This document shows, piece by piece, positions 1 to 53,837 of a stretch of 53,837 nt of DNA (the stretch's first letter is position 1; each line of letters opens with the position of its first letter). The DNA lies in the NCBI GenBank assembly GCA_001830045.1, contig MIDA01000030.1:1-53837 (forward strand). The letters are read 5' to 3'. Origin of the DNA: Tenericutes bacterium RIFOXYA12_FULL_35_10. GTDB lineage: Bacteria > Bacillota_I > Bacilli_A > Acholeplasmatales > Acholeplasmataceae. The notes under the pieces are model-generated. The model had not been told where the DNA came from, ran no database searches, and saw nothing but the letters and a program-made list of their open reading frames with translations. The position numbers and the translations under genes are program-made.

Positions 1-108
1 CAAATAAATTTTGATTCATCGACAACTGAAGAAGTTGTATTAGCAATCAAAGATATAAAGACGACGATGATAGATTATATCATCGAAATAAATCAATTGA
101 ACAATTAG
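1..108 (+). CDS. C-terminal end of a truncated upstream protein, unknown function
   Basis: Open frame from window edge (QINFDSSTTEEVVLAIKDIKTTMIDYIIEINQLNN*) ending TAG at 108. Confidence 0.5.
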   Translation, partial: QINFDSSTTEEVVLAIKDIKTTMIDYIIEINQLNN

Positions 109-114
109 GTAACT

Positions 115-140
115 ATAGGGGAACATGCATGTTCCCCTAT
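115..140. terminator. 26-bp perfect inverted repeat, probable terminator of the upstream gene
   Basis: ATAGGGGAACATG/CATGTTCCCCTAT directly after the stop at 108 and before the response regulator; T-tract is weak. Confidence 0.6.
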
Positions 141-179
141 TCTTGAATTTAGGTTATAATATGATTAGGAAGTGGTAAA

Positions 180-863
180 TTGAATGTGTTAATCGTAGAG
201 GACTATAAAAAAATTAATGATTTACTCTATACGTTTGCTTCAAGAGATGGATATACTACATTTCAAACGTATGATGCAGAGACAGCAATTGAAGTATTAG
301 GTAAAGAAAAAATCGATGTTATCTTGTTGGATCTTATGTTGCCTAATATGCAGGGTGAAGCATTTATTTCACAAATAAGATCATTCAGTGATGTTTATAT
401 CATTGTTTTATCTGCTAAGATTGATGTTGAAAACAGAGTTGACGTTATATCCATCGGAGCTGATGATTACATGACAAAACCATTTTCTATCGATGAGGTA
501 GTGGCAAAGCTGAAAAATATCCAAAAGAGATTGGTTGTCAATCAACCCACACGTCTATCCTTTAATCACGCTCATTTGACATTGTTACCAATAAGTAGAG
601 AAGTTTATATAGATCACCAATTAATTACTTTAACAAAACATGAATATGAGATCTTATTATTACTCGCAAAGCATCCTAATATTGTTTACACTCGTGATAT
701 GATCATTGAAGAATGCTTCGATGATAGTGAGGCATATGATCGTGTAATCGATGTATTCATTAAAAATATAAGAAAAAAGTTAGACAATAAAGAAAGTGGT
801 TTGTCGTATATTAAAACTCATTACGGTATAGGTTATCAGTTTGGTGGTATTAAAGATGAATAG
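180..863 (+). CDS. OmpR/PhoB-family response regulator
   Basis: Receiver motifs (LIVEDY, DVILLDLMLP, GADDYMTKPF) and C-terminal winged helix; TTG start. Confidence 0.9.
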   Translation: MNVLIVEDYKKINDLLYTFASRDGYTTFQTYDAETAIEVLGKEKIDVILLDLMLPNMQGEAFISQIRSFSDVYIIVLSAKIDVENRVDVISIGADDYMTKPFSIDEVVAKLKNIQKRLVVNQPTRLSFNHAHLTLLPISREVYIDHQLITLTKHEYEILLLLAKHPNIVYTRDMIIEECFDDSEAYDRVIDVFIKNIRKKLDNKESGLSYIKTHYGIGYQFGGIKDE

Positions 864-2088
864 CATTAGGAAATTATTGATTTCCCAAATATTTAAATAT
901 ATTTTAGCAATTTTTTTGTCAATCATATTCTTGTTAAATATTGCGTTTTACATCTTTTCAAATATTCAGTATCAAAAGGAGATTGAAAGACAGTATGATG
1001 CACTAAATATCATGACAGCTCATTTATCTACTGAAGAAAATTATGAAACACTAGAAATATATTTAGAACATTACGCTCACATAAATGATGTTATAATCTA
1101 TTATAAAGATATGAATCAAAACACGATTTTTTCTAATGATGTTGATCAGATTTTAAGAAACGAAAAAGAAGTTATGTATGAAGGTACACCTGTCGGATAT
1201 CTTGCAGTGAGTTATCAAAATTCCACATTAGGACGTGAAATCACATACGGATTTATCGGTTTAAATTTCATTTCCATTACACTTTTTATCATAGGTGTTA
1301 ATGTGTTATTTAGATACTTGAAAAAAGAGAACCAACATATCATTTCAGATTTAGACAATTTGGAAAATCCAAACAAATCAATCAAGTATTTTGAAATAGC
1401 AAAACTTCAAAAAAAGCTAATTGAGAGTAGTGAACAAAAAGATAGACAAAAGAAGATTTATGAATCACATATAGGAAGTCTTGCTCACGACATTAAAACC
1501 CCATTGTCTGTTATTCAGATATATACTGAGTCGCTCAAAAATAGAAAACTTGAAGTTAATAATGAGATATTGTCTGATTTGCATGAGGAAGCTAAAAAAA
1601 TTGAAAATATAATTCCAAAGTTTATAAAAGGAAATTACATAGAGCTTCCCTATTTACAGGATATAACACTTTTTATATGTGATTATGTTGAAAGATACAG
1701 AGAAATATTTGAAACGAAGAAACTTAATGTTGTTACAAAATTAGAGCCGTTAAGTGTCAAAATATCTGACCTTGATTTAGGAAGATTGATTGAACATCTT
1801 TCTTTCAATGCATTTTATTACTCAGATGATGCATCTAATGTTTTTATTGTGACTTCAACAAAGCATCGACAATTAATTGTTGAAGATGAAGGTATTGGTA
1901 TGAATAAAGAAACTATTGAACATATTTTGGCTGGTCCATATCGTACAGAAAAAGCAATTAAAATGAATGAAAAAGGTAGTGGTATAGGCTATCAAATAAT
2001 TTTGGATATCATCGATAGAAACAATGCTAAAGTGGAAATAAAAAGTGAAGTGGATAAAGGAACAAAAGTTATTGTTAGCTTTAAATAG
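856..2088 (+). CDS. sensor histidine kinase
   Basis: Two N-terminal TM segments, H-box SLAHDIKTPLSV, ATPase motifs (DEGIGM, GSGIGYQI); ATG at 856 overlaps the RR stop; track start 841 is upstream of it. Confidence 0.88.
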   Translation: MNSIRKLLISQIFKYILAIFLSIIFLLNIAFYIFSNIQYQKEIERQYDALNIMTAHLSTEENYETLEIYLEHYAHINDVIIYYKDMNQNTIFSNDVDQILRNEKEVMYEGTPVGYLAVSYQNSTLGREITYGFIGLNFISITLFIIGVNVLFRYLKKENQHIISDLDNLENPNKSIKYFEIAKLQKKLIESSEQKDRQKKIYESHIGSLAHDIKTPLSVIQIYTESLKNRKLEVNNEILSDLHEEAKKIENIIPKFIKGNYIELPYLQDITLFICDYVERYREIFETKKLNVVTKLEPLSVKISDLDLGRLIEHLSFNAFYYSDDASNVFIVTSTKHRQLIVEDEGIGMNKETIEHILAGPYRTEKAIKMNEKGSGIGYQIILDIIDRNNAKVEIKSEVDKGTKVIVSFK

Positions 2089-2501
2089 TCGTATAGTCTA
2101 TTCTATTTTGTTTTCGTTTCATTTTATACAATAATTGAAATAGTAGGTTAGTAATTTAATATTCAATTTAAATGCAGTTAATGAGCATTTTTTTTACCCA
2201 AAGTAAACAATTTTATAATAAGTGTGTCTACTTTAATGACAGAGGTCCGGATTTTTACTCAATATACATGTAGAAGAAATCTCAGAGAAGATAATTAAAA
2301 ATAAAATTACATGAAACGAATAAGAATCCTTGTATAAACGGTTCATTTCTACATAAATCAAAATCATACCTTTAGGAAGCCAACTGAGTGGGCTTCTTTT
2401 TCTATTTTGTCTTATTTCAATAAGGCAGATCATAAATAATTATCATATTTTTACTCTAGCGGTGTTATAATTAAAACATGAAATTATCTAGGGGGGGAAT
2501 T

Positions 2502-3494
2502 ATGGATAAAATTAAACTGGTTTTGTTATTAGCTATCAGTTTTTTACTTTTTTCTTGTCAAAAAAAGCAAGACATTGTTCAATTTAAGGGAGATGCAGAA
2601 ATTACTATTGAAGTATTTCAAGTATATATCGATCCCAGAATTATGATGCCGGATGATTTTACCCTTTCTGCATCAGGAGTTGTCAATACTAGCGTGTTGG
2701 GTGTCTATGAAGTTAACTATGAAATTATGGATAATAATGGTGTTCTATACAAAGAAATGAAACGAGTAATCAATGTTGTTGATACAACGTCTCCATCAAT
2801 AACTCTTAAGGGTGAACCTCTTCTTTATTTTGGACTAGAAAAGTCTCTTTTTAGCCTATTTGAAATTACGGATAATTACTATCCAATCGAAGAATTATCA
2901 CTTCATTCCAATCTTAATGAAATAGCTTCTGAATATGTAGATGGATTTTATGAAATCACGGTAACCGCCGAAGATCCAAAAGGAAATACTGCAGAATACA
3001 CGTTTGAATTGGAAATGAAACATGATTTGTTTTATCTGATCGAGTATTTAGATCAGTCAACTGACGACTTTGATATTTATTCATATCGTGGTGATATTTA
3101 TTTTGAGGAACCAGTATATGATATTAGTTATGGCCATAATTTGTATGGCAATTTGACGGTATCAAAATCCGGGAAATTTAGATATTCTACATATTATTTT
3201 TTTGAGGGTGGAATCGCGCTTGTCTATTTAAGGGGTTCATTTGAAAACATGAGAGAAACTTATCTAACAGTAGATATTAAAACCGATAATTCAACGATTT
3301 ATTCAAGGGTAAGTGTCGAAAGTTTTGATGCTTTGGTTGATTATGGTGAACTACATAGTACCATGTATACATACACATATAACGGTGATTATGATCTGAA
3401 CCAAGCATTAGAGGTATTTAACGAGTATGCTTTGACTGGTATTAACGAGTTGAAATATTTTTATGAAGAATTATTAGGCTTAAGATTATCCTAA
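2502..3494 (+). CDS. secreted lipoprotein with Ig-like (DUF5011-type) domain
   Basis: Lipobox LLFSCQ; VNTSVLGVYEVNYEIMDNNG...VINVVDTTSP motif; likely start 2502 after GGGGGG purine-rich SD. Confidence 0.65.
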   Translation: MDKIKLVLLLAISFLLFSCQKKQDIVQFKGDAEITIEVFQVYIDPRIMMPDDFTLSASGVVNTSVLGVYEVNYEIMDNNGVLYKEMKRVINVVDTTSPSITLKGEPLLYFGLEKSLFSLFEITDNYYPIEELSLHSNLNEIASEYVDGFYEITVTAEDPKGNTAEYTFELEMKHDLFYLIEYLDQSTDDFDIYSYRGDIYFEEPVYDISYGHNLYGNLTVSKSGKFRYSTYYFFEGGIALVYLRGSFENMRETYLTVDIKTDNSTIYSRVSVESFDALVDYGELHSTMYTYTYNGDYDLNQALEVFNEYALTGINELKYFYEELLGLRLS

Positions 3495-3790
3495 AACCAT
3501 ATTCTGTAATTGATGAGATTTGATTTCAGTAAAACCTATGTTGGCGAGTATCTGAATGTGAGTAATTCATTTTCTTAAAAACACTATGTTTTATGATATA
3601 ACAATCACATAGTTTTGGATTACATCATTTCTACTTAAATGTAGTTATTTTTGTGGGGTTTTTAAGTTAGCATGTCCATTCACTATACATACAGTCATTG
3701 ATAGATATTGTAAAAGCAAGATTACAAACTTATTTCACAGATATTTGATACTAATGACGCATTGCTATATGGTGCGATAAAATCATAGAA

Positions 3791-3890
3791 GTATATGTAT
3801 AAACTTCAGAAACTGTTTTCGACACCATTTTTTGAATAATTTATTTTTGGAGAAAGGCTATTGAAGTTCAATGGCCTTTTATCTTATTTT
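3791..3890 (+). repeat. dispersed intergenic repeat, copy 1 (ends in terminator-like hairpin)
   Basis: gtatatgtataaacttc...ttttttgaataatttattttt...gaaaggctattgaagttcaatggccttttatctt; matches 5329-5428 and 13393-13494. Confidence 0.7.
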
Positions 3891-4129
3891 AAAGAAAAAT
3901 GATTGTTTGTTAATATGGTGCAAGGAAAATCATATTATGAACTTCTATGTTCAAAAAGGATGATTCAAATTTCTATTCCAATTTAAAAACTTCGATTACC
4001 AACCCTATATAACAAAAAAATCGAAAGATTGAGTATTTTATAAGATTTGTATATAAATTAATAAAAAGCAAAAGGTCTTTTTTGTTAACGTGATACAATA
4101 TAAGAGTAACAATTCTGTGAGGGGAAAAT

Positions 4130-5173
4130 ATGAAGACAATTAAAATTATGACACTAATTTTGCTTAATCTATTTTTACTTTTCGGGTGTTTTTCAACTGA
4201 AGAAAATCCAATAGAAATAGATTATGAATCTATTTTAGACACATTTTGGGAGAATTATTTGATTGAAGCGACATACCAAAACATTGAATCGTCCGATATG
4301 ATTGAAGAAATCAATATTTTGGGATATTACTACTATGTTAAAGATTTGGGTGATGACGCAACAAGATCTTATATTGGAGATGAGGGGATTTTATATAATT
4401 TACATGCAATTATCAAGTTCAAAGAAGGATCAAATCTAAAACCACAATACTATAACTATCAATGGATAAGTAGAACGCTCTATGGTCAGCAGTCTTTACA
4501 AGAAAGAATAAATCTAGAAATTATAGATGATGGAATTGATTTGACTGAATATATGAGTGTGTTGAAAAGTGATTCTCATAACTTTATTGAAAAATTTAAA
4601 TCTGAATTAATCGATGATATGACAGAAGAATCAAAACTAGAAACAAAGATATATAATGATACATACATGTATGAACAGATAAATCCCTACTTGTCTAATG
4701 TCAATAACATTATTGAGAGGGATAATATCATTTATCTTGTGAAAGAAGATAAAGCCATCGTAGCGAGATATAAAGAATCTGAGGAGTTTAATGAAGTTGT
4801 GATTCTTTCTGAGATTGATGGAATACCAGTGACTGAAATTTATCCCAAAGCATTCATGAATATCAAAATTGATGGTTTGATAATTCCAAGCACAATTGAA
4901 GTTATTGGTGAAGAAAGTTTTACTTATGCGACATGTATTGGAATCATTTTTGAGGATAATAGCCAACTGAAAGTGATTGGCAGAAGAGCTTTTTACGGTG
5001 CAGTATTTTTAGAAATCACGATTCCCATAAGTGTGGAAGAAATAGGAGAATCTGCTTTTGAAGTTACGAGAATCAATCGTATCAGAGTCGAAGCGATAGA
5101 GAAGCCGGATGGGTGGAGTGATTACTGGGTTGGGGATGATCAAGTTGTTATATGGGGATACAAAACAGAATGA
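4130..5173 (+). CDS. lipoprotein with BspA-like leucine-rich repeat region
   Basis: Lipobox LLFGCF; repeats such as VTEIYPKAFMNIKIDGLIIPSTIEVIGEESFTYA and LKVIGRRAFYGAVFLEITIPISVEEIGESAFE. Confidence 0.7.
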   Translation: MKTIKIMTLILLNLFLLFGCFSTEENPIEIDYESILDTFWENYLIEATYQNIESSDMIEEINILGYYYYVKDLGDDATRSYIGDEGILYNLHAIIKFKEGSNLKPQYYNYQWISRTLYGQQSLQERINLEIIDDGIDLTEYMSVLKSDSHNFIEKFKSELIDDMTEESKLETKIYNDTYMYEQINPYLSNVNNIIERDNIIYLVKEDKAIVARYKESEEFNEVVILSEIDGIPVTEIYPKAFMNIKIDGLIIPSTIEVIGEESFTYATCIGIIFEDNSQLKVIGRRAFYGAVFLEITIPISVEEIGESAFEVTRINRIRVEAIEKPDGWSDYWVGDDQVVIWGYKTE

Positions 5174-5328
5174 AAAATGGTTTTGATTCGAATTCTTTAA
5201 AAAGGTACTATTAGATTTGTGTACGTAATTATACAAAATATTCAGTCCAGTCCAATATAAAGATGGAAGTAAATCCTTATCATAAACTAAAATACATAGT
5301 GGCTCTATAAACGGATAAATGATTATTA

Positions 5329-5428
5329 GTATATGTATAAGCTTCGAGTTCTCTTTTCGGCATCTTTTTAGAATAACTTATTTTTTGAGAAAGGCTATTG
5401 ATCTTCAATTGCCTTTTGTTTTTCTTAT
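5329..5428 (+). repeat. dispersed intergenic repeat, copy 2
   Basis: gtatatgtataagcttcgag...tttttagaataacttattttttgagaaaggctattgatcttcaattgccttttgtttttctta. Confidence 0.7.
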
Positions 5429-5835
5429 ACATTCGAAATAGACGGATTTAATAACATTTAAAAAATCCAAAACATGAACTTCTAAGAAAAGGGAGGTTAG
5501 TCGAAATGGTTTGTCGTTCAAGGATATCAAGGGAATTTACTGTATAGATGCTTAGTATAATGTGTTTCTGAAAGTACCAAATTCCAACCCTTGTGTTACA
5601 TAAATGACTTAAAAGCATCACAACCTTACGAAGGGCTAAATACATCTTTTTAATTCAATGTTTAATCATCTCAGAATCCCAGTTAGTGGAATATGAGTTT
5701 AATATGAATTAGAACGATTTCTTACGTGACTAAAATATTCCAAAAACTATCCTCGAAGTCTTGACGTGACTAGTTTTGTATGATAAGATGATTACGAGGA
5801 TAAAAATAGAGATAAATTAGTCATGAGGTGATATT

Positions 5836-6885
5836 GTGAATAAACTCCCCTTTAATATAAATTTGAATGAAGTAGACATTTTAAAAGAGCTCAATACTGC
5901 AAATCATCATATAGGTGAGTTAAAAGGCATACTTAGATTACTTCCAAACCCTGGAATCGTTTTGAGTTTAATCAATCTCAGTGAGTCAAAAGACTCATCA
6001 GCTATAGAAAATATTATGACGACCTATGATGAAATATTCAAAGAGATTGTCTCAAAAACACCTACTTTTGGAAAACCTAAAGAAGTTATCAACTACAAGC
6101 ATGCATTAGATCGTGGATTATTAGTCATGAGACAAAAAGGATTTATAAGCACAAATATACTTATAGAAATTCAAAATGTCATCGAGCCGAATAAAGGTGG
6201 CATAAGAAAACTGCCTGGAACAGTCATCATTAACGATAAAACCAATGAAATTGTTCACAAACCTCCACAAAATGAAACAGAGATTCGTGAACTCATGCAT
6301 AATCTTGAGATATTCATCAATCAAAATAATGATTATGACCCACTGATTCAAATGGCTCTAATCCACTTCCAGTTTGAGAGTATTCATCCATTTTATGATG
6401 GCAATGGTAGAACAGGCAGAATACTAAATATTCTGTATCTAGTGTTAAAAGAAAAGTTATCTGAACCTATACTCTACTTAAGTAAATACATCATGGAAAA
6501 CAAGGCACAATATTATGCTCTTTTGAAAAAATGCAATGAAAACATAGATAACATTAAGGATTTTGTTTTGTACATTTTAAAAGGTATATCCGAAACTTCC
6601 AATAATACAATTAATCTCATATTAAGAATCAACCAATCGATAGAGTTAACAAAAGAAATGATTAAAAAAAGATTACCAGATATTTATCGTTATGAGATAG
6701 TCGAGCATTTGTTTTCTTACATGTATACCAAAAACGAGTTCTTTAGAGAAAACTTGAATATCACTAGAGCAACTGCAACTAAGTATCTAAAGCTTCTAGA
6801 AAAAGAAGGTTTCATTGTTTCTGAGCAATTAGGAAAAGAAGTTATATATAAAAATGTGCAATTGCTAAACCTCATTAAGGAATAA
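5836..6885 (+). CDS. Fic family protein (AMPylase-type) with C-terminal winged HTH
   Basis: Fic motif HPFYDGNGRTGR, N-terminal inhibitory-helix-like motif SSAIEN, C-terminal ITRATATKYLKLLEKEGFI; GTG start. Confidence 0.9.
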   Translation: MNKLPFNINLNEVDILKELNTANHHIGELKGILRLLPNPGIVLSLINLSESKDSSAIENIMTTYDEIFKEIVSKTPTFGKPKEVINYKHALDRGLLVMRQKGFISTNILIEIQNVIEPNKGGIRKLPGTVIINDKTNEIVHKPPQNETEIRELMHNLEIFINQNNDYDPLIQMALIHFQFESIHPFYDGNGRTGRILNILYLVLKEKLSEPILYLSKYIMENKAQYYALLKKCNENIDNIKDFVLYILKGISETSNNTINLILRINQSIELTKEMIKKRLPDIYRYEIVEHLFSYMYTKNEFFRENLNITRATATKYLKLLEKEGFIVSEQLGKEVIYKNVQLLNLIKE

Positions 6886-7035
6886 AATCATGAATAAATC
6901 AGAGAAGAAAATGGGTTATGGGTATTTGTTATTCACACATAACGTTGCTACAGAAACAAATGCCCCCAAATGAGATTTCAGTTTATAATTTATATGTTAT
7001 AATGAAGTAAATTGCAGTTTGGGGGTATTTATTAA

Positions 7036-10011
7036 ATGAAAAAAGTACTATTCATTACACTTTCATTTATTTTTCTTTTTACTTTATTCGGTTGCAAAGA
7101 CAAAAATGATGATACAACACCTCCTCAAATCCTATTCAGTTTTGAGGATTTTTATCAAGATTTTTTGATGTATGAAGAACATCTTAATGCGATTGTCCTT
7201 CAAAAAGAATCGCCACAAGAAACAAATCAAATTCGTACTCAAACCACTGATTTATCATCACTTGAAGAGTTTTTGGTCACGATAGAACGCGAGGATATTC
7301 TAGCTTCACATTATGCAAGCACCTTTGATAAAGTTCATGATGCTTACTACGAACAACTTATAACGACAAGAGATCTTGTCCAGACCATTAAAACAGCTAT
7401 TTCGGAATCTGAAGACATTGAGCTTAATCATGATTTTATCCCAGAAACATTATCAAATGCTAAGTTTAAATTTGTTAAATCTTCAGGGGGTTACATTCTT
7501 ATTGATGCGCTTATTGGCTCTGAGCATAGCTATTTAAAATTAAGTCTTCATGATGATCTTTTAGACTATCAACAGTTCAGCTATTATTATGATACTAATC
7601 AAGAATCTCTTGGAGAAGATTTTCACCTCAACTACAATTATTTTAAATTCTTAGAAAACAAAGATGCTGTCTACATTTTTCATAATGAAACCAGTTCTTA
7701 CTTAAGTTACATCAATATTGAATTAGATGAAGAATTTTCAATAGGTGTGGGTTCTGAATTTATCGAATCTGGAGATTCGGGGACTAAAGGATATACAATC
7801 TCACGCTTTGATCGACAAACCAATTCACAAGCCTATTTGGATATCGTAAATGATAAAATCGTTAGTGAAACCTACGATATCTTTGATGAATATGGTGGTG
7901 TATATCGTTATGATGATCATGATATCACGGATGGTAAGATTCAACTTCAAATCAATTTCGTTACTGCAACAGGATGGGACTATGTTGTTGCCAGTGATGC
8001 GAGCAATGAAGAGATTGATGCTGCAACAGGTGTGTTCTTAAATGATGGAACAAAGATTTATGATGAATGGTTTAACTACACATACACACCTACCTATGGT
8101 TTTTTAGGCCTTTGGATTGACTTAAGCAGCAAAGAGGATCTCACAGATGAACTGTTTTCTCTTAATCAATTTCAAATGAATCTCGATCATCCAAAAGCAA
8201 ACCTAGACTTTTTCAATCAAGTCGATTTAGATCATTTTTACGAAATTAAAGAAGAATTCCAAATTGAAAATTTGAATATGTTTGCAGAAGATTTAGATCA
8301 AGAACTCTACGAATACATTGATGAAGATATTAGACTTGCCCTAGAAGGAAAAAACAATCCAGATGTACCTTCAGTTCCACTAGGCGATGTGGAACCATAT
8401 TTGGAAAGAATGGCGTTATTTCAACAACACTTTGAAACTGCTCCAGAATATGTAGCTGAAGGATCTACTTTCCTTAGACTCAAAGATGGTGATGGACTTG
8501 TCGTATCGACAACCACTGTCACTGAATCCAGCATTTTTAGCTTAAATGATCTTTATTTTCGCCTTGTTCAACATAGTTCAGGCAAAGAATACAGTTATGA
8601 TATTGATGGCACAAAAGGAAAAATCGTTATTTTTGAAGCTGAAGGTCCGACTTTAAAGTACCGTGTTGCAAGTGATCAAGCGACCCAAGAAAACTTTATG
8701 GCTGCGTATAACGACGTTTTTGGTGAAGAAGAGAAAAATGTCATCAATCGTATTAAACAGATTAATGACACCACATTCGAACTTTATCTATTTGCAGATC
8801 ATTTTAAGGTGAGTGGTGTTTCCCTAGTCACCTTATATGAACAAATGGGTATTTCTGGATTATCAGGTCAAGAACTGATGATCAAGATTGAGTTTGCCGA
8901 AGATTTTAAGAGTTATGATCAAACCATGATCATTTCAGACCTATCAGTTAGCGTAGATGGTCAAAGCTATACGATTGAAACTAAAATTGAGTATTCAATA
9001 AGCATTAAAAAGCCCTTGAGATACATTTCACCATTGGATCAATTCTATTATGATTTCTATTTACCTAAGAATATAAATGATGTATTAATCGTTAAAGGAC
9101 TTCACAATGATCGTTATGTTTTAGATAAAGGAACACAATATCTTCATTTGTGGTTAACTCCGGGTGAGTACTCGGTTGATGTTTATGAAGATTATCTCGA
9201 TACTAGCGTCACCATTTTTGATGATAAAGGAAATGAACTTGTCAATGAAGATCGATTTACCGTAACAACTGAAGGTCTTATTATCGTTGAAATTACATCT
9301 TCAGTCAAGCAAAGCACCGATATCTATGTAAGAGCAAATCCATCGCCAAAATTTGTTGATTTCTATTTTGATGATGTGGATGGTACGCTCATAGAATCGG
9401 TAGATCCTGATGGCTACACATTTTATTACATTCATATTTCATCAGCAAGTCAAGACCGAATTCTCATTTTGGATCCTTACTTTTTGGATGATGTGTTAGA
9501 ATTTGAAAGTATGTCCATAGAATATAATCTTGAAGCATATAATATATTTGAATATTGCGATATCTATCCTAAAAGAGAAGATCAAAAAACATGTTATTTC
9601 TATCTGCCTAAAGATGTGGATATTGTTATGGAGTTGGATGCTAGTTATAGTGGTGAATTTGGAATTTCATATGTGTATTTGGATATCCCCTCTGAAACAG
9701 TTTTCGAAAGCTATATATGGAGTGATTTAGAAACAACCCCAATGATACTCTTAACTTCTGATCAACAGGAAACGCTTGTATCTTTTACAATTACTGAAGC
9801 GGGTTATTATGAACTTTCAATGAGTTATGAATATTTTGCACACTCATACCAGGATGCTACACTCTATGACCAAAGCGGAAACGTCCTCTCAGAGGATTGG
9901 GATCATCAAGTTTATTTCGATGTGGGTGAATATACCATAAATATCCATATCACCAATGAATTTGGGGAAGTAAATGTATTGTGTATTGCAAAAATGATCT
10001 TTCATGATTAA
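7036..10011 (+). CDS. large secreted lipoprotein, 991 aa, unknown function
   Basis: Lipobox LFTLFGCKDK; long acidic extracellular sequence. Confidence 0.7.
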   Translation: MKKVLFITLSFIFLFTLFGCKDKNDDTTPPQILFSFEDFYQDFLMYEEHLNAIVLQKESPQETNQIRTQTTDLSSLEEFLVTIEREDILASHYASTFDKVHDAYYEQLITTRDLVQTIKTAISESEDIELNHDFIPETLSNAKFKFVKSSGGYILIDALIGSEHSYLKLSLHDDLLDYQQFSYYYDTNQESLGEDFHLNYNYFKFLENKDAVYIFHNETSSYLSYINIELDEEFSIGVGSEFIESGDSGTKGYTISRFDRQTNSQAYLDIVNDKIVSETYDIFDEYGGVYRYDDHDITDGKIQLQINFVTATGWDYVVASDASNEEIDAATGVFLNDGTKIYDEWFNYTYTPTYGFLGLWIDLSSKEDLTDELFSLNQFQMNLDHPKANLDFFNQVDLDHFYEIKEEFQIENLNMFAEDLDQELYEYIDEDIRLALEGKNNPDVPSVPLGDVEPYLERMALFQQHFETAPEYVAEGSTFLRLKDGDGLVVSTTTVTESSIFSLNDLYFRLVQHSSGKEYSYDIDGTKGKIVIFEAEGPTLKYRVASDQATQENFMAAYNDVFGEEEKNVINRIKQINDTTFELYLFADHFKVSGVSLVTLYEQMGISGLSGQELMIKIEFAEDFKSYDQTMIISDLSVSVDGQSYTIETKIEYSISIKKPLRYISPLDQFYYDFYLPKNINDVLIVKGLHNDRYVLDKGTQYLHLWLTPGEYSVDVYEDYLDTSVTIFDDKGNELVNEDRFTVTTEGLIIVEITSSVKQSTDIYVRANPSPKFVDFYFDDVDGTLIESVDPDGYTFYYIHISSASQDRILILDPYFLDDVLEFESMSIEYNLEAYNIFEYCDIYPKREDQKTCYFYLPKDVDIVMELDASYSGEFGISYVYLDIPSETVFESYIWSDLETTPMILLTSDQQETLVSFTITEAGYYELSMSYEYFAHSYQDATLYDQSGNVLSEDWDHQVYFDVGEYTINIHITNEFGEVNVLCIAKMIFHD

Positions 10012-10063
10012 ACTTTGGGTTATCTTTTTTAATGACAGTTATTAAATATTTTGCTGTAGTAAA

Positions 10064-10090
10064 AAAGGTCATTGGATTTCAATGGCCTTT
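10064..10090. terminator. intrinsic terminator
   Basis: AAAGGTCATTG-GATTT-CAATGGCCTTTTATTTTTT, between convergent genes. Confidence 0.7.
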
Positions 10091-10119
10091 TATTTTTTAA
10101 TTATTCAATATGACTATCC

Positions 10120-10593
10120 TTATGCTAACCTTGGTTGCTGACTCAATTTTAATAAACCGATCATTACTCCTAAAATTGAAAGACCTGCAGCAATAATTAG
10201 TCCTATGCCATATGTCCATTCAACATCAATTTCATTCACGTTACCTAAAATGGTGACGGTTACTGTTGTAAACTCTGGAATCAATAAAATAAGTATTGCA
10301 GAGACGACAAATAGAATCGTTGAGATCAGGTACCCCTTTTTTAAATATAAAGGAATAAGTCCGCCAATGAGTGGTAAAACAAATGCTAATAAAACGAGAG
10401 GATTAAATGCGATCTCACCACTCGCCCATGGACCAAGGTTTGCAAATTCGTTTCCAAAAGCAACTTCTAATCCTGTAAATGATGAATCAGAATCCTTAAG
10501 CACTAAAACAGTAAGCATAATCATCAATGATGCGAGAAGACCAACAAAAGCATTGATGATTTTTAAATCATACTTTTGAATTTTTTTCATCAC
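10120..10593 (-). CDS. integral membrane protein, unknown function
   Basis: Four hydrophobic segments; SD not checked in detail. Confidence 0.6.
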   Translation of the reverse strand: MMKKIQKYDLKIINAFVGLLASLMIMLTVLVLKDSDSSFTGLEVAFGNEFANLGPWASGEIAFNPLVLLAFVLPLIGGLIPLYLKKGYLISTILFVVSAILILLIPEFTTVTVTILGNVNEIDVEWTYGIGLIIAAGLSILGVMIGLLKLSQQPRLA

Positions 10594-10845
10594 TTATCGT
10601 CTTGATAATGAATTAAAGACTGCAATTAAGAGTGCAGCTCCTCCAACAGAAACGAGTAATCCCGTTAAAGTAAAAGCATTCACATTACCAAATCCTAAGA
10701 TATCCATTAACCACATACCAAGTGCTGAACCGACAAGACCAAAGACGATATTAGCAATAAGTCCCATACGATGATTCTTCTTCATAACGATGCTTGCTAG
10801 CCAACCAACGAGAGCACCAAATAATAACCACAGTAAAATATACAT
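10594..10845 (-). CDS. GlsB/YeaQ/YmgE-family (transglycosylase-associated) membrane protein
   Basis: LLFGALVGWLASIVMKK...GLIANIVFGLVGSALGMWL. Confidence 0.8.
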   Translation of the reverse strand: MYILLWLLFGALVGWLASIVMKKNHRMGLIANIVFGLVGSALGMWLMDILGFGNVNAFTLTGLLVSVGGAALLIAVFNSLSRR

Positions 10846-10867
10846 TATTTATTCCTCCTATATAACC

Positions 10868-12160
10868 CTAAGGTTTTGTCACAACAGTAGCATCTAATGA
10901 AACGCTTGTCTGTGCATAAATCATTCCTGTAAGCGATGATCCTGTATTCATTGATACATTTGTCATCGATAAAATAATCCCTTGAAAATCTGCACCAACG
11001 CCAATGGCGATGGTATCTGCAACAACCCAATAAATATGTTCAGGTAATACACCACCTGTTAAAGTGATTTGTGTGTTTGCAGCCATGGTGAGTGTTCCTG
11101 CGATTTGAAAGATAAATACATCGGTTGAACTACCATTTAACGTGAAATCGGTATTGATTAAAACATCATTGCTCCACATATAAACACCACTTGTTAATGT
11201 TTTTCCACTGAGATCACCGGTATAAAGCTCCGTATAATCTGCAGTTCTACTTGCACCATCTTGATAAGCAGTTAATACATCAGCTATGGCAGATGTTAAT
11301 AAAGCTGGTGTTCCCACTTGATAATCAGATGCATAGATATGACCTGTAACAAGCGATGATGTTGAGAATGTGTTTCCACTATCCATAATTAAACCAAAAC
11401 CTGTTATGTATGATGCTGATACAGGGCTGACACCGATATCACCGATAACGGAAGTTGCTCCAGTAGCGGAAATACCTGTTTTAGATAGGATAGCAAATGC
11501 TTCTGCAGTACCTAAGTTAATGTCTAGAACAACTTTAGTTCCGTTTTGTTTTTTTAAGTTAAAAGCATTCGTTGCTAAAGCAAGTTCGTTGACAGCATCT
11601 GATACTTCATTATCAGTCAACGGTGTTTCAGATAATGTTGTTTGTGCTAAGGTAATGGCTTGTTGATATGTTGTTTGATCAGCTAAAAGCACCCATGAAA
11701 CTGAAGAGACATATTGATCAGCTGAAGTACCTACCATTGTTTCATTCATATTTTGGTTTGCATCTGCAATTGCATCAGCAAGTGGCGCTGTATTGTCAGT
11801 GACTTGATTGCTAATGGTAATCACTAATTCTGCACTGATCGCTTTTGCACTTTGAGATACAGTCTTAACCGTAACCGTGCCATTCATAACAGCGGATAGT
11901 AAACCACTTTGATTGATAATAGCAGATCCTGTTCCATCAGTGACAGACCAGGTGATACTTTTATCGCTTGCATCAGCAGGTGTGATTGTAGCTGATAACT
12001 GCAAAGTACCTGCATGTGTTGTGATAGTTGTGAGTGCACCAGCACTTTGTAATGTAATGCCTGTGACTGACACCACCTCACCTTCATTTGTCTTACATCC
12101 TGCAATTGTAAATAACAATCCAACAGAAAGTATGATAATCATGATTTTTAATATTCTCAT
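10868..12160 (-). CDS. DUF3494 ice-binding-like lipoprotein with N-terminal Big-type domain
   Basis: Lipobox LLFTIAGCK; VTGITLQSAGA... Big_2-like; LGTAEAFAILSKTGIS...SVIGDIGVSP...GVYMWSNDVLINTDFTLNG...DVFIFQIAGTLTMAANTQITLTGG...IYWVVADTIAIG characteristic of DUF3494. Confidence 0.87.
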   Translation of the reverse strand: MRILKIMIIILSVGLLFTIAGCKTNEGEVVSVTGITLQSAGALTTITTHAGTLQLSATITPADASDKSITWSVTDGTGSAIINQSGLLSAVMNGTVTVKTVSQSAKAISAELVITISNQVTDNTAPLADAIADANQNMNETMVGTSADQYVSSVSWVLLADQTTYQQAITLAQTTLSETPLTDNEVSDAVNELALATNAFNLKKQNGTKVVLDINLGTAEAFAILSKTGISATGATSVIGDIGVSPVSASYITGFGLIMDSGNTFSTSSLVTGHIYASDYQVGTPALLTSAIADVLTAYQDGASRTADYTELYTGDLSGKTLTSGVYMWSNDVLINTDFTLNGSSTDVFIFQIAGTLTMAANTQITLTGGVLPEHIYWVVADTIAIGVGADFQGIILSMTNVSMNTGSSLTGMIYAQTSVSLDATVVTKP

Positions 12161-12371
12161 TTTTTTAAATTTCTCCTTTTAAACGTACATGGTTTGATAC
12201 GCATGTTCTTGTCCACTTTCACTCTACCATGCTAAGTGCCAATTAAAACATTCATAGGTAATATGTTTTAAATCACTTAATTGGGTTTATTAAGTATGAT
12301 GAGTTTGGAAAAAAGTATCATTGCTCTTTAGTCTTGTGAATGTGTATCAAAAGTGATACAATATAACTGAG

Positions 12372-12698
12372 GTGATGATGATGAGAAACGATGTTATTCA
12401 TGTAAGAGTATCTGATGAACTTAAAGCGAATGTTGAATCCATTTTAAGTGATTTAGGTATTACTTTGTCTTATGCAGTCAATATGTATTTAAAGCAAATA
12501 GAAGCCAAAAGAGGGATTCCGTTTGATGTTGTTTTGCCAAGTCAGGAAAAATCAAGAGAAGTTGAGATGCTCGCTAAGGCTATTAATCTAACTGGGGGAA
12601 AAGAAGTATCTTCGTACGCAAATCGAATACTAAGTTTATACGCTCAAGAAATAATTGATTATGAAACAGCAGTATTTGCACTCGGAAGGAACTTGTAA
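12372..12698 (+). CDS. RelB/DinJ-family antitoxin-like protein
   Basis: VIHVRVSDELKANVESILSDLGITLSYAVNMYLKQIEAKRGIPFDV is DinJ-like; stop overlaps start of the Fic gene. Confidence 0.8.
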   Translation: MMMMRNDVIHVRVSDELKANVESILSDLGITLSYAVNMYLKQIEAKRGIPFDVVLPSQEKSREVEMLAKAINLTGGKEVSSYANRILSLYAQEIIDYETAVFALGRNL

Positions 12699-13387
12699 TG
12701 AAAGATCCATACATTTGTCAGGACTCTGATGTATTAATCAATAAAGCTAACATAAGGGATAAAGATAAACTTGACGAGTATGAGAATCGTATGACAAATC
12801 TTGCTTTGATTTCATTGATCAAAGATTCCTTCAAACTTCATACATCACAAGATGTCTTTAAAATCCACCTGATCTTGTTTGAAAATGTCTATGAATGGGC
12901 AGGGAAACCAAGACATATTGATATTTATAAAGATGAACCGATCATCAACAATATGAGCGTTGAGTACACAAAATACAAAAAAATCATCGAAAAAATGAAT
13001 AACATAGATCATAAATATTTCAATCAAGATTGGGAATATTTGAAAAAAGAAGACTTCATTTATTTATTTACAAGATTGATAACCGATATTTGGAAAGTGC
13101 ATCCATTTAGAGAAGGAAACACGAGAACAGTATCAATATTTGCTTTTCTATTCTTAAAGCAATATGGTTATGACTTCAATGCAGAATTAATAAGTCGTCA
13201 CGCAAAGTATTTTAGAAATGCACTTGTGATGGCTTCATTGGGTCAATATGCAGAATATCAATATTTACAAAATATATTGATTGATGCCGTATCAAACAAA
13301 GTAGATTTAGATAGAAAAGATAGTTACGATAGAATTAAAGATTATCATATGGATCAATATAAGTATGCTTATCATAAGGCAAAGTGA
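12698..13387 (+). CDS. Fic/cell-filamentation-type toxin
   Basis: Fic motif HPFREGNTRT; YEWAGKPRHIDIYK upstream motif; translationally coupled to the antitoxin-like ORF. Confidence 0.85.
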   Translation: MKDPYICQDSDVLINKANIRDKDKLDEYENRMTNLALISLIKDSFKLHTSQDVFKIHLILFENVYEWAGKPRHIDIYKDEPIINNMSVEYTKYKKIIEKMNNIDHKYFNQDWEYLKKEDFIYLFTRLITDIWKVHPFREGNTRTVSIFAFLFLKQYGYDFNAELISRHAKYFRNALVMASLGQYAEYQYLQNILIDAVSNKVDLDRKDSYDRIKDYHMDQYKYAYHKAK

Positions 13388-13392
13388 TAGAC

Positions 13393-13494
13393 ATATATGT
13401 ATAAACTTCAAGTCTTTTTTTCAGCACCACTTTTTGAATAATTTATTTTTTGAAAAAGGCTATTGATGTTTAATGGTCTTTTGTTTTTCTTACA
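13393..13494 (+). repeat. dispersed intergenic repeat, copy 3
   Basis: atatatgtataaacttcaag...actttttgaataatttattttttgaaaaaggctattgatgtttaatggtcttttgtttttctta. Confidence 0.7.
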
Positions 13495-13699
13495 TTAGGA
13501 AATAATTATTTTTTAGTATCATGAAAGACAATATAAGGCATCAACTTTAATGATATAAGGAGATGTTTTGACTTTTAAATCCATCTATGTCCTTTTATGA
13601 TTTTCATCTTTTATTATGAATGAAAGGAAGAAAGAATTTGATAAAACCTTGATAATCTCCAGAAAATGTTATAAAATAAAATTAAGTGGAGGAAATAAT

Positions 13700-14290
13700 A
13701 TGATTGTGACGACTTTATATCTTAAAGAAAAATACAAAGACTATACGGATATTAATGGCAAGATTAAAAGAGATGTAGAAAATGGCATCTTATTTCCACT
13801 TGTGAGAGGTATCTATGAGACAAATAGTGAAACGGATGGATTCTTACTATCCTCATACATTTATGGACCTTCATATCTATCTTTCGAATATGCTCTCTCA
13901 TACCACAATATGATTCCAGAAAGAGTCATGATGTATACGAATGCAACCTTTAACAAAAGAAAGAGCAAGTTATATAAAAATCACTTCGGGATTTTTGCAT
14001 ATCGGGATGTACCTAAAGATGTATTCCCATTTTTTGTGCAAGTTTTCGAACAAGATTCATATGCCTACTTTATGGCAAGTGCTGAAAAAGCTTTATGCGA
14101 TTTACTTTATATTAAGAAACCTGTAAAAAGTATGAAAGAATTGAAGGTTTTACTTTTTGAAGATCTTAGAATAAATAGAGAAACATTTAATGAACTTAAC
14201 TTTAATGACATTAAGTTCTTATCGAGTAAATACGTTTCAAACAATATAAAGTATCTACAAAAGTATATTGAAAGCGAGTATAGAAAATGA
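13700..14290 (+). CDS. AbiEi-family antitoxin-like protein
   Basis: N-terminal wHTH region, YGPSYLSFEYALSYHNMIPE and AEKALCDLLY motifs typical of AbiEi; SD GGAGG upstream of ATG 13700 (track start 13616 is extended). Confidence 0.82.
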   Translation: MIVTTLYLKEKYKDYTDINGKIKRDVENGILFPLVRGIYETNSETDGFLLSSYIYGPSYLSFEYALSYHNMIPERVMMYTNATFNKRKSKLYKNHFGIFAYRDVPKDVFPFFVQVFEQDSYAYFMASAEKALCDLLYIKKPVKSMKELKVLLFEDLRINRETFNELNFNDIKFLSSKYVSNNIKYLQKYIESEYRK

Positions 14291-15150
14291 CAATCATTCA
14301 ACAAATGATCAACAAATATGATCCAAAAACAATAGAAGATAAAAAAAGCGCGATGAAAGAAGTATTACAAGAAGTAGTTTTGGCTGGCCTTTCTAAAACC
14401 GATTTTTTTACATATGCTGCTTTCTATGGTGGAACAGCGTTAAGAATATTTTATGGTATGGATAGATTTAGTGAGGATCTTGATTTCTCATTACTTGTTA
14501 GTGACGAAACTTTTGATATCAGTAAGTATTTAAAACCGATAAGTGAAACGATGAACTCACTTGGACTTCATTTTGAGGTATCAAAAAAAGAGAAGTCAAA
14601 TGAATCAACCATTGATTCAGCATTTATTAAAGGAAATACTAAAGAGACATTTATAACTATTTACCCCAATTCAACAGGTTCTGCTCAAATCATTCATAAT
14701 GAAAAAATCATTATTAAATTCGAAATTGATGTAAATCCACCAAAATATGCGAATACAGAAATTAAGTATCGCTTGTTGCCGTTCCCATACCAAGTTAGAA
14801 TCTATGATAAGAGTTCATTATTTGCTGGTAAAATTCATGCTGTTATTGCAAGAAGTTGGAAAAACCGTGTAAAAGGTAGGGATTTATACGACTATATCTA
14901 TTATCTTAGTTTAGATACTAAAGTGAATTTGAAACATTTAGAAGCAAGACTAAAACAAACGAAATCTATTGAAAGTGATACTATATTAACTAAAGAAATA
15001 CTCATTGAATTACTAGAAAAAAGATTTAGTCAAATTGATTTTGATATTGCAAAATCAGATGTAAGACCCTTTATAAAAGACCAAGATAACTTAGATATTT
15101 GGAATAGTGATTTCTTTAAATCAATTACACAAGGTATTAAAATCGATTAA
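14287..15150 (+). CDS. AbiEii/AbiGii-family nucleotidyltransferase toxin
   Basis: GGTALRIFYGMDRFSEDLDFSL motif; 4-nt overlap with AbiEi-like gene. Confidence 0.88.
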   Translation: MTIIQQMINKYDPKTIEDKKSAMKEVLQEVVLAGLSKTDFFTYAAFYGGTALRIFYGMDRFSEDLDFSLLVSDETFDISKYLKPISETMNSLGLHFEVSKKEKSNESTIDSAFIKGNTKETFITIYPNSTGSAQIIHNEKIIIKFEIDVNPPKYANTEIKYRLLPFPYQVRIYDKSSLFAGKIHAVIARSWKNRVKGRDLYDYIYYLSLDTKVNLKHLEARLKQTKSIESDTILTKEILIELLEKRFSQIDFDIAKSDVRPFIKDQDNLDIWNSDFFKSITQGIKID

Positions 15151-15233
15151 TGGGACAGTTGTTATCCACTTTAGAATCATAAAAGCTCTTCTTATCTATG
15201 CACTTACTAGAAATTTATAGAATCAAAAAAAAT

Positions 15234-15278
15234 AAACCCTACATGGTCTATATGCATGTGCATAACCAGGTAGGGTTT
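15234..15278. terminator. bidirectional terminator between convergent genes
   Basis: AACCCTAC-aTGGT ... ACCAgGTAGGGTTTTGATTTT. Confidence 0.75.
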
Positions 15279-15293
15279 TGATTTTAATAATTG

Positions 15294-15596
15294 TTATTCA
15301 GTACTAATTTCACCTGGATATGTAATAATACCCCCGGAAATATTGCTTACTTTGTAACCTTGCGCATCTAAATATCTTGCGACCATGAATGATCTTGATC
15401 CTGTGAGACAAATAATATAATAGTGTTCGTCTTTATTAATCAAGTTGATGTACTTTAAGAAGTTTGATGTTGGCATATTGATTGAACCTGGAATATGACC
15501 TTCTTCAAATTCATAAATTTCACGGCAATCAATGATTTTCGCATCATTAGCTTTTACTCTTTCAAGTAGTTCTTTTGTATCTACATTCTTAAACAT
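15294..15596 (-). CDS. rhodanese-like domain protein
   Basis: IIDCREIYEFEEGHIPGSINMP...IICLTGSRS. Confidence 0.85.
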   Translation of the reverse strand: MFKNVDTKELLERVKANDAKIIDCREIYEFEEGHIPGSINMPTSNFLKYINLINKDEHYYIICLTGSRSFMVARYLDAQGYKVSNISGGIITYPGEISTE

Positions 15597-17244
15597 GTGC
15601 GTTCTCCTTTAGCATTTTAGAAATATAATTATAACCGCCGTCTAGATTATAAACATCATAGCCTTGGCTTTTTAAGTATTGTTCAGCATTATAACCATGG
15701 ATACCTGTATCACAGAATACAATGACTTTCTTATCCTTAGGAATCATCATATACATATCAGTGATTTGATCTAGTGGAACATTGATTGCATTAGGTAGTG
15801 TTCCTTGTGCCATACTTTCAAACATCGATCTCACATCGATAAAGACATACGTATCATCATTAAGTTTGGTTAATGCATCACGCCATTGGATGGATTTGGT
15901 AATGCCTTGTTGTTTATTGAAAGCGACATAACCAACCATATTGATAATGTCTTTTGCACTTCCAAATGGAGGTGCATACGTGAATTCTAGTTCTTGTAAG
16001 AAAGTTACCTTCATTTTAGCTTTTATAGCGGTTGCGATAATATCAATACGTTTATCGACACCTTTTTGACCGACAGCTTGTGCGCCTAAAATAAGTTCTG
16101 TATCTTTGTCGTAAATCACTTTTAAATAAATAGAAGTCGCATTTGGATAATAACTTGCGTGATCGTTTGCTGTTAAGTGAATGACTTCAATGTTTTTACC
16201 CACGAGTTGTTTTTCATTCAGTCCTGTTGCAGCCAAAGATAAATCAAACACTTTAACAATGGATGTTCCAAGCGAGCCTTGATTCTTTACTGGTAAACCA
16301 CTTAAGATATCTGCAAGTTGTCTACCTTGTCTATTTGCTGGTGAAGCGAGTGGAATTAAAGTCTCTTGATTTGATATTTGGTTTGTGACTAAAATAGCAT
16401 CACCAATGGCGTAGATATCTTTGATTGTTGTTTGATAGTCTGAACCTACTTTAATACCACCTCGGATGCCTGTTTCAGCTCCGATTTGCGTTGCTAAGAT
16501 TGAATCCGGTAATACCCCAACAGCCATGATGATCATATCTGTATCAAATGAATCATGTGATGCTAGTATGACATGGTTGTTTTGAATTTCTTTGATTTCA
16601 TTACCTACAAACACATGAATACCTTTAGATTTTAATTCTTCGTGAATGAAGATACCCATTTCAGGATCTACGATGGGTAAGACTTCACTTGCTTTTTCGA
16701 TGATGGTTACATCAAGTCCCTTAAGTTTTAAATTTTCAGCAACTTCTAAACCAATATAACCTGCACCTATGACAGTCGCGTGTTTTGGCTTAGATTCTTT
16801 GATAAAATGCATGATTTTATCTAAATCAGGAATGTTTCTTAGTGTAAATATAGGAAGTTCATGTGTTCCACTGATGGGAAAAACTATAGGTTTAGCCCCT
16901 GTTGAAAGTACTAATTGATCGTAGGATTCATAAGATGTTAAGCCATCATGTACGTATGTTACTTGTTTATTAACGGAGTCAATTGCAACAACTTCTGAGT
17001 TTGAACGAATGTCTAAACGAAATCGTTCTTTCAGTAAGGATTCTCTAACGACAAGTAAACCACTTCTGGTTGATATCTCACCAGAAATATGATAAGGTAG
17101 CCCACAGTTTGCAAATGAAACATAAGGTCCTTTTTCGAAAATAATAATGTCATCATGTTGATTTAATCGTCTGTATCTGGTAGCAAAACTCATGCCACCA
17201 GCAACACCGCCGATGACGATGACTTTCTTTTTTTGATAGTTCAT
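15589..17244 (-). CDS. FAD-dependent CoA-disulfide reductase with C-terminal rhodanese domain
   Basis: VIGGVAGGMSFATRYRRL; VSFANCGLPYHISG (SFxxCGLPYxxxG active-site Cys); C-terminal FIDVRSMFE...VFCDTGIHGYNAEQYL. Confidence 0.88.
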   Translation of the reverse strand: MNYQKKKVIVIGGVAGGMSFATRYRRLNQHDDIIIFEKGPYVSFANCGLPYHISGEISTRSGLLVVRESLLKERFRLDIRSNSEVVAIDSVNKQVTYVHDGLTSYESYDQLVLSTGAKPIVFPISGTHELPIFTLRNIPDLDKIMHFIKESKPKHATVIGAGYIGLEVAENLKLKGLDVTIIEKASEVLPIVDPEMGIFIHEELKSKGIHVFVGNEIKEIQNNHVILASHDSFDTDMIIMAVGVLPDSILATQIGAETGIRGGIKVGSDYQTTIKDIYAIGDAILVTNQISNQETLIPLASPANRQGRQLADILSGLPVKNQGSLGTSIVKVFDLSLAATGLNEKQLVGKNIEVIHLTANDHASYYPNATSIYLKVIYDKDTELILGAQAVGQKGVDKRIDIIATAIKAKMKVTFLQELEFTYAPPFGSAKDIINMVGYVAFNKQQGITKSIQWRDALTKLNDDTYVFIDVRSMFESMAQGTLPNAINVPLDQITDMYMMIPKDKKVIVFCDTGIHGYNAEQYLKSQGYDVYNLDGGYNYISKMLKENAHV

Positions 17245-17508
17245 TTTTTATCACCCAAAATATTATATCGTTTATGACCTGTTATTTCAATCATAAAACT
17301 TAAAAAAATGAATAAAGTAAATAAAAAAACATAAAATCTAAATATAAAAGGTTTGTTATGGTATAGCAATATCCTAACTTCACACATGAACTCATACTCT
17401 TTTTTAGTGTTTGCTTGCATTCAACAAAAAAATACATTAATAAATCTTTAAAGCAAAAATATTTTTCTTGTGCTATAATGCTAATCAGTTGAACGCAAGG
17501 AGATTATC

Positions 17509-18147
17509 ATGAAGATATCATTTAAGAAAACATTGATTTATATTATCGGATTAATTGTTATATCACTTGGAGCAAACATCTTACTCAGAAGTAGACTTGG
17601 TGCAGGTGCTTGGGATACGGTATCGAGTAATTTAAGTCAGTGGTTACATATTACACTTGGAACAGCGACCGCGATTGTATATTCAGTTGTTTTAGGTTTT
17701 GTTGTATTAAGTCGAAAGAATTATGGATATCTTTTCATCATTGGACCAATACTCGTTTTATCTTTCTTTTTTGATTTCTGGGATTTGATCATCTTTAAAG
17801 ATCTTTTTATTGAGTTATTTTATCTACGTGCAATCCTTTATGTTGTTGGTGGTTATTTACTCAGTTTAGGTTTAGCATTAACAATTTTAAGTTTATATCC
17901 AGCCATGGTGTTTGAAGAGTTAACCTATACCATGATGAATCTTTTGAAGGTTAAAAAGTTCTTCAGTATGCGCATCATGATTGAAGTATTCGCGATATTG
18001 CTTGCGACTGGTTTCGGCTTTCTTGCAGGTATAGGTTTTGGTGCGGTGAATATGGGTAGCTTTCTACTTGCGCTTATTCTCGGTCCAATGATTTCAATGA
18101 ACCTTTATCTCTTTAGAAAGTTATATTATTTCAAATCCATGTCTTAA
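17509..18147 (+). CDS. YczE/YitT-like membrane protein
   Basis: GLIVISLGANILLRSRLGAGAWDTVSSNLS. Confidence 0.75.
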   Translation: MKISFKKTLIYIIGLIVISLGANILLRSRLGAGAWDTVSSNLSQWLHITLGTATAIVYSVVLGFVVLSRKNYGYLFIIGPILVLSFFFDFWDLIIFKDLFIELFYLRAILYVVGGYLLSLGLALTILSLYPAMVFEELTYTMMNLLKVKKFFSMRIMIEVFAILLATGFGFLAGIGFGAVNMGSFLLALILGPMISMNLYLFRKLYYFKSMS

Positions 18148-18153
18148 CATATG

Positions 18154-18183
18154 AATCACGGGTGACCGTGATTTATTTTTTTT
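18154..18183 (+). terminator. intrinsic terminator
   Basis: AATCACGG-GTGA-CCGTGATT followed by T-rich tract. Confidence 0.8.
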
Positions 18184-18225
18184 AGTAATTCATGCTACAA
18201 TAAAATCAAACGTTTCTCGAGGTGA

Positions 18226-19824
18226 ATGATGCAAACATTATATAAATTGTTGCTCGTTGATGATGAGGATGAGGTGCGTGGCAGAATCTCATCACTGATT
18301 GATCAAAATAGTGGATTTGTCGTTGTTGGTAAAGCTGGTAATGGACATGACGCTTATGAACTGGTTGAAGAGTTAAAACCTGATGTTGTTTTAACCGATA
18401 TTAAAATGCCATTTATTGATGGTATTGAACTCGCACGTATGCTTAAACGCGACTTCCCAACCGTCAAGGTTGCTTTTATCTCTGGCTATGATGAATTTAA
18501 ATATGCACAAGAAGCAATTAAACTGAATGTCGTCAGTTATTTGATGAAGCCTTTAACATCTCAAGACATCAATTCGTTTCTACAATCCTTAAAGTTAAAG
18601 CTAGATGATGAATACTCTCGAAAATTTAATGATGATGTTGCGCTTAAAAACTATAAAGATAGTCTTCCTCTTTTAATCGATCATACCATTAGTTCTGTAT
18701 TGATTTCAAAAGACCAAACAAAAGACAATCTTCAACGTTTAAAACAATATGGTCTTGATACGGAAAAAGGAAAGTATCTTTCGTGTTTACTTGAGATTGA
18801 TTCATCAAAGAGTATTGATGAACTTATGTCACTAGAAAAGATTAAAGTTCTTTTGAGCGAACTTTTTCAAAGTTATTATAAAGATTATCAATTTAAATAC
18901 TTTTTATCCATTCAAAATGGTATTTTAATGATCATCAAGGAACATGATCAACCACTGGTTAAAACGGTTGATGGTTTTTTATATGAATTAGTTCAAACCG
19001 CAGATCAGTATATGGATATTCGCGTACGTATTGGTATATCAAATCTGTTCTTTGAGTTTGATCAACTTCAAAAATCTTACCAGGAAGCCAAAGAAGCGAT
19101 TCGTTATGGTAAGTTTTTAAATACAGGAAGAATTGTTTATATCAATGAAGTCGAGCATAAACAAACAGAACGTATCGCATTTGATCTTGAAGAAATTAAA
19201 TCGATTGAAAATACCATTAAATTTGGAACAACTCAAGAAATTCATATCTTATTAGAACATAAAAAAATGGAAATTAAACATCATGAAAAGATGATCTCGA
19301 GCGATTTCTTTTTGATTGGCCTTGCTAATCTGATGATTGACTTTGCACAATCCATCAACATTGATTTATCAACCGTTGTTAAAGAAAATTTATTACAAAA
19401 ATTGTTATCATTTTCGACACTTGATGAAATCTTTGATTGGACAGAGCATGTTCTACTTGAGCTAAGAGGTATTTTAATTCAATCATCATTATCTAGAACA
19501 GAACGTATTTTAGATGAGGTCATTAAGTATGTTGAGCAAAACTTTGCAGATCCCTATCTATCGCTTAATATGGTGTGTGATCAATTTGATATTTCCATAT
19601 CTTATTTAAGTATGCTACTTAAAAAGGAGAAGAATGTCACATTTAATAAATATGTCATCGAAGTTAGAATGGAGCATGCAAAAAATCTGCTAAAACAATC
19701 ACCTCTCAAGATTGTTGATGTAGCTAACCAATGTGGCTACAATGAAGTTTATTATTTCAGTCACAGTTTTAAAAAGTATACAGGCTATTCACCCAAACAA
19801 TATCGGGAGGCTATCCATGTTTAA
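18226..19824 (+). CDS. YesN-type response regulator with AraC DNA-binding domain
   Basis: LLLVDDEDEVRGRI receiver; C-terminal AraC motif VANQCGYNEVYYFSHSFKKYTGYSPKQYR. Confidence 0.92.
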   Translation: MMQTLYKLLLVDDEDEVRGRISSLIDQNSGFVVVGKAGNGHDAYELVEELKPDVVLTDIKMPFIDGIELARMLKRDFPTVKVAFISGYDEFKYAQEAIKLNVVSYLMKPLTSQDINSFLQSLKLKLDDEYSRKFNDDVALKNYKDSLPLLIDHTISSVLISKDQTKDNLQRLKQYGLDTEKGKYLSCLLEIDSSKSIDELMSLEKIKVLLSELFQSYYKDYQFKYFLSIQNGILMIIKEHDQPLVKTVDGFLYELVQTADQYMDIRVRIGISNLFFEFDQLQKSYQEAKEAIRYGKFLNTGRIVYINEVEHKQTERIAFDLEEIKSIENTIKFGTTQEIHILLEHKKMEIKHHEKMISSDFFLIGLANLMIDFAQSINIDLSTVVKENLLQKLLSFSTLDEIFDWTEHVLLELRGILIQSSLSRTERILDEVIKYVEQNFADPYLSLNMVCDQFDISISYLSMLLKKEKNVTFNKYVIEVRMEHAKNLLKQSPLKIVDVANQCGYNEVYYFSHSFKKYTGYSPKQYREAIHV

Positions 19825-21553
19825 AAAGTTATCGATAAGCCAAGCGGTTGTTGTTGTCTTAATGGGGATGGTTATTGCTGTTTTATTAGTTACAGGTATT
19901 TCACAGCGTGTTATTTTTGATAGCACGACGGAAGATGTGATTCAATCATCATCGCGTGAAATCAATAAGCAAGTCATCATGAACTATGAAAACTATATCA
20001 ACGAAGTGATTAATACCGCTAACTATTTATCAACACAGACCATTGAGTTATCAGAAGATGGTCGTTTTGTTGATCTTAATAGCATGTATGAGCAGGCTGC
20101 AAAACTTTCAGAAGATATGGTTTCGATCATTTTATTTAGTGCAGAAGGTGATGTCATATTGACTGCAACAGAAGAAGCTGTTGTGAGTGATGTGATGAGT
20201 TTTGATTGGTTTACATCTGCCTTTAATAATCCAGAAATTTTTCATTTTTCAACACCACATCAACAAGTGATTTTTGGTTCAAGTATTTATACTGAAGTGA
20301 TTACGGTGACTAAAAAAGTACAATTTTATGACCAAGGACTACTTCAACATGGTGTTTTGATGATTGATTTAATTACCGTGAACTTAATTGAACTCGCATT
20401 AAAGACCAATCTTGGTGAAAATGGTCATATTTTAATTTTAAATGATCAATCTGAATTTGTGTATGCATCTAATCCAGAGTGCACGGATGAGACATGTGAA
20501 TCAAAGATTTACGTGGATAACATTATTTTAGGTGGGGATTCAGTTAAACTTGGTGAAGATTATATGTATGTAAACATCAACACCTTAAAGAACACACGTT
20601 GGAGAATTGCAACCTTCATTAATATTAATAATTTGTATGAAGCTAAGCAGCAAGCAACTTTTTTCTCAACCTTTATTTTAGGGGTTTCGTTGATCTTAAG
20701 CCTAGGTTTATCGATTTATTTATCACAACGTATTTCAAATCCGCTTAATAAGCTTAAAAATCATATGCAGGCAATTGAACAAGGTGAGCAGATGAGTGAG
20801 ATTGAGATTTCTGGTCAAAAAGAAGTTGTCGCATTAACGAAGACGTTTAATCATATGGTTGTTGAGATTAAACAACTCATGCAAAATATCGTTGTTGAAC
20901 AAAAAGAAAAGAGAAAATCAGAGTTTCAAGCGCTTCAAACTCAAATTCACCCTCATTTCTTATACAACACACTTGATTCGATTGTATGGCTTGCTGAAAA
21001 CAACATGAATAAAGAAGTTGTAGAGATGGTGATTGCACTTTCAAGGTTTTTTAGAATCAGTATCTCGAGAGGTAAAAATGTCATTTCAGTTAAAGATGAA
21101 CTGGAACATGCACAACATTATTTACTGATTCAAAAAATCAGATACAATAAGAAATTTGATTATAAATTAGACATTAATCCAAAAATCTATGAATATACGA
21201 TTGTTAAGTTGGTGTTACAGCCCATCATAGAAAATGCAATCTATCATGGGATCAACTCTGAATATGAACAAGGTATGATCTTAATTAAAGCATACCCTCA
21301 AAAGAAAAATCTTATTTTTGAAATTGAAAATAATGGTTATGGCATTACGCCAGAAAGAATTGCAGAACTAACGAATCAAATGAAAAAAGAAGGTCAAGCA
21401 CAAAGTGTTGGTTTAAGAAACGTTTACCAGCGTATTAAACTCTATTATGGTAAAGAAGCAGATATTATTATAACCAGTGAACTTGATGAAATGACCAACA
21501 TTAAAATTATCATTCCCATGAGAAAGGAAGAAGTCGATGAAAAGAATAGCTAA
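19817..21553 (+). CDS. YesM-type sensor histidine kinase
   Basis: HAMP region, QIHPHFLYNTLDSIVWLAE, IIENAIYHGI; likely start ATG 19817 rather than track start 19733. Confidence 0.92.
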   Translation: MFKKLSISQAVVVVLMGMVIAVLLVTGISQRVIFDSTTEDVIQSSSREINKQVIMNYENYINEVINTANYLSTQTIELSEDGRFVDLNSMYEQAAKLSEDMVSIILFSAEGDVILTATEEAVVSDVMSFDWFTSAFNNPEIFHFSTPHQQVIFGSSIYTEVITVTKKVQFYDQGLLQHGVLMIDLITVNLIELALKTNLGENGHILILNDQSEFVYASNPECTDETCESKIYVDNIILGGDSVKLGEDYMYVNINTLKNTRWRIATFININNLYEAKQQATFFSTFILGVSLILSLGLSIYLSQRISNPLNKLKNHMQAIEQGEQMSEIEISGQKEVVALTKTFNHMVVEIKQLMQNIVVEQKEKRKSEFQALQTQIHPHFLYNTLDSIVWLAENNMNKEVVEMVIALSRFFRISISRGKNVISVKDELEHAQHYLLIQKIRYNKKFDYKLDINPKIYEYTIVKLVLQPIIENAIYHGINSEYEQGMILIKAYPQKKNLIFEIENNGYGITPERIAELTNQMKKEGQAQSVGLRNVYQRIKLYYGKEADIIITSELDEMTNIKIIIPMRKEEVDEKNS

Positions 21554-22559
21554 ACTCATTTTAAGTCTCATCATGACAATCTTCCTCATGTCATGTCAAA
21601 CCAATCAATCCAAGGTCTATGTGTTTATCTACGACATGAATGACCCCTTTATTTCAGCCTTGTCAGATCACATCACAACTATTGGTGAAAACTATTACCC
21701 CATTCAAACACATGATGCTAAAAACTCGCAAATCATTCAAAATGAGGAAATAGAACGTGTGCTAGAATTAAAACCGAAATTGTTGATTATCAATCCAGTA
21801 GATCGATTAGGAGCATATCCGATTATTCGTAAAGCGAAAAGCATGGACATACCGATTATTTTTATTAACCGCGAACCGCTAGAAGTCGATTTGGATTTAT
21901 ATGACCAAGCATATTATGTTGGCGCGAAAGCTGAACAATCAGGCATTTTGCAAGCAGAAATCGTTTCTGATCTTTTTGGAAATCAACCGTCAAACTTAAA
22001 TAAATATGATTTAAATGATGATGGCATCATTCAAACACTGATCTTTAAAGGAGAACAGGGGCATCAAGATGCGGAACTTAGAACTGAGTTTATTATATCG
22101 ACATTAACCGATGACAATTTTCAAATTGAAATCTTAAAAACAAATGTATCCAATTGGAATCAAGATATTGCCTACCGTGATGCACTCGATCTACTTCCAC
22201 AATATCAAGATCAGTTTGAGCTCATTATTTCGAATAACGATGCCATGGCCATCGGTGTGATTCGTGCGATGATTGAACTATCGATGTTTGTTGATACAAA
22301 TAGTGATGGTTATGTAGATAAAGAGAATGAACCATGGTATCCCGTGATTGGTATTGATGGTATAGATGAAGCTGTTGAATGGATTCAAACAGGGCATTTA
22401 TACGCAACCGTACTCAATGATGCATCAAATCAGGCATATGCAACGATTGCTTTAGCACGTGTTATTTTAGAAGGAATAGATCCAGAAACAGTGGATATTG
22501 AGATTGTTGATGACCATTATGTATGGGTGGACTACAGAAAGTATAGTTTAGCCACATAA
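21537..22559 (+). CDS. sugar-binding lipoprotein (type I periplasmic-binding fold), MglB paralogue
   Basis: Lipobox FLMSCQ; NKYDLNDDGIIQTLIFKGEQGHQDAELRTEF parallels MglB-like DKNGDNKVQYVLLKGEPGHPDAEARTIE. Confidence 0.82.
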   Translation: MKRIAKLILSLIMTIFLMSCQTNQSKVYVFIYDMNDPFISALSDHITTIGENYYPIQTHDAKNSQIIQNEEIERVLELKPKLLIINPVDRLGAYPIIRKAKSMDIPIIFINREPLEVDLDLYDQAYYVGAKAEQSGILQAEIVSDLFGNQPSNLNKYDLNDDGIIQTLIFKGEQGHQDAELRTEFIISTLTDDNFQIEILKTNVSNWNQDIAYRDALDLLPQYQDQFELIISNNDAMAIGVIRAMIELSMFVDTNSDGYVDKENEPWYPVIGIDGIDEAVEWIQTGHLYATVLNDASNQAYATIALARVILEGIDPETVDIEIVDDHYVWVDYRKYSLAT

Positions 22560-22633
22560 AATCATCAAATCATAAGATTTTATAAAGGATATGATAAGAT
22601 TTTACATTTTTTTAGTCTCTTTTACGTGTTAAA

Positions 22634-22650
22634 ATGAAAGCGCTTTATAA
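22634..22650. promoter_or_regulatory. possible catabolite-responsive (cre-like) palindrome upstream of mglB
   Basis: ATGAAAGCGCTTTATAA resembles WTGNAARCGNWWWCAW with mismatches at the 3' CA; located just upstream of the SD. Confidence 0.4.
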
Positions 22651-22669
22651 AAACGAAAGGGAGAAAAAA

Positions 22670-23686
22670 ATGAAAAAAGTTTTATTATTCGTAGCAGTTC
22701 TTTTAATTGGATTCGGTTTTGCTGCATGTAAAGAAGATGATGGCAAAATTGTAATCGGTGCTAACATTTATACCTATGGAGACAACTTCATGAATGGTGT
22801 TGTTCGTCCAGAGTTAGAACGTTATGCAACAGAAAAAGGCATTACACTTGATATCGTTGACTCAGAAAACGACCAAGCTAAGTTAAACGACCAAGTAGAC
22901 GTGTTTATTTCTAAAGGTGTTGATGCGCTTGCGATTAATCTTGTTGACCCAGCAGCAGCTTCAACGATTATTAACAAAGCTAAGGCAGCTAATATTCCAC
23001 TGATTCTATTCAACAAAGAAGCAACTGAAGCTGGCGTTATGGCAACTTATGACAAAGTTTGGTACGTTGGTACTGACTCAGCAGAAGCTGGTGTTATTCA
23101 AGGCGAAATGATGGTTGCTGACTGGAATGCTAACAAAGCAACTTGGGATAAGAATGGCGATAACAAAGTTCAATATGTTCTATTAAAGGGCGAACCAGGA
23201 CATCCTGATGCTGAAGCTCGTACAATTGAATCAGTTAAAGCATTTACTGATGCAGGTATCGTTGTTGAACAATTAGCAATTCAAGCTTCTACAACTTGGA
23301 ATACTGGTGAAGCACAAGCGACAATGCAATCTTGGTTATCAAATGCAACATTTGGTGATAACATTGAATTAGTTATTTCTAACAATGATGGTATGGCATT
23401 TGGTGCATATGCAGCAATGGAAGAAGCAAATATTTTCTTACCACTTTATGGTGTTGATGCATTAACTGAAGCATTAACGATGATTGGTGCTGATGAAATG
23501 AATGGTACTGTTCTTAATGACGGTGTTAACCAAGCACGCGCTACACTTGATTTAGCAATTAATGCTGCTCAAGGTAAAGATGTGACTGAAGGAACTGATT
23601 GGGTCGTTAAATCAGATGGTACTAAAGCAGTTCGCGTTGCTTACGTTGCAGTTACAAAAGCAAACTATCAAGACTTCTTAAGCTAA
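22670..23686 (+). CDS. mglB: galactose/methyl-galactoside-type substrate-binding lipoprotein
   Basis: Lipobox GFAACK; GANIYTYGDNFMNGVVRPELE; Ca-loop-like DKNGDNKVQ; next to mglA/mglC-like genes; likely start 22670 after GAAAGGGAG. Confidence 0.87.
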   Translation: MKKVLLFVAVLLIGFGFAACKEDDGKIVIGANIYTYGDNFMNGVVRPELERYATEKGITLDIVDSENDQAKLNDQVDVFISKGVDALAINLVDPAAASTIINKAKAANIPLILFNKEATEAGVMATYDKVWYVGTDSAEAGVIQGEMMVADWNANKATWDKNGDNKVQYVLLKGEPGHPDAEARTIESVKAFTDAGIVVEQLAIQASTTWNTGEAQATMQSWLSNATFGDNIELVISNNDGMAFGAYAAMEEANIFLPLYGVDALTEALTMIGADEMNGTVLNDGVNQARATLDLAINAAQGKDVTEGTDWVVKSDGTKAVRVAYVAVTKANYQDFLS

Positions 23687-23711
23687 GCGAGTTTATAAAT
23701 TTTAAAATCAT

Positions 23712-23760
23712 AAGCAGATGGAAGTACGAAAGCGTACTTCCATCATCTTGCTTATTTTTT
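23712..23760 (+). terminator. strong stem-loop between mglB and mglA (partial terminator/mRNA stabiliser)
   Basis: 12-bp perfect stem GATGGAAGTACG-AAAG-CGTACTTCCATC extended by AAGCA/TGCTT, followed by ATTTTTT. Confidence 0.85.
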
Positions 23761-23780
23761 ATTGAAATGAGGTGTGAGTC

Positions 23781-25280
23781 ATGGATGAACAATATCTATT
23801 ATCGATCAAAAATGTAACCAAAGCATTTTCAGGCATTACCGTATTGAATAAAGTCAGTTTAAATATTCGCAAAGGCTCTATCCATGCGCTAATGGGTGAA
23901 AATGGTGCCGGTAAATCCACCTTGATGAAATGCTTATTTGGGATTTATATTCAAGATGAAGGTGAGTTTTTCTTAAATGGTGAACAATTTAACTTTCAAG
24001 ACCCAAAGCATGCATTAGAAAACGGGATTTCGATGGTCCATCAGGAATTAAACCAAGTGTTACAACGTAATGTATCTGATAACATTTGGTTAGGACGATA
24101 TCCAAAAAAACGTGGATTTATTGATGAGAGAAAGATGCAAGAAGATACAATTAAATTGTTTCATTCTTTAAACATTGATGTAGATTTCAGAAAAAAGATG
24201 TCAGATTTAAGTGTTTCACAACGACAGATGGTTGAGATTGCTAAAGCAGTTTCTTATAATGCAAAAGTGATCGTTCTTGATGAACCTACATCATCACTCA
24301 CAGAAAATGAAGTAGATAAACTTTTTGAAATCTTAAGAACCTTAAGAAATCAAGGTGTTGGAATTATCTACATCTCTCATAAAATGGAAGAAATTTTTAC
24401 AATCAGTGATGAAGTTACTGTTTTAAGAGATGGTGGCCTTGTAGGTACAAACTTCACAAAAGATCTTGATATGGATAAGATCATTAAAATGATGGTTGGG
24501 AGAACTCTCAATCAGAGATTTCCTGAAATGCCACCATGCAATGGTGATGTCTATTTGGAAGTTAAAAATTTATCCACTGAGTACGCACCTAAAGTACATG
24601 ATGTCAGTTTGACGCTTCGTAAAGGTGAGATTTTAGGAATTGGTGGCCTTGTTGGAGCTAGAAGAACAGAACTTGTTGAAGCAATCTTTGGTGCTCGAAC
24701 AAAAGCTTCTGGAGAAATCTTACTTGAGGGTAAACAATTAACGATTAATCATCCTGGAGACGCGATTAAATATGGGATGGCACTCATCACAGAAGAAAGA
24801 CGTGTTACCGGTCTTTATGCGACGAATACCATTCGTTTTAATACAACGATTGCAAATATTGCATCGTATAAAAACAAACTGGGTCTTCTTTCAGAAGCCC
24901 GCATGATTGTAGATACCGATACACAAATAAAAAACATGCGTGTTAAGACACCTAATCAATTAGAACTCATTCGTGCATTAAGTGGTGGTAATCAACAAAA
25001 AGTTATTATTGGTAGATGGTTATTGACAAATCCTAATATCTTACTTATGGATGAACCTACAAGAGGAATTGACGTGGGTGCAAAATTTGAGATTTACCAA
25101 TTGATGATCAAACTGATCAATGATGGAAAATCCATTATCATGGTTTCATCTGAAATGCCAGAACTACTTGGCGTTTCTCACAGAATTGCAGTCATGAGTA
25201 ATGGTAGATTAGCGGGTATCGTCAATTCGAATGAAACAACCCAAGAAGACATCTTTAGATTGTCTGCGCGGTATTTATAG
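23781..25280 (+). CDS. mglA: sugar ABC transporter, duplicated ATPase (MglA/RbsA family)
   Basis: GENGAGKSTLMKCLFG, VLDEPTSSL; second ABC half with LSGGNQQKVIIGRWL, LMDEPTRGIDVGAK. Confidence 0.92.
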   Translation: MDEQYLLSIKNVTKAFSGITVLNKVSLNIRKGSIHALMGENGAGKSTLMKCLFGIYIQDEGEFFLNGEQFNFQDPKHALENGISMVHQELNQVLQRNVSDNIWLGRYPKKRGFIDERKMQEDTIKLFHSLNIDVDFRKKMSDLSVSQRQMVEIAKAVSYNAKVIVLDEPTSSLTENEVDKLFEILRTLRNQGVGIIYISHKMEEIFTISDEVTVLRDGGLVGTNFTKDLDMDKIIKMMVGRTLNQRFPEMPPCNGDVYLEVKNLSTEYAPKVHDVSLTLRKGEILGIGGLVGARRTELVEAIFGARTKASGEILLEGKQLTINHPGDAIKYGMALITEERRVTGLYATNTIRFNTTIANIASYKNKLGLLSEARMIVDTDTQIKNMRVKTPNQLELIRALSGGNQQKVIIGRWLLTNPNILLMDEPTRGIDVGAKFEIYQLMIKLINDGKSIIMVSSEMPELLGVSHRIAVMSNGRLAGIVNSNETTQEDIFRLSARYL

Positions 25281-25289
25281 GAGGTCAAT

Positions 25290-26585
25290 GTGAGAGAAAA
25301 AGCTTTAGCCCAACAAAACAAAGTCAAGAAAGTGTTACTCTTAGCGTATTACTATACACTAGGTATGCTGTTCTTGGGCTTAAAATATGTATTTGGTTAT
25401 ATGACAAAAGGAATGACGCAACTATTTAGAGGGTATGGTAAGTTTTTAAACCTCTTTTCGTCGAAAAAAGATGAATCGATGATGCAAGCTGAAGAAGAAA
25501 TTAAGTTAAAATGGACTCAAAAGATTGCACATCAAATCAGATTAAAGCATCAGCAACGTGTGGATAAATATCTTCATTGGACAGATAAAAATACAGGAAC
25601 ATTCTTAGTGAACAATGCGATTTATTTTGTGATCTTAGGTTTTATCCTTTATGTCATCATAAGTGAACCTAGTTTCTTAAGTGTTGTCGTGTTTACAAAC
25701 ATTTTAACGCAGTCATCTGTTCGACTTATCTTAGCCTTTGGTGTTGGTGGGATTATCATTTTACAAGGAACAGACTTATCTCTTGGCAGAAGTGTTGGAT
25801 TTGCAGCGATCATTTCAGCATCACTCTTACAGCTAAAAGATTATCCATTTAAGTTCTACCCAGAACTTGGAGAGTTACCTTTAATTGTTCCTTTGTTGAT
25901 TGCAATGGCAGTGAGTGCTTTATTTAGTGCTCTTAATGGTTTTGTGGTTTCTGTATTTAAGATCCATCCATTCCTTGCTACCCTAGGTACGAGCGTTGCA
26001 CTTTATGGAATACTTTCTATGTATTTTGCAAGTGGTGCACAAGGTGCACAACCTATTGGAAGTTTCGACCCCAGATATACGCAGTTTGTTGTGGGAAGAA
26101 TTAATATTTTTGGATTTGAAATGCCTAAATTGATCATTTATGCAACGGTTGTAACGATCTTTATGTGGATCATGTGGAATAAGACAACCTTTGGTAAAAA
26201 TATGTATGCAGTTGGTGGAAACCCTGAAGCAGCTAAAATTTCAGGTGTGAGCATTGTTAAAACGACGATCATGGTTTACGTACTTGCGGGTTTACTTTAT
26301 GGTATGGGCGGTTTCTTAGAAGCAGCACGTATCGGTAGTGCAAGTAATGGTACCGGTGTTAACTATGAACTTGATGCGATTGCTGCTGCAGTTGTTGGTG
26401 GGATTTCATTTTCAGGTGGTATCGGTAAGATCAGTGGTGCTATCACTGGTGTCTTAATGTTTACGATCATTACCTATGGTATGAACTTCTTAGGTATGGA
26501 TGTATTCTATCAATACATTATTAAAGGTACGATCATTGTTGTTGCAGTCGCTCTTGACGTTAGAAAATATATCATTAAACGATAA
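25290..26585 (+). CDS. mglC: sugar ABC transporter permease (MglC/RbsC family)
   Basis: GTDLSLGRSVGFAA, FGKNMYAVGGNPEAAKISGV. Confidence 0.9.
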   Translation: MREKALAQQNKVKKVLLLAYYYTLGMLFLGLKYVFGYMTKGMTQLFRGYGKFLNLFSSKKDESMMQAEEEIKLKWTQKIAHQIRLKHQQRVDKYLHWTDKNTGTFLVNNAIYFVILGFILYVIISEPSFLSVVVFTNILTQSSVRLILAFGVGGIIILQGTDLSLGRSVGFAAIISASLLQLKDYPFKFYPELGELPLIVPLLIAMAVSALFSALNGFVVSVFKIHPFLATLGTSVALYGILSMYFASGAQGAQPIGSFDPRYTQFVVGRINIFGFEMPKLIIYATVVTIFMWIMWNKTTFGKNMYAVGGNPEAAKISGVSIVKTTIMVYVLAGLLYGMGGFLEAARIGSASNGTGVNYELDAIAAAVVGGISFSGGIGKISGAITGVLMFTIITYGMNFLGMDVFYQYIIKGTIIVVAVALDVRKYIIKR

Positions 26586-26603
26586 ATCGTATCTCCTCTC
26601 TTG

Positions 26604-26640
26604 AAAACACACCTTATATCCCCATGGGTGTGTTTTCTTT
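26604..26640 (+). terminator. terminator after the mgl operon
   Basis: AAAACACACC...GGTGTGTTTTCTTTTTTT. Confidence 0.85.
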
Positions 26641-26881
26641 TTTTGTGTGTAGATGATGACTTTATAGCCTTTTTTCATATAACCCTCGTTATCAAAAGGT
26701 GTTAAAAAAAACTCATTTATTATTCTAGATATGTTATGTATTATCACACGTCATCAGAATCATATAAAAAGTGTATATATAAGATAAAACATGATGAATA
26801 AAATACAAAATGCATATAATTTGAACCTCAAAATAGGTTGTGCTATCATGTAATTGCAATACCAAATAAAGGAGAGTTAAT

Positions 26882-27871
26882 GTGAGAAAATTGGTTGGAT
26901 TTATCGTTGTTGTTCTGCTTGCATTTGTCGTGACCTCATTCAATGTAGAGGCAAAAAGTAATGCACCTGTAACAACATTTTCGTGGACTGAAGAGTCTGT
27001 TGATTTTGGAGGAGATCTTAATATCTGTGTGAACGGTTATCACAGCTTTGAATATACAATTTATGCCGGACAAGATCTTGTTGCAGGTTCGGTCGTTGTA
27101 TCGATTAATGCAAATGGAGATTTCGTTTTAAATGTTGATTTAGTTGATGGTGCACTTGCATCAGAGGCACATTTGTTCGTGTATAGTGAACTCTCACAAT
27201 TACCCGTTAAACGTGTTGCACCAGGTCAAGCGCCCTATCAATTAGGTAACTTAGGTTTAAATACATTTGAATATACAGTATCAGTTGATGAACTAACGGA
27301 TGGTGATACGTATTATTTCGTTTTCCATATGGCATTAGTTGATGAAGACGAACTTAATCCATCTGGCGTTAGTGGAGAAACAGCTTATGTTGGTGGCCCT
27401 AATGGACCTACAAAAGGTGCATGGTTCTATGCATTTGGATTTGAAGTGATTGAATGTGAAGAAGTTGTTGACATGCCAGTGATTTATGTTGCATTCCATG
27501 CAGTTTATGGTAGCGAAACAGTGTGGGCAGTTGGTGAGTTAACATTTATTGAACTTGGATTAACAAACAGTAGATGGGGATGGCAGTTAACCTTTGATGT
27601 TAACCCAGAAACATTCGATTTATATGCAGGTGCTGCACAAAACGATCTTTCTAAGGGTGAATTTATTGGAACACTCACATTAAGTTGGGATGGAGAATAT
27701 GTAACATTTACACTTCAATTAGAAGATGGCGTTACATTATCTGAAATTCAAATTCATGTCGATTACTTACAACTTGACACCATTAGCCCAGGTCAACTTG
27801 GTTATCAAGCGCAAGGAGCACCATTTACATCTTTATGGACTGTAAGTTTACTTCCTGAATCAGATCGTTAA
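26882..27871 (+). CDS. secreted protein with two related domains, unknown function
   Basis: Signal peptide VVVLLAFVVTSFNVEA; repeated segments ending ...VAPGQAPYQLG and ...ISPGQLGYQAQG. Confidence 0.65.
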   Translation: MRKLVGFIVVVLLAFVVTSFNVEAKSNAPVTTFSWTEESVDFGGDLNICVNGYHSFEYTIYAGQDLVAGSVVVSINANGDFVLNVDLVDGALASEAHLFVYSELSQLPVKRVAPGQAPYQLGNLGLNTFEYTVSVDELTDGDTYYFVFHMALVDEDELNPSGVSGETAYVGGPNGPTKGAWFYAFGFEVIECEEVVDMPVIYVAFHAVYGSETVWAVGELTFIELGLTNSRWGWQLTFDVNPETFDLYAGAAQNDLSKGEFIGTLTLSWDGEYVTFTLQLEDGVTLSEIQIHVDYLQLDTISPGQLGYQAQGAPFTSLWTVSLLPESDR

Positions 27872-27896
27872 GAATTTATTTATTGAACACAAAAAT

Positions 27897-27921
27897 CTAA
27901 CCTATGTGGTTAGGTTTTTTT
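27897..27921 (+). terminator. intrinsic terminator
   Basis: CTAACC-TATGT-GGTTAGGTTTTTTT. Confidence 0.8.
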
Positions 27922-28034
27922 ATTATGTGACAATAGATTTAAGTGTGATAGCCTTAACTATGTTTTAGTTAAAGCATTCTATTAGCCTGTGATACATACT
28001 TGTGTTAATCTATCTACAAAGAGGAGGTTATATC

Positions 28035-28376
28035 ATGAAACGTTTGTTTTTATTCATGTTGAGTGGTTTTATTACTTTGAGTTTATTTGCTTGTCAAACC
28101 GAAGAGGTTAATACACCTATACCTACACAAGAAGAACTCATTGAACTCACATTAGAAGAACTTAGTTATTATAATGGTAAAGATGGTAAACCTGCATATA
28201 TTGCAGTTCAAGGATTTATCTATGATGTTACAAACTCATCTTTTTGGCAGAATGGCTCACATAATGGGTTTGAAGCAGGTCAAGATTTAACTGATATTAT
28301 TATCAACCAATCACCACATGGTCTTGAAAACTTATCACGTGTTCCCAAAATTGGAATTGTCGTGACTGGAGAATAA
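28035..28376 (+). CDS. cytochrome b5-like heme-binding lipoprotein
   Basis: Lipobox LSLFACQ; TLEELSYYNGKDGKPAYIAVQGFIYDVTNSSFWQNGSHNGFEAGQDLTDII. Confidence 0.8.
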   Translation: MKRLFLFMLSGFITLSLFACQTEEVNTPIPTQEELIELTLEELSYYNGKDGKPAYIAVQGFIYDVTNSSFWQNGSHNGFEAGQDLTDIIINQSPHGLENLSRVPKIGIVVTGE

Positions 28377-28378
28377 AA

Positions 28379-29017
28379 ATGCCCTTTTTGAATGCGAACT
28401 TATCGATTCTTATTGCAGTTTTACTTTATGTAATTATTCATTTTTTTAATACGTGGATTCATAAACAAGCACGTTATCTTATTTTAGGAGCACTCATACT
28501 TACAACACTCGTAATTTTTATCGATATTCCAGTATTGTCTTTTATCATTGATGGGGGCCATCTATCACTTGCTTTGTTTATCCTGATTATGTTTGCAGGC
28601 GTCATGTTGAAATCATGGATTCCCTATAAAAAGATTTTGTTAGTCAGAGGAGATCTTGCGATTATCGGGTTTATCTTTTTACTTCCTCATGGAATCAACA
28701 GGTTATCATTAGCTCTTTCTGGGTATAATATGTCTGGTTTGTTTGCTGCAATCATTATGCTACCTTTGACGATCAGTTCATTTATAACTATTAGAAAGAA
28801 AATAAGACCTGATCGGTGGAAAAAACTGCATAAACTCGCTTATGTTGCTTATTTTCTTATTTACATCCACCTTGGATTTGATGTTTTTCTTGACTCAACG
28901 TATGGGTATGTCAAATTTAGCCCAAACAGTATTCTTTATCACAGTTTGTTATTGATTTATATTGTATTAAAAATCATGCGCATAAAACAAAAGAAGGTCC
29001 AGCTCAAAGAGAACTAG
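28379..29017 (+). CDS. ferric-reductase-like/MsrQ-like transmembrane protein
   Basis: Multi-TM with WKKLHKLAYVAYFLIYIHLG and LLPHGINRLSLALSG. Confidence 0.65.
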   Translation: MPFLNANLSILIAVLLYVIIHFFNTWIHKQARYLILGALILTTLVIFIDIPVLSFIIDGGHLSLALFILIMFAGVMLKSWIPYKKILLVRGDLAIIGFIFLLPHGINRLSLALSGYNMSGLFAAIIMLPLTISSFITIRKKIRPDRWKKLHKLAYVAYFLIYIHLGFDVFLDSTYGYVKFSPNSILYHSLLLIYIVLKIMRIKQKKVQLKEN

Positions 29018-29140
29018 ACTTTTTTCTTTAGAGTGATTTTCTCACTAATATATTACTATTTGTCTTACTAGAACATACATAAGTCGTTTGATTTTGATTC
29101 TTAAATCATTCGTATTAAGATAATAACATGAGGTGATAAG

Positions 29141-29530
29141 ATGATTAAACATACATTTATAAATAGGGCAACTGAAGATGTTTTAAAAGCAAGACAATTT
29201 TTTACACATATCGGTTTTGAGATCAATGAACAATTTTCAGATGAATCTGGCTTTTGTGTCGTTGTCAATGAAACCACATTTTTGATGGTGATGAATAAAG
29301 AAAAATTCAAAGGTTTCACGCATGCTGATCTTCCTAATAGTGATAAAGCAACTCAAATGATTTTAACATTTCAACTTGAAAGCATGCAAGAAGTCGATGA
29401 TTTTATTTGTAAAGTACTAGAAGCTCATGGAACTGAGTTTGGGGAAGCACATGACGATGATTTTATGTATTACCGTTCATTTAAAGATTTAGATGGACAT
29501 CATTTTGAAGTCTTCTATTTTAAGCGTTAA
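29141..29530 (+). CDS. VOC (glyoxalase/bleomycin-resistance fold) family protein
   Basis: ARQFFTHIGFEINEQFSDESGFCVVV...FKDLDGHHFEVFYF. Confidence 0.85.
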   Translation: MIKHTFINRATEDVLKARQFFTHIGFEINEQFSDESGFCVVVNETTFLMVMNKEKFKGFTHADLPNSDKATQMILTFQLESMQEVDDFICKVLEAHGTEFGEAHDDDFMYYRSFKDLDGHHFEVFYFKR

Positions 29531-29547
29531 GATATTATTCTTAAAAG

Positions 29548-29571
29548 ATGGACAGTGATGTCCATTTTTTA
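29548..29571 (+). terminator. intrinsic terminator
   Basis: ATGGACA-GTGA-TGTCCATTTTTT. Confidence 0.8.
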
Positions 29572-29631
29572 ATGTCTTAAGGGTGTTCGTGTGGTGGTAT
29601 AATAAGAACAAACAAACCAGGAGGATTTGAG

Positions 29632-30507
29632 ATGATCAAACTCGATGCCTTAACGAAATATTATAAGAAACATGCAAGAGGAATCTTGGATGTTTCTTTA
29701 GAGATTAAAAAAGGAGAAATCTTTGGATTTATTGGACCTAATGGCGCAGGGAAGTCTACGACTGTAAGAACTTTGCTGAATTTAATCTTTCCAACCAGCG
29801 GAACTGCAACCATTGATGGGCTTGATATTGTATCAGATACCATTGAAATCAGAAAAAGGGTAGGTTATATCCCGAGTGAAGTCAATTTTTATGGCGATAT
29901 GTATGTCAAAGACTTCATTTTATATGCATGCAGCTTTCATGGTGAAATTGACCAGGTTTTAATGGACAGTTTAGTTGATAAACTCGAACTTGATTTAACC
30001 AGAAAGATTGAAGATTTATCGTTTGGAAATAAAAAGAAAGTTGCTATTGTTGCAGCACTCATTACACACCCTAAAATACTGATTTTAGATGAACCAACAT
30101 CAGGATTAGATCCACTGATGCAAAACATGTTTTTCCAACTTTTAGAAACTGAAAAGAAGAATGGAACAACCATTTTCTTTTCATCACATAATTTGAGTGA
30201 AGTCCAACGCATTTGTGATCGTGTTGGTATCATTAAAGAAGGAAGATTAGTTAAAGTAGAGTCTGTTGAAGATATTATGAAGACAAGAGCTAAGACAGTA
30301 CGTATTAAAACAAATGACGTCTTTGATATCACTGATGATATGGTTAATGTTGAACATCTAAACGGAACAGTATCCTTTGTTTATAAGGGTGAGATGAAGT
30401 CATTGATGAAAATGCTGTCGATATTAGAGATTGAAGATTTATCCATCACAGAACCTGCATTAGAAGAAATATTTATGCACTATTATGAGAGGGAGGATGT
30501 CAAATGA
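29632..30507 (+). CDS. ABC transporter ATP-binding protein
   Basis: GPNGAGKSTTVRTLL, LSFGNKKKVAIVAALI, ILDEPTSGLDP. Confidence 0.92.
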   Translation: MIKLDALTKYYKKHARGILDVSLEIKKGEIFGFIGPNGAGKSTTVRTLLNLIFPTSGTATIDGLDIVSDTIEIRKRVGYIPSEVNFYGDMYVKDFILYACSFHGEIDQVLMDSLVDKLELDLTRKIEDLSFGNKKKVAIVAALITHPKILILDEPTSGLDPLMQNMFFQLLETEKKNGTTIFFSSHNLSEVQRICDRVGIIKEGRLVKVESVEDIMKTRAKTVRIKTNDVFDITDDMVNVEHLNGTVSFVYKGEMKSLMKMLSILEIEDLSITEPALEEIFMHYYEREDVK

Positions 30508-31307
30508 AAAGACTAATGATCACAGAGTTTAGACGAAATCTCAAGAGTTTGATCTTATGGACATCGATTGTTGCAGGTATGGCCGCATTAATGCTTTTGA
30601 TGTATCCTGCATTTAAAGATACTTTCGCTCAATTAGAAGATTTATTAAGTGTCTATCCAGAAGAATTTCTAGAAGCTTTTGGAATGGGTGAAGGCGGACT
30701 TGATATGAGTGATTTTTATGGTTGGTTCGGTGTTGAAGGTTATTTATTTGTTAACCTCATTGGAGGTAGCTACGCTGCAATCTTAGGTGGATCCATTTTA
30801 TCAAAAGAAGAAGACGATAAGACGATTGAATTTTTACTCAGTAAACCCATCAGTAGAAGTCGTATACTCTTTGGTAAAGCGGGTGTAGTAGCCCTTAACT
30901 TGATTTTATTAAACACCTTTGTTGGTATCGTTTTACTCATAGCATTTACAATCTACGGAGATTTAAATGTTCCTGTATGGTTGCTATATTCATACGCACC
31001 GTTTATTTTACAAATGATTTTTGCAAGTATATCATTTTTTATCAGTGTGTTTGTTACAAAATCAAGAAAAGTATTAAGCATCGGTTTAGGATTTGTTATT
31101 GGACTTTATGTTGTTGATTTAATCAGTAAACTCACAGAAGAGTTTGAATATTTGAAGTATATTACACCCTATGAATATATCAATGCTGTCACCATTGTGA
31201 ATGATGAAATGATTAAACCACTTTATTTACTCATTTCTATTTTAATGATAGGTTTATCATTTTTTGGAGCATGGTATTTTTATCGTAAGAAAGATATTAC
31301 AGCCTAA
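30504..31307 (+). CDS. ABC transporter permease (ABC-2 type)
   Basis: Six hydrophobic segments, KEEDDKTIEFLLSKPISRSRILFGK. Confidence 0.85.
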   Translation: MKRLMITEFRRNLKSLILWTSIVAGMAALMLLMYPAFKDTFAQLEDLLSVYPEEFLEAFGMGEGGLDMSDFYGWFGVEGYLFVNLIGGSYAAILGGSILSKEEDDKTIEFLLSKPISRSRILFGKAGVVALNLILLNTFVGIVLLIAFTIYGDLNVPVWLLYSYAPFILQMIFASISFFISVFVTKSRKVLSIGLGFVIGLYVVDLISKLTEEFEYLKYITPYEYINAVTIVNDEMIKPLYLLISILMIGLSFFGAWYFYRKKDITA

Positions 31308-31328
31308 ATCAAAAGGGAGAATAAATAT

Positions 31329-32324
31329 ATGAAAGTCTTATTTATTGGTGGTACAGGATTAATTAGTACAGCAGTGACGAGATTAGCGATCCAAAAGGGT
31401 ATTGACTTAACACTGATGAATAGGGGTCAAAGATCTTCAGAATTCAATCATCAAGTGAAACATATGATCTGTGATATCAATGATGAAAAAGCAGTTAAAG
31501 AGAAATTAAAAGATCTCTATTTTGATGCTATTGTAGAATGGATTGCATTCACACTGGACCATGTCAAAAGAGATTACCGTCTCTTTAAAGGCCATACAAA
31601 ACAATACGTATTTATTGGTACAGCGTCTAGTTATCAAAAACCGATTCCAAAACTGCCCATTACTGAACGTGAAGTTCCTTTAGACAATCCCTTTTGGGAA
31701 TATAGTAAAGTCAAAGAGAAATGTGAAAACTATTTAAGAAGCTTAAATGATCCAGAGTTTAACGTGACTATCATAAGACCTTCACATACCTATAATGAAC
31801 AATCTGTGGTTTCACAATTAAACAGTTGGCCTCATCCTTATACATTATTAAATCGTTTAAAACTGAATAAACCCGTTATTATTCCAAATGATGGTAAAAC
31901 TTTATGGACACTGACGTATAATGGCGATTTTGCACACGCATTCTTAGATGTATTAGGAAACCTTAAGACTTATGGTGAAGCTTATCACATTACATCTGAG
32001 ATCAGTTATTCATGGAATGAACTCTTTCAAATGATTAAAGATGAAGTCGGTAGTAAGTCTAAAGTGATTTATGTGCCTGTAGAAGAAGTTGCAAAAAAAT
32101 TCCCTGACTATAGTGGTTCCCTTCTTGGTGATATGAGAGATACAGCACTTTTCGATAACAGCAAGATTAAATCTGTTGCACCTCATTATGTTTCTAAAAC
32201 CGAATATAAAGATGTCATAAAGAAAGTTGTTAAATGGTATAACGATCATAAGGAATATCAGACGATTGACGAAGATTTTGACAGACGTTATGATGAACTT
32301 GTTTTAGCGTATCAAGAAAAGTAA
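31329..32324 (+). CDS. NAD-dependent epimerase/dehydratase family protein
   Basis: MKVLFIGGTGLISTAV Rossmann motif; short-chain epimerase layout. Confidence 0.82.
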   Translation: MKVLFIGGTGLISTAVTRLAIQKGIDLTLMNRGQRSSEFNHQVKHMICDINDEKAVKEKLKDLYFDAIVEWIAFTLDHVKRDYRLFKGHTKQYVFIGTASSYQKPIPKLPITEREVPLDNPFWEYSKVKEKCENYLRSLNDPEFNVTIIRPSHTYNEQSVVSQLNSWPHPYTLLNRLKLNKPVIIPNDGKTLWTLTYNGDFAHAFLDVLGNLKTYGEAYHITSEISYSWNELFQMIKDEVGSKSKVIYVPVEEVAKKFPDYSGSLLGDMRDTALFDNSKIKSVAPHYVSKTEYKDVIKKVVKWYNDHKEYQTIDEDFDRRYDELVLAYQEK

Positions 32325-32357
32325 TAGTTTTAGATGATGAATCATAAGGGGAATGTT

Positions 32358-33179
32358 ATGCAACAAGACATGATTGATTTACTTCAAAAAATTAAAGAGA
32401 ATAAGTTCGATTTTACGGAGATAGATAAACTTCATTTAGCAACATCTTTAATGGATCACATTGGGGATTTGAGATCGGAAGTTAGAGATGAATTGGTTTA
32501 TGTCGTACTTGCCCATTTATTTCATGATCAGCACTTCAATGAAGAGGAATTAACACAGTTTTTGAACCAACTTAAAAGTGATTCCTACTTATTTTATGAT
32601 ATCAATAACAAAGAACCTTGGAGTGTTTTAAAGCGAAGTTTTTCTTTGTTGCAGCTCGTGATTTTAGTTTATGTACACCGTAGAGATCATGCGATTGATG
32701 TTAAAGAGATTGACTTACTTTTTGATGATTTTATGAACTATTTAAATCAAGAAACAGTCTTTATCGGATATGATGATCGTGTTGGATGGGTGCATGCAAC
32801 TGCCCATAGTGCAGACTTGTTAGCACAGTTTGTGCAACTGGAAACATGTGATGAGAAGAAGTTATTGATCATGTTTAATCAGATGCTAAAGCTTGTCAAA
32901 CAAAGACATGTGATTTATACGCATAATGAAGACGAAAGACTCGTGAAAGCCGTCAAAAAGGGATTAGATCGTCAGTTGTTATCAGAATCTTTTTTAACAA
33001 ATTGGGTTAAACAGTTTACAGTTGATAGCGAAGTAATCGATCAAGAGCAACGACTTAATCTTAAACATAACATCAAACAATTTTTAAGTACACTCTATTT
33101 TTCATGTCAAGACAATAAGTTGTACGTATATATCGCTGATGATATTAAAACGATCATGATAAACGATATATATAAATGA
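32358..33179 (+). CDS. DUF2785 family protein
   Basis: DLRSEVRDELVYVVLAHL and IGYDDRVGWVHATAHSADLLAQ. Confidence 0.7.
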   Translation: MQQDMIDLLQKIKENKFDFTEIDKLHLATSLMDHIGDLRSEVRDELVYVVLAHLFHDQHFNEEELTQFLNQLKSDSYLFYDINNKEPWSVLKRSFSLLQLVILVYVHRRDHAIDVKEIDLLFDDFMNYLNQETVFIGYDDRVGWVHATAHSADLLAQFVQLETCDEKKLLIMFNQMLKLVKQRHVIYTHNEDERLVKAVKKGLDRQLLSESFLTNWVKQFTVDSEVIDQEQRLNLKHNIKQFLSTLYFSCQDNKLYVYIADDIKTIMINDIYK

Positions 33180-33203
33180 ATTAGATGAAGTGTGATTGAT
33201 ATA

Positions 33204-33230
33204 AAAGGATTGTTAACTCAATCCTTTTTT
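33204..33230 (+). terminator. intrinsic terminator
   Basis: AAAGGATTG-TTAACT-CAATCCTTTTTT. Confidence 0.85.
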
Positions 33231-33459
33231 GCTAAATAAATGAGTATTATCTCACAATAAATCGTGTTTTTATCCCTAATATTTTACTTTTAATTTTAAT
33301 TTCAAACTTTTCACGCTAAACAGATTGACAACTTAATTTCAATAGTGTAAAATCCGAGATAAAGTGCGAAAAACAAGATCAAACTATCATCAGTGAGTGA
33401 ATTTTCTAACGTCAACAAGTAATAAATAATAGAATCATGATTACGTACAAAAAAGTATA

Positions 33460-33540
33460 ACTTCTTTACCATGCTCCTTTTAACTAGCATTCTTGCTGTT
33501 ATAGAAACCTTAGGTGGATTATTTGTCACTAAATTACCGT
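33460..33540 (+). pseudogene. possible remnant of a cation-diffusion-facilitator (CDF) N-terminus
   Basis: Plus-strand frame reads TMLLLTSILAVIETLGGLFVTKLP*, resembling the CDF first TM; no complete ORF around it. Confidence 0.25.
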
Positions 33541-33782
33541 GATAATGAGGTTAATACATTAGTTTGGAAAAGTGTTAGTTGGGTAAGTTTACACATGTCA
33601 ATCACTTCATATCTATATGAGGTCTTAATACATGATTATCTAAATATTAGCTTTCTTTAGTACGAACCCAAATGAAGAATTCTTAAGACCTTTTATTGGC
33701 ATTTTATCATAGATAACATTCATTATCTTATGGATTTCCATTAATAAAAATCAGATTTTAATCTTGAAAAAGATAGTAAATA

Positions 33783-34868
33783 ATGAAGGGAGTCGCATTT
33801 CCACATGTTAAGGAAAAGCTAAACAAGAAAATGAAACAAAACGTATTTGATGACTTTGCACCTCGTATTTTAAAACTTTATCATGAAAATCAAGATGAAT
33901 TTTGGGATGCTGTGATGACTCCTTTTTTGGCAGATAGTAACTTAACAACATTATTTAAATATCGCAAAATTGGGCTCGAATTAATGAGCTTGTTTTCCGA
34001 GATAGATCGTGAAAGAATACGCTTCTTATCAGAATATTCAACATCATTCGAATTTAATTTAAGCAAGTGGAAAAGTCTGTTGAAAAAAGAAGAATACTTC
34101 AAAGACGCATATCCAGTCTATGCCTTTTTAGTGATATGGATGGATCATATGAAGATGAACGATCATTTATCACGCTTTGGTAATTTGCTAAGGTCTGTGG
34201 TTTACGGAATTGCAGGTTATGGTATTTTGGATGTCATTGTTGATGACAAACAGTTCTCCCCTGTTGAACTGTTGACCTCTTTGATGCTTGTTGCTGAATA
34301 TGAGACACTCATCTTAAAAACATTTGGAGTGAATCAAACAAATCTAGATATTTTACATCATATTAGAGATCAATTTCTTCGATCTGAAATTAAAGAAAAA
34401 TTTACAAGGGGAAACAGTTCTCCGTATAAAAAAGGATTTCCTATTGAATGCGGATTCAAAGCTGCGCACTTACTTACTCCATTTATGTTGAGCTTAGAAC
34501 ATTTAGGTAAATCGGCTAATATTGATCCATATTTTGAGGTTTTCTTTTTGTTTGGTGCTGTTATTCAGATTTTAGATGATTTAAAAGATATAGAAGATGA
34601 TTTATCCATTGGACATTTTTCATACATTACACTTGGTAGTGATGTTATTGAATGGCATAAAAAAGGTATGAAGCCAAAAGATATGGTTAAAATGTTATGG
34701 GAAGACAAACAACGCATTCATCAACTTTTTGGTGAATGCAAAGATATGATTAGAAAATCAAGAATGATTTTGAAACAGTTGGAAGATCCCTATCTTGAGA
34801 AAATAGTCTATGTTACTGAATTACGTCTTGAGTCATATTTTAGAAAAGAATTTAAACTAGCTTTATAA
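33783..34868 (+). CDS. possible divergent isoprenoid-synthase-fold protein
   Basis: All-helical protein with DILDVIVDD-like and ILDDLKDIEDD acidic motifs. Confidence 0.45.
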   Translation: MKGVAFPHVKEKLNKKMKQNVFDDFAPRILKLYHENQDEFWDAVMTPFLADSNLTTLFKYRKIGLELMSLFSEIDRERIRFLSEYSTSFEFNLSKWKSLLKKEEYFKDAYPVYAFLVIWMDHMKMNDHLSRFGNLLRSVVYGIAGYGILDVIVDDKQFSPVELLTSLMLVAEYETLILKTFGVNQTNLDILHHIRDQFLRSEIKEKFTRGNSSPYKKGFPIECGFKAAHLLTPFMLSLEHLGKSANIDPYFEVFFLFGAVIQILDDLKDIEDDLSIGHFSYITLGSDVIEWHKKGMKPKDMVKMLWEDKQRIHQLFGECKDMIRKSRMILKQLEDPYLEKIVYVTELRLESYFRKEFKLAL

Positions 34869-34896
34869 AAAACAGTCCAAATTAATGGACTGTTTT
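34869..34896. terminator. bidirectional terminator overlapping the 3' end of asd
   Basis: AAAACAGTCCA...TGGACTGTTTT; right arm encodes the last codons of asd (KTVH*). Confidence 0.85.
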
Positions 34897-35904
34897 ATAT
34901 GCTTTTAAGGAATTTTCGTTGGTCAAAAGTTCAAGAATTTGAATGGCGTTGGTTGCTGCACCTTTTCTGATGTTATCAGCAACAACAAACATATTTAATC
35001 CAGATTCGAGTGACTGATCTCTTCTAATTCTTCCGACAAAGACTTCATCTTTTTGATTCACGATGATGGGCATCGGATATTTAAGTTCTTTCGGATCATC
35101 ATAGAGGATGACACCTTGAGACTTAGAGAGTAAATCTTTGAGTTCAGTAAGATCATAAGGTTTTTCAAATTCAACGTTGATTGACTCACTGTGGCCATTA
35201 ACCACGGGTACTCTGACTGCGGTTGCAGAAATCTTTAAGTTAGGAAGACCCATAATTTTACGCATTTCAAAGATCATTTTTTCTTCTTCCTTAGTATTAC
35301 CACTTTCCATAAAGACATCGATATGAGGTAAAACGTTTTGATGGATTTGGTAAGGAAACTTTGTGGTCTCACCTGTTTTGAGTTGATGTTCTAAATCATA
35401 AATGCCGTTAATGCCAGAACCACTCACTGCTTGATAAGTGGAAATGACAACTCTTTTCAAGTGATAGGCTTCATGAAGCGGTTTTAATGCAACTACAGCT
35501 TGAATGGTTGAACAGTTAGGATTGGCAATGATGTAATCATGTTTAAATGCATCTTCAGGATTAACCTCAGGAACAACTAAAGGCACATCAGAATCCATTC
35601 TAAAATGACTTGAGTTATCGATGACTATTGTATGATTCTTTTTGAAAAGAGGTGCGAATACTTTAGATACGGTTGCACCTGCACTAAAGAGTGCGTAATC
35701 TACGGGATGTGAATTGATGTTATCTTCAGTTAATGCAATAACGACACGATCACTGCCTTTGAAAGAGATGATCTGTCCTGCACTTTTATGTGATGCAAAC
35801 AAAACAAGTTCTTGAATGGGAATGTTTCTTTCAGATAGAACTTCTAAAAATTTTCTTCCAACAACACCGGTTGCACCAACGATAGCTAAAGATATGGGTT
35901 TCAT
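34882..35904 (-). CDS. asd: aspartate-semialdehyde dehydrogenase
   Basis: AIVGATGVVGRKFLEVL; NPNCSTIQ active-site Cys; VPVVNGHSESINVEF. Confidence 0.95.
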   Translation of the reverse strand: MKPISLAIVGATGVVGRKFLEVLSERNIPIQELVLFASHKSAGQIISFKGSDRVVIALTEDNINSHPVDYALFSAGATVSKVFAPLFKKNHTIVIDNSSHFRMDSDVPLVVPEVNPEDAFKHDYIIANPNCSTIQAVVALKPLHEAYHLKRVVISTYQAVSGSGINGIYDLEHQLKTGETTKFPYQIHQNVLPHIDVFMESGNTKEEEKMIFEMRKIMGLPNLKISATAVRVPVVNGHSESINVEFEKPYDLTELKDLLSKSQGVILYDDPKELKYPMPIIVNQKDEVFVGRIRRDQSLESGLNMFVVADNIRKGAATNAIQILELLTNENSLKAYKTVH

Positions 35905-37232
35905 CGTTCATGGTCCTCCCTAACAAATTCGTTATAGACCGCATTGATCGCGTATTCGTAATCGATATCATCAACACCGATCACGATGTTTGTCCCATTT
36001 GAACCGTAATCAATCATTCTTAAGGTAATGTTGGTATTGACAAGGGCACTAAAGAGTTTGAGCATGTTGTATTTATTGGCCATTAAGTTTCTTCCAACAA
36101 TCGAAATAAGCGAGATATTTTCTAAGACTTCAACGGTATCTGGTTTCATCGTTTTTTTGATTTGGTTGATTAAGGTTTCTCTTTTGTCACCAGTTAAATA
36201 CTTTGATTCAATCATCATCGAAAATGTATCGGTTCCACTTGGGAAATGTTCGACTTGGATATCAAGTTTTTCACAAAAGGATAAGACCTTTCTGTCAAAA
36301 CCAGGGGTTTCATCCATAAGGTGTTTTTCAATGATAATTAAGGTGAAGTTATTTAAACCTGCAATACCTGTAATGACATTTTTACTCTTACTAGCTGGTA
36401 CATAATCATAAATAAATGTTCCAGGTGAACTTGGGTTAAATGTGTTTCTTGCATTAATGGGAATACCTTCTTTTGAAACTGGGTAGAATGTATCACTATG
36501 GATGACACTCGCACCCATAAAAGATAATGCACGAAGCTCTTTATAGGTCATCATATCGATTAAATGTGGGTTTTCAACAATTCTGGGATCACACATTAAA
36601 AAACCATCAATATCAGACCAGTTTTCATAGACTTTTGCAAACACCGCTCTTGAAATGAGTGCACCCGTAACATCTGCTCCACCACGTGAAAGAAGCTTAA
36701 TATCACCTCTAGGGTTTGCACCATAAAAACCACTGATCACCACATATTCTTTATGCTTTAAAGCTTTCCGTGCTGTTTTATTAGTTAACTGATAATCGAC
36801 TTTAGAGCCTTTGAAACGAATCAAATCTTTGGCATCAACAAATTCAAAACCTAAGACATCTGCTAAGATCATCGCAGATAAATATTCACCACGAGAAACA
36901 ATGAATTCAACTGTTTCTTCATAAAGCATTTCTTTGAATATTTGATCTAAGACTGTTTCAATAGAGAAAGATACATTCAATCCAAATGCAATTTCTATGA
37001 ATCTTTGTTTAACAAGTTCATAAGTAGCTGATGTTTGACTATCTAAAATTTCATCAGCAACCTTATATAAGAGATCAGTGACTTTAATATCGTCACTAAA
37101 TCTCTTTCCAGGTGCTGAAACAACGATGAACTTGCGTTCTTCGTCGTTCTTTACAATATCTATTACTTTTTTAATGGTTTCAGATGAAGCCATGGAAGTT
37201 CCGCCAAATTTGGCGACTTTAATTTTGCTCAT
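35901..37232 (-). CDS. aspartate kinase
   Basis: KVAKFGGTSMASSETI; SRGGADVTGALISRA; C-terminal ACT domains. Confidence 0.93.
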   Translation of the reverse strand: MSKIKVAKFGGTSMASSETIKKVIDIVKNDEERKFIVVSAPGKRFSDDIKVTDLLYKVADEILDSQTSATYELVKQRFIEIAFGLNVSFSIETVLDQIFKEMLYEETVEFIVSRGEYLSAMILADVLGFEFVDAKDLIRFKGSKVDYQLTNKTARKALKHKEYVVISGFYGANPRGDIKLLSRGGADVTGALISRAVFAKVYENWSDIDGFLMCDPRIVENPHLIDMMTYKELRALSFMGASVIHSDTFYPVSKEGIPINARNTFNPSSPGTFIYDYVPASKSKNVITGIAGLNNFTLIIIEKHLMDETPGFDRKVLSFCEKLDIQVEHFPSGTDTFSMMIESKYLTGDKRETLINQIKKTMKPDTVEVLENISLISIVGRNLMANKYNMLKLFSALVNTNITLRMIDYGSNGTNIVIGVDDIDYEYAINAVYNEFVREDHER

Positions 37233-37240
37233 AGGGTTTC

Positions 37241-38371
37241 CTAACTAAGCTTATGCTTAAAATCTAAATAATCAAATGACTTAATCAGGATATCTTCGCC
37301 AGAGAGATTTCTTAAGTAAATCGAGGGAAGTGGAATACCATTGAATGTATTATTTTTAACCATGGTATAGAGTGCCATATCTTCAAAGACGATACGACTG
37401 CCGATTTCTAATGGGTTTTCAAAATAGTATTCACCAATGTTATCACCCGTTAAGCAGGTGTATCCTGCTAATCGGTAATGATAATCGCTTTTTTTGACTG
37501 TATCTTGAACGGGAGGTGTAAAAGGCATTTCGATCACATCAGGCATATGACAGGTTGCTGATGTATCTAAAATCGCGATTGCCATATCATTTTTAACGAT
37601 ATCTAAAACTTGTGCAACAAAGAATCCTGTGTTTAATACGATGCCTTCACCTGGTTCTAAGTAAACCTCTAGATTGTATGTCTCTTTATAGTATTTAATG
37701 AGTTTAACGAGTAAGTCGATATCGTAATCATGTAGTGCTAAATGGTGTCCACCACCAAAGTTGATCCATTTAAGGTTATGGAGATATTTACCAAATTTTT
37801 CTTCAACCACTTTAAGTGTAATCTCTAAAGCATCAGCATTTTGTTGACATAGTGTATGGAAATGGAGTCCTGAAATATAAGGTAAGATGGATTCATCAAA
37901 ATCGATGAGTCTTGTTCCCATGCGTGATGTAGGTGAACAGGGGTCATACATGCCGTGACTTTGGGTAGAGATTTCAGGGTTGATGCGAAGTCCTAATGTT
38001 TTTCCTCTTTTTAAAGCGATGTCTTTAAAATGTCTGAGCTGCGAAACAGAATTAAAAACAATGTGATCTGCATAATCCAAGATTTCCATAAAGTCTTCAT
38101 CTTTGTATGCAGGTGCGTAGACATGAACCTCTTTACCAAAGTGTTCAAAGCCTAATCTTGCTTCATAAAGACCACTTGCTGTTGTCCCATCTAAATATTT
38201 AGACATTAAAGGATACAAGCTATACATTGAAAAAGCCTTTTGAGCCAAAAGGATTTTACAACCTGAACGATCTTTAATGTTTTTAATGATCTCTAAATTC
38301 TTTTGCAGGAGTGATTCATCGATTAAGTAATAAGGTGTCTTTAAGTTAGGATTAATCTTCATAGTCTTCAA
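37241..38371 (-). CDS. nspC: carboxynorspermidine decarboxylase
   Basis: TPYYLIDESLLQKNLEIIKNIKDRSGCKILLAQKAFSMYSLYPLM; TTASGLYEARLG; INFGGGHHL. Confidence 0.92.
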   Translation of the reverse strand: MKTMKINPNLKTPYYLIDESLLQKNLEIIKNIKDRSGCKILLAQKAFSMYSLYPLMSKYLDGTTASGLYEARLGFEHFGKEVHVYAPAYKDEDFMEILDYADHIVFNSVSQLRHFKDIALKRGKTLGLRINPEISTQSHGMYDPCSPTSRMGTRLIDFDESILPYISGLHFHTLCQQNADALEITLKVVEEKFGKYLHNLKWINFGGGHHLALHDYDIDLLVKLIKYYKETYNLEVYLEPGEGIVLNTGFFVAQVLDIVKNDMAIAILDTSATCHMPDVIEMPFTPPVQDTVKKSDYHYRLAGYTCLTGDNIGEYYFENPLEIGSRIVFEDMALYTMVKNNTFNGIPLPSIYLRNLSGEDILIKSFDYLDFKHKLS

Positions 38372-39563
38372 TGAAAACTGGATTAAAGTTTTCTTTCCAT
38401 GGGAGACCCCATTTATTTAGCATATCCATAAATGGATCTGGATCAAATTGTTCCATATTGAAGACGCCTGCTCCGCTCCAAATGCCTTGAACCATTAATG
38501 CTGCACCAATCATTGCAGGTACACCTGTGGTGTATGCAATCGCTTGTGAACCCGTTTCTTTATAAGCTTCTTCATGGTCGCACATGTTATAAACATAGTA
38601 TGAAACAGGTTTAGAATCTTTATGTCCTTTGATGATACAACCGATATTTGTTTTACCTTTCGTACGTGGTCCTAAACTTGCTGGATCTGGTAGTATTGCA
38701 CGTAAGAACTGAATGGGGACGATTTCTTGACCTTGGAATATGATAGGTTTAACAGAAGTCATACCGACATTTTCTAAAACTCGCAAGTGTGTTAAGTAGC
38801 TTTGACCAAAACTCATAAAGAAACGAATTCTTTTGGCTTCAGGGATGAATTTTGCTAAGGATTCGATCTCTTCATGGTACATGAGATACATGTCCTTAGA
38901 ACCGATACCATCAAGCATATATTCATGTTTTCTTGAGAGTGCTGGAATGGTTACCCATTTTCCGTTTTCATAGTAACGACCTGGTAGGGTTACTTCACGG
39001 ATGTTGATCTCAGGATTAAAGTTAGTTGCAAAAGGATATCCATGATCGCCACCATTCGCATCTAAGATGTCAATGGTATCGATGGTATCAAAATAATGCT
39101 TTTTCGCATACATTGAAAAGACACTGGTGACGCCTGGATCAAAGCCAGATCCAAGAAGTGCCATCACACCAGCTTCTTTAAACTTTTCATGATAAACCCA
39201 CTGAGTTCCATATTCGAAACCTGCTTGTTCTCTAATCTCTGCACATGCAGTATCTAAGTAGTGTGTTTTTGTTTCAATACATGCTTCCATAATCGGTATG
39301 TTTTGATAGGGTAGGGCAACATTGACAACGATATCAGGATGATATTTTTGAATTAAAGATATGACATTGTCTTTGTTGTCAGCATCAACTTCCTCAGCAA
39401 TAACCTTGATGTTTTTGCTGTTTAATTTTGATGCAAAATGCTCACATTTTGATTTGGTTCTGCTAGCAATAACCATTTCTTTGAATACTTCATGATTTTG
39501 AGCAATTTTTTGAATGGCAACGGATGCAACTGCACCACAACCAATGACTAAAACTTTCGACAT
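38352..39563 (-). CDS. saccharopine dehydrogenase-family carboxynorspermidine dehydrogenase
   Basis: VLVIGCGAVASVAIQKIAQ; ALLGSGFDPGVTSVFSMYAKKHYFDTIDTIDILDANGGDHGYPFATNFNPEINIREVT; adjacent to nspC. Confidence 0.92.
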   Translation of the reverse strand: MSKVLVIGCGAVASVAIQKIAQNHEVFKEMVIASRTKSKCEHFASKLNSKNIKVIAEEVDADNKDNVISLIQKYHPDIVVNVALPYQNIPIMEACIETKTHYLDTACAEIREQAGFEYGTQWVYHEKFKEAGVMALLGSGFDPGVTSVFSMYAKKHYFDTIDTIDILDANGGDHGYPFATNFNPEINIREVTLPGRYYENGKWVTIPALSRKHEYMLDGIGSKDMYLMYHEEIESLAKFIPEAKRIRFFMSFGQSYLTHLRVLENVGMTSVKPIIFQGQEIVPIQFLRAILPDPASLGPRTKGKTNIGCIIKGHKDSKPVSYYVYNMCDHEEAYKETGSQAIAYTTGVPAMIGAALMVQGIWSGAGVFNMEQFDPDPFMDMLNKWGLPWKENFNPVFIEDYED

Positions 39564-39595
39564 AAAAATCCTCCTTTATAGTAATTAGAGTTATC

Positions 39596-39646
39596 AAACA
39601 AAAATCCAATGCTAACCAAAAGAAAACTCTGGCTATCATTGGATTT
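39596..39646 (-). terminator. leader terminator upstream of the polyamine operon (attenuator candidate)
   Basis: Minus strand AAATCCAATGaTAGCCAGAG...TTTTGGTTAGCATTGGATTTTTG. Confidence 0.75.
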
Positions 39647-39703
39647 ATCCTTTAGACCCTAATAGTTCAAACGACCCCATATTTCTATGAGTGTGTCAAT
39701 AAA

Positions 39704-39731
39704 ATAATACTATAAAACAACAAAAAGTCAA
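39704..39731 (-). promoter_or_regulatory. sigma-70-type promoter for the polyamine operon
   Basis: Minus strand TTGACT, 16-nt spacer, TATTAT. Confidence 0.65.
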
Positions 39732-39977
39732 CAGATTTCAGTCAAAAAAAATTGAAGCAAGAAAATTTTGAAAAAACACACGATTTTTTTAAAACACGAA
39801 ATACATTTTTATATACAAAGTATATAAGATACAAAAAATCGAGAAAATATGAGATAAATGATAACAAATTAAAAAATTTAGTAATTTTGCAGGTATTTTT
39901 TGTATTATCGATGCATTTTAAATAGGTTTTACCCATCTTATGGTAAGATATCTTAAAATGCATATGGAGGACATCCC

Positions 39978-40754
39978 TTGGCGACACTCATCTTTCTGAT
40001 TTCGTGGTTTGGTTATGTGATTTTATTAAGTATCTATGTGAACATCTATTTGATACCACTTTGGATCATTTTATCGTATGCACTTGGGTTTATGACTGTG
40101 CTTGTTCTGTATTTAATTCAATTACCAGTAATTATTAGGCTTCCTTCTACAAATCAATATAAGTTCTACTTAATGAAGAGTATGGCAGTCTTAGTTAATC
40201 ATTTCGTGATTAGACTAAGTGTGAAGGTTACCGGATTAGAATATGTACCTAAAGAAGGAAGATTAGTCATTTATGCAAATCATAAATCTTATTCTGATGG
40301 GTTTGCATTGCTTGAAGTTTTCCCTAGACCGATGACATTTACACCTAAAAAATCAGTGATGAAAATACCTTTGGTTGGACGTTGGTTAAAAAGTTATGAT
40401 GTGTTTCCAATTGATCGAAACAACCCTAGAGCAACGTTTGAATCGATGGAAACTGCTGTAGATACGGTTAAAAAAGAACTTGTGATTTCAGTATTTCCTG
40501 AAGGGACGATTAAGTATCGAAAAGATCCATATGTTACTGAAATGAAAAGTGGAGCATTTAAGTTAGCTCTCAAAGCTGAAAGTGATATTTTAGTAGTTCG
40601 GTTTGATGGCAATGAACTTACGAAAAATAGAACCCCATTTCGATCAACAAGAAGAAAATTAACGATATTTCCAGTGATCCCCTTTGAAAAAATCAAAGTT
40701 TTATCTAGCCATGAAGTTGCAAAACTCGTCATGGATACCATTAATAACAAATAA
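39978..40754 (+). CDS. lysophospholipid (1-acylglycerol-3-phosphate) acyltransferase
   Basis: YANHKSYSDG (NHxxxxD motif), VFPEGTIK; TTG start. Confidence 0.88.
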   Translation: MATLIFLISWFGYVILLSIYVNIYLIPLWIILSYALGFMTVLVLYLIQLPVIIRLPSTNQYKFYLMKSMAVLVNHFVIRLSVKVTGLEYVPKEGRLVIYANHKSYSDGFALLEVFPRPMTFTPKKSVMKIPLVGRWLKSYDVFPIDRNNPRATFESMETAVDTVKKELVISVFPEGTIKYRKDPYVTEMKSGAFKLALKAESDILVVRFDGNELTKNRTPFRSTRRKLTIFPVIPFEKIKVLSSHEVAKLVMDTINNK

Positions 40755-40774
40755 CTTGAATATAAATAATAGAT

Positions 40775-40819
40775 AACGATGACTTATGATGCACTCGCAT
40801 TTCACGTCATCGTTTTTGA
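40775..40819 (+). terminator. intrinsic terminator
   Basis: AACGATGAC...GTCATCGTTTTTG. Confidence 0.7.
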
Positions 40820-40894
40820 TTTAATATATGCAACCAAGAGTTGCTTGAATGTGAATGTATTGAGGTATATACTTAAGGTGTAAGGAGGTTAGTC

Positions 40895-41431
40895 ATGCTC
40901 AATTTAGATAGAATCAGCAAAAAAATCATTGAACAAAGAAAAAAACTCAATCTGACACAACAAGAACTTGCTGATGCACTCTATGTTTCACGCCAAGCCG
41001 TTAGCAAATGGGAAATGGGGAAAAGCTTACCCAGCCTCGATGTGTTATTAGAAATGACAAAACTCTTTGCAATCACCATTGATTATTTAATGGATGATGT
41101 TGATCTAAAAGAAGACGATTATCAGATCATGTTCATGCAATACCCTAGGGAGTCTGTGATCTATCACTTTTTAAATCAACACGATTTAAACCTACATGTT
41201 AAGTACATATTTTATTTACTAGAACCTAAAGAAAGAAAACAAATGATTGATCAAGTGCTTCATCAACTCATCAAACTTGATATGAATGCTTTATGGATAT
41301 GTTTAAGTCCAGATGAAAGAATGTATGTGATTGCAAATATGTTATCTAAGGGATTAAAAGAAGAGTTATTCTCTCTTGTTCATATGATGACAAATGAAGA
41401 AAAAAAGATGATGAATTTATTCATCGATTAA
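40895..41431 (+). CDS. XRE-family transcriptional regulator
   Basis: LNLTQQELADALYVSRQAVSKWEMGKSLPSLDVLLEM. Confidence 0.93.
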   Translation: MLNLDRISKKIIEQRKKLNLTQQELADALYVSRQAVSKWEMGKSLPSLDVLLEMTKLFAITIDYLMDDVDLKEDDYQIMFMQYPRESVIYHFLNQHDLNLHVKYIFYLLEPKERKQMIDQVLHQLIKLDMNALWICLSPDERMYVIANMLSKGLKEELFSLVHMMTNEEKKMMNLFID

Positions 41432-41441
41432 GGAGAAAACC

Positions 41442-41834
41442 ATGAAATATACCGATTTATTACCGTTTTTAGACAGAGAAGAACTCAATAAAGTTGTTCA
41501 AGAAGTCATGAATGGTGAACTAAAGAATGTCAAACTGGATGCACTGTTCCCATTCTTAGATCGCACAACATTAAATGAGCTCGTACAACATTTTATTGAG
41601 AAAAAGGATGCGAAAATGTTACAACGTATGCTGCCTTTTATCTCAAGAAAGAGCGTTGAACTGATTTATCAAAGTGCAGAAAAAGGAGAAATTCCTAATT
41701 TTGAAGTTGAACAATGTATTCCTTTCTTAGGTTCAGATCAAATTAAACAAATATTTAGAGATTTAATTCAAAAGGAATCAAGTGAAACTGAAAGTGATGA
41801 GGATGACCAAGAAGATGAAGAGGAAAATGAATAA
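41442..41834 (+). CDS. helical tandem-repeat protein, unknown function
   Basis: Recurring LLPFLDREELN / LFPFLDRTTLN / MLPFISRKSVE / CIPFLGSDQIK units. Confidence 0.6.
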   Translation: MKYTDLLPFLDREELNKVVQEVMNGELKNVKLDALFPFLDRTTLNELVQHFIEKKDAKMLQRMLPFISRKSVELIYQSAEKGEIPNFEVEQCIPFLGSDQIKQIFRDLIQKESSETESDEDDQEDEEENE

Positions 41835-41863
41835 AGTTCATTTCTAAAAATCTTCTTTCAGAT

Positions 41864-41912
41864 AAAGTACCAGAATAGAATGAGCCTACACATTCAATCT
41901 CTGGTACTTTTT
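41864..41912 (+). terminator. intrinsic terminator
   Basis: AAAGTACCAGA...TCTGGTACTTTTTG. Confidence 0.75.
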
Positions 41913-42001
41913 GATTTAGGAGTCATCCTATTGCACGATATTTGGTGTATACTTGATAGTAAGAAAGTACAAAGATCATCTCACTAAAGGAGGATTTAGA
42001 A

Positions 42002-42505
42002 ATGAAGAAGTTTTATATGAAACAAAAGGTTTTCTCGTTTGGAGAAAAATATAATATTTTTGATGAAAACCAAAATGTGGTTTACCATGTCAAAGGTAAA
42101 GTCTTTTCGATACATAACAAGCTTGATATGTATAAGAATGAAGAACTTATTTTTCATATGGAAAGAAAACTTTTTCGTTTTTTACCTGAGTATACACTTT
42201 TTACTCCGGATGGTAATATTGTAGCAACCATCAAGAAGAACTTTGCATTCTTTGGTGGGAAACTCACAATAACAAGTTCTTATGGTGATATGGAGATAAT
42301 TGGTCAAGTATGGCAAAGAGATTTCCATTTGAATAAAGATGGAAAAGAAGTCATGAGTGTTCATAAGAAATGGATTTCATGGGGAGATTCTTATGAAATT
42401 AGTATTTCAGATGATGAAAAAGTTTCTTATTATGTAGCACTATCTATCTTAATTGATGTTATTTTTCATCAAGATTCCAATCATTCGCACAGTACACACC
42501 ATTAA
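42002..42505 (+). CDS. LURP-one-related/YxjI-family protein
   Basis: FYMKQKVFSFGEKYNIFDENQNVVYHVKGKVFSI...DGKEVMSVHKKWISWGDSYEISI. Confidence 0.8.
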   Translation: MKKFYMKQKVFSFGEKYNIFDENQNVVYHVKGKVFSIHNKLDMYKNEELIFHMERKLFRFLPEYTLFTPDGNIVATIKKNFAFFGGKLTITSSYGDMEIIGQVWQRDFHLNKDGKEVMSVHKKWISWGDSYEISISDDEKVSYYVALSILIDVIFHQDSNHSHSTHH

Positions 42506-42542
42506 TTTAAAAACTTACACTTAGATAAAACGAGGATTTTAG

Positions 42543-43352
42543 ATGAACAAAATAGCCATTTTAGGACCGAAACGCACCTATTCAGATGTTTGTTTTCAAC
42601 AATTTTGTGTGAAAACAAACCAAGAAATACATCCTTATTATTTCAATACAATTCATCAAGTGGTCATGAAGGGCAGCGAACTTGGTTATGCAATTCTTCC
42701 TTTTGAAAACACTTTAGATGGCTATGTTCAGCATCATATGGACTTACTTCTAAAAAGTGGTTTAAAGATTGATGCTGAAATAAATCTACCGATCACATTC
42801 GATTTTGTCTATAAAGAAGCAGCAAAACATCTTTATGTTCAATATGTCACAAAGAATCAATGTTTAGATTTTATTGAAAGCCATAAAGACTTAAAGATTT
42901 TCATCACTGATAGTAATGTTGAGTCTTATGAAAAATATAGAGATGACCCCTTTGGAGCAGCTCTTGTCCCACATCACCTTATTGAAGGACATGAACTGGT
43001 CATAGGTGATGTTGCTGATGAGAAAGAAAATCAAACGCGTTTTTTAATCGTAAGTCAGAAAAAACCAGAACTCAAACGTTACATAGATAAAGAATCATTT
43101 AAGGTCTCAATCGTGATTACTCCGTATAAAGATCGACCAGGTTTACTTTTTGATTTATTAAAATCTTTTGCTGAAGAAAATGTCAATTTGATTTCGATTA
43201 TGTCACGACCAACGAAAAAACAATTAGGTACATATCATTTTTTTATTGAACTCTTGAGTAGTCAATCATCATATAGAGTTGTCATATCAATCTTAGATGA
43301 ACTCAAAAAAGACTTTGATGTCAATGTATTAGGTGTATATCAAGAACTATAA
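42543..43352 (+). CDS. pheA: prephenate dehydratase
   Basis: YAILPFENTLDGYVQHHMDLL; NQTRFLIVSQ; C-terminal ACT domain RPGLLFDLLKSFAEENVNLISIMSRP. Confidence 0.88.
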   Translation: MNKIAILGPKRTYSDVCFQQFCVKTNQEIHPYYFNTIHQVVMKGSELGYAILPFENTLDGYVQHHMDLLLKSGLKIDAEINLPITFDFVYKEAAKHLYVQYVTKNQCLDFIESHKDLKIFITDSNVESYEKYRDDPFGAALVPHHLIEGHELVIGDVADEKENQTRFLIVSQKKPELKRYIDKESFKVSIVITPYKDRPGLLFDLLKSFAEENVNLISIMSRPTKKQLGTYHFFIELLSSQSSYRVVISILDELKKDFDVNVLGVYQEL

Positions 43353-43439
43353 AAATCCGTTATGCATGATTCTAATTTCTATGCGATTAATCGCGAAGAT
43401 ATCAGTTTAGTGAGAGGTTTCACCAGTCAGATAGAAGAA

Positions 43440-43570
43440 ATATAGATTCCAGTTGGAGTTAGACATATTCTCTTTATGCTAACGATGCCAATACTTGTAG
43501 TATTCCTGTCATTAAGGATGAAGATAACAAATGTTCCAAGGAAAAAGAAGTTTGTAAAATAAATCTATAA
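43440..43570 (+). pseudogene. possible gene fragment
   Basis: Frame reads DSSWS*TYSLYANDANTCSIPVIKDEDNKCSKEKEVCKINL*; protein-like composition but interrupted and without start. Confidence 0.25.
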
Positions 43571-43686
43571 ATGATCAATGAAAAGATGTTAACGATAAGT
43601 TAGCATTTTTTTATTTACTAGGAAAGTTCGTCTTTTCTAGTAAATAGTTATTTTATAGACTAAAGCCAATTAGTATAATAACAAAA

Positions 43687-43713
43687 AGCCTAATTTCAAT
43701 AGGCGAAATAGAG
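43687..43713 (-). terminator. terminator downstream of the IS91-like accessory ORF
   Basis: Minus strand GCCTA-TTGAAAT-TAGGCTTTTTG. Confidence 0.8.
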
Positions 43714-43728
43714 ATGGAGTTTATATGT

Positions 43729-44043
43729 TTATTCGATTAAATCTCTAGGAAACATAATGCCTTTCTTAACATTGCATGTGGTGCACATGATATAAGGCAA
43801 ACCGTTAGTATTAAAGTTTAAATGAAGAAGAGATTCATAGGAGAACTCAATTTCTCTTCCACATCTTTGACATTTCAACCAAACTTTAGGTTCAGACAAC
43901 AGATGGTCAGGATTTTTCGGATCAAAGATGCGTGAACCATCCCATTCAGTTTGGTCACCAAACTCTTTGATGAGACTTTGAATTTCTTCATCTGAGCGAG
44001 GATTTCTGTGGACTTTAAATTTTAAATTCATCTTACATACCAA
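43729..44043 (-). CDS. small zinc-ribbon-like protein, IS-associated
   Basis: CxxC pairs (CQRCG, CTTC); directly downstream of the transposase on the same strand. Confidence 0.55.
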   Translation of the reverse strand: MVCKMNLKFKVHRNPRSDEEIQSLIKEFGDQTEWDGSRIFDPKNPDHLLSEPKVWLKCQRCGREIEFSYESLLHLNFNTNGLPYIMCTTCNVKKGIMFPRDLIE

Positions 44044-44053
44044 CTTTCTTTAG

Positions 44054-45250
44054 CTAAGGATAGTGGGAAGACTCGAACTCATATTTCATCGTCGCACCAC
44101 AAGGACATAATAAAGGATCAAACTTGAATGTTTGATGGATAAGGTTTTTCCATTTTAAAGGAACCAAGGATTTAAAATGCATTTTCTTCTTATAATTTGG
44201 GATAAATCTTCTACCTTTGGAAGCATAGACTCCATAATAACGGATCATTTTAAATTGGTGTTCAGGAATGTGCACAATCAATTTCTTAATGAATTCGTAG
44301 ATGTCCTCAGTGACAGTAATTGTCCCACACTTTTCTTCATCAGGCAGAAGATCATCCTCGTGAGGTTCATAGGTGTAGGTAATCTGCCTTTTGACATGAT
44401 CGACATCCTCGATGCGGGATTCAGCCATGACGGGTCTTCCTGTGTATCTCAGGACGTATTCAATGAGACCTTTTTGAGATTTAACATCTGTGCTTGGACC
44501 ATAGACATAAAAGCCATTCTCTTTTGAGGTATAAAGCGCACACTTCTCTTTATAGAACCCGTGACCGAGTTCTTGATGGAGTAAGTCTAGAAGTGTCTTC
44601 ATAAAGGATTTTCTCAAGAGTTCAAAGTTAAAATAAGTTAAGGGTTTAAATTCACCGGATTTATTAATCATCCCTTCGGAGACGAGAGCATGAATATGGC
44701 AGTTGAAATTCAAAGCTCTTCCAAACGTATGGCATACCAAGACATATCCAAGTTTCCAACGTTTTGATTTTCCGTGTTTAAGCGATAAATATTGAAGCGT
44801 CTGATTCACGGCTTCAAACAATATATTGAGTCTTAGACGGTCTTGTCTAAAATAGATTCTAAGTGAGTCAGGTATCGTAAACGTGATATGTCTATGGGGG
44901 CAATCCATCAATATATTCGAGGTGAATACTGCACGTTGCTTGGCGTATTTGACCCCACAACTGTTACAAAAGCGAGATTTACAGGAGTTATAGACAACCA
45001 TAAAGTTATCACAGTTTGGACAACTGAAAAAAGAATAACCAAGATCTGGTGTTCTACACTTCATCATTCTTTCAACGTTAGCAAAGACAACGGGTCTTAT
45101 GTTCAATTTAGGATTGTCTAAAAGAAAGTCAGACCAATAGTCTCTAAAGATATCAACAATAGTATATCCTTGACGATTAATTTTAAGATTGGAATGTCTA
45201 AGATATTCATTGACAATGTTTACAGGATATGTGTTCACCATCTCACCCAC
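44054..45250 (-). CDS. IS91-family (Y1/HUH-type) transposase
   Basis: N-terminal zinc-binding CPNCDNFMVVYNSCKSRFCNSCG; HRHITFTIP; FNCHIHALVSEG; YVLRYTGRPVMAESRI. Confidence 0.9.
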   Translation of the reverse strand: MGEMVNTYPVNIVNEYLRHSNLKINRQGYTIVDIFRDYWSDFLLDNPKLNIRPVVFANVERMMKCRTPDLGYSFFSCPNCDNFMVVYNSCKSRFCNSCGVKYAKQRAVFTSNILMDCPHRHITFTIPDSLRIYFRQDRLRLNILFEAVNQTLQYLSLKHGKSKRWKLGYVLVCHTFGRALNFNCHIHALVSEGMINKSGEFKPLTYFNFELLRKSFMKTLLDLLHQELGHGFYKEKCALYTSKENGFYVYGPSTDVKSQKGLIEYVLRYTGRPVMAESRIEDVDHVKRQITYTYEPHEDDLLPDEEKCGTITVTEDIYEFIKKLIVHIPEHQFKMIRYYGVYASKGRRFIPNYKKKMHFKSLVPLKWKNLIHQTFKFDPLLCPCGATMKYEFESSHYP

Positions 45251-45342
45251 CTTTATTATAAAGGAAAAACCCGTAGTTCAAAACCACAGGTTTTAGTAAA
45301 GGGTGATTTATCACCTATTTTTTATGAATTTAAGCATACATC

Positions 45343-45371
45343 TTGAAATGTCATAAGTGTCATGCTATAAT
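45343..45371 (+). promoter_or_regulatory. sigma-70-type promoter of the his operon leader
   Basis: TTGAAA, 17-nt spacer, TATAAT. Confidence 0.8.
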
Positions 45372-45416
45372 TCAATTAACGCTTTACTATGATAAAGTGA
45401 TAAAGGGGTTAACATA

Positions 45417-45455
45417 ATGATGCTTCGTTCTTATTTACATCTTCATCATCATTAA
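45417..45455 (+). CDS. hisL: histidine-rich leader peptide MMLRSYLHLHHH
   Basis: ATG ATG CTT CGT TCT TAT TTA CAT CTT CAT CAT CAT TAA, with AAAGGGG SD at 45402-45408, between promoter and terminator ahead of hisZ. Confidence 0.85.
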   Translation: MMLRSYLHLHHH

Positions 45456-45464
45456 CTAAAGGGA

Positions 45465-45531
45465 TGTACGATATCGTGTACAAGCCCTATTAAGCATATA
45501 GGACTTATACACTCAAACAATGAAATGAGTG
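45465..45531 (+). promoter_or_regulatory. mutually exclusive leader hairpins of the his attenuator
   Basis: TGTAC/GTACA at 45465-45482; GTGTAcAAGcCCTAT/ATAGGaCTTaTACAC at 45476-45512; CACTCA/TGAGTG at 45510-45531; each overlaps the next. Confidence 0.7.
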
Positions 45532-45552
45532 GACATAGTCTACTCATTTTTT
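45525..45552 (+). terminator. his operon attenuator terminator
   Basis: ATGAGTGGAC-ATA-GTCTACTCATTTTTTT. Confidence 0.9.
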
Positions 45553-45570
45553 ATAACTAAGGAGAATAAC

Positions 45571-46512
45571 ATGACATTTTTAAATATGATGGATGAATTA
45601 AACTATCAGCGTACGAAATATGATCTTAATCAAAAATTATCACAACTCATTAATCAGGAAGGTTATATTTCTTTTGAACCAGATTTTTTTGAAGATTATG
45701 AAAATTTTATGTTGAAAAATAGACGAGTTAAAAAAGAAAATATGGTTAAAATGATTGATCAAGATGGACGGATATTAGTGCTGCGTCCAGATATCACTAC
45801 ACTTCTTATGAGACAGATAGTTCCAAAGTGGCAACAAGATTCTGTCATTAGACTGTTTTACCATTCAACCATTTTTAAAAGAAATGCACTTGGCAAACTG
45901 GATACACAAAGACAATTTGGTGTAGAACTTCTTGGTGAGAAACGTATTGAGGCAGATCTTGAAATATTAAGTATCGTTTCAAAAGTTTTAGATACACTGG
46001 ATGTTGATTATGTTGTTGAATTGAGTGATACGCGTTTTCTTGATTTTATGATGAGTGAATTAAACCTGAATGAAAAAGAACAAAATGAATTCAAAGATAT
46101 CTTATTTCGAAAAAGCAGTTATGATTTAATGCGTTTTACTGAATCAAAGACCATGAGTAAAGCGATGTCTTTACTCTTAGATAACATTTTTTCACTTCAA
46201 GGTTCAATCGAAGATGTTGAGAAAAAGATGAGCAAGCTATACTTTAATGAAGTGATTCAATCCATTTTTAATGATTTAAAAAAGCGATTAGCGCTCGTCA
46301 ATCGAAAGAAAAAGTGGATGGTGGATTTATCTTTAGTGTCAACGTATGACTATTATGAAGGCATTCTTTTTAAAGGTTTTATTCACGGGAGTAACAATGC
46401 CGTGTTAAGTGGTGGAAGATATGATCCACTGACTGAACAATATGGAAAAAAAATACCTGCTATCGGTTTTACCTTAAATACGCAAGAACTTGTAAAAGAG
46501 GTTTTAAGATGA
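45571..46512 (+). CDS. hisZ: ATP phosphoribosyltransferase regulatory subunit
   Basis: HisRS-like catalytic paralogue (VLRPDITTLLMRQI; VLSGGRYDPLTEQYG) directly upstream of short-form hisG; SD AAGGAG before ATG 45571; track start 45529 lies in the terminator. Confidence 0.88.
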   Translation: MTFLNMMDELNYQRTKYDLNQKLSQLINQEGYISFEPDFFEDYENFMLKNRRVKKENMVKMIDQDGRILVLRPDITTLLMRQIVPKWQQDSVIRLFYHSTIFKRNALGKLDTQRQFGVELLGEKRIEADLEILSIVSKVLDTLDVDYVVELSDTRFLDFMMSELNLNEKEQNEFKDILFRKSSYDLMRFTESKTMSKAMSLLLDNIFSLQGSIEDVEKKMSKLYFNEVIQSIFNDLKKRLALVNRKKKWMVDLSLVSTYDYYEGILFKGFIHGSNNAVLSGGRYDPLTEQYGKKIPAIGFTLNTQELVKEVLR

Positions 46513-47141
46513 TGAACCCTACCTACTTAACGATTGCTCTTCCCAAAGGAAGATTAGGCGATGAAGCCATTCAACGGTTTAAAGCTATAGGTTATGGTGA
46601 TGCTATTGATAGCGATTCAAGAAAATTAGTGTTTGTTGATGAAGTCAAAAAATTAACATTCATGCTTGTTAAACCAAGTGATGTGATCACTTATGTTGAA
46701 AAAGGTGTTGCTGATTTAGGAATTATTGGATCTGATTCACTTTTGGAAGATGAACGAAATTTATATGAGTTATTACCGCTTGGTTTTGGTTACTGTTATT
46801 TTGCTGTTGCAGGGAAAAAAGGAGAGATCATTTATCAAAGAGATGATGTCTTAAAGATTGCTACAAAGTATCCTAATGTGACAAAAGCATATTTTAAACA
46901 AAAAAATCAGGCTATTGAAGTCATTAAACTCAATGGTTCAGTCGAACTAGCACCCTTAGTTGGGTTGTCTGATGTCATTGTTGATATTGTTGAAACCGGA
47001 AAAACACTCATTGCTAATGGTCTTGATGTAATAGAAAAAATGATGGATGTAAGTGCAAGACTTATATCAAATCCCGTATCTTATCGGTTTAAAAACGAAA
47101 TCATTACAGATCTGATGGACCAATTAAAGAAAGTAGGATAA
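46509..47141 (+). CDS. hisG: ATP phosphoribosyltransferase, short form
   Basis: IALPKGRLGDEAI; ADLGIIGSDSLLE; ELAPLVGLSDVIVDIVETGKTL. Confidence 0.95.
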   Translation: MMNPTYLTIALPKGRLGDEAIQRFKAIGYGDAIDSDSRKLVFVDEVKKLTFMLVKPSDVITYVEKGVADLGIIGSDSLLEDERNLYELLPLGFGYCYFAVAGKKGEIIYQRDDVLKIATKYPNVTKAYFKQKNQAIEVIKLNGSVELAPLVGLSDVIVDIVETGKTLIANGLDVIEKMMDVSARLISNPVSYRFKNEIITDLMDQLKKVG

Positions 47142-47145
47142 ACCC

Positions 47146-48432
47146 ATGTTAACCATAATTGAAAAACAAGATCAAAAAAAGTTTATTGATCGCATACTCA
47201 AACGATCACAAATGAATGATGAAAAAGTGATTCAAACGGTAGATATCATCATAAAACAGGTGAAAGCCTATGGTGATGAAGCTTTATTCAATTACACGAG
47301 AGCACTCGACGGTGCAGAGCTAACCACGTTTAGAGTGTCTGATGAAGAAATGAATGAAGCGTTCAAATCCATAGATCCACTACTTTTAGCAGACTTAAAA
47401 AAAGCAATGAGCAATATTCAGTTTTATCATGAAAAACAAAAGATCTCATCCTTTGAATATGAAAAAGAAAAAGGTATTATCATTGGTCAACGGGTAAGTG
47501 CAATTGAAAGTGTCGGTATTTATGTTCCAGGTGGAACAGCAGCCTATCCCTCAACCGTTTTAATGAATGTGATTCCTGCAAAAATTGCAGGAGTAAAACG
47601 GATTGTCATGATCACACCACCGAATAAACAAGGCAAAATTAACACAAACATTTTAGCAGCCGCTTATCTATCAGGTGTTGATGAAATTTATAAAATTGGT
47701 GGTGCACAAGGGATTGCTGCATTAGCCTATGGGACAAACAGTATTCCCAAAGTATCTAAAATCGTTGGTCCAGGTAACATGTATGTTGCTATGGCTAAAA
47801 AGATGGTTTCAGGTGTTGTGGGCATTGATATGATCGCAGGTCCATCTGAGGTTTTAATCATTGCTGATGAGATAGCAAATCCCAGATATATCGCATGTGA
47901 TCTTATGGCTCAAGCCGAACATGATCCATCTGCAGCAGCGATGTTAATTACAACGAGCAAATCCTTAGCAGAACAAGTGAATAAGATGATTGAAGAAGAA
48001 ATAAAGAGCTTAAGTAGAAGTGAGATTATTCTTACTTCGTTTAAAAACTTTGGAGCCATCTTAATCACTGATAATTTAAGGGAAGCGGTTCAGATTACTA
48101 ATCAAATTGCACCTGAACATTTAGAAATATTAACAGAATCAGATGATGAAATCTTTGAACTTATTGAGAACGCGGGATCGATTTTTTTAGGGGGTTATAC
48201 ACCTGAACCCGTAGGTGATTATTTTGCAGGACCTAATCATACACTTCCAACCAGTGGCACAGCAACGTTTTCGTCCGCTTTATCAGTGTTAGATTTTATG
48301 AAGAAAAGTTCCTATGTCAGATATACCAAAGAAGCATTACTTGATGCTAAAGATAGCATCATTAGACTTGCAGAATCTGAACAGTTAACCGCTCACGCAA
48401 GATCGATTGAAGTGAGATTTAGAAAGAGTTGA
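47146..48432 (+). CDS. hisD: histidinol dehydrogenase
   Basis: VGIYVPGGTAAYPSTVLMNVIPAKIAGV; IDMIAGPSEVLIIAD; LMAQAEHDP. Confidence 0.97.
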   Translation: MLTIIEKQDQKKFIDRILKRSQMNDEKVIQTVDIIIKQVKAYGDEALFNYTRALDGAELTTFRVSDEEMNEAFKSIDPLLLADLKKAMSNIQFYHEKQKISSFEYEKEKGIIIGQRVSAIESVGIYVPGGTAAYPSTVLMNVIPAKIAGVKRIVMITPPNKQGKINTNILAAAYLSGVDEIYKIGGAQGIAALAYGTNSIPKVSKIVGPGNMYVAMAKKMVSGVVGIDMIAGPSEVLIIADEIANPRYIACDLMAQAEHDPSAAAMLITTSKSLAEQVNKMIEEEIKSLSRSEIILTSFKNFGAILITDNLREAVQITNQIAPEHLEILTESDDEIFELIENAGSIFLGGYTPEPVGDYFAGPNHTLPTSGTATFSSALSVLDFMKKSSYVRYTKEALLDAKDSIIRLAESEQLTAHARSIEVRFRKS

Positions 48433-48437
48433 GTAAC

Positions 48438-49466
48438 ATGAAACCAAGAAAAGCAATCGAAGATCTTAAACCTTATGAGGTCAAAGATGAGACTTATTTA
48501 CTTAAATTAGATGCGAACGAATCCGAAGATTATTTAGCGTTAGAGAAGCTTGAACTCAGAGGATTGGAACTTTACCCGGATTATGATTGTAAAGCACTTA
48601 GAACGGCTTTATCTATGGATTTAAACGTGGATGCATCTTTCATCACTATGGGAAACGGTTCATCAGAACTTCTCGATTTGCTTTTTAAGGCTTATGTGAG
48701 AAAAGATGATGTTATTCTTTCATTTGATCCCTCTTTTTCTATGTATGAAATCTATGCGAATATCTATGAAGCAAATTTTGTGAAGGTTCCTTCAAATCCT
48801 GATTTTCGTTTAGATATCGATTTAATGATTGATCGTCTTTATTTGAATCCTAAAATTATTTTGATTTGTTCACCCAATAATCCAACAGGTTATTTAATAC
48901 CAACAGAAGATATCAAAAGATTACTCATACAAACGAATGCGCTAGTGATTGTTGATGAAGCCTACATGGAGTTTTCATCAAAGGATTCAACATTGATTGA
49001 TGAGATTGAAACGTATAAGAATTTGGTTGTTCTTCGAACGTTTTCTAAGGCATATGGATTAGCAGGAGCAAGACTTGGCTATATGCTTTCAAGTCGTGAA
49101 GCAACAGATGTCATTAAAAAGATAAGATCACCTTATCATGTAAATACGTTGTCACAAAAGCTTGGTTTACTCGCGCTTTCAAAGAAAGAATTGATACGCC
49201 AATCGATTGAAAAGATCAAACAAACAAGAACTAACTTTGAAAATGATTTAGAAAAACTAGGTTTTATCGTTTATCCTTCAGAAGGAAACTTTGTATGGGT
49301 AAAACCACCACAACTCAAGCTTAGTCAAAGACTTAAAGAAAAAGGTGTTCTCGTTAGAAAGATACAGTTTAACGATGAAGCGTATATTCGTATTACCATA
49401 AAAACAGATGAAGACATGACATTATGTCTTTCAATCATAAAGGAGATTATCCATGAGAACAAGTAA
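48438..49466 (+). CDS. hisC: histidinol-phosphate aminotransferase
   Basis: LDANES; SPNNPTG; RTFSKAYGLAGARLGY; ATG 48438 preferred over track TTG 48429. Confidence 0.94.
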   Translation: MKPRKAIEDLKPYEVKDETYLLKLDANESEDYLALEKLELRGLELYPDYDCKALRTALSMDLNVDASFITMGNGSSELLDLLFKAYVRKDDVILSFDPSFSMYEIYANIYEANFVKVPSNPDFRLDIDLMIDRLYLNPKIILICSPNNPTGYLIPTEDIKRLLIQTNALVIVDEAYMEFSSKDSTLIDEIETYKNLVVLRTFSKAYGLAGARLGYMLSSREATDVIKKIRSPYHVNTLSQKLGLLALSKKELIRQSIEKIKQTRTNFENDLEKLGFIVYPSEGNFVWVKPPQLKLSQRLKEKGVLVRKIQFNDEAYIRITIKTDEDMTLCLSIIKEIIHENK

Positions 49467-50031
49467 ACGATCAAGAGTTACTAAAGAAACAGATATTTGG
49501 ATTGAACTTAATATCGATGGAACTAGAAACATCGATATTGATACAGGAATTCCTTTTTTCGATCATATGCTTGCACTCTTCGCATTTCATGGAAAATTCG
49601 ATTTAAAGATTGATGCGAAAGGTGATTTAGCAGTGGATGATCATCATACGGTTGAAGATGTAGGGATTATATTAGGTCAAGCATTTAAAGAAGCGATTGC
49701 TGATTATAAGGGAATTAATCGGTATGGATCCGTTTTTCTTCCGATGGATGAAGCTTTATCTAGAGTCGTGGTTGATATATCAAACAGACCTTATCTTGTG
49801 TTTAATGCAACATTTAAACAAGATAAAGTAGGGACATTATCGACAGAAAATGTGTATGAATTCTTTAAAGCATTTGTTCAAGAAGCAAGAATTAATTGTC
49901 ACATTGAACTTCTTTATGGCATGAATGACCATCATAAAATCGAATCTATCTTTAAAGGGTTTGGGCGTGCGATGAAAGAAGCTTTAAAAATCGTTGATGA
50001 AGAACTTCCTTCAACCAAGGGGCTACTCTGA
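49453..50031 (+). CDS. hisB: imidazoleglycerol-phosphate dehydratase
   Basis: GIPFFDHMLALFAFHG; DDHHTVEDVGIILGQA. Confidence 0.96.
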   Translation: MRTSKRSRVTKETDIWIELNIDGTRNIDIDTGIPFFDHMLALFAFHGKFDLKIDAKGDLAVDDHHTVEDVGIILGQAFKEAIADYKGINRYGSVFLPMDEALSRVVVDISNRPYLVFNATFKQDKVGTLSTENVYEFFKAFVQEARINCHIELLYGMNDHHKIESIFKGFGRAMKEALKIVDEELPSTKGLL

Positions 50032-50654
50032 TGAATGTGATTTTAGATTATGATAGTGGTAATTTAGATTCGGTTTTAAGAGGTTTTTTAGATGCAGGAA
50101 TTGATTCTATTATCTCAAAAGAGGTACCTGATATTAAAGAAGCAACTTCACTCGTTTTACCTGGTGTAGGGGCTTTTGGGGATGCGATGGATGCATTAAA
50201 AAAATCTGGGTTAATTCCACTCATTAAAGAACATGTCAAACAGGAGAAGTTTCTCTTTGGGATTTGTCTTGGTATGCAACTTTTATATGAAAAAGGATAT
50301 GAGCATGGTGTTTTTGAGGGGCTAGGTTTAATACATGGTTCAGTGAAATATCTAGATATTGAAATGAAAGTTCCACACATGGGTTGGAATCAGTTAAGTT
50401 TCTTTAAACCACAAGATCCGATTTTATCAAAGATCAAAGAAAATGATCATGTTTATTTTGTTCACTCTTATTATGTCGAATCTAATCATGAAGAACTTGT
50501 GAGTTATACCATGTACGAAACATTGATTCCTGCGATTGTGAGAAAAAACAACATTTATGGAACGCAATTTCATCCTGAAAAATCGGGCAGTGTAGGTGCA
50601 CGCATTTTGCAAGCTTATAAGGAGATATTAGATGATTATCTATCCAGCGATTGA
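50031..50654 (+). CDS. hisH: imidazole glycerol phosphate synthase, glutaminase subunit
   Basis: DYDSGNLDSV; PGVGAFGDAM; FGICLGMQLLYE; QFHPEKS. Confidence 0.96.
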   Translation: MNVILDYDSGNLDSVLRGFLDAGIDSIISKEVPDIKEATSLVLPGVGAFGDAMDALKKSGLIPLIKEHVKQEKFLFGICLGMQLLYEKGYEHGVFEGLGLIHGSVKYLDIEMKVPHMGWNQLSFFKPQDPILSKIKENDHVYFVHSYYVESNHEELVSYTMYETLIPAIVRKNNIYGTQFHPEKSGSVGARILQAYKEILDDYLSSD

Positions 50655-51363
50655 TTTAAAAAATAAATGTGTTGTTAGACTCATTCAAGGTGATTTTAAG
50701 CAAGAGACAATATATAGTAAACAACCTGTTAAAATAGCTAAATCATTTGAACTTGAAGGTGCATCGCATCTTCATATTGTCGATTTAAATGGTGCTGAAG
50801 AAGGTGATATGATTCATGAATGTACCATTGATGAAATCATATCAAAGACGAATTTATCCGTTCAAGTGGGCGGAGGAGTTCGAACGCTTGAACGTGTGAA
50901 ACAACTTTTAGAATTAGGGGTTACCGATGTCATTGTTGGGTCTATTGCTATTGAAGATCCAGCGCTTTTAGAAACGATGGTGAAAACATACCCCAATCGT
51001 ATCATTGTATCGATTGATGCAAAAGATGGTTATGTGCTAACCAAAGGGTGGCAAGAAAAAACCCAACAAAAAGCATTAACTTTTATAAAAACAATGGAGA
51101 ACATAGGTATAAAAAAAATTGTTTATACAGATGTATCTAAGGACGGAATGTTATCTGGTCCAAGTTTTGAACAGTTAGCGTTATTACTGAAGATTACTTC
51201 TATGAAGATTATTGCATCTGGTGGGATAACATCACTTGAAGATTTGATTAAGTTAAACCGAATGGGGCTTTATGGTGCCATTGTTGGAAAAGCTTTATAT
51301 GAAAAAAGGTTTACGCTTAAGGAGGCTATCTTATGCTTACAAAACGAATTATACCGTGCTTAG
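50632..51363 (+). CDS. hisA: ProFAR isomerase
   Basis: [40 protein letters not shown]. Confidence 0.96.
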
Positions 51364-52091
51364 ATGTGAAAGATGGTCGTGTCGTAAAAGGAAAAAAATT
51401 TGAAGGTATTAAAGATGTTGATGATCCTGTTACACTTGCTAGATTTTATAAAGAGCAAGGTGCTGATGAGTTGATGTTTTATGATATTACAGCATCTTAT
51501 GAAAAAAGAGAAATTTCATTAGACTTTGTATCTAAGGTCGCTAAAGAGATCAACATTCCTTTTTGTGTAGGTGGTGGTGTTGAGTCGATTGGTGATTTTA
51601 CGAAGATCTTAAGAAAAGGTGCAGATAAAATTTCAGTTAACTCAGGTGCAGTTAAAAATCCTTCACTCATTAAGGAAGCGTCTCTTAAATTTGGTAATCA
51701 ATGTGTCGTTTTATCGATTGATGCGAAAAAAGATGAATTTGGCACATACGTTGTTTATACACAAGGTGGAAGAGTGAAAACTGATTTAGAAGCGATTGCT
51801 TGGGCTAAAGAAGGTGTTCGTTTGGGTGCAGGTGAAATCTGTATCAATTCGATTGATGAAGATGGTATGAAAAATGGATATGATGTAGAGCTTTTAGATC
51901 TTTTAACAAAGGCAGTGAATGTACCGGTGATTGCATCGGGTGGTGCTGGTAAAAAAGAACATTTTTTAGAAGCACTAAAAGAAACATCAGTCGATGCCGT
52001 TTTAGCTGCATCAGTCTTCCATTATCAAGAGATTTTAATTCCAGAACTAAAGACGTATTTATATGATGCAGGTATTGCAATTAGAAAATGA
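51333..52091 (+). CDS. hisF: imidazole glycerol phosphate synthase, cyclase subunit
   Basis: [35 protein letters not shown]; overlaps hisA by 31 nt. Confidence 0.97.
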
Positions 52092-52101
52092 GGAACAAAA
52101 G

Positions 52102-52716
52102 ATGAAAACAATAAAGTTTAATGAACAGGGATTAGTTCCCGTAATTACACAAAGCTATGATACAAACGAAGTTTTGATGATGGCATATATGAATGAAGAA
52201 GCCTTGAAGAAAACCATCGAAGAAAAGGTTGCATACTATTATAGTAGATCAAGACAAACCTTATGGAAAAAAGGTGAAACATCAGGCCATATTCAAAAGG
52301 TTAAAGCGATGTATGTTGACTGTGACCAAGATGCGATTTTGCTGCGTGTGGACCAACAAGGTGTTGCATGCCACACCATGAATCGCTCATGCTTTTTTGA
52401 ACCTATCTTTGAAGATGAATCCGATGAAGGAAATTCTTTTGTCATTGATGAGGTTTTTGCAACCATTGAGGAACGAAGAAAAAATCCAGTAGAAGGATCT
52501 TATACAAATTACCTATTTACGAAAGGTTTAGATAAGATTTTAAAGAAAGTTGGAGAAGAAACTGCGGAAGTCATTATTGGTGCGAAAAACAGAAATAAAG
52601 ACGAATTAGTCTATGAAATTTCTGATCTGGTTTATCATACGCTCGTTTTAATGGTTGAACAAGGTTTAACACCAGATGATATTCGAAATGAATTAAAACG
52701 GAGAAGAGAAAAATGA
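52102..52716 (+). CDS. hisIE: bifunctional phosphoribosyl-AMP cyclohydrolase/phosphoribosyl-ATP pyrophosphatase
   Basis: [28 protein letters not shown] (HisI); [14 protein letters not shown] (HisE); likely start 52102. Confidence 0.95.
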
Positions 52717-53525
52717 AAAATCCCAACATCATTGATTCTCATATACATACGAACTATTCACCTGATGCAGATCCAAAAGCAACATTTAAATCTTATGTTG
52801 AAAAAGCGAAATCAATGGGGATTTCACGTTTAGTCTTTACTGATCATGTTGATTTTGATAGTCCAGCAGCTATTTTTGATCATCCAATCGATTATGATAT
52901 CTATATCAAAGATATGAATAAGGTTATGAATGAAACTTCATTTCCATTAAGCTTAGGTGTTGAGATTGGTTATCAACCGCATTTAAATCAACGACTTGAG
53001 TCATTTCTAAGTCGTTACCCCTTTGAATTTGTGATTTGTTCAATCCATGTAGGCGATGGTCTTGATTTTTATAATGGCGATTTTTTCAAAGGTAAAACAC
53101 AGAAAGAAGCTTATCAGCGTTACTTTGATATCTGTTTAGAAACGGTAAAAACATATGATCATTTTGATGTATTTGGTCATTTAGATTATATTATCAGATA
53201 TGGTGGTTATGAGGTAAGAAGGTATCTCTATCAAGATCATCAAGAAACGATTGAAGAGATTTTAAAAGTGTTAATCGAAAAAGGTAAAGGCATTGAAATT
53301 AATACGTCAGGTTTAAGATATGGGTTAGGTATGGTTCATCCAACTTTGGATATCATGAAAACGTATAAGAAACTTGGTGGAAAGATTATAACATTTGGAT
53401 CAGATGCACATAAAATCAATGATTATTATGCGGGGTTTGAAGAAGCGATTTCTTTATTAAGAGAAGCTGGATTTGATGAGATCACTGTTTTTGAACAAAG
53501 AAAACCAAAGTTTATTAAAATATAA
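52713..53525 (+). CDS. hisJ: histidinol-phosphatase, PHP family
   Basis: [39 protein letters not shown]; last gene of his cluster. Confidence 0.88.
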
Positions 53526-53544
53526 AAGCCGTTTGGCTTTTTTT
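53523..53544 (+). terminator. terminator after the his operon
   Basis: AAAGCC-GTTT-GGCTTTTTTT. Confidence 0.85.
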
Positions 53545-53605
53545 ATGCTTGATAGATGTGCTTAATTACGTTATCATGAAACTAGAATGATTAACGAGGT
53601 GGCAC

Positions 53606-53837
53606 ATGAAAATCAAAGATTTTATTTGGATTGGTATCTTCATCGGTATTTCTTTATTCGTTTTTTTACCAACAACAAATCCAGTTTTTGTCAAACTTAC
53701 ACAGAATTACCCCTATATGATGGGATTTATAAAGACGATGATTTTGGCGAGTATGGGCGAACTACTTGTAAGAAGAATCAAAACAGGATCGTATTTTGGA
53801 GATCCTGGATTTTACTTAAAAGCTATCATTTGGGGTT
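53606..53837 (+). CDS. N-terminus of a membrane protein, truncated by window end
   Basis: MKIKDFIWIGIFIGISLFVFLPTTNPVFVKLTQNYPYMMGFIKTMILASMGELLVRRIKTGSYFGDPGFYLKAIIWG; SD ACGAGGTGG. Confidence 0.55.
   Translation, partial: MKIKDFIWIGIFIGISLFVFLPTTNPVFVKLTQNYPYMMGFIKTMILASMGELLVRRIKTGSYFGDPGFYLKAIIWG

Follow-up and report, generated by a model that had tools for sequence, protein, structure and literature searches.

In the c-di-GMP-I (GEMM-I) riboswitch Vc2, the ligand is contacted by G20, A47 and C92, equivalent to G11, A38 and C81 in Bc1 (PMC11218506). A47 is conserved throughout class I, and RNAs mutated at A47 do not bind c-di-GMP (PMC9049102). The C81A mutant of Cd1 does not bind (PMC9262584), and C81 of Bc1 corresponds to Vc2 C92 (PMC11218506). 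Variant riboswitches reveal how one RNA fold gains new specificities; the ligands of most known variants are chemically similar to that of the parent (reviewed in PMC7266159). A cGAMP class of GEMM RNAs has been described (PMC7266159). In it, A47 and P1 are retained and position 20 differs. The Rfam c-di-GMP-I variant families GGC and UAU are named in PMC12452182 and PMC9943018. These families have the GEMM-I frame with altered binding-site bases.

We analyzed a stretch of 53,837 nucleotides (the window) from an Acholeplasmataceae genome, in which a leader upstream of a polyamine operon on the minus strand had been noted as a candidate metabolite-responsive attenuator of unrecognized class, with lysine, SAM and guanine among the conceivable ligands. 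In the Rfam search that this original prediction asked for, the leader at 39697-39627 (minus strand) matched c-di-GMP-I (RF01051) at 35.3 bits, marginally above the cut-off of 35. RF01051 was the sole family reaching its cut-off in the window among 4227 Rfam families scanned. At E up to 1, none of these families gave a SAM match for the leader. Other matches (mir-5045, rimP, bglG and snoR77Y; 17-18 bits) were rejected as far below their cut-offs. All 11 leaders tested matched RF01051 in register (28.6-39.5 bits), five of them above the cut-off, and it was the best match in every scan with clan competition. A chance match was rejected on the strength of this common register. The suggested lysine, SAM and guanine riboswitch types failed, the leader being a derivative of the GEMM-I fold.

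Twelve leaders, including that of the window, were assembled from orthologous genes for carboxy(nor)spermidine dehydrogenase (CANSDH) and then by searching with a model, R1. Orthologous CANSDH genes yielded the leaders of UBA5769 (L012), M0117 (L013), Zod (L014), UBA6150 (L015) and MO-XQ (L017) as well as L019 and L020; model R1 added those of G074 (L072), G693 and G658 (L088, L089) and G904 (L133). They are spread over several genera of Bacilli-like bacteria. The aptamer (GACACAC...CAGAG; 39627-39697, minus strand) is an RNA of ~71 nt with 50 invariant columns across the 12 leaders, and scored 101.8 bits with R1 in the window. R1 scores were bimodal, with variants at 90-104 bits and other c-di-GMP-I copies at 33-51 bits. 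Every variant leader (12/12) lies directly 5' of a CANSDH gene. No variant outside this context was found in overlapping genome sets at the level of order (161 genomes), class (395), phylum (369) and second order (245 and 280), and none was found in viral contigs or plasmids. The leaders form a tight, distinct family derived from GEMM-I, rather than sharing a chance resemblance. Lack of conservation at orthologous operons had been set beforehand as a refuting test; with 12 conserved orthologous leaders, the refutation failed.

Two further leaders located 5' of CANSDH genes (L016 and L022; protein about 84% identical) have kept the promoter and lost the aptamer; we regard these close relatives as having lost the switch naturally. 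The aptamer is replaced in L016 by a short AACCAGCAATGGTT-CATTTTT hairpin and in L022 by a AGUCUAAAG/CUUUGACU hairpin that is possibly an aptamer remnant.

The aptamers are 83-94% identical, compared to 17-54% identity at fourfold-degenerate sites of CANSDH (in the pairs compared), indicating that the RNA sequence is under strong selection. Across the 12 leaders, 100% of the cells of the secondary structure are paired, and two-sided changes occur in four pairs, all in P2. The covariation score was 0.220, as against 0.143 when shuffled and at most 0.061 with the partners slid. Pairs in P3 mostly never vary, and this helix rests on homology, not covariation.

Extended P2 (39670-39697, minus strand) consists of GACAC and CUCAUA, a GAAA loop, UAUGGG and GU/GUU, as obtained with RNAalifold and supported by covarying pairs. 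Its tetraloop occupies 39685-39682, C39673 is flipped out, and the first pair, G39697-U39670, sits at the positions of G20 and A47; this column pair (3-30) reads GU, GC or AU across the family. The J2/3 linker UGAA (39666-39669, minus strand; NGAA in the family), whose G, A and A are invariant in 12/12 leaders, could possibly supply new binding-site residues, for which there are no binding data. P3 (39627-39665, minus strand; GGGUCUAAAGG...UCCAAUGAUAGCC), assigned by alignment and homology, carries the tetraloop receptor and the bulged A39634 and G39633. The latter corresponds to Vc2 G83 and is the partner of C39673 (C44). This long-range pair has C and G at the two columns in 12/12 leaders and, being invariant, receives no support from covariation. 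The GAAA loop and the CUAA/AUG receptor are likewise invariant (12/12); their docking is inferred, not probed. By sequence and homology, the GEMM-I frame is kept, with the GAAA-capped P2, the long-range C-G pair and the P3 receptor all present.

The c-di-GMP site itself differs. P1 is absent, because only 7-8 nt separate the end of the -10 box from ACACAC, so that the transcript would begin at the aptamer (start inferred, 11/11 leaders). In a flank-pairing test for P1 the variants were weaker than canonical copies overall, but the ranges overlap. The base 3' of the G45-C46 stem, at the A47 position, is U or C in 12/12 leaders and pairs with position 20 as G-U (8 leaders), G-C (2) or A-U (2). 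Note that the Rfam alignment of J2/3 is not unique, an alternative giving G, so the base replacing A47 is not certain. The AAA/GAC internal loop has become ACA/GUC, which permits A-U and C-G pairs and flips out the C that takes part in the long-range pair. No base 3' of CAGAG is conserved in the 12 leaders, and the C92-type contact is not kept. Position 20 is G in 10 leaders and A in 2, with the remaining pocket not kept; the cGAMP (GEMM-Ib) criterion, an A there in an otherwise intact GEMM pocket, is not satisfied by the variant. We conclude that the c-di-GMP binding site has likely been rebuilt in this family, an inference from sequence alone that is qualified by the non-unique J2/3 alignment. 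The ordinary c-di-GMP-I copies in the same genome have a short P3 without receptor, and the variant is therefore not a recent decay product of these copies.

The original prediction had placed a promoter, TTGACT-16-TATTAT, on the minus strand, and this held. The -35 element lies at 39731-39726 and the -10 element at 39709-39704 (promoter 39704-39731). A generic promoter scan of the region gave no excess (13 sites vs 21.4 expected). The promoter is supported despite this null scan by its identical placement, TTGAnn-16-TANNAT being found 7-8 nt 5' of the aptamer (ACACAC) in 11/11 leaders tested. Position 39697 is accordingly the inferred transcription start. At the other end of the leader, the Shine-Dalgarno sequence AGGAGG (39570-39575, minus strand) precedes the CANSDH ATG at 39563. 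Both the leader (39698-39564; z -4.8) and the segment 39660-39590 (z -5.1) fold more stably than dinucleotide shuffles, with 0/200 shuffles equally stable in either case.

The long hairpin predicted before the Shine-Dalgarno sequence also held. It is an intrinsic terminator (39597-39646, minus strand) with a left arm at 39646-39627, a loop at 39626-39622, a right arm at 39621-39602 and a U-rich tail extending to 39597. Its duplex energy is -21.7 kcal/mol, and 0/500 shuffles were as strong. The left arm is the 3' strand of P3, and this strand has the same double role in 10/12 leaders, where its consensus, UCC(A)AUGA(C/U)AGCCAG(A/G)G, has its complement in a downstream arm that precedes the U-run. 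Duplex energies range from -15 to -26 kcal/mol, with 0-12/500 shuffles as strong for the nine leaders shuffled (the tenth leader is L133). Aptamer and terminator are mutually exclusive because the P3 3' strand is common to both, which implies an ON switch, a direction inferred from sequence alone. The criteria for an intrinsic-terminator attenuator (a stable U-tailed hairpin and exclusive upstream pairing) are thus met in 10/12 leaders. L019 and L020 have no clear U-tailed terminator, the competitor being a weaker hairpin; an alternative involving pairing to the Shine-Dalgarno sequence is weak and suggestive in L020 only. The upstream segments proposed as competitors of the terminator (CTATTAGG, GGAT and ACTC) failed, the real competitor being the P3 5' strand, GGGUC...AAAGG. 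The repeated GGGTC that had been pointed out is present, but incidental: its second copy is the P3 5' strand and its first lies at the P2-J2/3 boundary. A metabolite-responsive attenuator remains the best reading, with a metabolite or signal ligand inferred in the absence of binding data.

The first gene of the operon encodes the carboxy(nor)spermidine dehydrogenase (CANSDH/CASDH; 38352-39563, minus strand), identified by PF03435 and PF16653; its match to NF043000 (carboxynorspermidine synthase-like) at 423 bits is below the cut-off of 800. It is followed on the same strand by carboxynorspermidine decarboxylase (NspC/CANSDC; 37241-38371; TIGR01047, 474.6 bits), aspartate kinase (35901-37232; NF006540, 444.8 bits) and aspartate-semialdehyde dehydrogenase (34882-35904; NF011456 and TIGR01296), all above cut-off. 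These four enzymes are those required to produce aspartate semialdehyde and convert it, by way of carboxy(nor)spermidine, into (nor)spermidine (pathway in PMC10413350). The same four-gene operon lies 3' of the leader in divergent genomes. Elsewhere in the window, a 361-aa ORF without Pfam or NCBIfam match (33783-34868, plus strand) is convergent with the operon, and an ORF at 44054-45250 (minus strand) resembles an IS91-type transposase, with zinc-finger and Y1-like motifs recognized by eye. G693 has a second CANSDH copy at a contig edge (C42:17-1069; L131), besides the copy led by the variant.

GGDEF proteins and diadenylate cyclase were counted in 11 carrier genomes (G904 was left out of the GGDEF count). 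GGDEF domains number 22 in the window genome, 17 in G017, 15 in G015, 20 in G073, 17 each in G074 and G160, and 18 in G501. The window genome also has four ordinary c-di-GMP-I copies at 49-63 bits. Zero GGDEF proteins were found in the carriers G502, G503, G658 and G693 (MAGs of unknown completeness), and these four have no c-di-GMP-I match besides the variant itself. Within the limit set by MAG completeness, the variant thus persists in genomes apparently not making c-di-GMP. Diadenylate cyclase (PF02457) is present in 9/11 carriers tested, including three of the four GGDEF-free ones, and c-di-AMP is therefore not excluded as a ligand. Two c-di-GMP-I copies in G501 (L092 and L102) read UAGCAAA, in which G20 is replaced by A, a feature of cAMP-GMP (GEMM-Ib) riboswitches that is unusual outside Deltaproteobacteria. 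Tandem ordinary c-di-GMP-I aptamers precede a gene for a secreted or membrane protein in G000 (contig C73:15010-15198; L003 and L004), and G073, G074, G017, G013 and G010 likewise have copies lying close together.

We propose that the leader is a GEMM-I-derived variant riboswitch with a rebuilt site that responds to a ligand other than c-di-GMP and induces the CANSDH-CANSDC-aspartokinase-ASD operon. This reading is likely, but there are no binding or transcription data. RNA polymerase would start at ~G39697, as inferred from promoter placement, giving an RNA without P1. By homology, P2 and P3 would dock side by side via the GAAA loop and the CUAA/AUG receptor, assisted by the C39673-G39633 pair. 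A ligand, probably bound at the GAC/GUU-NGAA junction, would stabilize this fold and keep the P3 3' strand UCCAAUGAUAGCCAGAG with GGGUC...AAAGG, and the operon would be transcribed. Without ligand, the downstream complement would take the P3 3' strand, forming the terminator and stopping transcription before the operon; the direction of switching is inferred. The likeliest ligand is either a metabolite from the substrate side of the pathway, i.e. putrescine, 1,3-diaminopropane or an intermediate derived from aspartate, or another nucleotide signal such as c-di-AMP, and we cannot choose between them. Restriction of the variant to one operon favors a pathway metabolite, and ON logic favors a substrate-side inducer, e.g. 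a diamine, over end-product feedback. A bolder reading is a new natural riboswitch class, built on the GEMM-I frame, in which a pathway metabolite (a diamine substrate, or an intermediate of carboxy-polyamine or aspartate type) switches the operon on; we advance it tentatively, as possible but less likely than not. The evidence for the variant riboswitch is limited to 12 sequences, with two-sided covariation confined to P2, and biosynthetic operons are not usually controlled by ON switches, which counts against the proposed riboswitch. In the openly licensed literature searched, we found no paper on a carboxynorspermidine riboswitch, or on riboswitches and c-di-GMP in Acholeplasma.

The alternative that survives best is that another nucleotide signal (c-di-AMP, cAMP-GMP or a linear dinucleotide) couples polyamines to the osmotic or K+ state. 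This is possible, and forms a sub-case of the proposed explanation, its strength referring to the type of ligand. In its favor, the known ligands of the GEMM-I scaffold are cyclic dinucleotides, diadenylate cyclase accompanies the variant in most carriers, and binding of c-di-AMP has been reported for a double mutant, G20A/C92U (PMC9049102). Against it, the stacking A47 and P1, which such ligands also use, are altered; diadenylate cyclase is widespread, making its presence unspecific; and second messengers have broad targets, in contrast to the single polyamine operon seen here. Alternatively, the leader may be a relic frame that today serves as a protein-binding site or as a fixed, ligand-free attenuator. 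The lack of a known ligand, the loss of P1 and the old pocket, and the retention of the promoter without aptamer in L016 and L022 speak for this view. We consider it unlikely, given about 50 invariant columns, including the unpaired J2/3 and receptor, against saturated synonymous sites; moreover, a simple attenuator needs no preserved tertiary contacts. An ordinary though divergent c-di-GMP-I riboswitch linking the c-di-GMP level to polyamine synthesis is likewise unlikely. In its favor, 5/11 leaders scanned pass the RF01051 cut-off, the window genome has GGDEF domains and proper c-di-GMP-I copies, and Vibrio shows a link between c-di-GMP and norspermidine (PMC8079147). However, P1 is missing, the U or C at the A47 position is paired to position 20, no 3' contact is conserved, and four genomes keep the variant without GGDEF proteins or other c-di-GMP-I copies. 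Finally, leader-peptide attenuation from a conserved AUG in CCAAUGAcAGCCAGAG (MTAR...) is all but excluded and was rejected: M-(T/I)-A-R begins the ORF in 11/11 translated leaders with AAAGG shortly upstream, but the ORFs diverge just past the aptamer and run for 6 to >25 codons, with no conserved peptide beyond the RNA motif and, as originally stated, no relevant amino-acid run, and AUGacAGCc belongs to the GEMM-I consensus, so that the RNA fold explains the AUG. In L012 only (leader 5' of 3001), the aptamer AUG shares the reading frame of CANSDH and would extend it at the N-terminus, a feature that is not conserved.

Compared with c-di-GMP-I RNAs (RF01051; Vc2, Cd1 and Bc1), the variant riboswitch shares the GAAA-looped P2, the P3 with CUAA/AUG receptor, the C44-G83-type pair and the order and spacing of elements. 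In contrast, it lacks P1, has an extended, fully paired lower P2 (ACA/GUC for AAA/GAC), pairs a U or C at the A47 position to position 20, has no conserved C92 region, and carries 1-nt insertions in J2/3 and P3. With respect to the GGC and UAU families, RF01051 and no other clan member was best for the variant in each scan, a result of clan competition and not of a direct scored comparison. The 3',3'-cGAMP GEMM riboswitch of pilM in Geobacter metallireducens resembles the variant in its ON logic with mutually exclusive aptamer and terminator (PMC9262584), and in being a specificity variant of the GEMM-I frame; the switching strand of the variant, however, is the P3 3' strand. The spermidine riboswitch, a SAM-I variant (PMC10853860), is likewise a rebuilt aptamer that precedes polyamine genes and acts on a terminator. 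It differs in its SAM-I scaffold, in being an OFF switch and in the other polyamine genes with which it is reported, whereas the variant described here is apparently an ON switch with a carboxy(nor)spermidine-pathway target. If our reading is correct, this RNA would provide a natural sensor for the alternative route to spermidine, the one used by most gut bacteria (PMC10413350), and in the bolder version a nucleotide-sensing fold would have been converted to sensing a small amine or amino acid. A pocket closed by a base pair, the missing P1 and the tie to a single operon would then amount to a larger change than in known variants.
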